DNA from: Acidobacteriota bacterium
Lineage (GTDB): Bacteria; Acidobacteriota; UBA6911; RPQK01; JAPXNP01
DNA: 49,908 nucleotides
Direction of reading: 5' to 3'
Assembly: GCA_020350445.1 (NCBI GenBank)
Contig: CP070717.1
Coordinates: 2,461,443-2,511,350, forward strand
In this document: positions 1 to 49,908 of the stretch, in pieces
How positions within the stretch are numbered: position 1 is the stretch's first letter
Layout of the letters: each line of letters starts with the position of its first letter
Program-made: the position numbers and the translations under genes
Notes under the pieces: generated by a model
What the model saw: the letters and a program-made list of their open reading frames with translations, nothing else
Database searches by the model: none
What the model was told of the DNA's origin: nothing

Positions 1-78
1 ACGATTCCTGAAAGATAGAAACCGCGGCACCGCCAGCTGTCAAATCGATCAAGGGTTCACAGGACGTTTCAGCCGGTT

Positions 79-108
79 TTGTGAGGGAATGACGGTTTTC
101 TGTAGAAT
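79..108 (+). promoter_or_regulatory. Putative sigma-70 promoter of the TPR gene at 127
   Basis: TTGTGA at 79-84 and TAGAAT at 103-108 are separated by 18 nt. The -10 box is immediately preceded by TG. Predicted transcription start near 115 gives a leader of only about 12 nt before the ATG at 127. Similar boxes precede other genes here. Not tested; motif-level evidence only. Confidence 0.42.
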
Positions 109-126
109 GGTCTTCACGGGTAGTTG

Positions 127-1647
127 ATGAATACATTACAGAGACGCTTTGCCATATTAACCGTCGTCATCTTTCTGTTCGGACCGCTTTCCGGTCAAGC
201 GCAGTCCCCCGCAGATGAACTGGCGAGAAAGGCCCAACGCGCCAGTGAGGCGATGGACCAGGGACGATTTGCCGAGGCGATCGCTCTCTGGGAGGAACTC
301 ACCGCTGCCTTGCCGGAGGTCTGGGGGCTCAAAATGAACCTCGGCCTGGCCTACTACCTATCCGGACAGCCCGACCGCGCTGTCGTGCCGTTACGAGAGG
401 CCGTCGGCGGGGACCCGAGTCTGCAAACAGGTTTCTTGTTTCTGGGAGCAAGCCTGCTGGAAACGGGAAAAGCTGCGGATGCAGTCAGTCCTCTGGAAGC
501 ATTTCGGAAGGTCAACCCAAAGGAGCCCCAAGGCCTACAGTTGCTTGGAGAGGCCTATCTCCAGTCCGGTAAACCCGCGGCCGCCTTACCCCTTCTGTTG
601 CAGACGACGCAGCTAGCTCCCGATAGCCCAAGGGGCTGGCACAACCTGGGACGGACCTACGAGTCTCTGGCGGGAAAGGCCTTCCAGGAACTTGAGAGCA
701 GCGCATCGGAATCGGCTTATTGGCTAGCACTTATTGCCGACTCGCGAGTCGCTCAGCAACAGTTTTCCAGTGCATTCTTCTTCTACCGCGAGGCGCTGAA
801 AAAGAAACCTGACATGCGCGGAATTCACGTCGCAATCAGTCGAATCTATCGAGAGAAGGGCAACAACGAGTGGGCGGCCAAAGAGGAAGCCCAGGAACTA
901 CTGCTCGGCATCCCAGATTGTACGAAGGAGACCCTTGTTTGTGCATTCCTCGAAGGAAGATTGGGTGACGTCCTGAGGGAAAGCCTCAAAGAAGACACAC
1001 CCGAGAGCCTGTACTGGAGAACCAAAGCCGCCAATCATCTTGCTCTCGAGGCCTTTTCACGTCTAATGAGCCTGCCTCCTTCCTTTGAAGTCCACGAACT
1101 GAAGGCAGAGATCCATCGCAATCAGGGCCGACACTGGGAGTCCGTCAGCGAGTGGAAGAAAGCTCTCGAACTGGTTCCAAACCATCCCCAGGCACGTCGC
1201 GAACTGGCACTCTCCCTTTACCTGAACAGGGATTACGATTCTGCCAAGTCACTAGTGGACGAACTCCTCACGGAAGAGCCGGGCTCTGCCCAGCTCAACT
1301 TCCTGGCCGGGGATATCCTGCTCTACGAACAACTCGTCGAGGCTTCCATCCCCTTCCTCGAAAAGGCCGTGCAGGCTGACCCCAGCTTTCTGGGCGCCCA
1401 TTCATCTTTGGGGCGAGCATACATGTTCCTCGCCGACGCGGAACAGGCCATCCCTCACCTGAAAGCGGCCCTGTCACAGGACGAGGACGGCAGTCTAAGG
1501 TACCAGTTGGCCCGCGCCTACCAGCGCACCGGCCAGCGGGATCTCGCGCGAACCATGATGGCCGAATATCAGACCATCCGGAAGCAGATCAGTGAACAGG
1601 AAGAGAAGCTCGAGGAAGAAGTCCAGATCACGCCGCCTGAAGAATAG
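127..1647 (+). CDS. Exported tetratricopeptide-repeat protein
   Basis: Protein of 506 residues. An N-terminal signal peptide (hydrophobic stretch about residues 8-20, probable cleavage after GQA near residue 25) is followed by many TPR-like helical pairs, seen as repeated patterns such as NLGLAYYLSGQPDRAVVPL and LGRAYMFLADAEQAIPHL, up to an acidic, glutamate-rich C-terminus. TPRs are protein-interaction scaffolds; no catalytic motif is visible. ATG at 127 is preferred to the adjacent in-frame TTG at 124. The gene converges on the GWxTD gene with only 18 nt between stop codons. Likely periplasmic. The partner is unknown, although nearby exported TPR and CRTAC1 proteins suggest a shared envelope function. 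Confidence 0.85.
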   Translation: MNTLQRRFAILTVVIFLFGPLSGQAQSPADELARKAQRASEAMDQGRFAEAIALWEELTAALPEVWGLKMNLGLAYYLSGQPDRAVVPLREAVGGDPSLQTGFLFLGASLLETGKAADAVSPLEAFRKVNPKEPQGLQLLGEAYLQSGKPAAALPLLLQTTQLAPDSPRGWHNLGRTYESLAGKAFQELESSASESAYWLALIADSRVAQQQFSSAFFFYREALKKKPDMRGIHVAISRIYREKGNNEWAAKEEAQELLLGIPDCTKETLVCAFLEGRLGDVLRESLKEDTPESLYWRTKAANHLALEAFSRLMSLPPSFEVHELKAEIHRNQGRHWESVSEWKKALELVPNHPQARRELALSLYLNRDYDSAKSLVDELLTEEPGSAQLNFLAGDILLYEQLVEASIPFLEKAVQADPSFLGAHSSLGRAYMFLADAEQAIPHLKAALSQDEDGSLRYQLARAYQRTGQRDLARTMMAEYQTIRKQISEQEEKLEEEVQITPPEE

Positions 1648-1668
1648 CCGGGAAAACCCTCACGGCTA
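1645..1668. terminator. Inverted repeat spanning two convergent stop codons
   Basis: TAGCCG (1645-1650) pairs perfectly with CGGCTA (1663-1668). An inner GG/CC pairing around AAAA can strengthen the hairpin. The arms contain the TAG stop of the upstream TPR gene and the TAG stop of the GWxTD gene on the other strand. No T-tract follows on either side, so this may be a weak or factor-assisted bidirectional terminator rather than a classical one. Confidence 0.3.
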
Positions 1669-3309
1669 TCCGTCGACGATTGTAAAGTCACCATCCTGCA
1701 GCAACTTGCGATCATTCAGCCGATCGACGATCTCAAGCTGAATCCGATACTTCCCCAGTCCGAGGTTGGCCAGGCTGAGATGCTTCATCAGCACAACACG
1801 TCGACCCGAGAAGAACTGAATTGACTCCCCCTCTTCGTCGATGGCTTGAGCCAGCAACTCACCATTATGGTAGAGCGAGAACGTCACCTTCAAAGAGGGT
1901 TCGAGCGTCGACTGGTCGAGCATAGCGTTGTAGACCTGGAAGTAAATCCCCAGCGGCATCTTCTGGGTGAACTCATTCTTCAGCCGAGGGAGGATCTTCA
2001 CGTCTCCTAAAACGAACATCTCATCCATTTCAGGGATTTCTTCGACTGCCTCGATCTGATCAGAAAGGATGAGTGAGCTTCCTTCGAGTTCAACCTCACC
2101 AAATGTTGGAGGAACAATTGCCTGACGCAGCACTCCGACTTTGGAGCCTCTCAGATCCTTTACTACAAGATCGACCTTGTAGCGGTTCTTCACGTCCAAA
2201 GGAAGTATCTTCTGATAAACCGATGTCTTCAGCAGTCCCTGAGCGAGTTCCTCGTCCGTGTACCGAGCAACAACATCGTCTTCAAACTCAGTCACCACTC
2301 GATTCGTCAAGCTGCTAACGATCCCGTAGATAGCCATCTTGCCAACATTCAGCCCGCCTTCCTTGGCGAAGGAAAGGTGCTTATTCTCGACTTCCACGGT
2401 GATCGGGACCAGTACCTGGTCCTCATTCAGCCTGAAATACTCCTGCCGTGTACTAAAAGGAAGCGTTGCGTACTGGATATTGACGTTAACCAGTTCCTTG
2501 AGGTCCTTGTATTTCGTCACAGGCGCTCCGCCCACGACTGCGAAGGTCTCGTAACGCTGAAACGGCGTGTCGCTGACCCGGCGGAACCACGATTGCGCTC
2601 CATACCCGGGGCCCATTTCAGGATACATACCAGGCCGATCAGCCCGGGTACTGATCCCTGTCTGTTCGGCCAGGGTCATGCCCAGTCCCGGAGTATAGCG
2701 CATTGCCCCTTCCTTCTCCCAGGGAAAGACCGCCAGCTTGTATTGTCCGGAATCACTGTCGTCGACGAACTCCAGTTCGACATTGTTTCCCAGGCCCTCT
2801 ATATAGCGATAGGTCCACTTCTCGTAGGGGTACACCGCTGTAACACCGCCACCTTCTTCAATCTTGCGGACATACGCCCCACCCATCGGCCGAGTCTCCA
2901 GATTATCGGGCGGCCCATGGATGATATAGATCCGTCCCCGATCGGTTCGCCACCCGGGATCGCCGCTGGTGTAGTGCTCATTCGCGTAGGCGATTCGTCG
3001 ATAATGCTCTTCCTTGAACTCGTTCGAAGCCGTTCTAGGATCAGGATCGCGCCGAAACCAGAACTGTTCAATGAACTGTTCCTTTTCATCATCGGTCGTC
3101 AACTCTGTGAAGATCGCCTTCTCTTCATCGTTGATGATGTAGAGGACGTCCTCTTCAAGCCATTTTGTGAAGTAATCGAGTTCTTCTTCCTGTCGAAGAG
3201 TATCGGTATCACTCTGCTGGGCCATTATCCAGGGAGTTCCCACCACGCAAAGAAGAAGAAAAAGCTGTTTCCAATATCTCATAGCACTGAACCGTCGATG
3301 CTGCTTCAT
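1666..3309 (-). CDS. GWxTD domain-containing exported protein
   Basis: Protein of 547 residues. A hydrophobic signal segment (about residues 14-29, ending in MAQQ) is followed by an acidic helical region and the family-defining motif GWRTD at residues 119-123, then RGRIYIIHGPPD. The C-terminal half looks beta-rich. GWxTD proteins are known mainly from Acidobacteria and related phyla and have no established biochemical role. Starts are possible at 3309 or at a second in-frame ATG at 3282; the shorter form still keeps the whole signal peptide. A TAGAAT box lies 18 nt upstream of 3309, which favours the longer form. It converges on the TPR gene at 127 and diverges from the TPR gene at 3483. Confidence 0.85.
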   Translation of the reverse strand: MKQHRRFSAMRYWKQLFLLLCVVGTPWIMAQQSDTDTLRQEEELDYFTKWLEEDVLYIINDEEKAIFTELTTDDEKEQFIEQFWFRRDPDPRTASNEFKEEHYRRIAYANEHYTSGDPGWRTDRGRIYIIHGPPDNLETRPMGGAYVRKIEEGGGVTAVYPYEKWTYRYIEGLGNNVELEFVDDSDSGQYKLAVFPWEKEGAMRYTPGLGMTLAEQTGISTRADRPGMYPEMGPGYGAQSWFRRVSDTPFQRYETFAVVGGAPVTKYKDLKELVNVNIQYATLPFSTRQEYFRLNEDQVLVPITVEVENKHLSFAKEGGLNVGKMAIYGIVSSLTNRVVTEFEDDVVARYTDEELAQGLLKTSVYQKILPLDVKNRYKVDLVVKDLRGSKVGVLRQAIVPPTFGEVELEGSSLILSDQIEAVEEIPEMDEMFVLGDVKILPRLKNEFTQKMPLGIYFQVYNAMLDQSTLEPSLKVTFSLYHNGELLAQAIDEEGESIQFFSGRRVVLMKHLSLANLGLGKYRIQLEIVDRLNDRKLLQDGDFTIVDG

Positions 3310-3327
3310 CCGTAGAAAACCGGAACG

Positions 3328-3335
3328 ATTCTACA
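3328..3335 (-). promoter_or_regulatory. Putative -10 box (TGTAGAAT) of the GWxTD gene
   Basis: On the minus strand this reads TGTAGAAT, ending 18 nt before the ATG at 3309 and predicting a leader of about 12 nt. No convincing -35 hexamer is seen 16-18 nt upstream. The box is also one arm of a 6-bp inverted repeat (GTAGAA at 3312-3317, TTCTAC at 3329-3334). Confidence 0.33.
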
Positions 3336-3470
3336 ATCGTCAGACTTAACTGACTCGATAGATCCGGAAAGGTTTCACCTGAACCGAGAAGTATTATATC
3401 TCACCGAGGCAGAGTCCCGAGCCGAACGTCTCCAGCCGGGGCCTTCTCAGCGGTTGAGACAGCGTTCCAG

Positions 3471-3476
3471 TAAAAT
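3471..3476 (+). promoter_or_regulatory. Putative -10 box (TAAAAT) giving a leaderless mRNA
   Basis: TAAAAT ends 6 nt before the ATG at 3483. Initiation at the usual distance would place the first base at or next to the A of ATG. The 6 nt between (AGGGAG) are purine-rich but too close to act as a normal Shine-Dalgarno. No good -35 is found at 17 nt. Confidence 0.33.
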
Positions 3477-3482
3477 AGGGAG

Positions 3483-4922
3483 ATGGCCCGTAATCTCATT
3501 TACCCCTCGACCGTCCTGCTCTTAGGGCTCATCACATTTTCGTCTATTCTGGGCCGATCGCAAGAGACGACTCTCCCAGCACTCCCACCTGAAATCGTTT
3601 CTAGCTTGCCTCTTGAAATCCGAGAGAATGTCACCCGCACCTATGAGGCACTCCAAGCGAGCCCAACGAATCCCACGATCATGGGCCAACTTGGAATGAT
3701 CTTCCAAGCCTACGATCAACTCGAGTTGGCGAACCAGCTTTACGGGATGGCAGTTACAGCCGCTCCGGAGACGTTCGAATGGGTCTATTACCAAGCAGTC
3801 GTACTTGGCGAACTTTCCCGGACAGGCGAAGCCATCAAAGGACTGCAGCGGGCCTTGGAAATCGCCCCGCAATACCTCCCCGCCCGACTCCGGCTTGCCG
3901 AGTATCAGTACGACGACGGCCACTGGGAAGAGAGCATCCGACTATATCGGGACATCCTCTCCGACTTTCCTGAACTCGCCATCGCCCATTACGGGCTGGG
4001 GATGAATCTGATTGCATTGAAATCCCTGGACGAAGCCACCAAACATTTTCGAACAGCCTGTAATCTGGTTCCCGAATTTGGTGCCGCCCACTATGCTCTA
4101 GCCCAGGCATACCGGGATACAGGAAAGATCGATTCAGCCAAAGAGCACCTGGCTCTCTACCAGCGATACCAGCTGAATCGCCCTGTCGTGGGAGATGGCG
4201 TAATGGACGCGATCAATCAGCTAAAGCCTGCCAACACCCAGGCCCAGGAACAGGCGCGCAGAGCAATCACACTTGCAGAGCAGGGGGACCTATCGGGCGC
4301 GATCAAGGCCCACCAGAAGGCCGTTGAATTCGACCCGACGCTCATCCAGTCACACGTCCAAAAGGGGATTTTGCACGGCCAATTGGGGCAGTTCGACCTC
4401 GCGGAGGCTGCGCTTCGAAAGGCCCTCGAAATCAATCCAAACTCGGAAGAGGCCTTTTACAACCTCGGTGTTCTGCAGATGCAGCGTGACCAGATCGATG
4501 CCGGCATGAAGTCCTTTGAGCGAGTCATTCAGATCAATCCTCTCAACTCGGCTGCCTGGAACAGCCTGGGGCAACTTTTTGAAAGAAAAGGGAAGCTGGA
4601 AGAGGCCGAGAGCCACTACCGGAAGGCACTGAAAAGCAATGACTCACACCGTCTGGCCCGGTTTAACCTGGGGAGGCTACTGATTGGAAAAGGCCAGTAC
4701 CAAGAGGCCGTCAGAGAAATCGAGCCTGCACTAACCCCTGAAGATGACAGAACGCCCCGCCTGCTCTTCGCAATCTCTGTCGCCTATGCCCGACTCGGGA
4801 ATGTTGAGAAAGGTATCGAGTTCGGGGAGCGGGCGCGTTCAGTCGCAGAAGAGTACGGGCAAACCGAACTCGCCGAGGCGATCGACCGGGACCTCATTCG
4901 GCTGCGCGAACTTCCCAAATAG
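3483..4922 (+). CDS. Exported tetratricopeptide-repeat protein
   Basis: Protein of 479 residues. An N-terminal hydrophobic segment (about residues 8-24) suggests export. Then come roughly ten TPR units, for example FQAYDQLELANQLYGMA, LGMNLIALKSLDEATKHF and LGVLQMQRDQIDAGMKSF. The middle of the protein has a less regular linker around residues 235-250. No enzymatic domain is visible. The stop is 7 nt from the stop of the convergent CRTAC1 gene. In acidobacterial genomes TPR and FG-GAP/ASPIC proteins often neighbour one another, so a shared envelope or surface complex is a reasonable but unproven inference. Confidence 0.85.
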   Translation: MARNLIYPSTVLLLGLITFSSILGRSQETTLPALPPEIVSSLPLEIRENVTRTYEALQASPTNPTIMGQLGMIFQAYDQLELANQLYGMAVTAAPETFEWVYYQAVVLGELSRTGEAIKGLQRALEIAPQYLPARLRLAEYQYDDGHWEESIRLYRDILSDFPELAIAHYGLGMNLIALKSLDEATKHFRTACNLVPEFGAAHYALAQAYRDTGKIDSAKEHLALYQRYQLNRPVVGDGVMDAINQLKPANTQAQEQARRAITLAEQGDLSGAIKAHQKAVEFDPTLIQSHVQKGILHGQLGQFDLAEAALRKALEINPNSEEAFYNLGVLQMQRDQIDAGMKSFERVIQINPLNSAAWNSLGQLFERKGKLEEAESHYRKALKSNDSHRLARFNLGRLLIGKGQYQEAVREIEPALTPEDDRTPRLLFAISVAYARLGNVEKGIEFGERARSVAEEYGQTELAEAIDRDLIRLRELPK

Positions 4923-4929
4923 GGTGTGT

Positions 4930-6645
4930 CTACTGCGCCGGCTCTTTGACGTGGACGATCCGGTTCACCTCGACATCGGTCAAAGTCTGCTTCACACCAC
5001 TTGGCCAGAGCAATTCGACCTTGTCCAATCTGGAAACCGACCCCAGGCCGAAGTGCACGCCAGTGTAGCTGGAGGACGCATACCCGACAGCAGTGGTCTG
5101 AATGTTGTACTGGTCGAGCAGGCGGATTTGGGTCCCGATCCCATCCCGATTACTTCGAGTCCCTTCGAGATCGAAAATCACCCAGTTATTGTTGGCAGGG
5201 CTGATGTTTTCCCACAGCTCGGTTTCATCTGAGATCGCGGTCACGACTATATCGATCTTGCCGTCCCCGTTGAAGTCCCCGACGGCACTCCCGCGGTGCG
5301 CCCTCGGCACCTGGAAGTCTGGGCCGACACCAGGGGTCACATCGGCAAACGTCCCATCCTTCAGGTTCGCCAGGACCGTATTCGCCTGGCGATAGTCGGT
5401 TGATTCCCAGAGCTCAATCCGATGATTGGCATGCGCATTGGCGGTAAACAGGTCCTTCCACCCGTCATTGTTGAAATCGAACATGGCGAGCGACCAGGCG
5501 CTGCGCTTGATCGTAGCTCGGGCTACCCCCGTCGCGTAGGTCGCATCCTCATAGAATCCCCCGCCTTCATTCCGGAACAATGGAAACGTCTCCCAGTCGA
5601 GAGCCGTCACCCAGATATCGGGCAACCCATCGTTGTTGTAGTCACGAAAGGCTGCACCCATGCTCGAGACGGCACGACCATGCTCGCGCAACGCTACTCC
5701 AACCAGCAGGGCGACCTCTTCAAAGGTGCCGTCACCCATGTTCTGAAACAGGAAATTCGGGACCTTATCGTTCGTGACAAAGGCGTCAAGATGTCCGTCT
5801 CGATCGTAATCCTCAAAAGCCACACTCATTCCACGGCTGACATGATTGAGGATTCCGCTCTTCTCGGTCACATCTTCGAACGTACCGTCACCACGATTGC
5901 GATACAGGGTATTCGGCAGACCATCGAAATAACGAGGATGGCAGTAGACTCGGATCTTACCGGTCGGATCACCGCAGAAGCGCTTCCAATTCAATGTCCA
6001 TTCGACATAATTGACGACAAAGAGATCGAGATAGGAATCGTTGTCGTAGTCGAACCAGCCGGCGGCTACGGACCAGAGGTCGCTCTTAATCCCCGCGTCG
6101 TCGGTCACTTCGCTGAAGGTCGAGTCTCCGTTATTCCGGAACAGGATGTTGTGGTAAACACCGGCCACGAAGATGTCGACGTCACCGTCATTGTCATAAT
6201 CAGCAACCGCCACGCCCATCGAATACCCTTCGCCCTTGACTCCCGCTTCGAGGGTGACATCGGTAAACTTCATCCCACCGTCGTTCCGATACAGCCGGTT
6301 GTAAAAGCGCGGAGATTCCTTCTTCATTGACGGAGTGACCGAAGCGTTCGTGAAATAGATGTCCAGACGACCGTCATTGTTGTAGTCGAGAGTTGCCGCT
6401 CCACCAGGCATCGTCTCGATCATGTGCTTTTCTTCCGTCATGTAGTTGTCGAGCACAAAATCGATCCCCGACTCCTTGATGACATTTCGGTAGCGAATCG
6501 GATCAACCGACACGGTCACCGGGGCCGAGTCCTCCAACTCTTCTTCCTGCTGGGCGATCAGCGTCCCGCTGAGCGCCCAAAACCCCAAGCCAACGACCAA
6601 TGCCACTCTCCAGCCGCTGATCTGAATATTCCTCGCTTTAGACAT
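4930..6645 (-). CDS. Exported CRTAC1-like protein: FG-GAP/VCBS repeats plus ASPIC/UnbV domain
   Basis: Protein of 571 residues counted from the ATG at 6645, whose product opens with an Ala/Leu-rich signal peptide ending near LIAQQ. The longer frame from 6762 would put about 39 unlikely residues before the signal. At least seven calcium-binding-type repeats are visible, including DYNNDGRLDIYFTN, DYDNDGDVDIFVAG, DYDRDGHLDAFVTN and GDFNGDGKIDIVVTA; these are expected to form an integrin-like beta-propeller. The C-terminal part (WPSGVKQTLTDVEVNRIV) fits the ASPIC/UnbV domain. Family members are secreted or surface proteins of unclear function. A good Shine-Dalgarno (GGAAG) lies about 8 nt before the chosen start. 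Confidence 0.88.
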   Translation of the reverse strand: MSKARNIQISGWRVALVVGLGFWALSGTLIAQQEEELEDSAPVTVSVDPIRYRNVIKESGIDFVLDNYMTEEKHMIETMPGGAATLDYNNDGRLDIYFTNASVTPSMKKESPRFYNRLYRNDGGMKFTDVTLEAGVKGEGYSMGVAVADYDNDGDVDIFVAGVYHNILFRNNGDSTFSEVTDDAGIKSDLWSVAAGWFDYDNDSYLDLFVVNYVEWTLNWKRFCGDPTGKIRVYCHPRYFDGLPNTLYRNRGDGTFEDVTEKSGILNHVSRGMSVAFEDYDRDGHLDAFVTNDKVPNFLFQNMGDGTFEEVALLVGVALREHGRAVSSMGAAFRDYNNDGLPDIWVTALDWETFPLFRNEGGGFYEDATYATGVARATIKRSAWSLAMFDFNNDGWKDLFTANAHANHRIELWESTDYRQANTVLANLKDGTFADVTPGVGPDFQVPRAHRGSAVGDFNGDGKIDIVVTAISDETELWENISPANNNWVIFDLEGTRSNRDGIGTQIRLLDQYNIQTTAVGYASSSYTGVHFGLGSVSRLDKVELLWPSGVKQTLTDVEVNRIVHVKEPAQ

Positions 6646-6685
6646 GCTCTTACTTCCAAAAACCTTTAAGTTGACGAACCTTGCC

Positions 6686-6694
6686 AGTATATCA
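6686..6694 (-). promoter_or_regulatory. Extended -10 promoter of the CRTAC1-like gene
   Basis: On the minus strand TGATATACT (TGn plus TATACT) lies about 40 nt upstream of the ATG at 6645, predicting a leader of about 34 nt with a GGAAG ribosome site. No -35 hexamer is evident, as allowed for extended -10 promoters. The rest of 6695-6856 shows nothing I can name. Confidence 0.42.
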
Positions 6695-6856
6695 CTCGCA
6701 TTACAGGAACCCCCGGGCCGGCAGTCCAGCGTCGGACACCACTTCTGAGCCTCTAGGACCACTCAAAAAAGCCAGGGGCGATCAGGGCAGAAACTGACGA
6801 GATCCACGGGCAGGGAGTAGCAAAGATGGGGGGCAAGATCGATTATCCCGGCAAGC

Positions 6857-7060
6857 CTACTTGATGCGGCGTAAAACGCTCCGCCGTCTTCTCTCTGAAA
6901 GTGCCTCGTTGCACGATTCGATCTCGTCGAGCACTTCGGCCCGACGCTGCTGCAACCAGCGGGCATCCGAATCGAGTCGCTCCAACTCAGCTTCAAGAAT
7001 CAGCAATCTGAGTTCAATGGGCAAGAGTTGTTCTAACGGAGGATCGTCTTGGCTTTTCAT
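6857..7060 (-). CDS. Small coiled-coil protein
   Basis: Protein of 67 residues, rich in Glu, Arg and Leu. A continuous heptad-like helix is predicted (LRLLILEAELERLDSDARWL onward), ending in a strongly basic tail (RRRRSVLRRIK). Its ATG overlaps the TGA stop of the upstream VWA gene in an ATGA arrangement, which supports real, coupled translation. No family recognised. It has no signal peptide, so it is probably cytoplasmic. It is the last gene of the four-gene operon that starts at 9508. Confidence 0.6.
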   Translation of the reverse strand: MKSQDDPPLEQLLPIELRLLILEAELERLDSDARWLQQRRAEVLDEIESCNEALSERRRRSVLRRIK

Positions 7061-7968
7061 CCGGTTTCAGAGGAATAATAGCCTTTCCGATGCGCAACCT
7101 TCAAGCCTCTCCCTTTCACCTCGATCCGGATTTCGCGAAACTCACCCTCTTTCACCGGGTTCGAAGAGGTGTATCCAATACTGTATTGGTTCTTGATCGC
7201 CCGGTTAATCTTGGAGAAGGCTTCCTGCAGTTCTTGCATACTTGCTTTGGAGTTAAAGAAGAGCCCACCGGTTTCCTCGGCAAACTCCTTGAGCTTGCCA
7301 AAGTTGGAGCGGAAACGCCCCCCTTTTACTCCGATACCGAAGATCATGACATCATGTTCCTGGGCGATCTGGATAGCCTCATCATCCTTCACAAGACTCT
7401 GAGTATCATCTCCATCCGACAAAACAACCAGGAGCTTGCGGCCAAACTCATGGCGCAGCAGTTCATCGACGGAGAGATAGATCGCATCGTAGAGCTTCGT
7501 CGCGCCCCCCGCCCGGATATCTTCGATCGAATGCTCGAGTAATTCGAGGTCGTAGGTAAAATCCTGCACCAGGTTGATCTCACTGTCGAACTGAACAACA
7601 GCTGCAAGATCCTTCTTTCGTCTCAGTGTTTCCTTGAGGAAGATGTAACCGGCTTCCTGCTCGAAAAAGAGCTTGTCCTTGACACTTCCACTCGTGTCTA
7701 CAAGCAAGATGACATTCAACGGTTGAGCATCTTCCCCGAACTCCAGCCCAAAGTACTCAATCTCCTGCTTCTGTCCGTCTTCAAAGACTTCAAAGTCTTC
7801 TTTCGTCAGATTCGTCAGGTATTGATCGCCCTTTCGTACGGTACAGAGAACGTTGACGACATTTACATTAGTTCGAAAGACTGGAGAATCTTCCTGAGCC
7901 TTCAAGTTCCCGGAGAAGGAACAGCCAAGCAAGAAAACCAGACCGGTCAGGGTAATCGATCGCTTCAT
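7057..7968 (-). CDS. VWA-domain lipoprotein, Acidobacteria-type VWFA family
   Basis: Protein of 303 residues from the ATG at 7968; a TTG at 7989 is a less likely alternative. The signal ends in LLGC, a plausible lipobox with Cys at residue 16, so the protein is probably lipid-anchored. Residues about 30-75 form the conserved N-terminal region (NVVNVLCTVRKGDQYLTNLT, then FEVFEDGQ) typical of VWFA-related acidobacterial proteins. A VWA fold with the metal-site motif DTSGS at 91-95 and a downstream LSDGDD follows. VWA domains bind protein ligands through a metal ion. It is 37 nt downstream of the DUF1189-like gene and overlaps the next gene by 4 nt. Confidence 0.85.
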   Translation of the reverse strand: MKRSITLTGLVFLLGCSFSGNLKAQEDSPVFRTNVNVVNVLCTVRKGDQYLTNLTKEDFEVFEDGQKQEIEYFGLEFGEDAQPLNVILLVDTSGSVKDKLFFEQEAGYIFLKETLRRKKDLAAVVQFDSEINLVQDFTYDLELLEHSIEDIRAGGATKLYDAIYLSVDELLRHEFGRKLLVVLSDGDDTQSLVKDDEAIQIAQEHDVMIFGIGVKGGRFRSNFGKLKEFAEETGGLFFNSKASMQELQEAFSKINRAIKNQYSIGYTSSNPVKEGEFREIRIEVKGRGLKVAHRKGYYSSETG

Positions 7969-8005
7969 CGTAATCTCGACACCTTTCAACCCTCGGCCAA
8001 AACTC

Positions 8006-8773
8006 TTAGTGCGCTGTCACACACTTTTGGGTCGCGAAGAATGTATAGATAGCCGCCGCAGCCAAATAGATTATTTCAAAGTAGTCAATCTTCAGGCCAG
8101 TTAACTGGACGGCCATGTCCACGGCAACCGCCGGAACCAAGCTGTATAAGCATATTGTAAAACAGTTCTGGAGCGTGAGGCGGATACCGTAAGTCGAACC
8201 GACAGAATAGGCGAGCGGGCAGAGTAGTAGAGCCGTAAATCCCTTGCCAAGCAGTGAATAAACCAGCAAGAAACCATAAGCGAACGGAAAGTAGAGAAAC
8301 TTCAAGGTCGTTTCATATTCCCCGATGTTTCCTCTATTAATCGAAAAATCCCCAAAATCACTCCAGACATAGGTCTGTGTCTGGCCTTGTATCCGGATGA
8401 AGAACTTCTGTTCGGTAAAAAGAAGAGCCGGTTCATCCAACCCGACAGGATCGAGATAAGTGCCCCCCGTGTCGAAGACAAATGTCCAGGTGCTTTCATC
8501 GGAATAAGTCACCAGAATCGGTTCAGTCGAATTCAGGATGAGGGTGCCGTCACGGACTTCGAGAGGCGGAAGTGTCTGTTCGGCCCAATCGAAGAATCGA
8601 TCGACCTGGGGACCCAGTTGCCACGCATAGACAAGAGTCAGGAAGATGGCCAGGCTTGCGCAGAGAAAGAGCAGGAAGAGGAGTGTCAGGCGCCAGCTTT
8701 GCTCGAAAACAGACGGATAGAAGCCAAAATCGGTGATCGCCAGATAGGACTGGCGAAGGAAACGTTTGAGCAT
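8006..8773 (-). CDS. DUF1189-like integral membrane protein
   Basis: Protein of 255 residues. A transmembrane segment near residues 27-51 leads into an extracytoplasmic domain of about 100 residues containing short beta-type stretches (GTLILNSTEPILVTYSD, FFIRIQGQTQTYVWSDF). Three or four further membrane segments follow in the C-terminal half. This one-plus-several TM layout with an outside domain after TM1 matches DUF1189-type proteins, whose function is unknown. The start is only 3 nt after the stop of the zinc-ribbon gene, so the two are co-transcribed. The family assignment is from layout and sequence feel, not a profile search. Confidence 0.65.
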   Translation of the reverse strand: MLKRFLRQSYLAITDFGFYPSVFEQSWRLTLLFLLFLCASLAIFLTLVYAWQLGPQVDRFFDWAEQTLPPLEVRDGTLILNSTEPILVTYSDESTWTFVFDTGGTYLDPVGLDEPALLFTEQKFFIRIQGQTQTYVWSDFGDFSINRGNIGEYETTLKFLYFPFAYGFLLVYSLLGKGFTALLLCPLAYSVGSTYGIRLTLQNCFTICLYSLVPAVAVDMAVQLTGLKIDYFEIIYLAAAAIYTFFATQKCVTAH

Positions 8774-8776
8774 GGC

Positions 8777-9508
8777 CTAAGAATGAACGAAGTAGAGAAT
8801 CCGACTACAGTTCTCGCAGAGCACCACCTGCCGGTTACTGCGTATTTCAGCCAGCAACTGGGGTCTCAGGCGAACGTGGCAGGCCCCACAGGAGTGATCG
8901 ACAACAACGGCCATAGCGACACCGTCTCGAGCCCGCGCTATCCTCTGGTAGCGGCTCATGAACTCTTCGGGGACTTCCGATTTGACTTGCTCGACAGCGT
9001 TCTCAAGTTCGGCTAAACGGGCATTTGATTTCTCGATAAACGCCTCAACTTCCCGCCTTTCCGCCTCAATTCTCTCTTTTTCCTCGGCGTACAGGGCCTT
9101 CGCCCCCTCGAGATTCACCTTCAACTCATCAGCCTCGAGCATCTGCCCGAGGATCTCGTCCTCTTTAGCTACGATCTGCTGTTCGACATAGCTGATCTCG
9201 TGCAGCATCGCCTGATAAGCCTCATTGGTCTTAACCTCCATCAGCTGCGACTTGTAATGGGATAGCTTCCCTCGGAAAGCCTCCACCTCTCCTTCGAGTT
9301 GGCGACGCTGTTTGCTCGAGTCCGTAATGTGAGATTCAGCTTCCTCAACGACCGCGAATGCTGCCTGAAGCTTCTGAGCAAGCGCTTCGAGCTGCTCCGG
9401 GGCCTTTGCGACCTTACGACGGAGGTCTGAAGACTCCGACTCAAGCTTCTGGAGCTCTATCAGCTTCTCAAGAGCAATAACGCTGCCGATGCCCTGATCA
9501 TTTTCCAT
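8777..9508 (-). CDS. Coiled-coil zinc-ribbon protein (CT398/DUF164 type)
   Basis: Protein of 243 residues. Residues about 11-180 are a long charged coiled coil with a hairpin-like organisation. The C-terminus carries a C4 zinc ribbon, CGAC at 207-210 and CENC at 231-234. This is the architecture of the bacterial zf-RING_7 family, in which the coiled-coil hairpin precedes a nucleic-acid-binding-like ribbon; members have been linked to flagellar or secretion regulation in some phyla, but a general role is not settled. Start ATG at 9508 has a GGGGAA ribosome site 6 nt upstream. It is the first gene of the operon running to 6857. Confidence 0.82.
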   Translation of the reverse strand: MENDQGIGSVIALEKLIELQKLESESSDLRRKVAKAPEQLEALAQKLQAAFAVVEEAESHITDSSKQRRQLEGEVEAFRGKLSHYKSQLMEVKTNEAYQAMLHEISYVEQQIVAKEDEILGQMLEADELKVNLEGAKALYAEEKERIEAERREVEAFIEKSNARLAELENAVEQVKSEVPEEFMSRYQRIARARDGVAMAVVVDHSCGACHVRLRPQLLAEIRSNRQVVLCENCSRILYFVHS

Positions 9509-9572
9509 CTAATTCCCCAAAGGCGAGCAGCCAGAGCCGAAACGCAACTGAATGCTGCTACCGAAACAAAAC

Positions 9573-9649
9573 TGGTGGGCCCAGTAGGACTTGAACCTAC
9601 GACCGCCTGATTATGAGTCAGATGCTCTAACCAACTGAGCTATGGGCCC
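9573..9649 (-). tRNA. tRNA with CAU anticodon, probably tRNA-Ile2 (lysidine type)
   Basis: Full 77-nt cloverleaf with encoded CCA at the 3' end (9573-9575). The acceptor arm pairs GGGCCCA with TGGGCCC and A73 follows. The anticodon loop reads CTCATAA, with CAT at 9613-9615. CAU tRNAs are either Met or the AUA-reading Ile2. C4-G69 and C5-G68, recognised by TilS in known Ile2 tRNAs, and a T-arm resembling Bacillus Ile2 favour Ile2. An elongator Met identity cannot be excluded by eye. It sits just after rpoD and its terminator, on the same strand. Confidence 0.9.
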
Positions 9650-9659
9650 TTCGTTATCC

Positions 9660-9691
9660 GGCGGAAAAGGATGCTCACCACATATTCCGCC
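9660..9691 (-). repeat. Inverted repeat between the rpoD terminator and the tRNA
   Basis: GGCGGAA (9660-9666) and TTCCGCC (9685-9691) are perfect 7-bp arms around an 18-nt loop. It lies in the 44-nt space between the terminator and the mature tRNA 5' end. It could be a pre-tRNA leader structure or a processing signal; no function is shown. Confidence 0.4.
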
Positions 9692-9693
9692 AT

Positions 9694-9718
9694 AAAAAAA
9701 GGGGGCTGCTACGCCCCC
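9694..9718 (-). terminator. Rho-independent terminator of rpoD
   Basis: On the minus strand GGGGGC-(loop)-GCCCCC is followed by seven T residues. It begins 9 nt after the rpoD stop at 9727 and fits a classical intrinsic terminator closing the mutS2-dnaG-rpoD side of the operon. Confidence 0.9.
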
Positions 9719-9726
9719 AAGCTTTC

Positions 9727-11457
9727 CTATACGGTCCCGCCTTCCTTGCCATTCGCCTCAAGGAACGCTTTCAGCTTCCTGCTGCGCGATGGGTGGCGGA
9801 GTTTCCGCAATGCCTTTGCCTCAATTTGCCGGATTCTCTCCCGCGTCACCGAGAAACGCTGTCCGACCTCCTCCAGCGTGTGCTCGCTTCCATCCCCGAT
9901 GCCGAAACGCATTCGGATAACCTGCTCTTCGCGGGGAGTGAGACTCTGCAACACCGAAGCTGTCTGTTCCTTCAAATTGAGGTTGATCACCGACTCGGAA
10001 GGTGAGACCACGCCACGATCTTCGATGAAATCACCCAGATGACTGTCTTCTTCCTCGCCAATTGGAGTTTCGAGAGAGATCGGTTCCTGGGCGATCTTCA
10101 GGATCTTCCTGACTTTACTGACAGGCATATCCATCTTCTCGCCGATCTCCTCGGCAGTCGGCTCACGTCCATATTCCTGGACTAACGACCGCGAAGTCCG
10201 AATCAGCTTATTGATCGTTTCGATCATGTGAACCGGGATTCGAATGGTTCGGGCCTGATCGGCAATCGCCCGGGTAATTGCCTGACGGATCCACCAGGTC
10301 GCATAGGTCGAGAACTTATATCCTCGGCGGTACTCGAACTTGTCGACCGCCTTCATCAAGCCGATATTCCCTTCCTGGATCAGATCCAGGAACTGAAGGC
10401 CACGATTCGTATACTTCTTGGCAATCGAGACAACGAGTCTCAGATTCGCCTCGACCAGTTCCTTCTTGGCGATGTCGGCTTCCAGTTCGCCGTGCTTGAC
10501 CGTAGCTAGAGCGCGCTTCAGTTCGGGGGGAGATGACAGGGCCGATTCCTCGATCTCGATCATCTCACGATCGAGTTCACGAAGACGTAACTTGATCTTC
10601 TTCGACTCTTCGAGCTTGAGTGGGCTTTCCTGGAGCCGCTTGAGCTTCCGCGCCTCGCGATCGAGCGACATGATACGGCCGACCACAGTCTTGAGCTTGC
10701 CGACCAGTTCATCCAGCACCTCGGGAGTGAGCTCGAGTTCCTGGATCAAGCGTGCCGTGGGAATCCGGTAGCGGGCCAGCTGCGAGAGCAGTTTCTTGTA
10801 CTGAGCACTGTCCTTCTTGGCTTTCCGTACCTTCACCCGCAGCTTGGTGGCTTCAGTTTCAAATTCACCAATCTGTTCGATCTGCCGCAGCAGTTCATTG
10901 CGTCGGCAATCGATTACATCTTCGGTAATCTCCTCTTCCGAGAATCCAACAAAGTTCTTCAGATTAAAGTCGGGTTCCTGGATGAGGGTATGGAACTGGC
11001 GGATTTCATGAACAATCAGGGGAGACCGTGAAACTGCCTTGAGCACAGTCTTCTTTCCCTTCTCGATCCGTTTGGCGATTTCAACCTCGCCTTCTCGAGT
11101 CAGGAGGGGTACAGTGCCCATTTCACGAAGATACATCCGAACTGGGTCGTTCGTCTTCTCGAGATCTTCAGTCGCCGTCTCGGTTTCTGTCTCATCCTCA
11201 TCCGTCGACGCTCTAGCCTGGCCTTTCTTCTTGATCAGCTCAAACTCGTCCTCGGAATCAATGACCTCGATTCCCGCATCCCCAAAGAGGTAAAAAATAT
11301 TATCCAAGTCCTCCGACGACTGGATGTCGTCCGGCAACAGGTCGTTGACCTCGTCATAAAGGAGATACCCTTTATCCTTGCCGGCAGCGATCAACTCCTT
11401 AACGCCGTCGTACTTCTCTTCAATTTCTGCTAGCAATTCTTCGTTTTCTTGGCTCAT
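9727..11457 (-). CDS. rpoD: RNA polymerase primary sigma factor RpoD (sigma-70)
   Basis: Protein of 576 residues. It has an N-terminal acidic region 1.1 (residues about 1-65), the YLREMG of region 1.2, a non-conserved helical insert, then sigma regions 2-4. The region 2.3/2.4 signature [20 protein letters not shown] and the following IRIPVHM are unmistakable. Region 4.2 has [20 protein letters not shown] close to the C-terminus. The group-1 layout with region 1.1 marks the housekeeping sigma factor. It lies 92 nt downstream of dnaG, echoing the rpsU-dnaG-rpoD macromolecular-synthesis arrangement of other bacteria. A TATAAT box just upstream suggests an added promoter of its own. Confidence 0.97.
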
Positions 11458-11473
11458 TCCGGTAAAGAAACTA

Positions 11474-11481
11474 ATTATACA
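11474..11481 (-). promoter_or_regulatory. Putative -10 box (TGTATAAT) of rpoD
   Basis: On the minus strand TGTATAAT ends 16 nt upstream of the rpoD ATG at 11457, predicting a leader of about 10 nt. The -35 region is not recognisable. The dnaG-rpoD gap (11458-11549) is otherwise plain. Confidence 0.42.
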
Positions 11482-11549
11482 AAATTTGGGTCCCTCGAGA
11501 GATTCCCGCCCACACGGGGTGCATACCTCTTCTACGGGATTCCGAAAGA

Positions 11550-13295
11550 CTATTGCTGCTGTCGCTGACGCTGGATCTTCTCTTTGCGAATCAGCAGTTC
11601 ATCCAAGCGCTCAGAAGCGCCCCCTTCCCTCGCTTCCCGAGCAATTTCCTCCTGAATCGCACGACTCAGGCGGTCAAGTTGCAGGGACTGTATAGCGGTG
11701 ATGCAGCCCTTTACTTCAACTTCCGACAGATTCATATCGGGGGCTGCCAGCATCAAACGATCAAACCACTCTCGGTCTTGCTCTTCGAGTGCTTCCCGCA
11801 ATCTTATGACGCTTATTTCTTCACTTTGATTCCTCAGCTCCACAATTCTCTTGAAAATAACCTCCGTAGACAGGCCTTCAAAGAGTGCCGGTTCCAGCTC
11901 GTCCAGTACTCGCTGCGACAAGCCCTCCTCAAAAAGTGCAAACAGAAGCCCCTTTTCCGCAAGTGTGATGTCGGGCTGGCGAACAGCTACCTTCAGTGGG
12001 ATCTGCTCCCGACTCTTGGGACCATACTTCCTCAGCTCACCCATCAGCAGCGCCTCATCAATCCGCATCCGCGAGGCGATCCTCGAGACATACTCCGCTC
12101 GCTCAACCTGGCTGGGTAATTTCAGAACATAAGGCAGGATCTGCGAAATGACCTCTTGTTTACCCTTGGGGCTGAACGGGTTGCGCTCTGCTGCGATGAA
12201 TCTCGCCAGCAGAAAGTCCAGAAAGGGACTCGAACGCTTCATGTGATCCAGGTAAGCCTCGGCCCCGTGGGAGAGGAGGAACGAATCGGGGTCATCATTG
12301 TCGGGCAACTGCAGCACATTGACCTGGAACCCGTATTCCAGAAAGATGTCAATCGACCTTGCTGCCGCCGAAACACCCGCCGAATCCGGGTCGAAGTTAA
12401 CGATCACTTTGCGCGTGTAGCGGCCCAACAACTGGACCTGCCCGGCGGTGAGACTCGTACCGAGAGATGCCACCACATTCGTGATCCCAAACTGATAGGG
12501 GACGATGCAATCGAAATACCCTTCGACCAGGACTGCAAAATCCTTCTGACGGATGGCTTCCCGCGTCGTACTCAGTCCATAGAGGTTATTACCCTTGTGG
12601 TAGAGCTGTGTCTCAGGCGAGTTCAAATACTTTGGCCGGCCATCTCCCAGGATCCGTCCACCGAAGGCTATCGTCTTGCCGCTAACGCCCTGGATCGGAA
12701 ACATGATGCGGTTCCGAAACTTGTCGTAGTACTCCCCGGAATCCGATTGCACGACCAGGCCACAGGCCTCGAGTTCGTCGGCCCGGAATCCCCTCTCTGT
12801 CAACGTTCTTAGCAGAACACTCCCGGGTGCTGCGAAGCCGAGACTGAAGCGAGCAATAGTTGTGGAATCGATCTTGCGCCCGGCCAGGTAGGATTGAGCG
12901 GTCTCGTTGGTCTCGAGCCCCCGGCCATACATGGTATTGGCCTGCTCCATGATCTGCAGCAGACGCTCCCGCCGCTCCACTGCCGCCCGATCACTTGGTT
13001 TGAGTTCCGGCCGGGCGATGCCATAGCGATCGGCGAGATGGAGGACCGCATCGGGGAATGTCAGGTTTTCAATCTGCTGGACGAAGGAGAAAATATCGCC
13101 TCCTACGCCACAGCCGAAACACTTGAAGATCTGCTTCGATGCGCTGACCGAAAAGGATGGCGTCTTTTCATTATGAAATGGACAGAGGGCCGTGAAGTTC
13201 AGGCCACGTTTGCGCAGTTGGACGTAACCGCTGATCAGATCGATGATATCGACGCTGTTCCGAATCTGCTCAACGAACTGATCGTCGAATTTCAT
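11550..13295 (-). CDS. dnaG: DNA primase DnaG
   Basis: Protein of 581 residues, the usual length. The N-terminal zinc-binding domain has C38, H41, C59 and C62 (CPFH, then CFGC). The RNA polymerase core follows, with [19 protein letters not shown] and the TOPRIM signature VEGYFDCI, then NFDPDSAG. The C-terminal 150 residues are the more variable helicase-interaction region, ending in a basic, Gln-rich tail. It makes RNA primers for replication with DnaB. The start lies 4 nt after the mutS2 stop, so the two genes are translated from one message, and rpoD follows. Confidence 0.97.
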
Positions 13296-13299
13296 CCCC

Positions 13300-15624
13300 T
13301 CAACCCTTCAGCACCACGCGAGTGGCTCCCCCCTCAACCTCAAACCGGGCTACATGTGTACTATCCCTCAGGATCTCGGAAACTGCGGCCTTCAGCCGAC
13401 CTGTTCCGAAACCATGTATCACCCGAACCTCCTTCAGGCGAGAGATAAAGGCACGGTCGAGATACTTTTCGAGCAAGTATTCCGCCTCATCGATCGTCTT
13501 TCCCACCAAGTTTATCTCCGGGTCCGTGTCTTCAACAACCTGGATCACAACCTGATCGTAAGGCTTCTTGACGACCGTCTTCCGCTCAATCTTCCGCAAC
13601 TGCGAGATCCTGGCGGTGACTCGTTTCCCTTCAATTTCAACGACGACCTCCTCCCCCTTGACCGAGAGAACCTCCCCTTTCTTCTGGAAGAATGCGTGAA
13701 AGACTCGATCGCCCGGTTTCAGGTCCGAAGGTTCACTGGACGGTGATTCAACCCGGGCCTTGTCCCCTTTCATTCGTCGGCGGAAGGCCTCCTTCAGGCT
13801 CGCCTCGCGCTGCTGCATCTGCTTCTTGACTTCCGCAGCTGCAAACCGGTCCTTGACCCGTTTCAGGTATCGATCCCCCTGCTGACGAAAGTCGACCGCC
13901 CAGTCGTTCAGCTGATTCTCGAAATCCTTCTGCCGGCTGGCCTCCTGCGATTCAAAGCGAGCCTGCAGGCGAACTTTCTCGGCTTCCACGTTCCGCTTCT
14001 CTTCTTCGAGATCCTTTTCCCTGAGCTGAATAGCCTTCAGTTCGGAGCGCAACTCGGCCAGATAGCTTTCAACCTGGAGTTCCTTCTCATCGAGATACTC
14101 CCGCGTCTGGTCCAGTATTCCCGCAGGTAGACCCAACTGTCGTGCGATTTCAAGCCCGCTGCTGCTTCCCGCCACCCCATAGTCGATCGCATAGGTGGGG
14201 TGCATAGTCACGGGGTCGAGTCGCACACTGGCGTTTCGCACACCTCCGGTCGAAGAGGCATAGGATTTCACTGACCGATGGTGAGTTGTCGCCAGAACCA
14301 TGGCCCCTCGAAGCCTGAAGTGTTCGATCACCGCAGAGGCCAAAGCTGCGCCGAAGACAGGATCAGTCCCTCGTCCGACCTCGTCGAGTAAAAGCAGGCC
14401 AGGCGCCTCGTAGCGCTCGATTAGTTCTCGAATTCGCCCGATATGGGCAGAAAATGTACTCAACTGCTGGGTAATCGACTGGTGGTCACCGATATCTGCC
14501 AGCAGCGAGCCCAACAAAGGGAGCCTCGCATCGACGGCTGGAACAGGGAGTCCGCACTGGGCGATGACACAGAGGAGGCCGACCGTCTTCAAAGCGGCTG
14601 TCTTCCCTCCCGTATTTGGCCCGCTGATGACAAGCGCTCGTTCTTCGCGACTCAGCTCAACCGAGATGGGGACCACCTTCTCACGTCCCAACGTGTGCAA
14701 CAGCAACGGATGCCGCGCATCCTTGAGCAATAGAAAGGGTTCCGGCTCAATCCGAGGGATCGCACAGTCGAATCTCCGGGCATACTCACCCGCAGCGAAG
14801 ACCGCATCAAGGGCTCCGGTCGTATCTATGATCGTTCGGATCACCGACCGACTGGCCCGGGCCTCATCCGTCAACTGCCGCAGCAGTTGTCGGATGATCT
14901 CGACCTCCCGGTCCCGAAAGTAGATCAGCTCATTGTTCAGTTCAACCGAACTGAACGGCTCAACAAAGACTGTGGCTCCTGACGAACTCGTACCATGGAC
15001 GATACCGGGAACCTCGCGCTGGCTCTCCACCCGAACCGGAATCACGAACCGCCCGGCCCGTTGGGTAATAAAAGGTTCCGGAATCAGGAACTTCGCCTTC
15101 TTGCCCTTCAGGATTCGATCGAGGTGACGCTGCACCTGGTCACGGGCACGCTCCTGACTGCGGCGGACCTTTCCCAGTTCGGGATGCGCTGATTCGAGGA
15201 TCTCACCGTTCTCATCAAACGTAGTCCGCAACCGTCCGACCAGCAGCTGTGGAATCTGCAACGCTCCGACCAGCCGCGCCAGAGAAGGCCAGGCGTCTCC
15301 CTGAACAGCCTTCTTGAAGGTCTCCATGAAGGAGAGGTAGTCGCGTAAAACGAGGAGTTGATCGACGCCGAGAGAGTCTCCTGTCCCAGCCAGACCGTCC
15401 AGCAGTTCATCAGGAGTCTGGAGATGGGAACACCCCAGTCGGCCGTTCTCCGCGATGTAGCGGCCAACTTCGGAGATGAGTGTCTGCTTCTTCGAGATCG
15501 CTGCAACATCCAAACCGGGACGGAGTTCGAGTACAGCCTCTTTCCCGAGAGAGCACTGGGCATACCCCTGCAGGATGTCCAGAAACTGGTGGAATTCAAG
15601 CAGGCCCAGCGTTTCGGAGTCCAT
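13300..15624 (-). CDS. mutS2: MutS2 family ATPase with C-terminal Smr domain
   Basis: Protein of 774 residues. It has the MutS core and lever regions, an ABC-type ATPase with Walker A GPNTGGKT near residue 333 and the Walker B region LLLLDEVGRGTDP, a long coiled coil (about 500-620), a small beta domain, and a C-terminal Smr domain with HGFGTGRL near residue 736. MutS2 lacks the mismatch-recognition domain and acts in recombination control or in rescue of collided ribosomes in studied species. The Smr domain's usual LDLRG-type motif reads INLVG here (near residue 701), so the nuclease motif is degenerate. Directly upstream of dnaG; larB ends 88 nt before its start. Confidence 0.95.
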   Translation of the reverse strand: MDSETLGLLEFHQFLDILQGYAQCSLGKEAVLELRPGLDVAAISKKQTLISEVGRYIAENGRLGCSHLQTPDELLDGLAGTGDSLGVDQLLVLRDYLSFMETFKKAVQGDAWPSLARLVGALQIPQLLVGRLRTTFDENGEILESAHPELGKVRRSQERARDQVQRHLDRILKGKKAKFLIPEPFITQRAGRFVIPVRVESQREVPGIVHGTSSSGATVFVEPFSSVELNNELIYFRDREVEIIRQLLRQLTDEARASRSVIRTIIDTTGALDAVFAAGEYARRFDCAIPRIEPEPFLLLKDARHPLLLHTLGREKVVPISVELSREERALVISGPNTGGKTAALKTVGLLCVIAQCGLPVPAVDARLPLLGSLLADIGDHQSITQQLSTFSAHIGRIRELIERYEAPGLLLLDEVGRGTDPVFGAALASAVIEHFRLRGAMVLATTHHRSVKSYASSTGGVRNASVRLDPVTMHPTYAIDYGVAGSSSGLEIARQLGLPAGILDQTREYLDEKELQVESYLAELRSELKAIQLREKDLEEEKRNVEAEKVRLQARFESQEASRQKDFENQLNDWAVDFRQQGDRYLKRVKDRFAAAEVKKQMQQREASLKEAFRRRMKGDKARVESPSSEPSDLKPGDRVFHAFFQKKGEVLSVKGEEVVVEIEGKRVTARISQLRKIERKTVVKKPYDQVVIQVVEDTDPEINLVGKTIDEAEYLLEKYLDRAFISRLKEVRVIHGFGTGRLKAAVSEILRDSTHVARFEVEGGATRVVLKG

Positions 15625-15712
15625 AATCTCAACCTCCCTCCGGGTGAACCGATAGATTCACAGCGCCAATCAAGCAAGGGAGTTCTGGCTGAAAGGTGCC
15701 GGCGAGACTGAA

Positions 15713-16474
15713 CTAGCGATCAAATTCTCGCTGACGGTTAATCAGGCTGGCAACATAACCGGCGCCAAAGCCGTTATCGATATTGACAACCGTAACATTC
15801 GACGAGCAGCTGTTCAGCATCCCAAGAAGGGCCGCCAAACCTCCAAACGCAGCTCCGTAACCGACGCTGGTCGGGACCGCGATAACCGGAACGTCAACCA
15901 GCCCCCCCACCACACTGGGGAGAGCCCCCTCCATCCCGGCGACAACAATCACGACACTGCAACTGCGGAGAACATCGGTATGACTCAGAAGCCGATGCAA
16001 GCCGGCGACACCGACGTCGTAGCAGGTCAGCACCTCATTACCCATCACTTCCGCGGTCACCGCGGCCTCTTCGGCAACGGGGATGTCGGCCGTACCGGCG
16101 GAGAATACGCCGACCTTACCCCGCCCACAAAGGGTCCGTTCCCGCAAAACCGAGATGGCCCGGCAACCCTCATGATAGACGGCTTCAGGACAGAACGTAT
16201 GCAGGCGGTGGAAGACTTCTTCTCCCGCGTGAGTGATCAGCAGATTGGCACTCTGATCCAAGATGGTGCGAGCGATTTCAACAATGTGATCCTGGGTCTT
16301 GCTCTTTCCAAAAATGACCTCAGCAAAACCCTGACGGACAGAGCGATGATGATCAACCTTGGCAAATCCGAGATCCTGATAGGGAAGATCTTTCAAGAGT
16401 ACTTCGATTGCACTCTCATCGACCTTCCCCTCGCGGTACTCGCGTAAAGCCTTTCTCAATCGATCGGGAATCAT
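15713..16474 (-). CDS. larB: LarB, nickel-pincer cofactor biosynthesis (P2CMN synthase) family
   Basis: Protein of 253 residues, typical length. The N-terminal part ([20 protein letters not shown]) and the PurE/AIR-carboxylase-like C-terminal half ([53 protein letters not shown]) are the LarB hallmarks. LarB carboxylates and hydrolyses nicotinic acid adenine dinucleotide as the first step to the nickel-pincer nucleotide of lactate racemase-type enzymes. No larC, larE or larA is present in the window. The gene starts 9 nt after the pnp stop, so it is embedded in the pnp-mutS2-dnaG message. Confidence 0.9.
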
Positions 16475-16483
16475 TACTGCCGC

Positions 16484-18595
16484 TTATTCTTCGCTCTTGG
16501 ACTTCTTTCCTTCACGCTGATCCTGCAAAACCGCCTTACGGCTCAGCCGAATCTTCTTATTGTTGTCGATCCCAAGGACCTTCACCAGGATCTTGTCACC
16601 CTGATGGACCTCCTGCCGGATATCCTGGATGCGCCTCTCAGCGATCTCAGAGATATGAAGCAGGCCTTCCGTTCCCGGGAGGATCTCAACGAAAGCACCG
16701 AAATCGACAACCTTCACAACCTTACCCAGGTAAGTCTTTCCCACTTCGGGAACGGCGGTCAATTCTTCGATTCGCGCAACAGCCCGCTGCTTGCTGGCCT
16801 CATCATTCGACGCGATCTTTACGGTGCCATCATCTTCGATATCGATTTTGACCCCGGTCTCCTCGATGATGCTGCGGATCATCTTTCCACCCGGACCAAT
16901 TACCGTACCGATCTTGTCCGTCGGAATCATGATAGTAACGATCTGCGGTGCGTACTTCGAAATCGACTCACGCGGCTGCTCGATTGTTTCGGCCATCTTT
17001 CCAAGAATGAAGAGCCGTCCCTTCCGAGCCTGCTCCAGGGCCTCCGCCAGGATCTGGCGAGTCACACCCGTGATCTTGATATCCATCTGGAGAGCGGTAA
17101 TTCCCTGCTCGGTTCCAGCCACTTTGAAGTCCATATCGCCGTAATGATCTTCGAACCCGGCGATGTCGGAAAGGATGGCATACTTATCGCCCTCTTTGAC
17201 CAACCCCATCGCGATACCGGCGACGGGCCGGGCAATCGGAACACCCGCGTCCTGCAAAGACATGATGCCGCCACAGATCGAAGCCATGGAGGATGATCCA
17301 TTCGACTCCAGGATGTCTGAGACGATCCGGATCGTGTAAGGGAAGGTCTCCTCATCCGGCATGACCGGTGTGATCGCACGTTCCGCCAGCACTCCGTGCC
17401 CGATCTCTCTTCGGCCGGCCCCACGCAAAAAGCGCACCTCTCCGACACTGAAGGGCGGGAAGTTGTAGTGCAGCATGAAACGCTTGGAAGATTCACCGTC
17501 CAAACCATCCATCCGCTGAACATCATCCCCAGTTCCAAGTGTCGTGGTGACCAGGGCCTGTGTTTCGCCACGGGTGAAAAGAGCTGAACCGTGGGTTCGC
17601 GGCAAAAGTCCGACTTCGGTAGTAATAGCTCGGATCTCGTCCTGGCTTCTCAGGTCGGGACGCTGTCCCTTCTCGAGCAGTTCTGAACGGAAAATCTCTT
17701 CCTTGAGTTGCCCAAATACCTTAGCAGCCGTGCTGCGCTTCTCCTCTTCCTCTTCCGGAAACAGCTCGACAATCGCCTTCTTGTGCTCGTCCATGCGACG
17801 ATTGCTTTCCAGCTTGTCCTTGATGTAGAGGGCCTCGAGGATCCCATCCCGGGCTTTATCCCGGACGGTCGCATCGACCTCGGGATCGATCACCTCGTCC
17901 GCGACCTCTCGCTTGGTGAGGCCTCTCGCCTCGGCCAACTCCCGGATCTTGGCAACAATCCCCTTGATCGCCTCATGGGCCAGCTCAAGCGCTTCGATCA
18001 TCTTCTCTTCCGAAACCTCTTTGGCTCCGGCTTCGACCATGACGATCGCCTGCTCGGTGCCCACCACGATGAGGTCCAGGCCACTGGACTCCTGCTGTTC
18101 CGAGGTGGGATTGACGATCAACTCTCCGTCGACCAGACCGATTCGAACCGCCCCGATCGGATGATGGAAAGCAATATCTGAGGCAAAAAGAGCTGCCGAT
18201 GCGCCATTGACTGCAAGAATCTCAGGGCTGACATCGGGCTCTGCTGAAATAACAGCCGCGATCACCTGCGTTTCACAATGGTAATTGGAAGGGAACAGGG
18301 GTCGAATCGGACGGTCAATCAACCGGCTGATCAGGACCTCTTTCTCCGTGGGACGCCCTTCTCGCTTGAAGAACCCCCCAGGGATCTTTCCTGCCGCGTA
18401 TGTATATTCCCGATAATCACAGGTTAGAGGCAGGAAACTGGCACCGACCTTCCCTTCCCGTTCTGCACAGGCTGTCACCAAGACAACCGTATCACCACAC
18501 TGGACATATGCTGCCCCATCCGCCTGTTTTGCTAGCCGACCCATTTCGATCGACATCTCACGCCCCCCTATTGGGACGTTCACTTTGACTGTCAT
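16484..18595 (-). CDS. pnp: Polyribonucleotide nucleotidyltransferase (PNPase)
   Basis: Protein of 703 residues. Two RNase PH domains are separated by an all-helical linker; the first begins with VNVPIGGREMSIEMGRLAKQ and the second contains FMLHYNFPPFSVGE and RREIGHG. A KH domain (IGTVIGPGGKMIRSI, about residue 565) and an S1 domain (GKVVKVVDFGAFVEILPG, about residue 630) follow, then a Lys/Glu-rich tail. It degrades RNA 3' to 5' using phosphate. A strong ribosome site precedes the ATG at 18595. The gene lies downstream of rpsO, the near-universal rpsO-pnp pairing. Confidence 0.97.
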   Translation of the reverse strand: MTVKVNVPIGGREMSIEMGRLAKQADGAAYVQCGDTVVLVTACAEREGKVGASFLPLTCDYREYTYAAGKIPGGFFKREGRPTEKEVLISRLIDRPIRPLFPSNYHCETQVIAAVISAEPDVSPEILAVNGASAALFASDIAFHHPIGAVRIGLVDGELIVNPTSEQQESSGLDLIVVGTEQAIVMVEAGAKEVSEEKMIEALELAHEAIKGIVAKIRELAEARGLTKREVADEVIDPEVDATVRDKARDGILEALYIKDKLESNRRMDEHKKAIVELFPEEEEEKRSTAAKVFGQLKEEIFRSELLEKGQRPDLRSQDEIRAITTEVGLLPRTHGSALFTRGETQALVTTTLGTGDDVQRMDGLDGESSKRFMLHYNFPPFSVGEVRFLRGAGRREIGHGVLAERAITPVMPDEETFPYTIRIVSDILESNGSSSMASICGGIMSLQDAGVPIARPVAGIAMGLVKEGDKYAILSDIAGFEDHYGDMDFKVAGTEQGITALQMDIKITGVTRQILAEALEQARKGRLFILGKMAETIEQPRESISKYAPQIVTIMIPTDKIGTVIGPGGKMIRSIIEETGVKIDIEDDGTVKIASNDEASKQRAVARIEELTAVPEVGKTYLGKVVKVVDFGAFVEILPGTEGLLHISEIAERRIQDIRQEVHQGDKILVKVLGIDNNKKIRLSRKAVLQDQREGKKSKSEE

Positions 18596-18601
18596 TACTT
18601 T

Positions 18602-18607
18602 TCCTCC
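18602..18607 (-). promoter_or_regulatory. Strong Shine-Dalgarno of pnp
   Basis: On the minus strand GGAGGA lies about 6 nt before the pnp ATG at 18595 and fixes that start. It is one of the few full-strength ribosome sites in the window. Confidence 0.75.
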
Positions 18608-18734
18608 ACTGATCTTACTTCAGATGACAAATGAGACAAATCGGCCCCGTCCGCCGCAACCTTGTGCGCAGAAAAATGGGGCCCGATCGGTAAATTCCGA
18701 TATCACTTAAAAAGGCAGGCGAATTGACGGCACA

Positions 18735-18778
18735 ATTCTTCAAGAAGATGATCTCACAGATTTGTCGAGATCAGATTT
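18735..18778 (-). repeat. Stem-loops in the rpsO-pnp intergenic region
   Basis: Within the 214-nt gap between rpsO and pnp, GATCTC and GAGATC (about 18750-18772) form a 6-bp stem with an 11-nt loop, beside the short palindrome TTCTTCAAGAA (about 18737-18747). No T-run follows, so this is not a classical terminator. In other bacteria this gap carries RNase III processing stems that mediate pnp autoregulation; a similar role here is inference. Confidence 0.35.
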
Positions 18779-18809
18779 CAGGAAAATTCTGCACGCAAGG
18801 AAAGGATAG

Positions 18810-19079
18810 TTACTTACGAATTCCTAGGCGCTCAATCACTTCCTTGTAGCGGCCAAAATCACGGCCCTTCACATAATCGAGCAGCCGACGCCTCTGACCA
18901 ACGAGCTTCAACAGTCCACGGCGAGAGTGATGGTCCTTCTTGTGAATCTTGAAGTGTTCGGTCAATTCGCGGATCCGCTCGCTCAGCAGAGCAATCTGCA
19001 CTTCAGGCGAACCAGTGTCCGATTCGTGCTTCCTAAATTCGCTTACGATCTCGTTCTTTCTCTCTTTTGTCAGTGTCAT
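18810..19079 (-). CDS. rpsO: 30S ribosomal protein S15
   Basis: Protein of 89 residues, the standard length. It contains the S15 signature from [19 protein letters not shown] through [20 protein letters not shown] and [12 protein letters not shown]15 binds the central domain of 16S rRNA early in 30S assembly and often represses its own translation. It is the first gene before pnp. The 183 nt upstream (19080-19263) contain no gene. A TTGACA at about 19122-19127 (minus strand) could be a -35 box, but no matching -10 is convincing. Confidence 0.97.
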
Positions 19080-19263
19080 CTCTATATCTTCAAAAAACTT
19101 GATGAAATTCCGATTCTGGTGTCAATGCAAGGGGCCAATTTAGCAGAAAGACAAATCCAAGTCCAGCCAATTACCCTTGATGCAACGGGACTTCAAAGCG
19201 GCAATGAAGCTCCGGTTCAGCCTCCGAGACACCTCCCGTTCAAATTACGCTCGCGATAGCTTA

Positions 19264-20187
19264 TCACGGCTTCGATTTAGAATGCGCTCGAGGATGGGCG
19301 GAACGGTAGGTCCGAAGGAGATCCTCCATCTCAACATGGGTGTAACGCTGGGTCGTGGAGAGGCTCTCATGTCCCAGCAGTTCCTGAATCGCTCTCAAGT
19401 CAGCCCCCCGATTCAACAGGTGAGTGGCAAAGGAATGACGGAACAGATGCGGATGTACATTCAGGAACAGAGCGCTCTTCTGGATATATCCATTCAACAG
19501 GCGCTGGACCGAGCGGGCCGTCAACCGGGTTCCCCTGAGGTTCAAGAAGAGTGCGTTGGGCTCATCCGTACGTCGCGTCCTCTTCAAAACGCGAGTTCGG
19601 ACCGGAAGATAGGATTGAATCGACTCTGCGGCAGCCGATCCGAAAGGGATCAATCGTTCCTTCCGCCCTTTTCCACGCACTTTGAGCAACCCCTGTTTCA
19701 AGGAGATGTCTTCGATGTTCAGACCAACCAGTTCCCCTATGCGCATACCCGTGCCATAGAGCAATTCCAGCATCGATCGATCGCGCACCCCAGCTTCAGA
19801 CGCTGTATCGGGCAAGTCCAGGATGGTCTCTACTTCCTGCAGACTTAGATACCTCGGATTCCTTTTCGGCAATCGGGGAGTCTGAACGAGTCGAGCCGGA
19901 TTCTTCTCGATAACGGCTTCGCGGTGGAGAAAGCGAAAGAAGGACCGGACCGCGGCCAGTTTGCGAGCCACCGAAGTCTTCTGATTCCCCTTCTGATGCA
20001 AGGTTCCGAGAAAGTCGCGGATCGTGATGTGATCGATCTCGGCCGGTTCAATGCGGGCTTCCCCACGCCCTTGGCTGAGATAGGCGCGGAATTCCCCCAG
20101 GTCACGACGATAGGCGTTAACGGTGTGAGTCGAACAGTTGCGTTCGAGCTTTAGGTATTCGAGAAACGACTCAATCCATTCTTCCAT
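19264..20187 (-). CDS. xerC: Tyrosine recombinase XerC/XerD
   Basis: Protein of 307 residues. The N-terminal SAM-like DNA-binding domain (residues 1-100) precedes a catalytic domain with the full set of residues: R149 (GTGMRIGEL), K173, H247 and R250 (HPHLFRHSFATHLL), H273 (LGHESLSTTQ) and nucleophile Y282 (RYTHV). Xer recombinases resolve chromosome dimers at dif. Length and motifs fit the housekeeping XerC/XerD type rather than a phage integrase, and no att-like repeats or mobile cargo are near. Whether it is XerC or XerD cannot be told without the second paralogue. The NtrX-like gene ends 35 nt upstream. Confidence 0.9.
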   Translation of the reverse strand: MEEWIESFLEYLKLERNCSTHTVNAYRRDLGEFRAYLSQGRGEARIEPAEIDHITIRDFLGTLHQKGNQKTSVARKLAAVRSFFRFLHREAVIEKNPARLVQTPRLPKRNPRYLSLQEVETILDLPDTASEAGVRDRSMLELLYGTGMRIGELVGLNIEDISLKQGLLKVRGKGRKERLIPFGSAAAESIQSYLPVRTRVLKRTRRTDEPNALFLNLRGTRLTARSVQRLLNGYIQKSALFLNVHPHLFRHSFATHLLNRGADLRAIQELLGHESLSTTQRYTHVEMEDLLRTYRSAHPRAHSKSKP

Positions 20188-20222
20188 CGTCAGGCACCCG
20201 CTCTGGAACTGGAACGGTCTAC

Positions 20223-21569
20223 TTACTTGATATTGTAGGCCTTGAGCTTCCGATGCAGGTAGCTTCGCTCCATCCCGATCGCCGCCGCAGTCCGCGAGAT
20301 ATTCCCCTCGTTGGCCGCCAGGCTCTTCAAGATGAAATCCCGCTCGAATTCCTCACGCGCCCGCAACCATGAGTTACTTCCCCCGGCATTCTGCCCGTTG
20401 GCTGAAGCCTTGATGATCGAAAGCGGAAGGTCGAACTCGCACACTTCCTCCTTCTGGAGCATTATGACCAGTCGTTCAACAGTGTTCTTCAATTCCCTGA
20501 CATTACCCGGCCAGTGATAGGCCTTGAGCCGATGCAGGGCTTCTTCTGAGAACGTCTTCTCCGATTTACCGTATCGCCGACTGAAAAGTTCCATGAAGTG
20601 GTCAAGAAGGAGCGGGACATCTTCCGGCTTCTGGCGCAGCGGCGGGACCTCGAACGGGATCACATTGAGCCTGAAAAACAGGTCTTCGCGAAACGTCCCG
20701 GCCTCAATGTGCTGCTCTAGATTCTTGTTTGTCGCCGCGATCACCCGCACGTCGACATCGATGCTGGAGTTACTCCCCACCGGATGGAAACGCTGTTCTT
20801 CCAGGACACGCAACACTTTCGCCTGGGTTTTGAGACTCATGTCGCCGACTTCATCCAGAAACAACGTCCCCTGGTGGGCGAGTTCAAATTTCCCTTTCCG
20901 GCTCTCCGTTGAGCCGGTGTAAGCCCCCTTCACACTTCCGAAAAGTTCGCTCTCGATCAAGTCATCCGGGATGGCGGCGCAATTCACTTCCACGAACTGC
21001 CGTTTAGATCTCGGGCTCTGCAGATGAAGCAGCCTGGCTACCAGTTCCTTTCCAGTCCCGTTTTCGCCGTAGATCAAAACCCTCCCCTCAGTAGGGGCGG
21101 CATAGACAATCTGCTGACGCAGCGCCTGCATCGGAACCGAAGTCCCGATCATCACCGTTTCACGCCGGACAAACTCCTTGAGACTCTCATTCTCCGTCTC
21201 GAGAAGCTGCTGGTTGAGTGCGTGTTCGAGCACCAGCATAATCTTGTCGAGCGAAAGAGGCTTTTCCACAAAATCAAACGCCCCGAGCTTGGTCGCCTGC
21301 ACGGCAGTTTCGATAGAACCGTGTCCCGAAATCATGATGACGAAGGCGGTAGGTGCCAGCGTCTTGAGTTCCTTTAAGACGGCGAGCCCATCCATCCCCG
21401 GAAGCCAGACATCCAGGAAAATGACATCGTAGGACCGTTGTTCAACCTGGTGCAGGCACTCTTCGCCGCTCCCAACCGCGTCAACCGAGTAGCCTTCGTC
21501 CTCCAGGACGCCGCCCAGGGAACTCCTGACGTTATCTTCATCATCAACAACTAGTAACTTCGCCTTCAT
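20223..21569 (-). CDS. NtrX-like sigma-54-dependent response regulator
   Basis: Protein of 448 residues. The receiver domain has DDED near residues 9-12 and the phosphoacceptor Asp in VIFLDVWLPGMDG near residue 52. The AAA+ domain has Walker A GENGTGKE and the sigma-54-contacting loop GAYTGS, in which Tyr replaces the usual Phe of GAFTGA. The C-terminal Fis-type helix-turn-helix ends NISRTAAAIGMERSYLHRKLKAYNIK in two overlapping stretches, closely resembling NtrX. It should activate sigma-54 promoters when phosphorylated. Its ATG overlaps the stop of the kinase gene by 4 nt, so the pair is translationally coupled. Confidence 0.93.
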   Translation of the reverse strand: MKAKLLVVDDEDNVRSSLGGVLEDEGYSVDAVGSGEECLHQVEQRSYDVIFLDVWLPGMDGLAVLKELKTLAPTAFVIMISGHGSIETAVQATKLGAFDFVEKPLSLDKIMLVLEHALNQQLLETENESLKEFVRRETVMIGTSVPMQALRQQIVYAAPTEGRVLIYGENGTGKELVARLLHLQSPRSKRQFVEVNCAAIPDDLIESELFGSVKGAYTGSTESRKGKFELAHQGTLFLDEVGDMSLKTQAKVLRVLEEQRFHPVGSNSSIDVDVRVIAATNKNLEQHIEAGTFREDLFFRLNVIPFEVPPLRQKPEDVPLLLDHFMELFSRRYGKSEKTFSEEALHRLKAYHWPGNVRELKNTVERLVIMLQKEEVCEFDLPLSIIKASANGQNAGGSNSWLRAREEFERDFILKSLAANEGNISRTAAAIGMERSYLHRKLKAYNIK

Positions 21570-23767
21570 ACCTCTCGTCTTCCCCGATTCAGCAGCGGGA
21601 TTTCCATCACGATCCGAGTTCCCCGAGGCAGATTCGGCTCGGCCCGGATAAAGCCATCATGCTCAGAAACAATCTGTCGGACAATAGCCAATCCCAATCC
21701 AGTCCCCTTCTTCTTGCGGGAGAAATAGGGAAGAAAGAGATGATCGTAATCATCGACCGGTATACCGTGACCCGTATCCTCCACCGCAATCGTTACCGAT
21801 GCACGGTCCTGGTTATGGGATGTCCTGATCCTGATCTGCCGTTCCCCTGGAACTTCAACAAGAGCATCCAGCGAGTTCTCCAACAGATTCACGAACACCC
21901 GCTGCATCTGCTCAGGATCAATCCAGATCAACTGTACCAAAGGATCGAAATCCCGAACCACCTCGACAGAGTTCAAATGCCCATCATAGAGTGACAGCGT
22001 CTTGTCTATCAGGGCATGCAAATCCGCATCCTGCGGCTTACAGATCGGAAGCCTGGCAAACCGGGAAAACTCTGACAACAGGTTCTTTAACCTTCGAGAT
22101 TCCGAAACGATCATCCGAGAAGCTTCCCCTACCAACTGGCGAAAGTCGCGCAATTCAACAGATTCAGGGAGAGTCTCAGCCACTCGATCGAATCGACGGC
22201 TGATTCTCTCGGCCGACAGCTGAATTGGAGTCAACGGATTCTTGATCTCATGGGCCAGCCGGCGCGCCACTTCCTGCCAGGCGGCAAACTTCTCGGCCCG
22301 GATCAACTCGGTCAAATCATCGAGCACGATCAGGTAATCGAAATGCTCTCCGGAAGGTCCCGGGCTCGTCGTGATCGTCGCGGCGACATAGAGCTGGCTT
22401 TCATTCCGTCGAATGGTCACCTGTTTACGAGCCGTGCCAAAGAGCCGGGCCTTCTTCTTCAGTTCCCTGAACTCCAGGTAGAGTTCCTGGTCGGTGACAA
22501 CCTTCATATGCCGCGAAAGGATCTCGCGAGGAGTTGTCTGTAACATCTTCAGCGCCGCCTGATTCACCGTTCGAATCACCTCAGACTCGTCCACGGTCAG
22601 AACCCCTGTCGCGATGTTCTGAAGCACTGCCTCGATGTAGCGTCTTCGCTCGTCCAACTGGATATTTGATTTCTGGAGTTCCTGGTTGGCCTTCTCCAAC
22701 TCGGACCGGCTCTGCTTGAGCTGTGCCGCCATTTGGTTGAACGAGGCCACCAGGATGCCCAGTTCATCGACGGCATCGACATCAACGCGATGATCCAGGT
22801 TTCCACTGGCCAGAGCTCGCGAGCCCTCCGCAAGCGCCTCCAGTGGAACGGTCAACCGCCTCGCGATGTAGTTCCCCAGCCAGACGAAGGCAAAAACGAC
22901 CGCCAGGGTGGTCAATCCCAGGATGAGCAGATAGTGGTTCCGGAGAGATGCCAGGGTCCCTCTCAACCCCTTGTAGACTTCATTCGCCTCTTGGACGCGA
23001 GCCGTATGGAAGGCGATGCTTTCCTGCTCTTCCATTTCGAGAAACAGAATGCCGCCTTCATTCAACCGGAGTCCCACGACCCCCCGATCCACGATTCCGG
23101 TCTCGGTGTTGACCCGCTTCTCCAAATCAACGATGGCGCCTTGTTCCAAAACACGTTGGATCCGATCGCCATAATCCCTGGGGATGGCGGAGTCGGCAGA
23201 GCTCAGGAGCCGGCCCTCGGCATCGGTCAGAACGACATCGCTGAACCCTACCTCGGCAGCCGCCTTCCGAAAGGCTTCGAAGTCATCCAGTCCGACCTTG
23301 CCCACCAGATTCACAGCAGTCGCAATTGCCGCTTTCTCCTGCAGTTCGTAATAGCGCGCTGCAATCTCGGACGAGGAATCCAGCAATTGCTCGGATGGCG
23401 CACTCATCCAATTGGTGAGGTTCTGATTGATCAGGCCAAAAGCCATAAAACTCATAATCAGCGCCGGAAAGAGCGAGAAAATGATGAAGGTCAGAACGAG
23501 CTTGCTCCGAATCTTGCTCCCCGGTTGGCCGGCATGCAGCTCAAAAAATAGATGGATCAGGGTCCGAGCCAGCACGAAGGTCAGGATCAGAACCGCAATA
23601 AAGATGAGTGCCCAGACAAAAGCCCAGAGGTTGAAATTCCACAGGAAGTTCCTGTTCCCCACCGATGATGGATTCAGGAAGATCACGCTGATCAGGAAAG
23701 CCAGCACAAAAAAGACAAGGAATCCAGTCAGCCAATAGATTCTGCGAAGGAGTTGCTTGCGTCTCAT
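21566..23767 (-). CDS. NtrY-like sensor histidine kinase
   Basis: Protein of 733 residues. Three N-terminal membrane segments (about residues 11-31, 46-70, 88-112) precede an extracytoplasmic sensing domain, a fourth TM near 285, a HAMP linker (NLDHRVDVDAVDELG), a PAS domain with VLTVDESEVIRTVN, a HisKA domain with the phosphorylatable His in RRLAHEIKNPLTPIQ, and a HATPase with FVNLLENSLDAL, DTGHGI and GTGLGLAI. This is the NtrY layout. NtrY/NtrX pairs regulate nitrogen, redox or envelope responses in different bacteria; the signal here is unknown. It diverges from hyuA. Confidence 0.93.
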   Translation of the reverse strand: MRRKQLLRRIYWLTGFLVFFVLAFLISVIFLNPSSVGNRNFLWNFNLWAFVWALIFIAVLILTFVLARTLIHLFFELHAGQPGSKIRSKLVLTFIIFSLFPALIMSFMAFGLINQNLTNWMSAPSEQLLDSSSEIAARYYELQEKAAIATAVNLVGKVGLDDFEAFRKAAAEVGFSDVVLTDAEGRLLSSADSAIPRDYGDRIQRVLEQGAIVDLEKRVNTETGIVDRGVVGLRLNEGGILFLEMEEQESIAFHTARVQEANEVYKGLRGTLASLRNHYLLILGLTTLAVVFAFVWLGNYIARRLTVPLEALAEGSRALASGNLDHRVDVDAVDELGILVASFNQMAAQLKQSRSELEKANQELQKSNIQLDERRRYIEAVLQNIATGVLTVDESEVIRTVNQAALKMLQTTPREILSRHMKVVTDQELYLEFRELKKKARLFGTARKQVTIRRNESQLYVAATITTSPGPSGEHFDYLIVLDDLTELIRAEKFAAWQEVARRLAHEIKNPLTPIQLSAERISRRFDRVAETLPESVELRDFRQLVGEASRMIVSESRRLKNLLSEFSRFARLPICKPQDADLHALIDKTLSLYDGHLNSVEVVRDFDPLVQLIWIDPEQMQRVFVNLLENSLDALVEVPGERQIRIRTSHNQDRASVTIAVEDTGHGIPVDDYDHLFLPYFSRKKKGTGLGLAIVRQIVSEHDGFIRAEPNLPRGTRIVMEIPLLNRGRREV

Positions 23768-23890
23768 TGCGGGTTCTGCAGCGTTTCGCAGAGAAACAGT
23801 TGGTGACCTGTCCAGCTCACCTTATGGGTTGGAAACCCAGATCCCGGTAGCGAGCGTGTAATCCAATGACAGATCATGTTATTGTCACGT

Positions 23891-23899
23891 ATTCTATCA
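23891..23899 (-). promoter_or_regulatory. Extended -10 candidate for the NtrY/NtrX-like operon
   Basis: On the minus strand TGATAGAAT (TGn plus TAGAAT) lies 123 nt upstream of the kinase ATG at 23767. The predicted leader (about 118 nt) contains two short inverted repeats, TGGGTT/AACCCA (23825-23839) and GTTTC/GAAAC (23783-23797). No -35 match is seen. Confidence 0.3.
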
Positions 23900-23917
23900 C
23901 TTTGAGATCACTATTCT

Positions 23918-23935
23918 TCCCGACTTGGTTCGGGA
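23918..23935 (+). repeat. Perfect inverted repeat before the hyuA-like gene
   Basis: TCCCGA (23918-23923) and TCGGGA (23930-23935) flank a 6-nt spacer, 22 nt upstream of the ATG at 23958. It could be an operator for a dimeric repressor or a leader hairpin. Confidence 0.45.
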
Positions 23936-23957
23936 TCATATTTGGACCTGGAAAGAT

Positions 23958-25961
23958 ATGCTTAGAATTGGAATTGACACAGGTGGAACGTTCACCGATT
24001 TTGTGGTTTTGGATGGCGACAAACTAACCGTCTTCAAGCTCCCCTCGACACCCGGTCAGCCTGAGAAGGCTGTACTCGAAGGGATTGCTCGCATCGTCGA
24101 AGGCCGGGACGAGTTCCTGATTCAGCATGGCTCAACCGTTGCCACCAATGCCTTCCTGGAGCGAAAGGGCGCCCAATGCGTACTCGTAACGAACCAGGGC
24201 TTTGAAGACATCCTCGAGATTGGGCGGCAGAACCGCCCCGGCCTCTTCAGCCTCGAGTCTTCCCGGCCAAAAGCACTGATCCCTTCTCGACACCGTATTG
24301 GAGTCAAGGAACGGACGGACTGGGAAGGCAAGGCGATCACTCCATTGGAGGCGAAGTCGCTGGACTGGGTAAAAGGCAAGGTAGCTCAGCTGAACCCGGA
24401 ATCAATAGCCGTCGTCCTGCTCTACAGTTACCTGAACCCGGCGAACGAGCTGGCCATCGGCGATGCGCTCAAGGAATTGGGAGTACCGATCTCCCTTTCG
24501 CATCAGATTCTCCCTGAGTTTCGGGAGTACGAGCGGACCTCCACGACAGCTATCAATGCCTATGTCCGACCCATCATGTCCCGCTACCTGACCGCTCTGC
24601 AGGCCTCGCCGCAAGTCCCCGAGGGGAAGCTGGCCATCATGCAGTCGAATGGTGGTTCCATCTCGGCCGAATCGGCCTCGAGAGAACCGGTACGCACCCT
24701 GTTCTCTGGGCCGGCAGGAGGAGTCGTAGGCGCCTTCGAACTGTCTCGCATAGCTGGCTATGAAAAGGTCCTGACCATCGATATGGGGGGAACATCAACC
24801 GATGTGTGCCTCTGCAACAAGCGGATTGAGACAACTCATGAAGCGAGCATTGACCACCACCCGGTTTCGATTCAGATGATCGATATCCACACTTTAGGCG
24901 CGGGGGGAGGTTCTATTGCCTGGGTCGATGAAGGCGGACTCTTGAAGGTTGGCCCTCACAGTGCAGGAGCCGATCCGGGACCGATCTGTTACGGCAAAGG
25001 CACCGACGTAACGGTCACCGACGCCAATGTCTTTCTGGGCCGGATGAATCCCGACTACTTCCTCGGAGGTGAGATGCCCCTCTCTCCCGAGAAGATTGGT
25101 GCTGGGCTCGAAGAACTCGGCAAGGAACTGGGAAAGAGTTCTGAAACGACGATGTCGGCCGAAGAAGTAGCCGAAGGAGTCATTGAAATCGTCAATATTC
25201 AAATGGAAAGGGCGCTGCGCGTCATCTCTCTGGAGAAGGGCTATGACACTCGCGAATTCACGCTGGTGACGTTCGGAGGGGCAGGCGGTCTTCATGCTTG
25301 CGACCTCGCGCGATCGCTGCTGATCCCCCGGGTCATCGTCCCCCCGAGTCCCGGAGCTCTGTCAGCGTTTGGAATCCTCCGTTCCGATGTGGTGCAGGAC
25401 GCCTCCGTCACCTCGGTGATCTCGACGTCGGATCCCGAATGGCGTTCAGCCCTGCAGAACCATCTGCAGAAACTCGATGAAGAGGTCATACGGAAGATGG
25501 CCGAGCATGGATTTGAGGACGGGCAGGTGGAATTGGAAGCCAGTGTCGACGCCCGGTACCTTGGCCAGTCCTACGAACTGAATACCCCGTATTCAAAGAA
25601 TGTGACGGATGAATTCCATACCAAGCATGAACAGGTCTACGGGTACGCCAATCGAACCCTTCCGGTCGAGTTCGTCAATATCCGGATGCGCGGACGGGCC
25701 CGCTATCCGCTGCCTCCAATTCCAAAGACGCAGGCAACCGACGAGAACCCCGTCCCCGAGGCCCTCGTTTTGGAACGCCCGGTGATCCATCGAGGTAAGC
25801 CGGAACCGACCCGCTTCTACCTTCGAAACCAGCTCAAAGCGGGGAATCGCATCCAGGGTCCAGCTGTGATACTGGAGTACAGCGCGACAACGTTCATCCC
25901 GGCTGACTTCAGCGCGACGATCGATCCCTGGTTGAACATCGTCATCGAGCCGGTGAGTTAG
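23958..25961 (+). CDS. HyuA-type hydantoinase/5-oxoprolinase family protein
   Basis: Protein of 667 residues from the ATG at 23958, where the family's N-terminus LRIGIDTGGTFTDFVV begins. The frame is open upstream to 23925, but those 11 residues are not family-like. The N-terminal Hydant_A_N region and the actin-fold-like Hydantoinase_A core (TIDMGGTSTDVCL, LGAGGGSIAWVD, FGGAGGLHACDLA) are clear, and the C-terminal part matches the family's beta-rich end. Relatives hydrolyse cyclic amides such as 5-oxoproline or N-methylhydantoin at the cost of ATP, usually with a HyuB subunit. No hyuB lies here: the next gene is convergent rlmB. The substrate is therefore unassigned. Confidence 0.88.
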   Translation: MLRIGIDTGGTFTDFVVLDGDKLTVFKLPSTPGQPEKAVLEGIARIVEGRDEFLIQHGSTVATNAFLERKGAQCVLVTNQGFEDILEIGRQNRPGLFSLESSRPKALIPSRHRIGVKERTDWEGKAITPLEAKSLDWVKGKVAQLNPESIAVVLLYSYLNPANELAIGDALKELGVPISLSHQILPEFREYERTSTTAINAYVRPIMSRYLTALQASPQVPEGKLAIMQSNGGSISAESASREPVRTLFSGPAGGVVGAFELSRIAGYEKVLTIDMGGTSTDVCLCNKRIETTHEASIDHHPVSIQMIDIHTLGAGGGSIAWVDEGGLLKVGPHSAGADPGPICYGKGTDVTVTDANVFLGRMNPDYFLGGEMPLSPEKIGAGLEELGKELGKSSETTMSAEEVAEGVIEIVNIQMERALRVISLEKGYDTREFTLVTFGGAGGLHACDLARSLLIPRVIVPPSPGALSAFGILRSDVVQDASVTSVISTSDPEWRSALQNHLQKLDEEVIRKMAEHGFEDGQVELEASVDARYLGQSYELNTPYSKNVTDEFHTKHEQVYGYANRTLPVEFVNIRMRGRARYPLPPIPKTQATDENPVPEALVLERPVIHRGKPEPTRFYLRNQLKAGNRIQGPAVILEYSATTFIPADFSATIDPWLNIVIEPVS

Positions 25962-25980
25962 CGAGGCAGGCAGGAAACGG

Positions 25981-26703
25981 CTAGATCAGCTTTTCGTGCC
26001 GCAGGCGGAGGGTGTAGAGCAAGATCCCGGCAGCGACGGACAGGTTCAGCGAACTGACGTTGCCCTTCATCGGAAGCCCGAGGAGAAAGTCGCAGTTTTC
26101 GCGGACGAGGCGTCGGACACCCCGACTCTCTCCGCCGACTACGACTGCCAGGGGGAGACTCGTATCGATTTCATCAAACCGCGACTCTCCCGCCATATCA
26201 AGGCCGACCACCCAGAAACCCGATTCCTTGAGCGTCTTGATCGTCTGTACCAGGTTGCCGACGCGGCAGACCGGCAAATGAAGGGCCGCCCCGGCACTGG
26301 TCTTGACCACAGCCGGTGTGATCCCACAGGTATGGCGATTCGGAAGCAGGACGGCCTCGACCCCGGCCGCTTCGGCAGTTCTGATTACAGCCCCCAGGTT
26401 GTGCGGATCTTCCACTCCGTCAACCAGGAGAAGCAGCCTCGGCCGCCGTTCGAGTACGTCATCGAGGGAAGCCAACTCGGCAGCCGCAATCTCAGCGATA
26501 ACTGACTGGTGGGCCCGCGTTCCAGCCTTCCTCTCCAAGGCAGGCTCAGGCTCGAAATGGATGGGAATCTTCGCCGCTCTGGCCTGATCGATGATCTGCT
26601 GGAGACGCCGGCCGGCCTTCCCTTTCGCAATCGTTATCCGTTCGATGCGACGGGTATCGGAACTCAGCGCCTCGATAACAGCATTGATCCCATAGACGAG
26701 CAT
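25981..26703 (-). CDS. rlmB: 23S rRNA (guanosine-2'-O)-methyltransferase RlmB, SpoU family
   Basis: Protein of 240 residues. An N-terminal substrate-binding L30e-like domain (LVYGINAVIEALSS onward) is followed by the SPOUT methyltransferase domain, with VDGVEDPHNLGAVIRTAEAA, VVGGESRGVRRLV and the cofactor-knot motif SSLNLSVAAGILLY. RlmB methylates G2251 of 23S rRNA (E. coli numbering) in the peptidyl-transferase centre. The start lies 2 nt after the gltX stop, so both belong to one message. It converges on hyuA with 19 nt between stops. Confidence 0.93.
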   Translation of the reverse strand: MLVYGINAVIEALSSDTRRIERITIAKGKAGRRLQQIIDQARAAKIPIHFEPEPALERKAGTRAHQSVIAEIAAAELASLDDVLERRPRLLLLVDGVEDPHNLGAVIRTAEAAGVEAVLLPNRHTCGITPAVVKTSAGAALHLPVCRVGNLVQTIKTLKESGFWVVGLDMAGESRFDEIDTSLPLAVVVGGESRGVRRLVRENCDFLLGLPMKGNVSSLNLSVAAGILLYTLRLRHEKLI

Positions 26704-26705
26704 TC

Positions 26706-28208
26706 TTACACCGCGACCAGTTGATCAGACACCCGGTTGACCCGCTCCTTGACTCCCAGTATCGCAACCGGCAGTTCCAACTGGCTACCAGTTTCGATCA
26801 CCGGCAGGATCTTCTCCAATTCAGGACCAGATGCTCGAGCGGTAATGGCGACACGGATCGGCCGAAATAGATTCTTCCCTTTCTGCCCCGTCTGTTCTTT
26901 GGCAGCGATCACACAGGCCTTGTAGCATTCGAAATCGACAAACTGGCTCTCAGATGCGTTCAACGCGTCCCGAAAAGCAGTGACCACTTCGATGGCGCCT
27001 TCCTGATCGAGAACATCTCGAACGTCTGGGCTGGCCAAATCCAATTCCGGATTGAAGGCAGAGACAAATTGCGCCTGGTGAGATAACTCGGAAAACCGAT
27101 CGATATAGGGGATCAGGAGAGCCGCTAATTCCGCTCCCCAATTACGCGTTTCGGACGTGACTGGATCGGGCAGGAGCCCCGCTTTCTTCAAATAGGGAAG
27201 CGCCAGCTCCAATGAGCTTTCGGCGGACAGCATCTTCAAATGGCTGCGGTTGACCCAGTTGAACTTCTCGAGGTCAAAGGTCGCCGGGCTGACATTGACT
27301 CGTTCCAGCGTGAACTCGCGAACGATCTGCTCGACCTGGAGGATCTCGTTTCCATCTTCAGCTGGAGACCAGCCCAGCAGTGAAAGGTAGTTGATGGTCG
27401 CTTCAGGCAGGTAGCCCAGTTCCCGAAATTCAGCTATCGAAGTGGCGCCATGACGCTTGCTTAACTTACTTCCATCGGGACCCAGAATCGTCGAAAGGTG
27501 AGCGAACCGAGGCGGTTCAAACCCGAGGGCTTCGTAGATCAACAACTGTCGATGCGTATTTGAAATGTGCCCTTCACCTCGGATGACATGCGTGATTTCC
27601 ATCAATGCGTCGTCGATGGTACAGGCGAGGTTGTACTGGGCTGAACCATCGGAACGGACAAGGATGAAATCTCCGATTGTTGAAGTATCCACCTCAATCG
27701 GGCCATAAACGAGATCCTCGAAGGAGGTCTTGCCCTCTCGAACCCGCAGACGGATTGTCGCCTCCTCACCTGCACGGACACGTGCCTTGGCAACGTTTCG
27801 GTCGAGGTCACGGCATCGGCCCGAATACTTAATAATCCCGCTTTCCCTCTGAGCTTCCCGGTCTGCCTCTAGCTGCTCTGCAGAGCAAAAGCAATAGTAA
27901 GCATCCCCTTTGCTCAAAAGCTTCCCTGCCCACTTTCGATAGAGTGAGAGCCTCTTCTTCTGCTGATAAGGGCCTCTCTCCCCACCGACTTCCACGCCCT
28001 CATCCCAGTCCAGACCCAGCCACCGCATGTCAGCGATCAACTGCTCTTCAAACCGTGACTCCGAACGTTCTGCATCGGTATCTTCTACTCGGAGAATGAA
28101 CGTACCCCCAGACTTCCTGGCAAATAGCCAGTTGAAGAGGGCGGTCCGAACATTCCCAACATGGAGAAAGCCCGTTGGACTTGGTGCAAATCTAACGCGT
28201 ACACTCAT
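26706..28208 (-). CDS. gltX: Glutamyl-tRNA synthetase
   Basis: Protein of 500 residues from the ATG at 28208, whose product starts MSVRVRFAPSPTGFLHVGN; the frame extends to 28262 but those 18 residues are not conserved. The class I signatures are present: HVGN (residues 16-19, the HIGH box) and KLSKRHGA near residue 240 (the KMSKS box). The anticodon-binding helical domain fills the C-terminal third. Cys residues of the SAEQLEADRE region resemble the zinc-site region, with YYCFCSAEQL visible. It charges tRNA-Glu. A TGTAGAAT box ends 7 nt before the ATG, suggesting a leaderless message. rlmB follows directly. Confidence 0.97.
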   Translation of the reverse strand: MSVRVRFAPSPTGFLHVGNVRTALFNWLFARKSGGTFILRVEDTDAERSESRFEEQLIADMRWLGLDWDEGVEVGGERGPYQQKKRLSLYRKWAGKLLSKGDAYYCFCSAEQLEADREAQRESGIIKYSGRCRDLDRNVAKARVRAGEEATIRLRVREGKTSFEDLVYGPIEVDTSTIGDFILVRSDGSAQYNLACTIDDALMEITHVIRGEGHISNTHRQLLIYEALGFEPPRFAHLSTILGPDGSKLSKRHGATSIAEFRELGYLPEATINYLSLLGWSPAEDGNEILQVEQIVREFTLERVNVSPATFDLEKFNWVNRSHLKMLSAESSLELALPYLKKAGLLPDPVTSETRNWGAELAALLIPYIDRFSELSHQAQFVSAFNPELDLASPDVRDVLDQEGAIEVVTAFRDALNASESQFVDFECYKACVIAAKEQTGQKGKNLFRPIRVAITARASGPELEKILPVIETGSQLELPVAILGVKERVNRVSDQLVAV

Positions 28209-28215
28209 CGGCCCT

Positions 28216-28223
28216 ATTCTACA
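28216..28223 (-). promoter_or_regulatory. Putative -10 box (TGTAGAAT) of gltX, leaderless arrangement
   Basis: On the minus strand TGTAGAAT is followed by 7 nt and then the gltX ATG at 28208, so initiation at normal spacing would begin at or one base before the start codon. The 7 nt (AGGGCCG) contain an AGGG that is close for a ribosome site. No -35 hexamer is recognised. Confidence 0.37.
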
Positions 28224-28342
28224 ATGCTTCCTAGGATCGGTGGCTTCGACGTGGAGTCGCAAGTGCCTTCGATTCCCTCACAGAATGAACCCTACTCCGG
28301 ATTCTTTCGTCTGACCAGAAGTGAAGCTGGCAACATTTTGAG

Positions 28343-28370
28343 TTGATTCGACGGCCCTCTCGATTAGAAT
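28343..28370 (+). promoter_or_regulatory. Upstream promoter candidate of the barrel-protein gene
   Basis: TTGATT (28343-28348) and TAGAAT (28365-28370) are 16 nt apart. It lies 77 nt upstream of the second promoter and its -10 box has the same following bases (GG). Confidence 0.4.
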
Positions 28371-28417
28371 GGTGTCGTTTGAGAGGGATGCCGCTTAACA
28401 ACAGGAAAGCTAAGTCA

Positions 28418-28447
28418 TTGACGATACAATCGATTTGGACATAGAAT
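28418..28447 (+). promoter_or_regulatory. Proximal promoter of the barrel-protein gene
   Basis: TTGACG (28418-28423) and TAGAAT (28442-28447) are 18 nt apart. The predicted start near 28454 leaves a leader of about 33 nt. This is the best sigma-70-like promoter in the window. The remainder of the 278-nt divergent gltX region shows nothing else I can name. Confidence 0.55.
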
Positions 28448-28486
28448 GGTCTCATTCTTACAGATGTCCGTGGAATTGAACTTGCT

Positions 28487-30271
28487 ATGACAAGACGCTA
28501 TTTGCCAATCCTTCTGTTACCCGTCCTCGTATTCGCTCTGCAGGCAAATAGTGTCGCGAACTCCTCTTCCGGAAATCTGAGTGGACTTCTGCTCAATGAA
28601 GCGGGAAGGCCACTGGCCAACCTGGTCGTTTCTCTCCTGAGTTCGACGACATCCCAGTCCCTGCCGACATTGGCCCGGACAGACGCGCAGGGCAGGATTT
28701 TTCTGAAGGATCTCGCAGCCGGCACCTATCAGTTGATGGTAAAGAGTGCCCGGTACCGGAGTCCAGAACGACGGATGATAGAGATTCTCCCGAACCGGAC
28801 TGCCGTTGTCACCCTGATCCTGCAACAGGTTTTTGGAGTCGAAGAAGGGTTTGATGAGAACCTCGGGATCAAGGCGTTGCTGCGCGGCTCGCAGAGCCGG
28901 CGGCTGGTCTTCCGACACAACACCGACCCTCAGGATATCTTCTCTGGAGAAGATGGCCCCAAGCGGCTTTTCCAGGACGCTGTTTTCCAGGTTTATACGA
29001 ACAGCGGACTCGGCGGAAACTACTTCGTGTTTCCCGGTGACCCCTGGGGTGGAACATCCACCAACTTTGCCGTCGTTGATTCACTGGGTGGGAACTCTGA
29101 CTACGTTTTCGCAGGACAGTTGAATTCCGGTCAGGACTCCATCTGGAGACTGAGAAACGTGCTCCGCTTTGAAATGAGCGATCGGCATTCCCTCCATGTC
29201 TTCCTGGGCTATGGAAGGATCAGCTTCGATCAGCCAAGCTTGTCCCTGCTGGATAATCCAGGCTCCCTGAGAGATGAGCCCGGAGGGTTTACGTCAGCCA
29301 GCAGCAATTCCCAGTTGCTCAATCTGGGCTTCGAGGACCGTCACAAGCTCGGCTCCGCTGTCACCCTGACCTGGGGATTGGAGTTGGATCAATTTCGAGG
29401 ATTTGAGAAGAAGGCGTTTCTGAGTCCGTCCGCCGGCCTCGAAATCCGTCCGGCGGAAAAGACCCTTATCAAGCTCCAGATGGCGTCGAAGCGATCTACG
29501 ACCGGTAACACGCTTGCGCTGCCAGAGGGAGACCAGATCAGCTTGGCCAACCCGCTGCAGATTGCCCGCGTTGGTAACATCGTCAGCTACGGGACTGCCC
29601 GGCACTACCAGGCCCAGTTGACGCAGTATGTCGGCTCAGACAACCAACTGGAGTTCGCGCTCTTCGAAGATTCGATGTTCAGTGGTTCGGTCCCGATCGT
29701 AGCGGTCTGGGAAGTGAGCCGCCAGATGGATCTCCTGCGGCTGCAGAATCATGAGGCGTTCAGCCGCGGATATCGCTTCACCATGCGGCGAAAGCTGTCC
29801 CAGAATCTCAGCGCCGAGATATCGTTTGTTCGGGCACAGGCTCCTGGTGTCGACGGCAGTCTGGACAACCTGAACTTCTTTAATGAACGATCTCAGTTGG
29901 TGGAGCGACGTCGATTCAATGCGATTTCGACGCGGATTGATGCCTTTGTACCCAGGTCACAGACCCAGTTGACAGCATTGATCAAGGTCGTCCCATCCTC
30001 TAACCCGCTGATCCCGCTGGATCTGATGTCGGATGTTTACGAAACCGGCAATGAGGGTTTTAACCTTTTTGTGCGTCAGATCCTCCCTCTTCCGGATCAG
30101 TTCCTTGGGTTGCTCGGACTTGAGTTCCTGACTCCCGAGCGGATCGAGGCACTGATCGACATCCGAAACCTGCTCGGCCAGGATCTCGGTGATTTCCAGA
30201 CCTCGGATGGAACTATAAGACTCGTTCAGAACCCGCGATCGGTTCGCGGCGGCATCGCGTTCCGTTTTTGA
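28487..30271 (+). CDS. Outer-membrane barrel protein with CarboxypepD_reg-like domain (TonB-receptor-like)
   Basis: Protein of 594 residues. A signal peptide (about residues 4-21) is followed by a carboxypeptidase-regulatory-like beta domain (NLSGLLLNEAGRPLANLVVSL to LPNRTAVVTLILQQ, in about residues 24-115). The remaining 450 residues alternate short amphipathic strands and turns and finish RGGIAFRF, with the terminal Phe typical of outer-membrane barrels. This resembles the oar/CarboxypepD_reg TonB-receptor families of Acidobacteria. It is shorter than usual receptors (800-1100 residues) and I cannot see a clear plug domain, so it may be a reduced receptor or a different porin-like barrel. 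ExbB/ExbD genes lie 5 kb downstream. Confidence 0.7.
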   Translation: MTRRYLPILLLPVLVFALQANSVANSSSGNLSGLLLNEAGRPLANLVVSLLSSTTSQSLPTLARTDAQGRIFLKDLAAGTYQLMVKSARYRSPERRMIEILPNRTAVVTLILQQVFGVEEGFDENLGIKALLRGSQSRRLVFRHNTDPQDIFSGEDGPKRLFQDAVFQVYTNSGLGGNYFVFPGDPWGGTSTNFAVVDSLGGNSDYVFAGQLNSGQDSIWRLRNVLRFEMSDRHSLHVFLGYGRISFDQPSLSLLDNPGSLRDEPGGFTSASSNSQLLNLGFEDRHKLGSAVTLTWGLELDQFRGFEKKAFLSPSAGLEIRPAEKTLIKLQMASKRSTTGNTLALPEGDQISLANPLQIARVGNIVSYGTARHYQAQLTQYVGSDNQLEFALFEDSMFSGSVPIVAVWEVSRQMDLLRLQNHEAFSRGYRFTMRRKLSQNLSAEISFVRAQAPGVDGSLDNLNFFNERSQLVERRRFNAISTRIDAFVPRSQTQLTALIKVVPSSNPLIPLDLMSDVYETGNEGFNLFVRQILPLPDQFLGLLGLEFLTPERIEALIDIRNLLGQDLGDFQTSDGTIRLVQNPRSVRGGIAFRF

Positions 30272-30362
30272 CAATTCGGCTGACGGCATTCTCGGACAGA
30301 GCTTCTCAAATCCCTCTCAGATAGTGGTTGAATAGCCTTATTCGCCGTACCTCCAAGAATAT

Positions 30363-30413
30363 GGATTGGAATCCAGAATATTGGATCGGACTAAAAACTG
30401 AAGGATTGGATCG
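30363..30413 (+). promoter_or_regulatory. Cluster of ATTGGA boxes, candidate upstream activator sites
   Basis: GGATTGGAATCC (30363-30374) is a perfect palindrome with a GG centre. ATTGGATCG follows at 30380-30388 and again at 30405-30413. The cluster lies about 97-147 bp upstream of the predicted sigma-54 start, a normal enhancer distance for sigma-54 activators. The binding protein is inferred, possibly the regulator encoded at 33450. Confidence 0.45.
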
Positions 30414-30458
30414 CCCCGTAAATTCGGGCCTTTTCCGCCGGAATTGAATCGAAACCGG

Positions 30459-30472
30459 GGACCACCTGGTCC
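30459..30472 (+). repeat. Inverted repeat GGACCA-CC-TGGTCC
   Basis: Perfect 6-bp arms around CC, 10 bp upstream of the sigma-54 element. Candidate operator. Confidence 0.45.
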
Positions 30473-30482
30473 TCAGGAACGA

Positions 30483-30499
30483 TTGGCATTGAACGTGCT
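30483..30499 (+). promoter_or_regulatory. Sigma-54 (-24/-12) promoter of the kinase-regulator operon
   Basis: The 17-mer begins TTGGCATT and ends GTGCT, with GG at 30485-30486 and GC at 30497-30498. The 12-bp GG-to-GC spacing is exactly that of sigma-54 promoters (consensus TTGGCACG-N4-TTGCW). Predicted transcription start is near 30510, leaving a leader of about 82 nt. The downstream operon encodes a sigma-54 activator, which supports a functional, autoregulated promoter. Confidence 0.7.
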
Positions 30500-30515
30500 G
30501 TAAACAATATAGAGA

Positions 30516-30553
30516 GGAACTAGGTAGAGTTCCGTAGGGAGGTTGTCGCCTCC
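30516..30553 (+). repeat. Two consecutive stem-loops in the predicted kinase leader
   Basis: GGAACT/AGTTCC (30516-30533, 6-nt loop) and GGAGG/CCTCC (30538-30553, 6-nt loop) lie within the first 45 nt after the predicted sigma-54 start. No T-run follows, so they are not intrinsic terminators. They may affect mRNA stability or translation, or be protein sites on DNA. Confidence 0.45.
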
Positions 30554-30591
30554 GCGAATGTGTGTGTTGTTTGAGAGGTTTTGAGGCTGAG

Positions 30592-33435
30592 ATGGCGGCA
30601 TTTGCCCGCGTGAAGACAATTCTGCTGCTGGTGCTGGTCCCCGTTTCGGTCTATATCGGGGTCCTCAACCTGCTCGACCGGCTGGACTGGAAGACTCCAT
30701 CCGACGGCCTCGATCTGATCCAGACCGTCAACGGTGTCAAGGTTGCCCCGGGCGACTGGAGCCAGGTTTCCAGTGAGATTTCAGAAGGCGACCTTCTCGC
30801 TGATATCAACGGCATGGTCATCACGACCCTCGACGACTACTTCGAGGTCTTGGATGCGTTTGCCCAGGGATCAGAAGAGTCCTTTGTCGCTGACTACACA
30901 CTTAAGCGGGCGGGAAGCGATGAAGAACTGACACTGCCAGTCCGGCTGGAATTGAGACCGCAATTCTCAGCGTCTGATATCCCCCTGCTCGTCGTGGCAC
31001 TCGCATTTCTCGGGATCGGAGTCTTCGTCTACATCAGGAACGGCACCGCCCCGGGAGTCTTCCATTTCACGCTGCTTTGTGTTGTCGGCTTCATTTTGCT
31101 GGCCTATCGATTTTCCGGACGGGGGGATGGTTTCGACCAGGGAATCTACTGGATAACGGTCGGAACGATGCTTCTACTTCCACCATTGTTCCTCCATTTC
31201 TGCTCAGCCTTTCCCGCTCCGACATTCTGGGTTCGTGGAAGGGCGTACAGCCTGATCCTGGTCTACATCCCGGGGATTCTTCTCGGGATCGCCCATACCT
31301 TCTGGTTCATGGGACGCCTCAAGTTGATCGGGTTGCCAAGAACGCCCGAGATCGGGCATGTGTTTGACAAGGTGGAACTCGCCTATTTCGCCGGCTACCT
31401 CGCTCTTTCTGCGGTGATCTTGATTCGCTCAGGTGGGCGAGCCGAGGATCCGATTCACCGGAAGCAGATGCGGTGGATCAGTACCGGGACATTGCTGGGA
31501 CTCGTACCTTTTTGTCTCCTTTACGTCCTGCCCTATCTTTTGGGCTTACGGATCACGACCTGGATGGAAGGGAGCGTTCTGGCACTTGTTTTCGTGCCAC
31601 TCAGCTTTGGGTATGCTATCGCCAAGTTCCGCATCACCGATGTCGACCTGATCTTCAACCGTGGTATCGCTTACGTCCTGGCCAGTTCCACTCTACTGGC
31701 TTTCTACATTTCGGTCGCGGTGCTGATTACCCGCGCCCTCCAGGAATTCTCCCCCGGTTCGAGCTTCATCCTGCTGGCGGCATCCGCGCTGGCGGTTGCG
31801 GTGCTCTTTGCTCCATTGAAGGACAAGATCCAGGTACAGATCGACCGCCGGTTCTACAAGGATCGTTACGGGTACCGGCGTTCGCTGCTGGAGTTTGGCC
31901 AGACCCTGGGCTCTGAGATTCATCTGACCCGGCTGACTGAGAAGATCGCGGACCGCATCCAAAAAACACTGGATGTCTCGGCCGTGTCTATCTTCCTGCG
32001 TGAGGACGGCAATTCGGCCACGTTCCGGATGGAAACCGGGCTCAACCTCGATCGGGATACTCAAACAGTTTCGGTCCAACTCGAAGAGAAGGACTTGATC
32101 GACCTTGGCTACGGCGTAGGCTCCCTGGGTATCGATGCAGCGGGAAGCTCTTCCGTTCGGGCCCAGCTTTTCCGGTGGGGCATCCGGTATATCGAACCGC
32201 TTGCTGTACGTGGCAGGATTATTGGCTTCCTAGGTCTAAGCCGCAGAAAAAACGGCGATTTCCTGAGTACCGAAGACCTTGAAATGGTCGGCTCACTGGC
32301 CCGATATGCAGCCATCGCAGTGGACAATGCGCTCCTGTATCGATCCCTGGAAGCCAAGGCCAACGAACTCCTCCAGCTACGAATCTACAGCGAAAACGTT
32401 GTTGAGAGCATCCGACTGGGTGTGGCCGTCATTTCAGCAAACGGTGAGATCACCGTCTGGAACAGTGCGATGGAAGGCCTGACTGGTCTGGATCCCGCCG
32501 CTGCAATCGGAAAACGCATTCAGGACACCTTGCCGGAGAGCCTGCTCAGTGCACTACAGGAAATCGTCGACGGTCCAGACTGGCTGGTCAAAGGAGTGCG
32601 CCGGATTTTCAAAGCTCACCTCAGGACAAGCGACGACCAGACCCGCCTGATCAACATTACGCTCTCGCCATTCGTCTCTTACGAGAACATCAATACAGGC
32701 ACCTTGCTGGTAGCGGACGATATCACCGAAAAGACTCACTTGGAAAACCAGGTACAGCAGGCAGAGAAACTCAGTTCCATCGGACTGTTCGCAGCGGGCC
32801 TGGCTCATGAAGTCAATACTCCGCTGACAGGTATTTCGAGCTACTCACAGATGCTACTTGAGGAGACCCCGGCCAGCGATCCTCGACATGAACTGCTCTC
32901 CAAGATTGAAAGGCAGTCGTTCCGGGCTTCAGAGATCATCAACAACCTGCTGAACTTTGCCCGTTTCTCCGACTCCGACTTTCAGGAGGTCAACCTGAAC
33001 ACGCTGCTGATGGATACCCTCTCTCTGCTCGAACCTCAGTTGCGACGAAGCCAGATTGAGATCAAAACCGAATTCGACGCGACCCTTCCCAAGACTCGAG
33101 GAAATGGTGGAAAATTGCAGCAGGTCTTTATGAACCTGTTTCTGAATGCCCGCGACTCAATGGCAGAAGGCGGTTGTCTGAGTCTGCGAACCTTTCGTAG
33201 AAGAGCCGACTTGGTAGTCCAGATTCAGGATACTGGAATGGGCATCTCAAAAGAGGACATCAAACGGATCTACGACCCGTTTTTCACCACCAAAAACGTA
33301 GGCGAGGGGACGGGCCTGGGGCTATCTATCTCCTATGGTATTATTCAGGAGCATTCAGGTCGAATATCTGTGGAGAGCACGCCTGGGACAGGAACGACCT
33401 TCTCACTTTATTTGCCTATAACTCGAGTTAACTAG
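30592..33435 (+). CDS. Multi-domain sensor histidine kinase: PDZ-like, 7TM-like, GAF, PAS
   Basis: Protein of 947 residues from the ATG at 30592, with GAGG 5 nt upstream; a GTG at 30562 is less likely. Order: TM1 (about 6-24), a PDZ-like extracytoplasmic domain (EGDLLADINGMVITTLDDYF), a block of about seven membrane segments (about 133-385), a GAF domain (about 430-590), a PAS domain (VAVISANGEITVWNSAMEGL), HisKA with the phosphorylatable His in LAHEVNTPLTG, and a HATPase (FMNLFLNARDSM, DTGMGIS, GTGLGLSISYG). The signal is unknown. The partner regulator starts 14 nt downstream. A sigma-54 promoter precedes the gene. Confidence 0.92.
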   Translation: MAAFARVKTILLLVLVPVSVYIGVLNLLDRLDWKTPSDGLDLIQTVNGVKVAPGDWSQVSSEISEGDLLADINGMVITTLDDYFEVLDAFAQGSEESFVADYTLKRAGSDEELTLPVRLELRPQFSASDIPLLVVALAFLGIGVFVYIRNGTAPGVFHFTLLCVVGFILLAYRFSGRGDGFDQGIYWITVGTMLLLPPLFLHFCSAFPAPTFWVRGRAYSLILVYIPGILLGIAHTFWFMGRLKLIGLPRTPEIGHVFDKVELAYFAGYLALSAVILIRSGGRAEDPIHRKQMRWISTGTLLGLVPFCLLYVLPYLLGLRITTWMEGSVLALVFVPLSFGYAIAKFRITDVDLIFNRGIAYVLASSTLLAFYISVAVLITRALQEFSPGSSFILLAASALAVAVLFAPLKDKIQVQIDRRFYKDRYGYRRSLLEFGQTLGSEIHLTRLTEKIADRIQKTLDVSAVSIFLREDGNSATFRMETGLNLDRDTQTVSVQLEEKDLIDLGYGVGSLGIDAAGSSSVRAQLFRWGIRYIEPLAVRGRIIGFLGLSRRKNGDFLSTEDLEMVGSLARYAAIAVDNALLYRSLEAKANELLQLRIYSENVVESIRLGVAVISANGEITVWNSAMEGLTGLDPAAAIGKRIQDTLPESLLSALQEIVDGPDWLVKGVRRIFKAHLRTSDDQTRLINITLSPFVSYENINTGTLLVADDITEKTHLENQVQQAEKLSSIGLFAAGLAHEVNTPLTGISSYSQMLLEETPASDPRHELLSKIERQSFRASEIINNLLNFARFSDSDFQEVNLNTLLMDTLSLLEPQLRRSQIEIKTEFDATLPKTRGNGGKLQQVFMNLFLNARDSMAEGGCLSLRTFRRRADLVVQIQDTGMGISKEDIKRIYDPFFTTKNVGEGTGLGLSISYGIIQEHSGRISVESTPGTGTTFSLYLPITRVN

Positions 33436-33449
33436 GATCCAACTGTCTC

Positions 33450-34829
33450 ATGTCAACCCCTTCCATTTTGCTGATCGATGACGAAGAGATCATGCGCGAT
33501 GTCATCTCGAAGCTTCTCAAGAAAGAGGGCTTCAATGTACTGACCGCTGCCAACGGCACCGAAGGAATGGAAGTGTTGCAGGAAGAGGCCATCGACCTGG
33601 TTCTACTCGACCTCATGTTGCCAGGAAAGAGCGGCGCCGTACTTCTGCCCGAGATCCTCGACCTTGACCCCGACATCATTGTCATCATGATTTCGGCCTA
33701 TGCTTCGATTGAAAACGCCGTCGAAGCCACCAAGAAGGGCGCCTATGATTTCGTCACGAAGCCGTTCAAGAATGAGGAGTTAATCCACATCATTCGAAAT
33801 GGTCTCCGCCGGCGGAGCCTCGAACTCGAGAACCGGCGGCTCAGAGAGACCTTTGAGAAGCGCTTTGCCTTCCAGAACCTGATCGGTAAGAGCGAGGCCA
33901 TGCAGCGAACCTTCGACCTGATCAGCCATGTTGGCCCCAGCCGTTCTACGGTGTTGATTGAAGGGGAGAGCGGAACAGGCAAGGAATTGGTTGCCAAAGC
34001 GATTCATAACTGCAGCCCCCGATCGGACAAGCCCTTTGTCGCTCTTAACAGCGGCAGCATTCCCGCGGATCTGTTAGAAAGCGAGCTGTTTGGGCATGTC
34101 AAAGGAGCCTTCACGGGTGCGGTATCCACCAAGAAGGGCCTTTTCGAGATTGCTGACACAGGCACCGTCTTCCTCGATGAAATCGGCACACTCCCCATGC
34201 AGACCCAGGCGAAACTCCTGCGGGTCATCCAGGAAAGGGAGTTCCGGCGGGTGGGTGGTCTGGAGAATATCAGGGTCGATGTCCGGATCGTGGCGGCCAC
34301 GAATATTGATCTCAGAGAAGCGGTCGAAAGGGGTGAGTTCCGCGATGATCTCTACTATCGATTGAACGTGATCACGATCCATCTCCCTCCGTTGAGAGAG
34401 CGGAAGGACGATATCCCCCTGTTGGCCGAATACTTTCTAAACCGCTTCTGCGAAGCCGATGGCCGTGAGCCCTGTACGCTGGACCAGAATGCCCTCAAAC
34501 TCCTGATTGAGTACGACTGGCCAGGGAATGTACGTGAACTGGAAAACGCCATTGAACGAGCTGTTGTACTAGTACCTGAAGACGGGGTTATCACGCAGGC
34601 CATTTTCCCACGCGACATCCTCGATTCAACATCAGTCAGTCTCAGCCGGCTTGGACTCAGTGCCAACGGGGCCTCCCTTAAGGATCTCGTACTGGAATTC
34701 GAGAAAAACCTGATTATCACGGCCCTCAAAAAGGCCGAATGGAATCAGAAGAAAGCTGCCAGTATGCTCAAGGTGAATCCAACAACATTGAACGAGAAGC
34801 TGAAGCGTCTCAATATCTCGATCCCTTGA
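33450..34829 (+). CDS. Sigma-54-dependent response regulator (NtrC family)
   Basis: Protein of 459 residues. Receiver domain with IDDEE near residue 9 and the acceptor Asp in LVLLDLMLPGKSG near residue 52; AAA+ domain with Walker A GESGTGKE, the intact sigma-54 loop GAFTGA and the FLDEIGTLP Walker B; C-terminal Fis-type helix-turn-helix (WNQKKAASMLKVNPTTLNEK). It should activate sigma-54 promoters after phosphorylation by the kinase encoded 14 nt upstream. The sigma-54 element before that kinase makes positive autoregulation likely. Distinct from the NtrX-like regulator at 20223, which has GAYTGS. No terminator is seen after the stop. Confidence 0.94.
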   Translation: MSTPSILLIDDEEIMRDVISKLLKKEGFNVLTAANGTEGMEVLQEEAIDLVLLDLMLPGKSGAVLLPEILDLDPDIIVIMISAYASIENAVEATKKGAYDFVTKPFKNEELIHIIRNGLRRRSLELENRRLRETFEKRFAFQNLIGKSEAMQRTFDLISHVGPSRSTVLIEGESGTGKELVAKAIHNCSPRSDKPFVALNSGSIPADLLESELFGHVKGAFTGAVSTKKGLFEIADTGTVFLDEIGTLPMQTQAKLLRVIQEREFRRVGGLENIRVDVRIVAATNIDLREAVERGEFRDDLYYRLNVITIHLPPLRERKDDIPLLAEYFLNRFCEADGREPCTLDQNALKLLIEYDWPGNVRELENAIERAVVLVPEDGVITQAIFPRDILDSTSVSLSRLGLSANGASLKDLVLEFEKNLIITALKKAEWNQKKAASMLKVNPTTLNEKLKRLNISIP

Positions 34830-34893
34830 GAGCCTCTCGCACTTTGACCTGAAGACTTGAGGGAACCTTCCGCGCCTAAGCAGCGTCACTTCT

Positions 34894-34922
34894 TTGCAAT
34901 AGACGCAAGATTTCTGTAAATT
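34894..34922 (+). promoter_or_regulatory. Promoter candidate of the ExbB/ExbD operon
   Basis: TTGCAA (34894-34899) and TAAATT (34917-34922) with a 17-nt spacer, each four of six to consensus, the -10 box being preceded by TG. It would give a leader of about 120 nt. Nothing else was recognised in 34830-35051. Confidence 0.35.
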
Positions 34923-35051
34923 TGATCCTTTTAGAGGGCTAGCCCATCTATCCAACGAAGCGCGTGTCCGGGCATTTCGTCCGGTGTCGCCCGACGTTGT
35001 TTCGGATTGTACGTTTATTCAGTCTAAGTTGATCGACTGGAGGGTAATGAT

Positions 35052-35690
35052 TTGATAGTTGCACTCGGAGGACCTCTTTGGGAGTACTTCGGCCAGGGCG
35101 GCCCACTCATGTGGCCCCTGCTTGGCTGTTCCATTGCTGGTGTCATCTTCATCGTCGAACGAGCGATCGCCTACTACCGCGTCAAGGGAGACACGGCTGA
35201 GATCGTGAGCGAAGTCAGAGAGTCTCTGCTGCAGCACGAGCTGCGAAGATCCATTGAGATTTGTGAGAGCTTTGACCACCCCGTGGCGATCACGCTCAAG
35301 TCGGGCCTGCTTCGCTTTGGGAAGTCTCACGCTGAGATTGAGAAGGCGATGGAGAGTGTTGCGCTTCACGAGGTTTCAAAGCTGGAAAAAGGGCTGTGGA
35401 TCTTGGCCACTATCGCCAACATCGCCCCGCTTTTCGGGTTTACCGGAACGGTCACTGGTATGATCGGGTCCTTTGAAGCTCTCGCTGAGGTCGGACTCGG
35501 AAACCCCGAGGCTGTTGCCGGCGGAATCTCGGAGGCACTCATTACAACGGCAACCGGATTGCTTATCGCACTGCCTGTCCAGGCCGCCTACAATTACTTC
35601 AACAACCGTGTTTCCCAGTTTGCCTTGGACATGGAGATCAGTTCGTCGGTTCTGCTCGAGACCTTCAGTGAAATCGAGGTTGGGGAGTAA
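35052..35690 (+). CDS. exbB: MotA/TolQ/ExbB proton-channel family protein
   Basis: Protein of 212 residues with three membrane segments (about 17-40, 113-140, 160-182) in the ExbB/TolQ order. It has the conserved LFGFTGTVTGMI and EALITTATGLLIALP regions, the second holding the pore-lining Thr residues. With ExbD it uses the proton gradient to energise TonB- or TolA-type partners. The start is a TTG at 35052, 7 nt after a full GGAGGG ribosome site; the nearer ATG at 35047 encodes only two codons (ATG ATT TGA). First gene of a four-gene operon. ExbB and TolQ cannot be separated by sequence alone; no tolA or pal is nearby. Confidence 0.88.
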   Translation: MIVALGGPLWEYFGQGGPLMWPLLGCSIAGVIFIVERAIAYYRVKGDTAEIVSEVRESLLQHELRRSIEICESFDHPVAITLKSGLLRFGKSHAEIEKAMESVALHEVSKLEKGLWILATIANIAPLFGFTGTVTGMIGSFEALAEVGLGNPEAVAGGISEALITTATGLLIALPVQAAYNYFNNRVSQFALDMEISSSVLLETFSEIEVGE

Positions 35691-35692
35691 CA

Positions 35693-36130
35693 ATGAGACT
35701 GCGTGAGCAGGTCTGGACGATCAAGCCAACAGTTCCGACAGCCTCGATGGCTGATATCGCCTTCCTGCTGATCATCTTCTTCATGTTGACGACCTCCTAT
35801 TCTCCGGAAAAGACGAGTGTCATTCTTCCTGAGTCTCAAATCCGGGTCGAGGTTACGAAAGATCCCTCCATCATCGCCATCACAGAGGAGGGAAACATCG
35901 TCTTCACCTCGGGAGAAGAGACCTCGGTTCCCCTTGCGGGTCCCGACGAACTGGGCTTGATCGCGAAAGAGATCATTGAACTGGTGCCGGCAAAGGAATT
36001 CGTCGTCAAAGCGGATCGGAACGCGCGCTATGAGGCAGTCGATGGTGTCTTGGAGGCGCTGAGAACCAACGGAGTCAAGAGGATCGGGTTCTTGACCCGG
36101 GCCGAAGTGCAGAATTCGGAGAATCCTTGA
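35693..36130 (+). CDS. exbD: ExbD/TolR family biopolymer transport protein (first copy)
   Basis: Protein of 145 residues. A short cytoplasmic N-terminus is followed by the single membrane helix SMADIAFLLIIFFMLTTSY, with the conserved Asp that carries protons, and a periplasmic domain of about 100 residues ending VKRIGFLTRAEVQ. The start is 2 nt after the exbB stop. It forms the ExbB-ExbD motor. The helix region is almost identical at DNA level to that of the next gene, while the periplasmic parts differ, suggesting a heterodimer of two ExbD types. Confidence 0.9.
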   Translation: MRLREQVWTIKPTVPTASMADIAFLLIIFFMLTTSYSPEKTSVILPESQIRVEVTKDPSIIAITEEGNIVFTSGEETSVPLAGPDELGLIAKEIIELVPAKEFVVKADRNARYEAVDGVLEALRTNGVKRIGFLTRAEVQNSENP

Positions 36131-36137
36131 GACGACT

Positions 36138-36575
36138 ATGAGTAAGAAATCGAAATTCCGACGCTCACCTGAAATCCCGACAGCCTCGATGGCTGACGTA
36201 GCCTTCCTGCTGATCGTCTTCTTCATGTTGACGGCGGTGTTCACGACAACCCAGGGGCTGCGCTTTCAGTTCCCCAAGGATGATCCCACTCAACTCAACA
36301 TTCAGCCCGAAGAATCGGTTCACATCAAGATTACCGGCGTCGACCAATTCGTCGTCGATCGACTCCCGATGACGCTGGCCGAGATCGGAGGGTATGTCCA
36401 GTCGAAGGTCTCGCAGAACCCCAAAAAGCCGGTGATTATTCAGACGATGCCCGACGTCCCCTACTACGTGATGGTGGACGTCTTCGATCTCCTCAAGCAG
36501 TTGGAAGTGCAGAATGTCTCGATTCCGACTGAGTCAGAGATCGAACGATGGCGGCAACTGGGATACTTCGAATAA
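36138..36575 (+). CDS. exbD: ExbD/TolR family biopolymer transport protein (second copy)
   Basis: Protein of 145 residues with the same layout as the preceding gene: membrane helix SMADVAFLLIVFFMLTAVF with the conserved Asp, then a periplasmic domain (HIKITGVDQFVVDRLPM, then PVIIQTMPDVPYYVMVDVFD). It lies 7 nt after the first copy. Two consecutive exbD genes after one exbB are common in Bacteroidetes and Acidobacteria TonB systems. No tonB gene is found in the window, so the energised partner is elsewhere or is the downstream TPR protein. Confidence 0.9.
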   Translation: MSKKSKFRRSPEIPTASMADVAFLLIVFFMLTAVFTTTQGLRFQFPKDDPTQLNIQPEESVHIKITGVDQFVVDRLPMTLAEIGGYVQSKVSQNPKKPVIIQTMPDVPYYVMVDVFDLLKQLEVQNVSIPTESEIERWRQLGYFE

Positions 36576-36597
36576 CTGCAACAAGGATCGGGACCCG

Positions 36598-37569
36598 ATG
36601 AAAGTCCGGCTTTTCGGCATTTTGACCCTTCTTCTCTCCAGCCTGTCTCTTTCCGCTCTCGGACAAGGCGATTTCCAAAAAGGAATCTCTTACTACAAGC
36701 AGGGACAGTACGCCAAGGCGGTGCAGGAATTCGAACAGATCGTCAAGCAGAGCCCCGATTATGAGGCAGGATACCTGGTTCTAGGTGATTCCTACCTGAA
36801 ACTGCGCCAGTTTGAAAAAGCGGCGCAGTCTTTTCACAAGGCTATTGATCTCGAAGGGGGGAAGTTCGTCTCCTACCGTGGTGCCGCAGTGGCAGAGTAC
36901 AACCTGGGCCGCTATCAGGATGTCATCGCAACACTGCTCAAGGCCGAGGGCCTTGCCGGCACGGCACGTGAGAAGTATCAGTTGTTCCAGCTCAGGGGTT
37001 CCGCCTATTACAGCCTCGGCCGCTTCCGCCCCGCGGTTCGCGACCTCGAGCAGGCGACCTCGGTTCAACGAACTGATAAGACCGCGCTTCTCCAGCTTGG
37101 CATCAGCTATTACCAACTCAAGGAATTCGACCGGGCCAAGACAACGCTACAGCAAGTCCTCGGTCTCGATCCTGACCTGGCTGAGGCTAAGCGCTTCCTA
37201 TCCCGGTTGGACTACCAGGAAGCCCTGGATGCGATTCGGGAACAACGCTACCAGGAAGCGGCTTCTCAGCTGACCCGGGTCGTCCAAGCCAGTCCCACTG
37301 ACGGGGAAGCGTGGTTCAACCTTGGCCTCGCCCAGCTGTTTTCCGAAGATGTCGATGGTGCCCTCAAATCCTTCCTCCAGAGTGCCCAACTACTCCCGGA
37401 AAACTGGGAAACCCATGACCGCCTCGGCTTCATTTTCGAGACGAAGGGACAGTACGCGGCCGCTCTTCAGAGCTACAAGAAGGCTGCGGAACTCAACCCG
37501 GGCGGAACGAGTCCAGAGAGTGTGTCCCGCGTCGAAGAACGCATCCGCCGACAGCGCGAAGGGACTTGA
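36598..37569 (+). CDS. Exported tetratricopeptide-repeat protein of the ExbBD operon
   Basis: Protein of 323 residues from the ATG at 36598, which begins a good signal peptide (hydrophobic to about residue 20, cleavage near ALGQG). The frame stays open to 36514, but that part overlaps exbD and lacks signal character. Repeats such as YYKQGQYAKAVQEFEQIV, SAYYSLGRFRPAVRDLEQA and ISYYQLKEFDRAKTTLQQ give about eight TPR units. It starts 22 nt after the second exbD, with GGGA upstream. ExbBD-TPR linkage resembles the TtpA/TonB-associated TPR systems known in some bacteria; this comparison is inference. Confidence 0.85.
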   Translation: MKVRLFGILTLLLSSLSLSALGQGDFQKGISYYKQGQYAKAVQEFEQIVKQSPDYEAGYLVLGDSYLKLRQFEKAAQSFHKAIDLEGGKFVSYRGAAVAEYNLGRYQDVIATLLKAEGLAGTAREKYQLFQLRGSAYYSLGRFRPAVRDLEQATSVQRTDKTALLQLGISYYQLKEFDRAKTTLQQVLGLDPDLAEAKRFLSRLDYQEALDAIREQRYQEAASQLTRVVQASPTDGEAWFNLGLAQLFSEDVDGALKSFLQSAQLLPENWETHDRLGFIFETKGQYAAALQSYKKAAELNPGGTSPESVSRVEERIRRQREGT

Positions 37570-37719
37570 GCACCCGAGGAACAGAGAAGGAACTCTGGGT
37601 CACGCTCAATGACTCGATCCAGGCGACGCTGAACCCTCTGAAGTGTTCCCAATGAGGCCTCCCTGGAAAGTGTGATTCTGGCTGTTTTCTTAGCCTTCTG
37701 GAGGGGTCAATCCGATAAG

Positions 37720-37748
37720 TTGACACCACTAAAACGTCATGACAAGAT
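37720..37748 (+). promoter_or_regulatory. Promoter candidate of the pta-eno operon
   Basis: A perfect TTGACA (37720-37725) is followed after 17 nt by the weak CAAGAT (37743-37748). Transcription would start near 37755, just before the ATG at 37757 and after the in-frame ATG at 37739. The -10 match is poor. The rest of 37570-37719 holds only a short CAGAG/CTCTG repeat. Confidence 0.27.
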
Positions 37749-37756
37749 GCAGCTTT

Positions 37757-40040
<2,284 letters not shown>

Positions 40041-40077
40041 ATAAAGAGAAGGACGGAGAGAATTAGTACTCCAAGTG

Positions 40078-40109
40078 AAAGCCAGGGGCGTTTGACCCCT
40101 GGCTTTTCT
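40078..40109 (+). terminator. Rho-independent terminator of eno
   Basis: AAAGCCAGGGG (40078-40088) pairs with CCCCTGGCTTT (40096-40106) around the loop CGTTTGA, and the T-run continues to 40107. The 11-bp perfect stem makes this the strongest terminator in the window. It overlaps the 5' end of the following glycosyltransferase gene. Confidence 0.88.
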
Positions 40110-41138
40110 ATCAGTGTCGTAATCCCGACCTGGAATGGTCTGCACCTGCTCCGGGAGAATCTGCCCTCGGTGCTCACCGCAGTCGAGTTCTACCGGGCTA
40201 GATCGGGGGCAGCAGTCGAAATCCTTGTCGTTGACGACGGAAGTACCGACACTACAGTCCAAGACCTGCCAGATGAATTTCCCCAGGTAAAACTGATCAT
40301 TCGGCCCCGGAATGGAGGTTTCGCAAAAGCCTGTAACACGGGGTTCAAAGCGAGTCGTCACTCGCTCGTTGCTCTGCTCAATAACGATGTCGACCTCGAC
40401 CCCGAGTACCTGCTGCATATGGCATCTCATTTCGAAGACGAAGACGTCTTTGCCGTCACGGCAAAGGTCTACGAGTGGGACTCGACAACATTTACGACCG
40501 GCGGTCGTTACGGGAGGTTCCGACGGGGCTTCTGGAGCGTCTACTTTAACTACGACATTCCGTGCGATGCAGCTGCCTGGATCGATGGACGCAAACTGTT
40601 TTCGGCCTATGCAATTGGTGGATTTGCCACCTACCACCGTGAAAAGCTACAGCGGCTGGACGGCTTTAACGAACTGCTCTCCCCCTTTCACTGGGAAGAT
40701 GTGGACCTCTCCTATCGCGGCTGGAAACGGGGCTGGAAGATCCACTACGAACCCCGCAGCACAGCTCGTCACCGAACCAGCGCTACCATTGATGCGCATT
40801 ATCGAAAGAAACATGTAGACGCCGTGTCATTTCGAAATCGACTGCTCTTTCACTGGATCAATCTTCACAGCCCAAGCTTCTTGATCCGACATCTGCTGAT
40901 GCTGTTGGTTCTGACTGCCACTCGAGTTGTGGCCCTGGACTTTTACTTCTATCGCTCCCTGTACGAGGCTATACTGAAACTCCCCGAAGTCCTGAGTTAC
41001 CGAGCCGCTGAGCGAAAAGCGCTTCGAAGATCCGATACTGAGGTAGCTCGGATGCTGACGGGTTTTTATGGAGCCGCCCCGATCGAGGTGTATTTTTCGC
41101 AGAGAGAGGTCCTGGAGAGACATCCAGAAGCACAGTGA
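40092..41138 (+). CDS. Family 2 glycosyltransferase (rhamnosyltransferase-like)
   Basis: Protein of 348 residues. The GT-A fold begins almost at once (FSISVVIPTWNG), then ILVVDDGSTDTT and the nucleotide-sugar motif ALLNNDVDLDPEYL. FHWEDVDLSYRGWKRGWKI is the typical later acidic motif. A hydrophobic segment near residues 260-285 may associate it with the membrane. No ATG or GTG precedes the core: the frame is open from 40041, and the only conventional start is the TTG at 40092 in the loop of the eno terminator (ATT at 40062 is a rare alternative). First of three glycosyltransferase genes, presumably for a surface polysaccharide. Confidence 0.82.
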   Translation: MTPGFSISVVIPTWNGLHLLRENLPSVLTAVEFYRARSGAAVEILVVDDGSTDTTVQDLPDEFPQVKLIIRPRNGGFAKACNTGFKASRHSLVALLNNDVDLDPEYLLHMASHFEDEDVFAVTAKVYEWDSTTFTTGGRYGRFRRGFWSVYFNYDIPCDAAAWIDGRKLFSAYAIGGFATYHREKLQRLDGFNELLSPFHWEDVDLSYRGWKRGWKIHYEPRSTARHRTSATIDAHYRKKHVDAVSFRNRLLFHWINLHSPSFLIRHLLMLLVLTATRVVALDFYFYRSLYEAILKLPEVLSYRAAERKALRRSDTEVARMLTGFYGAAPIEVYFSQREVLERHPEAQ

Positions 41139-41959
41139 AGAAGTTATCGGGAGTCATAATCACTTATAACGAGGAGCGTAAGGTTCAGACGGCACTGGAG
41201 AGCCTGCGGCCGGTCTGCGATGAAATCGTTGTGGTTGATTCGTTTAGTACGGACAGGACACCGGAACTCTGTCGAGCTCTTTGCGATAAGTTTCTCCAGA
41301 CGGAATGGCGAGGTTACGCCGCACAGAAGCAGTTTGCCGCAGATCAATCTTCGGAACAGTGGGTACTGAGCCTCGATGCGGATGAACGGCTGTCCGACTC
41401 TCTAACCCGTGAACTGCTCGACTGGAAGGCGTCGTCCTACGCTGATCACTGTGGCTACCATATCCCTCGGATCACCTGGTTCATGGGGCGGTGGATCAGA
41501 CATACGACCTGGTACCCCGACTGGCAACTACGGTTGTTTCGAAGAGACGTCGGAAAATGGACTGGAGGAAGAGTACACGAGGGTATCGAGGTTCCTGGTT
41601 CCACCGGACGCTTCGAAGGCCACATTCAACATTACACCTACGAGTCGATTTCAGAGTACCTGAGACAGCTCGAGACCTTCTCGAGTCTTGCAGCGGTTGA
41701 CAGCCTGGAAAAGGGTAAGACGACGAGTGTGGCACGGGTTTGCCTGTATCCCGGAATCATCTTCCTGAAGAACTACTTCGTCAAACGCGGTTTCCTCGAC
41801 GGATTTCCCGGATTGGTGGTCTCTGTCTTAGCGGCTGTATCGAGCTTTTTCAAACAGCTGAAGCTCTACGAGCTTTCAGTGACCTCCACACCTGGAAATC
41901 GCTGGACCGGTTCCCCTTCGAAAGGTTCAGCTCCAACTTCAAGTCCACCAAAACCGTGA
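41135..41959 (+). CDS. Family 2 glycosyltransferase, WaaE/KdtX-like LPS core type
   Basis: Protein of 274 residues. Core motifs are SGVIITYNEERKVQTALES, DEIVVVDSFSTDRTPELC, KQFAADQSSEQWVLSLDADE and the later GGRVHEGIEV, an arrangement typical of WaaE-type glucosyltransferases that modify the LPS inner core. A hydrophobic C-terminal region (FLDGFPGLVVSVLAAVSSFF) may anchor it to the membrane. It starts with a GTG that overlaps the upstream TGA by four nt (GTGA), indicating translational coupling. The exact acceptor and donor are unknown. Confidence 0.85.
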   Translation: MKKLSGVIITYNEERKVQTALESLRPVCDEIVVVDSFSTDRTPELCRALCDKFLQTEWRGYAAQKQFAADQSSEQWVLSLDADERLSDSLTRELLDWKASSYADHCGYHIPRITWFMGRWIRHTTWYPDWQLRLFRRDVGKWTGGRVHEGIEVPGSTGRFEGHIQHYTYESISEYLRQLETFSSLAAVDSLEKGKTTSVARVCLYPGIIFLKNYFVKRGFLDGFPGLVVSVLAAVSSFFKQLKLYELSVTSTPGNRWTGSPSKGSAPTSSPPKP

Positions 41960-41972
41960 ACTGGTTTCCCCT

Positions 41973-43064
41973 ATGACACTGCGAATTCTTTACGTTGATA
42001 CAGAAACGGTCTGGAGAGGTGGACAGGAACAACTCTTTGGCCTGATGGAGGGACTGAAGCGCCGCGGTCACGATATCTGGCTGGCGAGCCCAGAGGGATC
42101 TCCACTCAGCGAAAAGGCCTGCAGAGTTGGAGTGTCGACCGTTCCATTCCGACAGCGCTCTGAGGTCAGTCCTCTCGCGATAATCCGCCTACTCCAGATC
42201 GTCAGGAAGCAGAACTTCGATCTCCTGCATCTGAATACTCCAAGGTCGGTGATTGCCGGAGGGCTTGTCGGCAAGTTGAAATATGTCAAGGGTGTGCTGA
42301 ATTCCCGGCGGGTGAACTTTCCGCTCAGGACGCGATTCAGCCGACTGAAATACAACTGGCTGATCGACAGGATTCTCACGGTATCGTCCAGCATTCAGGA
42401 AACTCTGGTGCATGCCGGTGTCCGGCCTGAACTGGTGGAAACGATCTACGAAGGCGTTAGCCTCAGCTGGATCGATGGTCTTGAGAGGCCGGTGATCGAA
42501 CCTCGGGCCTCAGGTCAGGTGGTTGGAATCGTCGCCCACTTAAGCGGCGAGAAGGGCCATAAAGACCTCCTGCACGCTGCCTCCATCCTGTACCCACGGT
42601 TTCCGAATGTCGAATACTGGCTCGTGGGGGACGGACCTCTACGTCCCGAACTGGAACGCCTGGCGAACAACCTGGGGCTGCAGAACTCAGTGAGATTCCT
42701 CGGTTTCAGGAACGACAGTGAAGCCCTCATGAAACACTTCGACATCTTCTGCCTCCCATCCCTTTCTGAAGGACTGAGTTCCGCCATTCTGGCTGCAATG
42801 GCCAGTCATTTGCCGGTCGTTTCAACCGAGGTCGGTGGCATCCCTGAACTTGTGATCGAAGAGAAGACGGGCTATCTCGTAAAGCCTGCGGACTCCCAGG
42901 ACCTGGCACACGCCCTGGGGCGGTTGCTGGGAGACCGGGAACTGCAGATTCAGTTCGGTAAGGCGGGCCGAAATCGAATTGCCCAACATTTCACCGTCGT
43001 GCGTAAGCTCGACGCTACCGAAGCGAGCTACAGTCGATTGCTTCGCGTCAAGTCCCTCAGATAA
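41973..43064 (+). CDS. Family 4 glycosyltransferase (GT-B fold)
   Basis: Protein of 363 residues. N-terminal glycosyltransferase domain (ILYVDTETVWRGGQEQLFGL, the GG loop of GT4) and C-terminal Glycos_transf_1 domain with VGIVAHLSGEKGHKDLLHAA, YWLVGDGPLRPELE and CLPSLSEGLSSAILAAMA. In the E-x7-E motif the first Glu is residue 266 but the second position (residue 274) is Ala, so the motif is incomplete. It starts 13 nt after the WaaE-like gene and belongs to the same cluster. Donor and acceptor sugars are not predictable. Confidence 0.87.
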   Translation: MTLRILYVDTETVWRGGQEQLFGLMEGLKRRGHDIWLASPEGSPLSEKACRVGVSTVPFRQRSEVSPLAIIRLLQIVRKQNFDLLHLNTPRSVIAGGLVGKLKYVKGVLNSRRVNFPLRTRFSRLKYNWLIDRILTVSSSIQETLVHAGVRPELVETIYEGVSLSWIDGLERPVIEPRASGQVVGIVAHLSGEKGHKDLLHAASILYPRFPNVEYWLVGDGPLRPELERLANNLGLQNSVRFLGFRNDSEALMKHFDIFCLPSLSEGLSSAILAAMASHLPVVSTEVGGIPELVIEEKTGYLVKPADSQDLAHALGRLLGDRELQIQFGKAGRNRIAQHFTVVRKLDATEASYSRLLRVKSLR

Positions 43065-43115
43065 GATAAGCCCCTTTGATGCAGGTAGGACGAGAAAGGC
43101 TTGTCGGCCTTCAGA

Positions 43116-43580
43116 ATGGGTAACAGGGTGGAATCAGCACACGTCATCGCAAAGAACCGGAAAGCCTTCCATGAATACGAGATCCTGGAACGCTTTGAGG
43201 CGGGAATGGTGCTCCTGGGGACAGAGGTCAAGTCCCTGCGTGACCATCGCGTGAACCTCAAGGAAGCGTACGCCAAGGTCTCCGGCGGAGAAATCTGGCT
43301 TGAAGGCTGTAACATCAGCCCCTATTCGCACGGCAATATCACCAACCATGAGCCCTTGCGCCCTCGGAAACTCCTGCTTCATAAGCGTGAGATCAGCAAA
43401 CTGATCGGCGAAGTCACACGGGGAGGGCTCACCATTGTCCCGCTACAGATCTACCTGAAGAAAGGAAAGATCAAGATTGAGATTGCCTTGGCCCGAGGCA
43501 AGAAGTTGTATGACAAGCGGGAAACCGCCAAGCGCAAGACCATTGAACGTGAGGTAGCTGCTGAACTCAAGCGGAGATGA
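43116..43580 (+). CDS. smpB: SsrA-binding protein SmpB
   Basis: Protein of 154 residues from the ATG at 43116; an in-frame TTG at 43101 has AGGA about 10 nt upstream and could be used instead. Motifs are IAKNRKAFHEYEILERFEAG, VLLGTEVKSLRDHRVNLKEAY, NISPYSHGN, RPRKLLLHKREI and the basic tail KLYDKRETAKRKTIER that enters the mRNA channel. SmpB delivers tmRNA to stalled ribosomes. No ssrA gene follows; pepA begins 3 nt after the stop. Confidence 0.96.
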   Translation: MGNRVESAHVIAKNRKAFHEYEILERFEAGMVLLGTEVKSLRDHRVNLKEAYAKVSGGEIWLEGCNISPYSHGNITNHEPLRPRKLLLHKREISKLIGEVTRGGLTIVPLQIYLKKGKIKIEIALARGKKLYDKRETAKRKTIEREVAAELKRR

Positions 43581-43583
43581 GAG

Positions 43584-45065
43584 ATGCGAATCGTTGGATT
43601 TAATGAAAGCTGGACAACACTGGAATGCGATGTTCTGATCGTACCCCTGTTCTCTGACGACGATTTGAGCCATCCAACCGTGGTCCAGGTGGATGAACTG
43701 CTGGCGGGTCAACTTCGTGAACTTATCGATTCGAAAGAGTGGAAGGGGAAAGCAGGCGACACGCTCAACCTGGTGAGCCCACGCCGTTCCAGAATTCGGC
43801 GTATCCTCCTTCTTGGACTGGGCAAGCGACAGGATTTCGACCTGGCAGGTCTGCGTAAGTCTCTCCTGACCTCGTTGAGGCGGCTGAATCGGCCGGAAAT
43901 AGGGCGACTCGCTGTCATTCCCCGGTTGGGCTCCCGAAAGGATGAAGCCTGCCGGGCGACAATCGAAGGCGTTGTCCTGGGTACGTTCAACCCGGGATTA
44001 CACAAGAGCTCAAACTCGGATGCGACTCGAATCGAGGAACTCGTTCTCATCGGTAAAGCCGATGAGGCCAAATGTCCGAAGCTGCAACTCGATCAGGCAG
44101 CAGTCCTGGCGAGGGCAACGAACTTTGCTCGCGACCTTGTCTACCAGCCTTCCAATCATCTCGGCCCGGCCCGCTTCTGTGAGATCGCAACAGAAATGGC
44201 GGAAGCGACGGGGCTATCATCCGAGGTTTTGGAATTAGATCAGCTCAGAGAACAGGGGATGAACAGCATTCTTGCAGTAGCGCAGGGAGGTGGCGAGACT
44301 CCACGCCTGCTGATCCTGGAATACCGGGGTTCATCGGAACCCAAGAGTGCACCGATCGCCCTGGTTGGTAAAGGCGTTACCTTCGACAGCGGCGGCCTTT
44401 CCCTGAAGCCGGCCCAGGCGATGGAAGATATGAAGGTCGATAAAGCCGGAGCTTGTGCGGTTCTTGGAGCGATGAAGGCCGTTGCCGAGCTGAAGTTCAA
44501 GACTGATGTCGTCGCCTTGATTCCCCTGGTGGAAAACATGCCCGGCCCACTCGCCCAGAAACCGGGGGATGTTATCTACTCGCTCAGTGGCAAGACGGTT
44601 GAAGTTCTCAACACGGATGCTGAAGGCCGACTGATCCTGGCTGATGCTTTGACTTACGCGATTCGACGCTTTTCGCCCTCCTGCATGATTGATATCGCCA
44701 CGCTCACAGGGGCCTGTGTGGTAGCGCTTGGCCAGGAGCGGGCCGGGTATTTTGCGAACAGTGACGGGCTGGCCCAGGAACTCGAGCGCGCGTCCACAGC
44801 AGCAGGGGAAAAGATCTGGCGCCTTCCCCTTGACCCGGTCTATCGGGATGCGCTCGACAGCAAGATCGCCGATATTAAGAACATCGGCGGACGATGGGGG
44901 GGCGCGATAACTGCGGCGAAATTCCTACAGGAATTCGTGGAGGATGTACCCTGGGGGCATATCGATATGGCCGGAGTGGATCTCTTCACCGGAAGTGATG
45001 GGCTGGGCCCAACAGGTTTCGGCGTTCGTTCTCTGGCTCATTTTGTCCGCGGTAGAGAATCCTGA
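43584..45065 (+). CDS. pepA: Leucyl aminopeptidase (M17 family)
   Basis: Protein of 493 residues. A variable N-terminal macro-like domain precedes the catalytic domain with the metal-binding, catalytic Lys263 and Asp268 in GKGVTFDSGGLSLKP, the MEDMKVDKAGA stretch with a second Asp, and the M17 signature NTDAEGRLILADAL near residue 345. Two metals remove N-terminal residues from peptides. A GGAG ribosome site ends 7 nt before the ATG, inside the last codons of smpB. It converges on pdxA with a single base between the two stops. Confidence 0.95.
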   Translation: MRIVGFNESWTTLECDVLIVPLFSDDDLSHPTVVQVDELLAGQLRELIDSKEWKGKAGDTLNLVSPRRSRIRRILLLGLGKRQDFDLAGLRKSLLTSLRRLNRPEIGRLAVIPRLGSRKDEACRATIEGVVLGTFNPGLHKSSNSDATRIEELVLIGKADEAKCPKLQLDQAAVLARATNFARDLVYQPSNHLGPARFCEIATEMAEATGLSSEVLELDQLREQGMNSILAVAQGGGETPRLLILEYRGSSEPKSAPIALVGKGVTFDSGGLSLKPAQAMEDMKVDKAGACAVLGAMKAVAELKFKTDVVALIPLVENMPGPLAQKPGDVIYSLSGKTVEVLNTDAEGRLILADALTYAIRRFSPSCMIDIATLTGACVVALGQERAGYFANSDGLAQELERASTAAGEKIWRLPLDPVYRDALDSKIADIKNIGGRWGGAITAAKFLQEFVEDVPWGHIDMAGVDLFTGSDGLGPTGFGVRSLAHFVRGRES

Positions 45066-45068
45066 TTC
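45057..45068. repeat. Palindrome across convergent pepA/pdxA stops
   Basis: GAATC-CT-GATTC is perfect over 12 nt and contains both stop codons. Too short for a strong terminator. Confidence 0.35.
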
Positions 45069-46053
45069 ACCGCCCTGCTGAGAGCTTGAGGCCGATTTCA
45101 ATTGCCAACAGCATGCTCGAGTATGAGGCCTGATTGCTCCCCGCAATGTCAAAGGCTGTTCCGTGGTCGGGCGAAGACCGAATGATCGGCATTCCCAGTG
45201 TGACATTGACTGCCGTATCGAAGGCGACCAGCTTCAGTGGGATCAGACCTTGATCATGGTACAGAGCGACGATACCCGAAAAATCACCTGCCAGTACCCT
45301 TCGAAATATGGTATCCGGAGGATATGGGCCACTAAAGCTCCCGCTGCCGAATGCCTGTTGCAGTCTGGACACCAGCGGTTCAAGGATCTGCTCTTCCTCC
45401 CGCCCGAACAGTCCCCCTTCTGAAGCATGGGGATTCAGCCCTGCCACAGCGATGCGCGGATTCTCGTGGCCCAGGGATTCCAGAGCCCGATAGAAAAGGC
45501 TGCACTTCCGTTCCAGACGATCGGCTTTGAGTTGAGCAAACACCTCCCGCAGGGAACAGTGAACCGTCCCAAGGAGTACATTCATCTGCTCTGAGAAAAA
45601 AGCCATCGTCGGCTCCGCTCCTTCGAAGAACGAGCCGACGAACTCGGTTTGCCCCGGATGGGTGAAGCCGTGGAGATGCAGGGACTGCTTGTTAACCGGG
45701 GCCGTCACCAGCGGCGATATTCGCTCGTCCCGACAATGGAGAACCGCCTGCCTCAAAGACTCGTAGGCAATGGCTCCCGCTGCGGACGAAACCGTACCCC
45801 AGGGAGGAGGATAGGGATAGTCTCCCACATCACACACCTCGACGGCAGACCAGTCGAGGTCGAGCCGCAGATGCTCGTCCAGCTGACTCAAAAACTTGCC
45901 AGAGCCAAAAATCGTCGCTTTCAGAGGGTGCTGTTGCTGAACTGCAACTAAGGATTTGAGCAGAATCTCAGGGCCAATCCCGTGGGGATCACCCATCGAG
46001 AAAACCACCTGCCCGGAGGACACGGGCCAAGCAGGGCTAGTTTCCTCTTTCAC
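45067..46053 (-). CDS. pdxA: 4-hydroxythreonine-4-phosphate dehydrogenase family (PdxA)
   Basis: Protein of 328 residues. Family motifs: [60 protein letters not shown] with metal-binding His, [20 protein letters not shown] and [21 protein letters not shown]. PdxA oxidises 4-phosphohydroxy-threonine in DXP-independent-to-pyridoxal assembly of vitamin B6. The first 17 nt overlap the end of the Hfq-like gene, so the two are on one message. A PLP-homeostasis gene is at 49407, but no other B6 gene is in the window. Confidence 0.94.
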
Positions 46054-46390
46054 TCGGAAAGAACCCTACCTCAGGCTGATTCAACTCCTTGACTTCATTG
46101 AGCTTATACATGTACTTAATCGACGACTTAAGAATCAGCAGGTTCGGCTTCTCCTCGCGGTTGACCTTGATGCAATTTTTGTCATACCACTCGATGATCC
46201 CTTGAATCTCCTCCCCGTCGACAAGCAAGACGACCATCGGAGTCTTGTTGGCCATCTGCTTCAGATAGTAGTACTCCTCGGCGTTCGTCTGCTCAGGTGG
46301 AACCTTCTTCTTCTGATTCCGCGTGTATTTTGCCTGCTCCTGCTCACGCAGATCCGATAGGGATGGGCGAATTAGTTTACGATTAACCAT
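46037..46390 (-). CDS. Hfq-like Sm-fold RNA chaperone with N-terminal extension
   Basis: Protein of 117 residues. Residues about 38-98 look like Hfq: [38 protein letters not shown] (Sm1) and [13 protein letters not shown] (Sm2). Residues 1-35 are a basic extension ([19 protein letters not shown], then [11 protein letters not shown]) absent from enteric Hfq, and the Sm2 motif is KYMYK rather than the usual YKHAIST. Hfq hexamers pair small RNAs with mRNAs. This longer variant is, to my knowledge, usual in Acidobacteria, but I rely on recall, not a search. The stop lies inside pdxA. Confidence 0.72.
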
Positions 46391-46434
46391 TAGAACTTCT
46401 TTCTGAAATATATGCGAACTAGAGATTCAATTTC

Positions 46435-46454
46435 TGAGGGGAAGCCCCTTCTCA
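46435..46454. repeat. Imperfect inverted repeat between divergent Hfq-like and TPR genes
   Basis: TGAGGGG (46435-46441) and CCCCT plus CTCA (46445-46454) pair around AAG with one bulged T. It lies mid-way in an AT-rich 137-nt divergent region. Possible shared operator or leader hairpin. Confidence 0.35.
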
Positions 46455-46506
46455 AGTAAGGCCTATGTTAGCATTCAATGCTTGGCTTTAACAAGGACAA
46501 AAAGGT

Positions 46507-46512
46507 TAGAAT
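46507..46512 (+). promoter_or_regulatory. Putative -10 box (TAGAAT) of the small TPR gene
   Basis: TAGAAT ends 15 nt before the ATG at 46528, predicting a leader near 9 nt with no Shine-Dalgarno. TTGGCT at 46482-46487 is a weak -35 at 19 nt. Confidence 0.33.
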
Positions 46513-46527
46513 AAAACTTATCTTTAA

Positions 46528-46947
46528 ATGAGAATTCACATCTTTTTAATCCTCTGTTGTTTATTCTTCTTGCCGTCAATAGCCCAGCCCCGGCGGCCTG
46601 GGGGGAAGCCTGTCCTGATCCGGGATGACCAGACGCAGCAGGAAGAAGAAGAGAAGGTCATCATCCAGAATCCGGCCGAAGCGAAGCGGCACATGGGGGT
46701 TGGAGACTTCTACTACAAGCGGCAGAACTATAAGGCTGCCGCCGAGCGCTACCGCACCGCAATCGACTACGCCCTCGACTGGTATGAGGCCTACGACAAG
46801 CTGACCAAAGCGCTTGCCAGACAGGGCGAATATGACGCTGCGATCGAGGTCTGCAGCCTCTTCGAAACGAACAACCCCGATTCCGGTGAGATCGAAAAAG
46901 CCCGGAAGAGAGCTCGCAAGTTAGAAGAGGAACGCGGGCGAAACTAG
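46528..46947 (+). CDS. Small exported TPR protein
   Basis: Protein of 139 residues. A signal peptide (IHIFLILCCLFFLPSIAQP) is followed by a Pro/Arg-rich stretch (RRPGGKPVLIRDD), an acidic linker and two TPR-like units (MGVGDFYYKRQNYKAAAERYRTA and ALARQGEYDAAIEVCS, in residues about 62-120), ending in a Lys/Arg/Glu-rich tail. Cys residues at the end of the signal (ILCC) make a lipoprotein form conceivable but no clean lipobox with Cys at +1 is present. Function unknown; possibly an outer-membrane-assembly or scaffold factor. It converges on ricT with 4 nt between stops. Confidence 0.78.
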   Translation: MRIHIFLILCCLFFLPSIAQPRRPGGKPVLIRDDQTQQEEEEKVIIQNPAEAKRHMGVGDFYYKRQNYKAAAERYRTAIDYALDWYEAYDKLTKALARQGEYDAAIEVCSLFETNNPDSGEIEKARKRARKLEEERGRN

Positions 46948-46962
46948 CAGTTCAGGAACTGC
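46947..46962. repeat. Perfect palindrome at convergent TPR/ricT stops
   Basis: GCAGTTC (46947-46953) and GAACTGC (46956-46962) are perfect 7-bp arms around AG. The repeat overlaps the last base of the TPR stop codon and contains the ricT stop at 46952-46954. No T-tract; a weak bidirectional terminator at most. Confidence 0.4.
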
Positions 46963-47638
46963 CTCCACAGTTGCCGCCACACTGCCCACGGTCTGAACCG
47001 AGCAGGTCTCCCTCCGCTGTGAAGTTCAGGCAGCATTTCAGACGTCCGCACATACCCGACAACCGATTCAGGTTCATACCCAGACCCTGCTCTTTGACCG
47101 TCCTTACACTGACCGAGGCCAAGTCCTTGAGGAATCGCTTCGAGCAGTTCTCACCCTGTCCGCAGCAACCCATCCCGCCGACAAGTTTCGCCTCGTCCCG
47201 CGCTCCAATCTGGCGCATCTCGATTCGAGTTCGAAGCTCTCGAGCCAGATCCTTGACCAATTCACGGAAGTCAACACGGTGGTCTGCCGTGAAGTAGAAG
47301 ATCACACGGCTCCCATCGAAGATGTACTCGACACGGGACAGCTTCATCGGGAGGTTCCGCACGACAATCCGCTTCCGGCAAAGGCGATAGGCGTAATCCT
47401 CGCGATCCTCCTTCTTGGCGTTCAGGTAGAGGTCCTTTTCCGTCGCACGCCGCAGAGCCTTATGGTACTTCTGTGTGCCCAGGTTTTCAGGGACATGCCC
47501 ATCGACCACCATGCCCAGTTCGGCTCCCCGTCCGGTTGAAACAATGCAGCAATCCCCGACGCGCAGCCCAAGGTCATGGGCCAGAAACTCACCCGTCTTG
47601 CTGTCATTGGCAAACTTGACTGTGACGATTTGCACCAT
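46952..47638 (-). CDS. ricT: RicT (YaaT), PSP1-domain iron-sulfur complex subunit
   Basis: Protein of 228 residues. The PSP1 domain is recognisable in GRGAELGMVVD and, later, RVIFYFTADHRVDFRELVKDL. Conserved Cys pairs at 158-159 and 202-203, plus C165 and C197 (GGMGCCGQGENCSKRF and SGMCGRLKCCLNF), match RicT, which in Bacillus forms a complex with RicA and RicF carrying iron-sulfur clusters and helping RNase Y processing. The C-terminus has two extra Cys (QCGGNCGG). No ricA or ricF is nearby. It lies 32 nt downstream of holB, the common tmk-holB-ricT order. Confidence 0.92.
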   Translation of the reverse strand: MVQIVTVKFANDSKTGEFLAHDLGLRVGDCCIVSTGRGAELGMVVDGHVPENLGTQKYHKALRRATEKDLYLNAKKEDREDYAYRLCRKRIVVRNLPMKLSRVEYIFDGSRVIFYFTADHRVDFRELVKDLARELRTRIEMRQIGARDEAKLVGGMGCCGQGENCSKRFLKDLASVSVRTVKEQGLGMNLNRLSGMCGRLKCCLNFTAEGDLLGSDRGQCGGNCGGSS

Positions 47639-47670
47639 GGCGGTCCACTCTTACTGCGAGACAGTATACT

Positions 47671-48669
47671 TCAACTGAATTCCTCTTGAAGATCCTCCAG
47701 CCAAAGGGCTTCAAACGCCATCAACGGATTGACATACCGCTCGACGTCCCGCTTAGCCCGGGAAACATGTTTCTGGAAGTCTCGAATCGACTCGACCGAA
47801 GTTACCGCCGTCAGCTTTTGAAGCTCACGGATCCGATCGTGATTTACCACCCGGTCCGGAGTGTCCACGTGTAAGTAATAGAGGTCATAGCAGATCAACT
47901 GGATCTGTTCTAAAAGCCGAACGGTCTCGTCTCTCTTCTTGATCTTTGGCCGCAGTTCATTCGATTCCGCCGCCTCAAAGACGGTCTGAAACCGGCGATG
48001 GGCAAACCAACCGGAAAGGATCTTCAACATCAGATCCCGCTCTTCCAAGGTCTGATCAAGGTCCAGGGCAATGGCCCGGCCAATACTCCCCTGGGCAAAT
48101 CTCGATCGGATCTCGGCCCGATCCATGGATCCATCCGATTCCAGGCACGACTGTATCTCCTGCCGGCTGAGGGGCTGGAACGCAAAGGTTTGACACCGGG
48201 ACCGGATCGTCGAAAGCAGCAGTTGGGGATACGCCGTCACCAGTATGATCCTGCAAAAATCCGGAGGTTCTTCGAGCGTCTTCAAATGCGCATTCGCCGC
48301 TTCTGGCCCCATCCGATCCGCCTCATCGATGATGAAATACCGCGTCTTTCCCTCGAATGGCCGATACTGGATCTCTTGATTGAGCTTTCGGATTGTCCCA
48401 ATCTCTATCGTATTCTTCTCCCGCTGAATCAGGACAATATCAGGGTGGTTTCCGCTCAATGCTTTGATGCAGGACGGACAACGACCACAGAGGTCGCGAT
48501 CGACCGGATTCCTGCAATTCGCCGCAGCCGCCAGTAACAGAGCGACTGTCTTCTTACCCACACCATCAGGGCCAGAAAAGATTGTCGAAGGAGGAGTCCT
48601 CCCGGTGCGCAGCAAGCCCAGCAGCCGTTCATTTCCAACAACTTCACCCAACCGGGTTGGAGCACTCAC
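47671..48669 (-). CDS. holB: DNA polymerase III delta-prime subunit (clamp loader)
   Basis: Protein of 332 residues. A P-loop-like GPDGVGKKT at 33-41 and a four-Cys zinc module (C52, C61, C64, C67; CGRCPSC) match HolB/DnaX-like AAA+ clamp-loader subunits. Sensor-type motifs include IIDEADRMGPEAANAHLKTLEEPP and the SRC-like region TIRSRCQTFAF, the conserved SRC of clamp loaders. It works with the tau/gamma and delta subunits to load the sliding clamp. Its start overlaps the tmk stop by 4 nt; ricT follows. Confidence 0.93.
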   Translation of the reverse strand: MSAPTRLGEVVGNERLLGLLRTGRTPPSTIFSGPDGVGKKTVALLLAAAANCRNPVDRDLCGRCPSCIKALSGNHPDIVLIQREKNTIEIGTIRKLNQEIQYRPFEGKTRYFIIDEADRMGPEAANAHLKTLEEPPDFCRIILVTAYPQLLLSTIRSRCQTFAFQPLSRQEIQSCLESDGSMDRAEIRSRFAQGSIGRAIALDLDQTLEERDLMLKILSGWFAHRRFQTVFEAAESNELRPKIKKRDETVRLLEQIQLICYDLYYLHVDTPDRVVNHDRIRELQKLTAVTSVESIRDFQKHVSRAKRDVERYVNPLMAFEALWLEDLQEEFS

Positions 48670-49298
48670 AGCCGTTCTCCAATAACAGCGACGACCCGCC
48701 TGAAGACTTCCTCCGGCAGGCCGGTGGCATCAATGACCGCAAACCGTTCAGGTTCAGCGCGAGCCAACTGAAGATACCCCTCACGGACCCGCTTATGGAA
48801 CTCAAGGTTTTCCGCCTCGAAACGACCGAGGTCCTCCATTTCCGATTCCTGATTCCTGCTGCGGGCCCTCTGCAATCCGACCGACACTTCGAGATCAAAG
48901 ACGAGCGTCAGATCGGGTTTTCGAACGCCAATCAACCGTCCGATCTCCTCAATACGCTCAATCCCAATCCCCCGAGCATAGCCTTGATACGCCAGTGTCG
49001 CATCGTGGTAGCGATCGCTGATCACCGTAATACCCTGTTTCAATCTCGGTTCTACGACTTCTTGGAGATGCTGGTAGCGATCCGCCAGATACAAGAGCAA
49101 CTCAGCAATCGGCTCGCGGGGTGCGCCGTCGGTCCGGAGCAGCACCTGTCTCAACTCCTGGCCAAACGCCGTACCACCCGGTTCGAGTGTCACCGCATAG
49201 GGAACGCCTCGACGTGTCAGTTCTTCGGTCAGCAGCTGAAGCTGCAGGCTCTTACCCGAACCCTCGATTCCTTCAAAGGTGATGAATTTTCCTTGCAC
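48666..49298 (-). CDS. tmk: Thymidylate kinase
   Basis: Protein of 210 residues when started at the GTG at 49298, which has AAGAAGG 6 nt upstream; the frame also extends to a TTG at 49319, adding seven residues. The P-loop GIEGSGKS lies at residues 10-17, the DRY-type motif is in ISDRYHDATLAYQG, and the lid-region Arg follows (LQRARSRNQESEME). It phosphorylates dTMP to dTDP. It is translationally coupled to holB by an ATGA overlap and diverges from the PLP-homeostasis gene at 49407. Confidence 0.95.
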   Translation of the reverse strand: MQGKFITFEGIEGSGKSLQLQLLTEELTRRGVPYAVTLEPGGTAFGQELRQVLLRTDGAPREPIAELLLYLADRYQHLQEVVEPRLKQGITVISDRYHDATLAYQGYARGIGIERIEEIGRLIGVRKPDLTLVFDLEVSVGLQRARSRNQESEMEDLGRFEAENLEFHKRVREGYLQLARAEPERFAVIDATGLPEEVFRRVVAVIGERL

Positions 49299-49394
49299 CA
49301 ACCGCCTTCTTCCCTGCAATTGCTAAGCGAACGACATAGTAGCATAGCGGATTTCAGGGGACGACCCAGAGGAGGAATCCTCTATTCAATCCGT

Positions 49395-49400
49395 TATACT
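49395..49400 (+). promoter_or_regulatory. Putative -10 box (TATACT) of the PLP-homeostasis gene
   Basis: TATACT ends 6 nt before the GTG at 49407, so transcription would begin at or next to the start codon. No -35 hexamer or Shine-Dalgarno is seen. Confidence 0.37.
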
Positions 49401-49406
49401 TAGGCC

Positions 49407-49908
49407 GTGCAGCACATCAGCGAAAACCTGGTCAGTCTGAGAGCGAAAGTTGCCGAAGCAGCAGAGCAGGCGGGACGGTCGCCAGAGGAGATACGGATTC
49501 TCGCGATCTCGAAGACATTCCCCGCCGAATCGGTAAGACTCGCCGCTGCCGCAGGCCAGGTACAGTTCGGAGAGAACCGCATCCAGGAAGCGCGTACGAA
49601 GATCCCTGAAGTCAATCTGCCCGATCTCGAATGGCATATGGTCGGACACCTCCAGTCAAACAAGGTCCGCCTGGCAGTCCAGCTTTTCGAGGTCATCCAG
49701 AGCGTGGACAGCGAACGCATTGCCAGGAAGATCGATCAGGTTTGCAGCGAGCAGGACAAGATTCAGTCGATCTTTATCCAGGTGAATGTTGGGGATGAGA
49801 TACAGAAGGCAGGGGTTCCCGTCGAAAAGGTCGCCGAACTGGTCGAGATAGTTGATGAACTGCCCCACCTGAGCCTTCAGGGGCTGATGGCCATACCTCC
49901 CTACGATG
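49407..49908 (+). CDS. YggS/PLPBP family pyridoxal-phosphate homeostasis protein (3'-truncated by the window)
   Basis: 167 codons are present and the frame is open to the last base; full-length relatives have about 225-235 residues. From the GTG at 49407 the product reads VQHISENLVSLRAKV, then AISKTFPAESVRLAAAAG with the PLP-binding Lys at residue 36, QFGENRIQEA, and the family hallmark EWHMVGHLQSNKVR. It binds PLP without known enzyme activity and buffers the cofactor. The gene diverges from tmk. pdxA, a B6-biosynthesis gene, lies 3.4 kb upstream on the other strand. Confidence 0.9.
   Translation, partial: MQHISENLVSLRAKVAEAAEQAGRSPEEIRILAISKTFPAESVRLAAAAGQVQFGENRIQEARTKIPEVNLPDLEWHMVGHLQSNKVRLAVQLFEVIQSVDSERIARKIDQVCSEQDKIQSIFIQVNVGDEIQKAGVPVEKVAELVEIVDELPHLSLQGLMAIPPYD

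Follow-up and report, generated by a model that had tools for sequence, protein, structure and literature searches.

The window analyzed here, a stretch of 49,908 nucleotides from an Acidobacteriota genome (C1:2461443-2511350), contains a two-component system preceded by what looks like a sigma-54 promoter with repeated boxes upstream, and the question raised by this locus is whether these elements serve the signalling operon alone or other genes as well. The site is very probably the sigma-54 promoter and enhancer of an operon whose regulator activates a subset of Oar-like receptor genes in Acidobacteriota; i.e. the two-component system most likely switches on TonB-dependent receptors as well as itself. 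The features of the locus are as follows.

28487-30271, + strand: outer-membrane protein with a CarboxypepD_reg/CnaB-like domain and a beta-barrel (synteny; Pfam on the window protein and an ortholog; AlphaFold model; Foldseek)
30352-30365, + strand: putative activator site, dyad 1, TCCAAGAATATGGA (TYCA-N6-TGRA), first of a tandem pair, conserved about 133 bp upstream (-133) of the -24 TGG in orthologs
30372-30385, + strand: putative activator site, dyad 2, TCCAGAATATTGGA, second of the pair, 20 bp downstream of dyad 1
30405-30410, + strand: third ATTGGA
30459-30472, no strand assigned: palindrome GGACCACCTGGTCC (GGACCA/TGGTCC), specific to the window
30484-30498, + strand: predicted sigma-54 -24/-12 promoter TGGCATTGAACGTGC, aligned with the corresponding elements of 18 orthologs
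30592-33435, + strand: sensor histidine kinase with a PDZ-like and 7TM N-terminal part, GAF, PAS, HisKA and HATPase_c (Pfam; start from ortholog alignment)
33450-34829, + strand: NtrC-type response regulator with REC, Sigma54_activat containing GAFTGA, and a Fis-type HTH with a TTLN recognition helix (Pfam, alignment, HTH comparison)
35052-36575, + strand: ExbB-ExbD-ExbD of the TonB energiser type (Pfam for ExbB, ORF translations, synteny)

The -24/-12 element at 30484-30498 is confirmed by alignment as a real and conserved candidate promoter. Its GG (30485-30486) and GC (30497-30498) lie 12 bp apart, start to start, which places the predicted +1 near 30510. TGGCAY-N5-TTGC or a one-base variant occupies the matching place, with scores of 9-10/10, in 18/18 orthologous leaders, the sample being the 18 genomes with a readable intergenic stretch before the kinase, where the same upstream gene is usually present. 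The window's own copy matches 8/10 consensus positions (9/10 if C/T is accepted at the sixth) and has a -12 (GTGC) that departs from consensus; it has the lowest score among the 19 leaders, with GG and GC intact. The earlier note had located the element at 30483-30499 with GG and GC 12 bp apart and had staked its reading on conservation in relatives; the spacing was verified, and the element is kept in every one of the 18 orthologous leaders.

The paired dyads begin some 95-135 bp upstream of the -24 element, an enhancer-like position. In every one of the 19 leaders the two are spaced by 19-22 bp, with 20 bp in the window, or about two helical turns; the second inverted repeat is weak in several of these leaders. 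A search for the tandem dyad pattern found it in 12/18 genomes of the order, with 0 matches for the reversed control. The box consensus is a 16 bp inverted repeat, RTYCAA-N4-TTGRAY. Three ATTGGA boxes had been described before, and they are indeed present at 30365, 30380 and 30405, the first two within the conserved dyads; the third has no counterpart in the ortholog alignment and was rejected as a conserved box. The proposal that the binding box is built on ATTGGA accordingly gives way to the dyad pair as the conserved predicted site. In one kinase leader (L088) a run of four dyads, spaced by about 21-22 bp, takes the place of the usual two.

Other features that had been pointed out around the promoter turned out to be local. 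The GGACCA/TGGTCC repeat exists close upstream of the promoter in the window, and it is absent upstream of the promoter in 18/18 orthologs, which rejects it as a conserved operator. Two stem-loops opening the leader were likewise found in the window (z = -1.66), and no excess RNA structure was seen in the orthologous leaders (mean z +0.2), so that a conserved leader RNA structure was also rejected.

The first gene of the operon most likely starts at ATG 30592, and not at GTG 30562, since the ortholog starts align at 30592; the N-terminus of the predicted kinase gives a weak PDZ-like Pfam match, and the 7TM region was seen in an ortholog. For the second gene, Pfam domains and alignment agree with the earlier identification of an NtrC-type activator with an intact GAFTGA loop, a motif that is also intact in most other activators of the same genome. 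The TTLN recognition helix is present in all acidobacterial members compared, except for one TTLS in a close relative set; three proteobacterial-type relatives lack it, as do the other activators that could be read in the window's genome. Among those other activators, a large predicted protein (G000:C1:398255) has GSYTGA in place of GAFTGA. The window itself contains another pair on the - strand (20652-23767), an NtrY-like kinase at 21566-23767 and a sigma-54 activator with its domain at about 20652-21152; this activator gave no GAFTGA match in a strict G.[FY]TGA search. The acidobacterial kinase-regulator pair of the operon studied here is also carried by CALQBJ020000001.1, a record titled Bifidobacterium breve that looks mislabelled.

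The pair shares its general layout with known systems and belongs to none of those compared. As in NtrC-family systems with a transmembrane kinase (AtoSC, ZraSR and PilSR type), a REC-AAA(GAFTGA)-Fis HTH regulator stands beside a PAS-HisKA kinase, whereas the sensor part and the apparent targets differ; the best curated-model scores were 458 bits for AtoC and 287 bits for AtoS (cut-offs 714 and 646), and every NCBIfam equivalog model shown, including those for AtoC/AtoS, ZraR and NtrC, fell below its curated cut-off. PrsK/PrsR of the XrtA/PEP-CTERM systems likewise combines a multi-TM, GAF-containing kinase with a sigma-54 regulator, but its targets are PEP-CTERM genes, in contrast to the TonB-dependent receptors that are the apparent targets here, and membership was rejected with scores below the cut-offs (113 vs 300 bits for TIGR02916 and 409 vs 502.6 bits for TIGR02915).

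What else carries the box was addressed by genome-wide searches. The earlier note had proposed looking in related genomes for boxes beside -24/-12 elements; run with the dyad, a 60-120 bp gap and TGGCAY-N5-TTGC, and with the reversed pattern as control, this search gave 34 matches vs 0 reversed in the 18 genomes of the order and 76 vs 2 in 60 relatives, and a pattern with a tighter dyad and looser -24 gave 45 vs 1. The genes downstream are predominantly receptors: leaving aside self sites (those of the kinase operon) and non-self sites at contig ends, Oar-like TonB-dependent receptor genes follow 28/33 of the non-self sites that could be assessed within the order (tighter pattern), and TonB-dependent receptors follow 26/40 non-self sites among the 60 relatives (first pattern). 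Receptors were called by Pfam OMP_b-brl_4 and CarboxypepD_reg together with a home-made profile; of 17 proteins scanned in the vicinity of sites, 14 score far above cut-off for OMP_b-brl_4 and almost all of these have CarboxypepD_reg, with a Plug signal that in several is weak or missing. In the genomes where they were counted there are 13-59 such receptors, roughly 1% of genes or fewer, and the enrichment is far greater than chance would give, with a probability of about 1e-40 for a nearly identical tally of 26/39, a value that treats the sites as independent though they are not fully so, related genomes being non-independent observations and many relatives fragmentary metagenome assemblies. 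Self and receptor sites appear to share one box, since positions 1, 6, 11 and 16, which lie outside the first search pattern, are conserved alike in both.

Only a minority of receptor genes are preceded by the site, which was found in 9/69 sampled receptor upstream regions, compared with 2 when read in the reverse orientation and 0.3 after shuffling; the idea that the system controls every receptor gene was therefore rejected. The partial list for the window's own genome comprises at least three boxed receptor genes, including those at C1:760640 and C1:1618435 and a further one, with a weaker -24, upstream of C1:4189996. The same genome has a strong dyad and TGGCAC-N5-TTGC before a multicopper-oxidase-like frame (G000:C1:361047), which is not a receptor. 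In another genome, a response regulator that has a guanylate cyclase domain (G015:C334) follows a site that looks weaker, possibly by chance, possibly as a signalling target.

These results bear on the earlier proposal of a dedicated, positively autoregulated signalling switch. With promoter and paired boxes conserved through the class, positive autoregulation through sigma-54 is supported as the best reading of the kinase leader, as a prediction from sequence comparison. The word dedicated is too narrow: because TonB-dependent receptor genes have these boxes upstream as well, autoregulation would be one part of a regulon.

The arrangement of genes in other classes connects the regulator with these receptors. 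The regulator usually occurs without the kinase in Blastocatellia and Pyrinomonadaceae-type genomes, and a receptor gene lies directly downstream of it in 15 loci, at least five of which have the dyad and a -24/-12 element between the two genes. In Vicinamibacteria the order barrel protein-kinase-regulator is seen again, several genomes having dyads and a TGGAAC-type promoter, and promoter and dyads precede the kinase again in further named genomes, the Vicinamibacteria TGGAAC variant among them. Since a boxed receptor gene adjoins the regulator and TTLN is conserved alongside the box, the encoded regulator is the likely reader of the box, as a matter of predicted binding.

Two other explanations concern what the boxes mean. 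Chance matches in an AT-rich intergenic region have in their favor that each short motif is common alone, the window holding 16 promoter-like elements (those scoring at least 8 in 49.9 kb, both strands) and 22 dyad-like matches; dyads lie upstream of only the promoter-like element at 30484-30498, position and spacing are conserved in 18 orthologs, and reversed controls gave 0-2 matches vs 34-76, so that this explanation, to which we attach practically no probability, is already refuted. A plain autoregulatory sigma-54 promoter, with the regulator's real targets elsewhere and the receptor boxes read by a different activator with a similar box, is unlikely but deserves more weight, as AT-rich dyads are common for Fis-type HTH activators and about a dozen activators are encoded in the genome. 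All 60 relatives searched contain a relative of the regulator, with 74-76% identity for the closest, but in distant phylum members the best match is only 44-50% identical, which also leaves room for a different activator. Against it stand the adjacency of regulator and boxed receptor gene in Blastocatellia-type genomes, the single consensus common to self and receptor boxes, and a TTLN helix that is kept together with the box and occurs in no other readable activator of the genome.

The remaining explanation, that the window promoter is a decaying relic left after the loss of sigma-54, draws on the weakness of this promoter relative to the other 18 and on the failure to find an rpoN match at E<=1 in the 5.13 Mb assembly. 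This scaffolded assembly is interrupted every few kb by 100-N gaps (e.g. C1:1262644-1262743), so gene absences in it mean little. Relatives have the gene order lptA-lptB-rpoN-hprK-ptsI, and in the window's assembly lptB runs into a 100-N gap, ptsI lies on another piece, and hprK and lysS of that stretch are missing together with rpoN. The gap sits exactly at the expected place of rpoN, whose absence is most simply an assembly gap, and loss of the gene was dropped. An rpoN match was found in 57/60 genomes (56 over the cut-off), the GAFTGA loop is preserved in the window's regulator and in the majority of the other activators, and the receptor-gene boxes persist in the window's genome, all of which makes a relic very improbable.

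Control of both the operon and receptor genes by the encoded regulator, the preferred reading, suggests the following course of events. An envelope signal, perhaps via the adjacent outer-membrane barrel protein, would reach the PDZ-like/7TM sensor part of the kinase, and kinase signalling would lead to phosphorylation of the NtrC-type regulator. An oligomer of the regulator would occupy the paired dyads, two helical turns apart and about 95-150 bp upstream, and remodel the sigma-54 polymerase through GAFTGA, and output would rise for both the regulator's own operon and the receptor genes. The evidence in hand consists of promoter and dyad conservation, the receptor-gene targets, the adjacency of regulator and receptor in other classes and the intact catalytic motifs; actual binding, the direction of the effect (activation), phosphorylation and the signal are what we infer.

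Within the order, the barrel gene adjoins the kinase on its 5' side in every case that the contigs permitted us to inspect, and it is found again in other classes; the AlphaFold model of the protein is of moderate confidence (mean pLDDT 68), with Foldseek matches to TonB-dependent transporters. It is possible that this protein is the sensing partner of the kinase, and a relay from it to the PDZ domain would be attractive, if conjectural. ExbB, two ExbD and a TPR protein come directly after the regulator (35052-37569), which fits the TonB theme, and no boxed promoter was found in the window ahead of exbB or ahead of the barrel gene.

FecIR-type and HTCS/SusCD systems are dedicated to regulating outer-membrane receptors in response to an envelope signal, and do so through ECF sigma/anti-sigma pairs or through hybrid regulators of the AraC type; unlike these, the system described here would use sigma-54 and an NtrC-type activator. 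No earlier description of the system, or of a regulator for these receptors, was found in the open-access literature. A pan-bacterial survey of sigma-54 regulons predicted promoters in many phyla and flagged TonB (COG0810) in Flavobacteriia; neither Acidobacteriota nor a regulon of TonB-dependent receptors is named in its main text (PMC12316311).

Whether the findings extend to a phylum-wide sigma-54 regulon, established early in Acidobacteriota, in which barrel protein, PDZ/7TM kinase and TTLN regulator in turn would select the receptors displayed, is in our estimation evenly balanced. The Acidobacteriota, which are abundant in soil, have large TonB-dependent receptors by the dozen whose substrates are unassigned; with a regulator named, its box defined and its targets listed, the purpose and timing of these receptors would become directly testable, and sigma-54 control would extend to a class of genes not usually linked to it.
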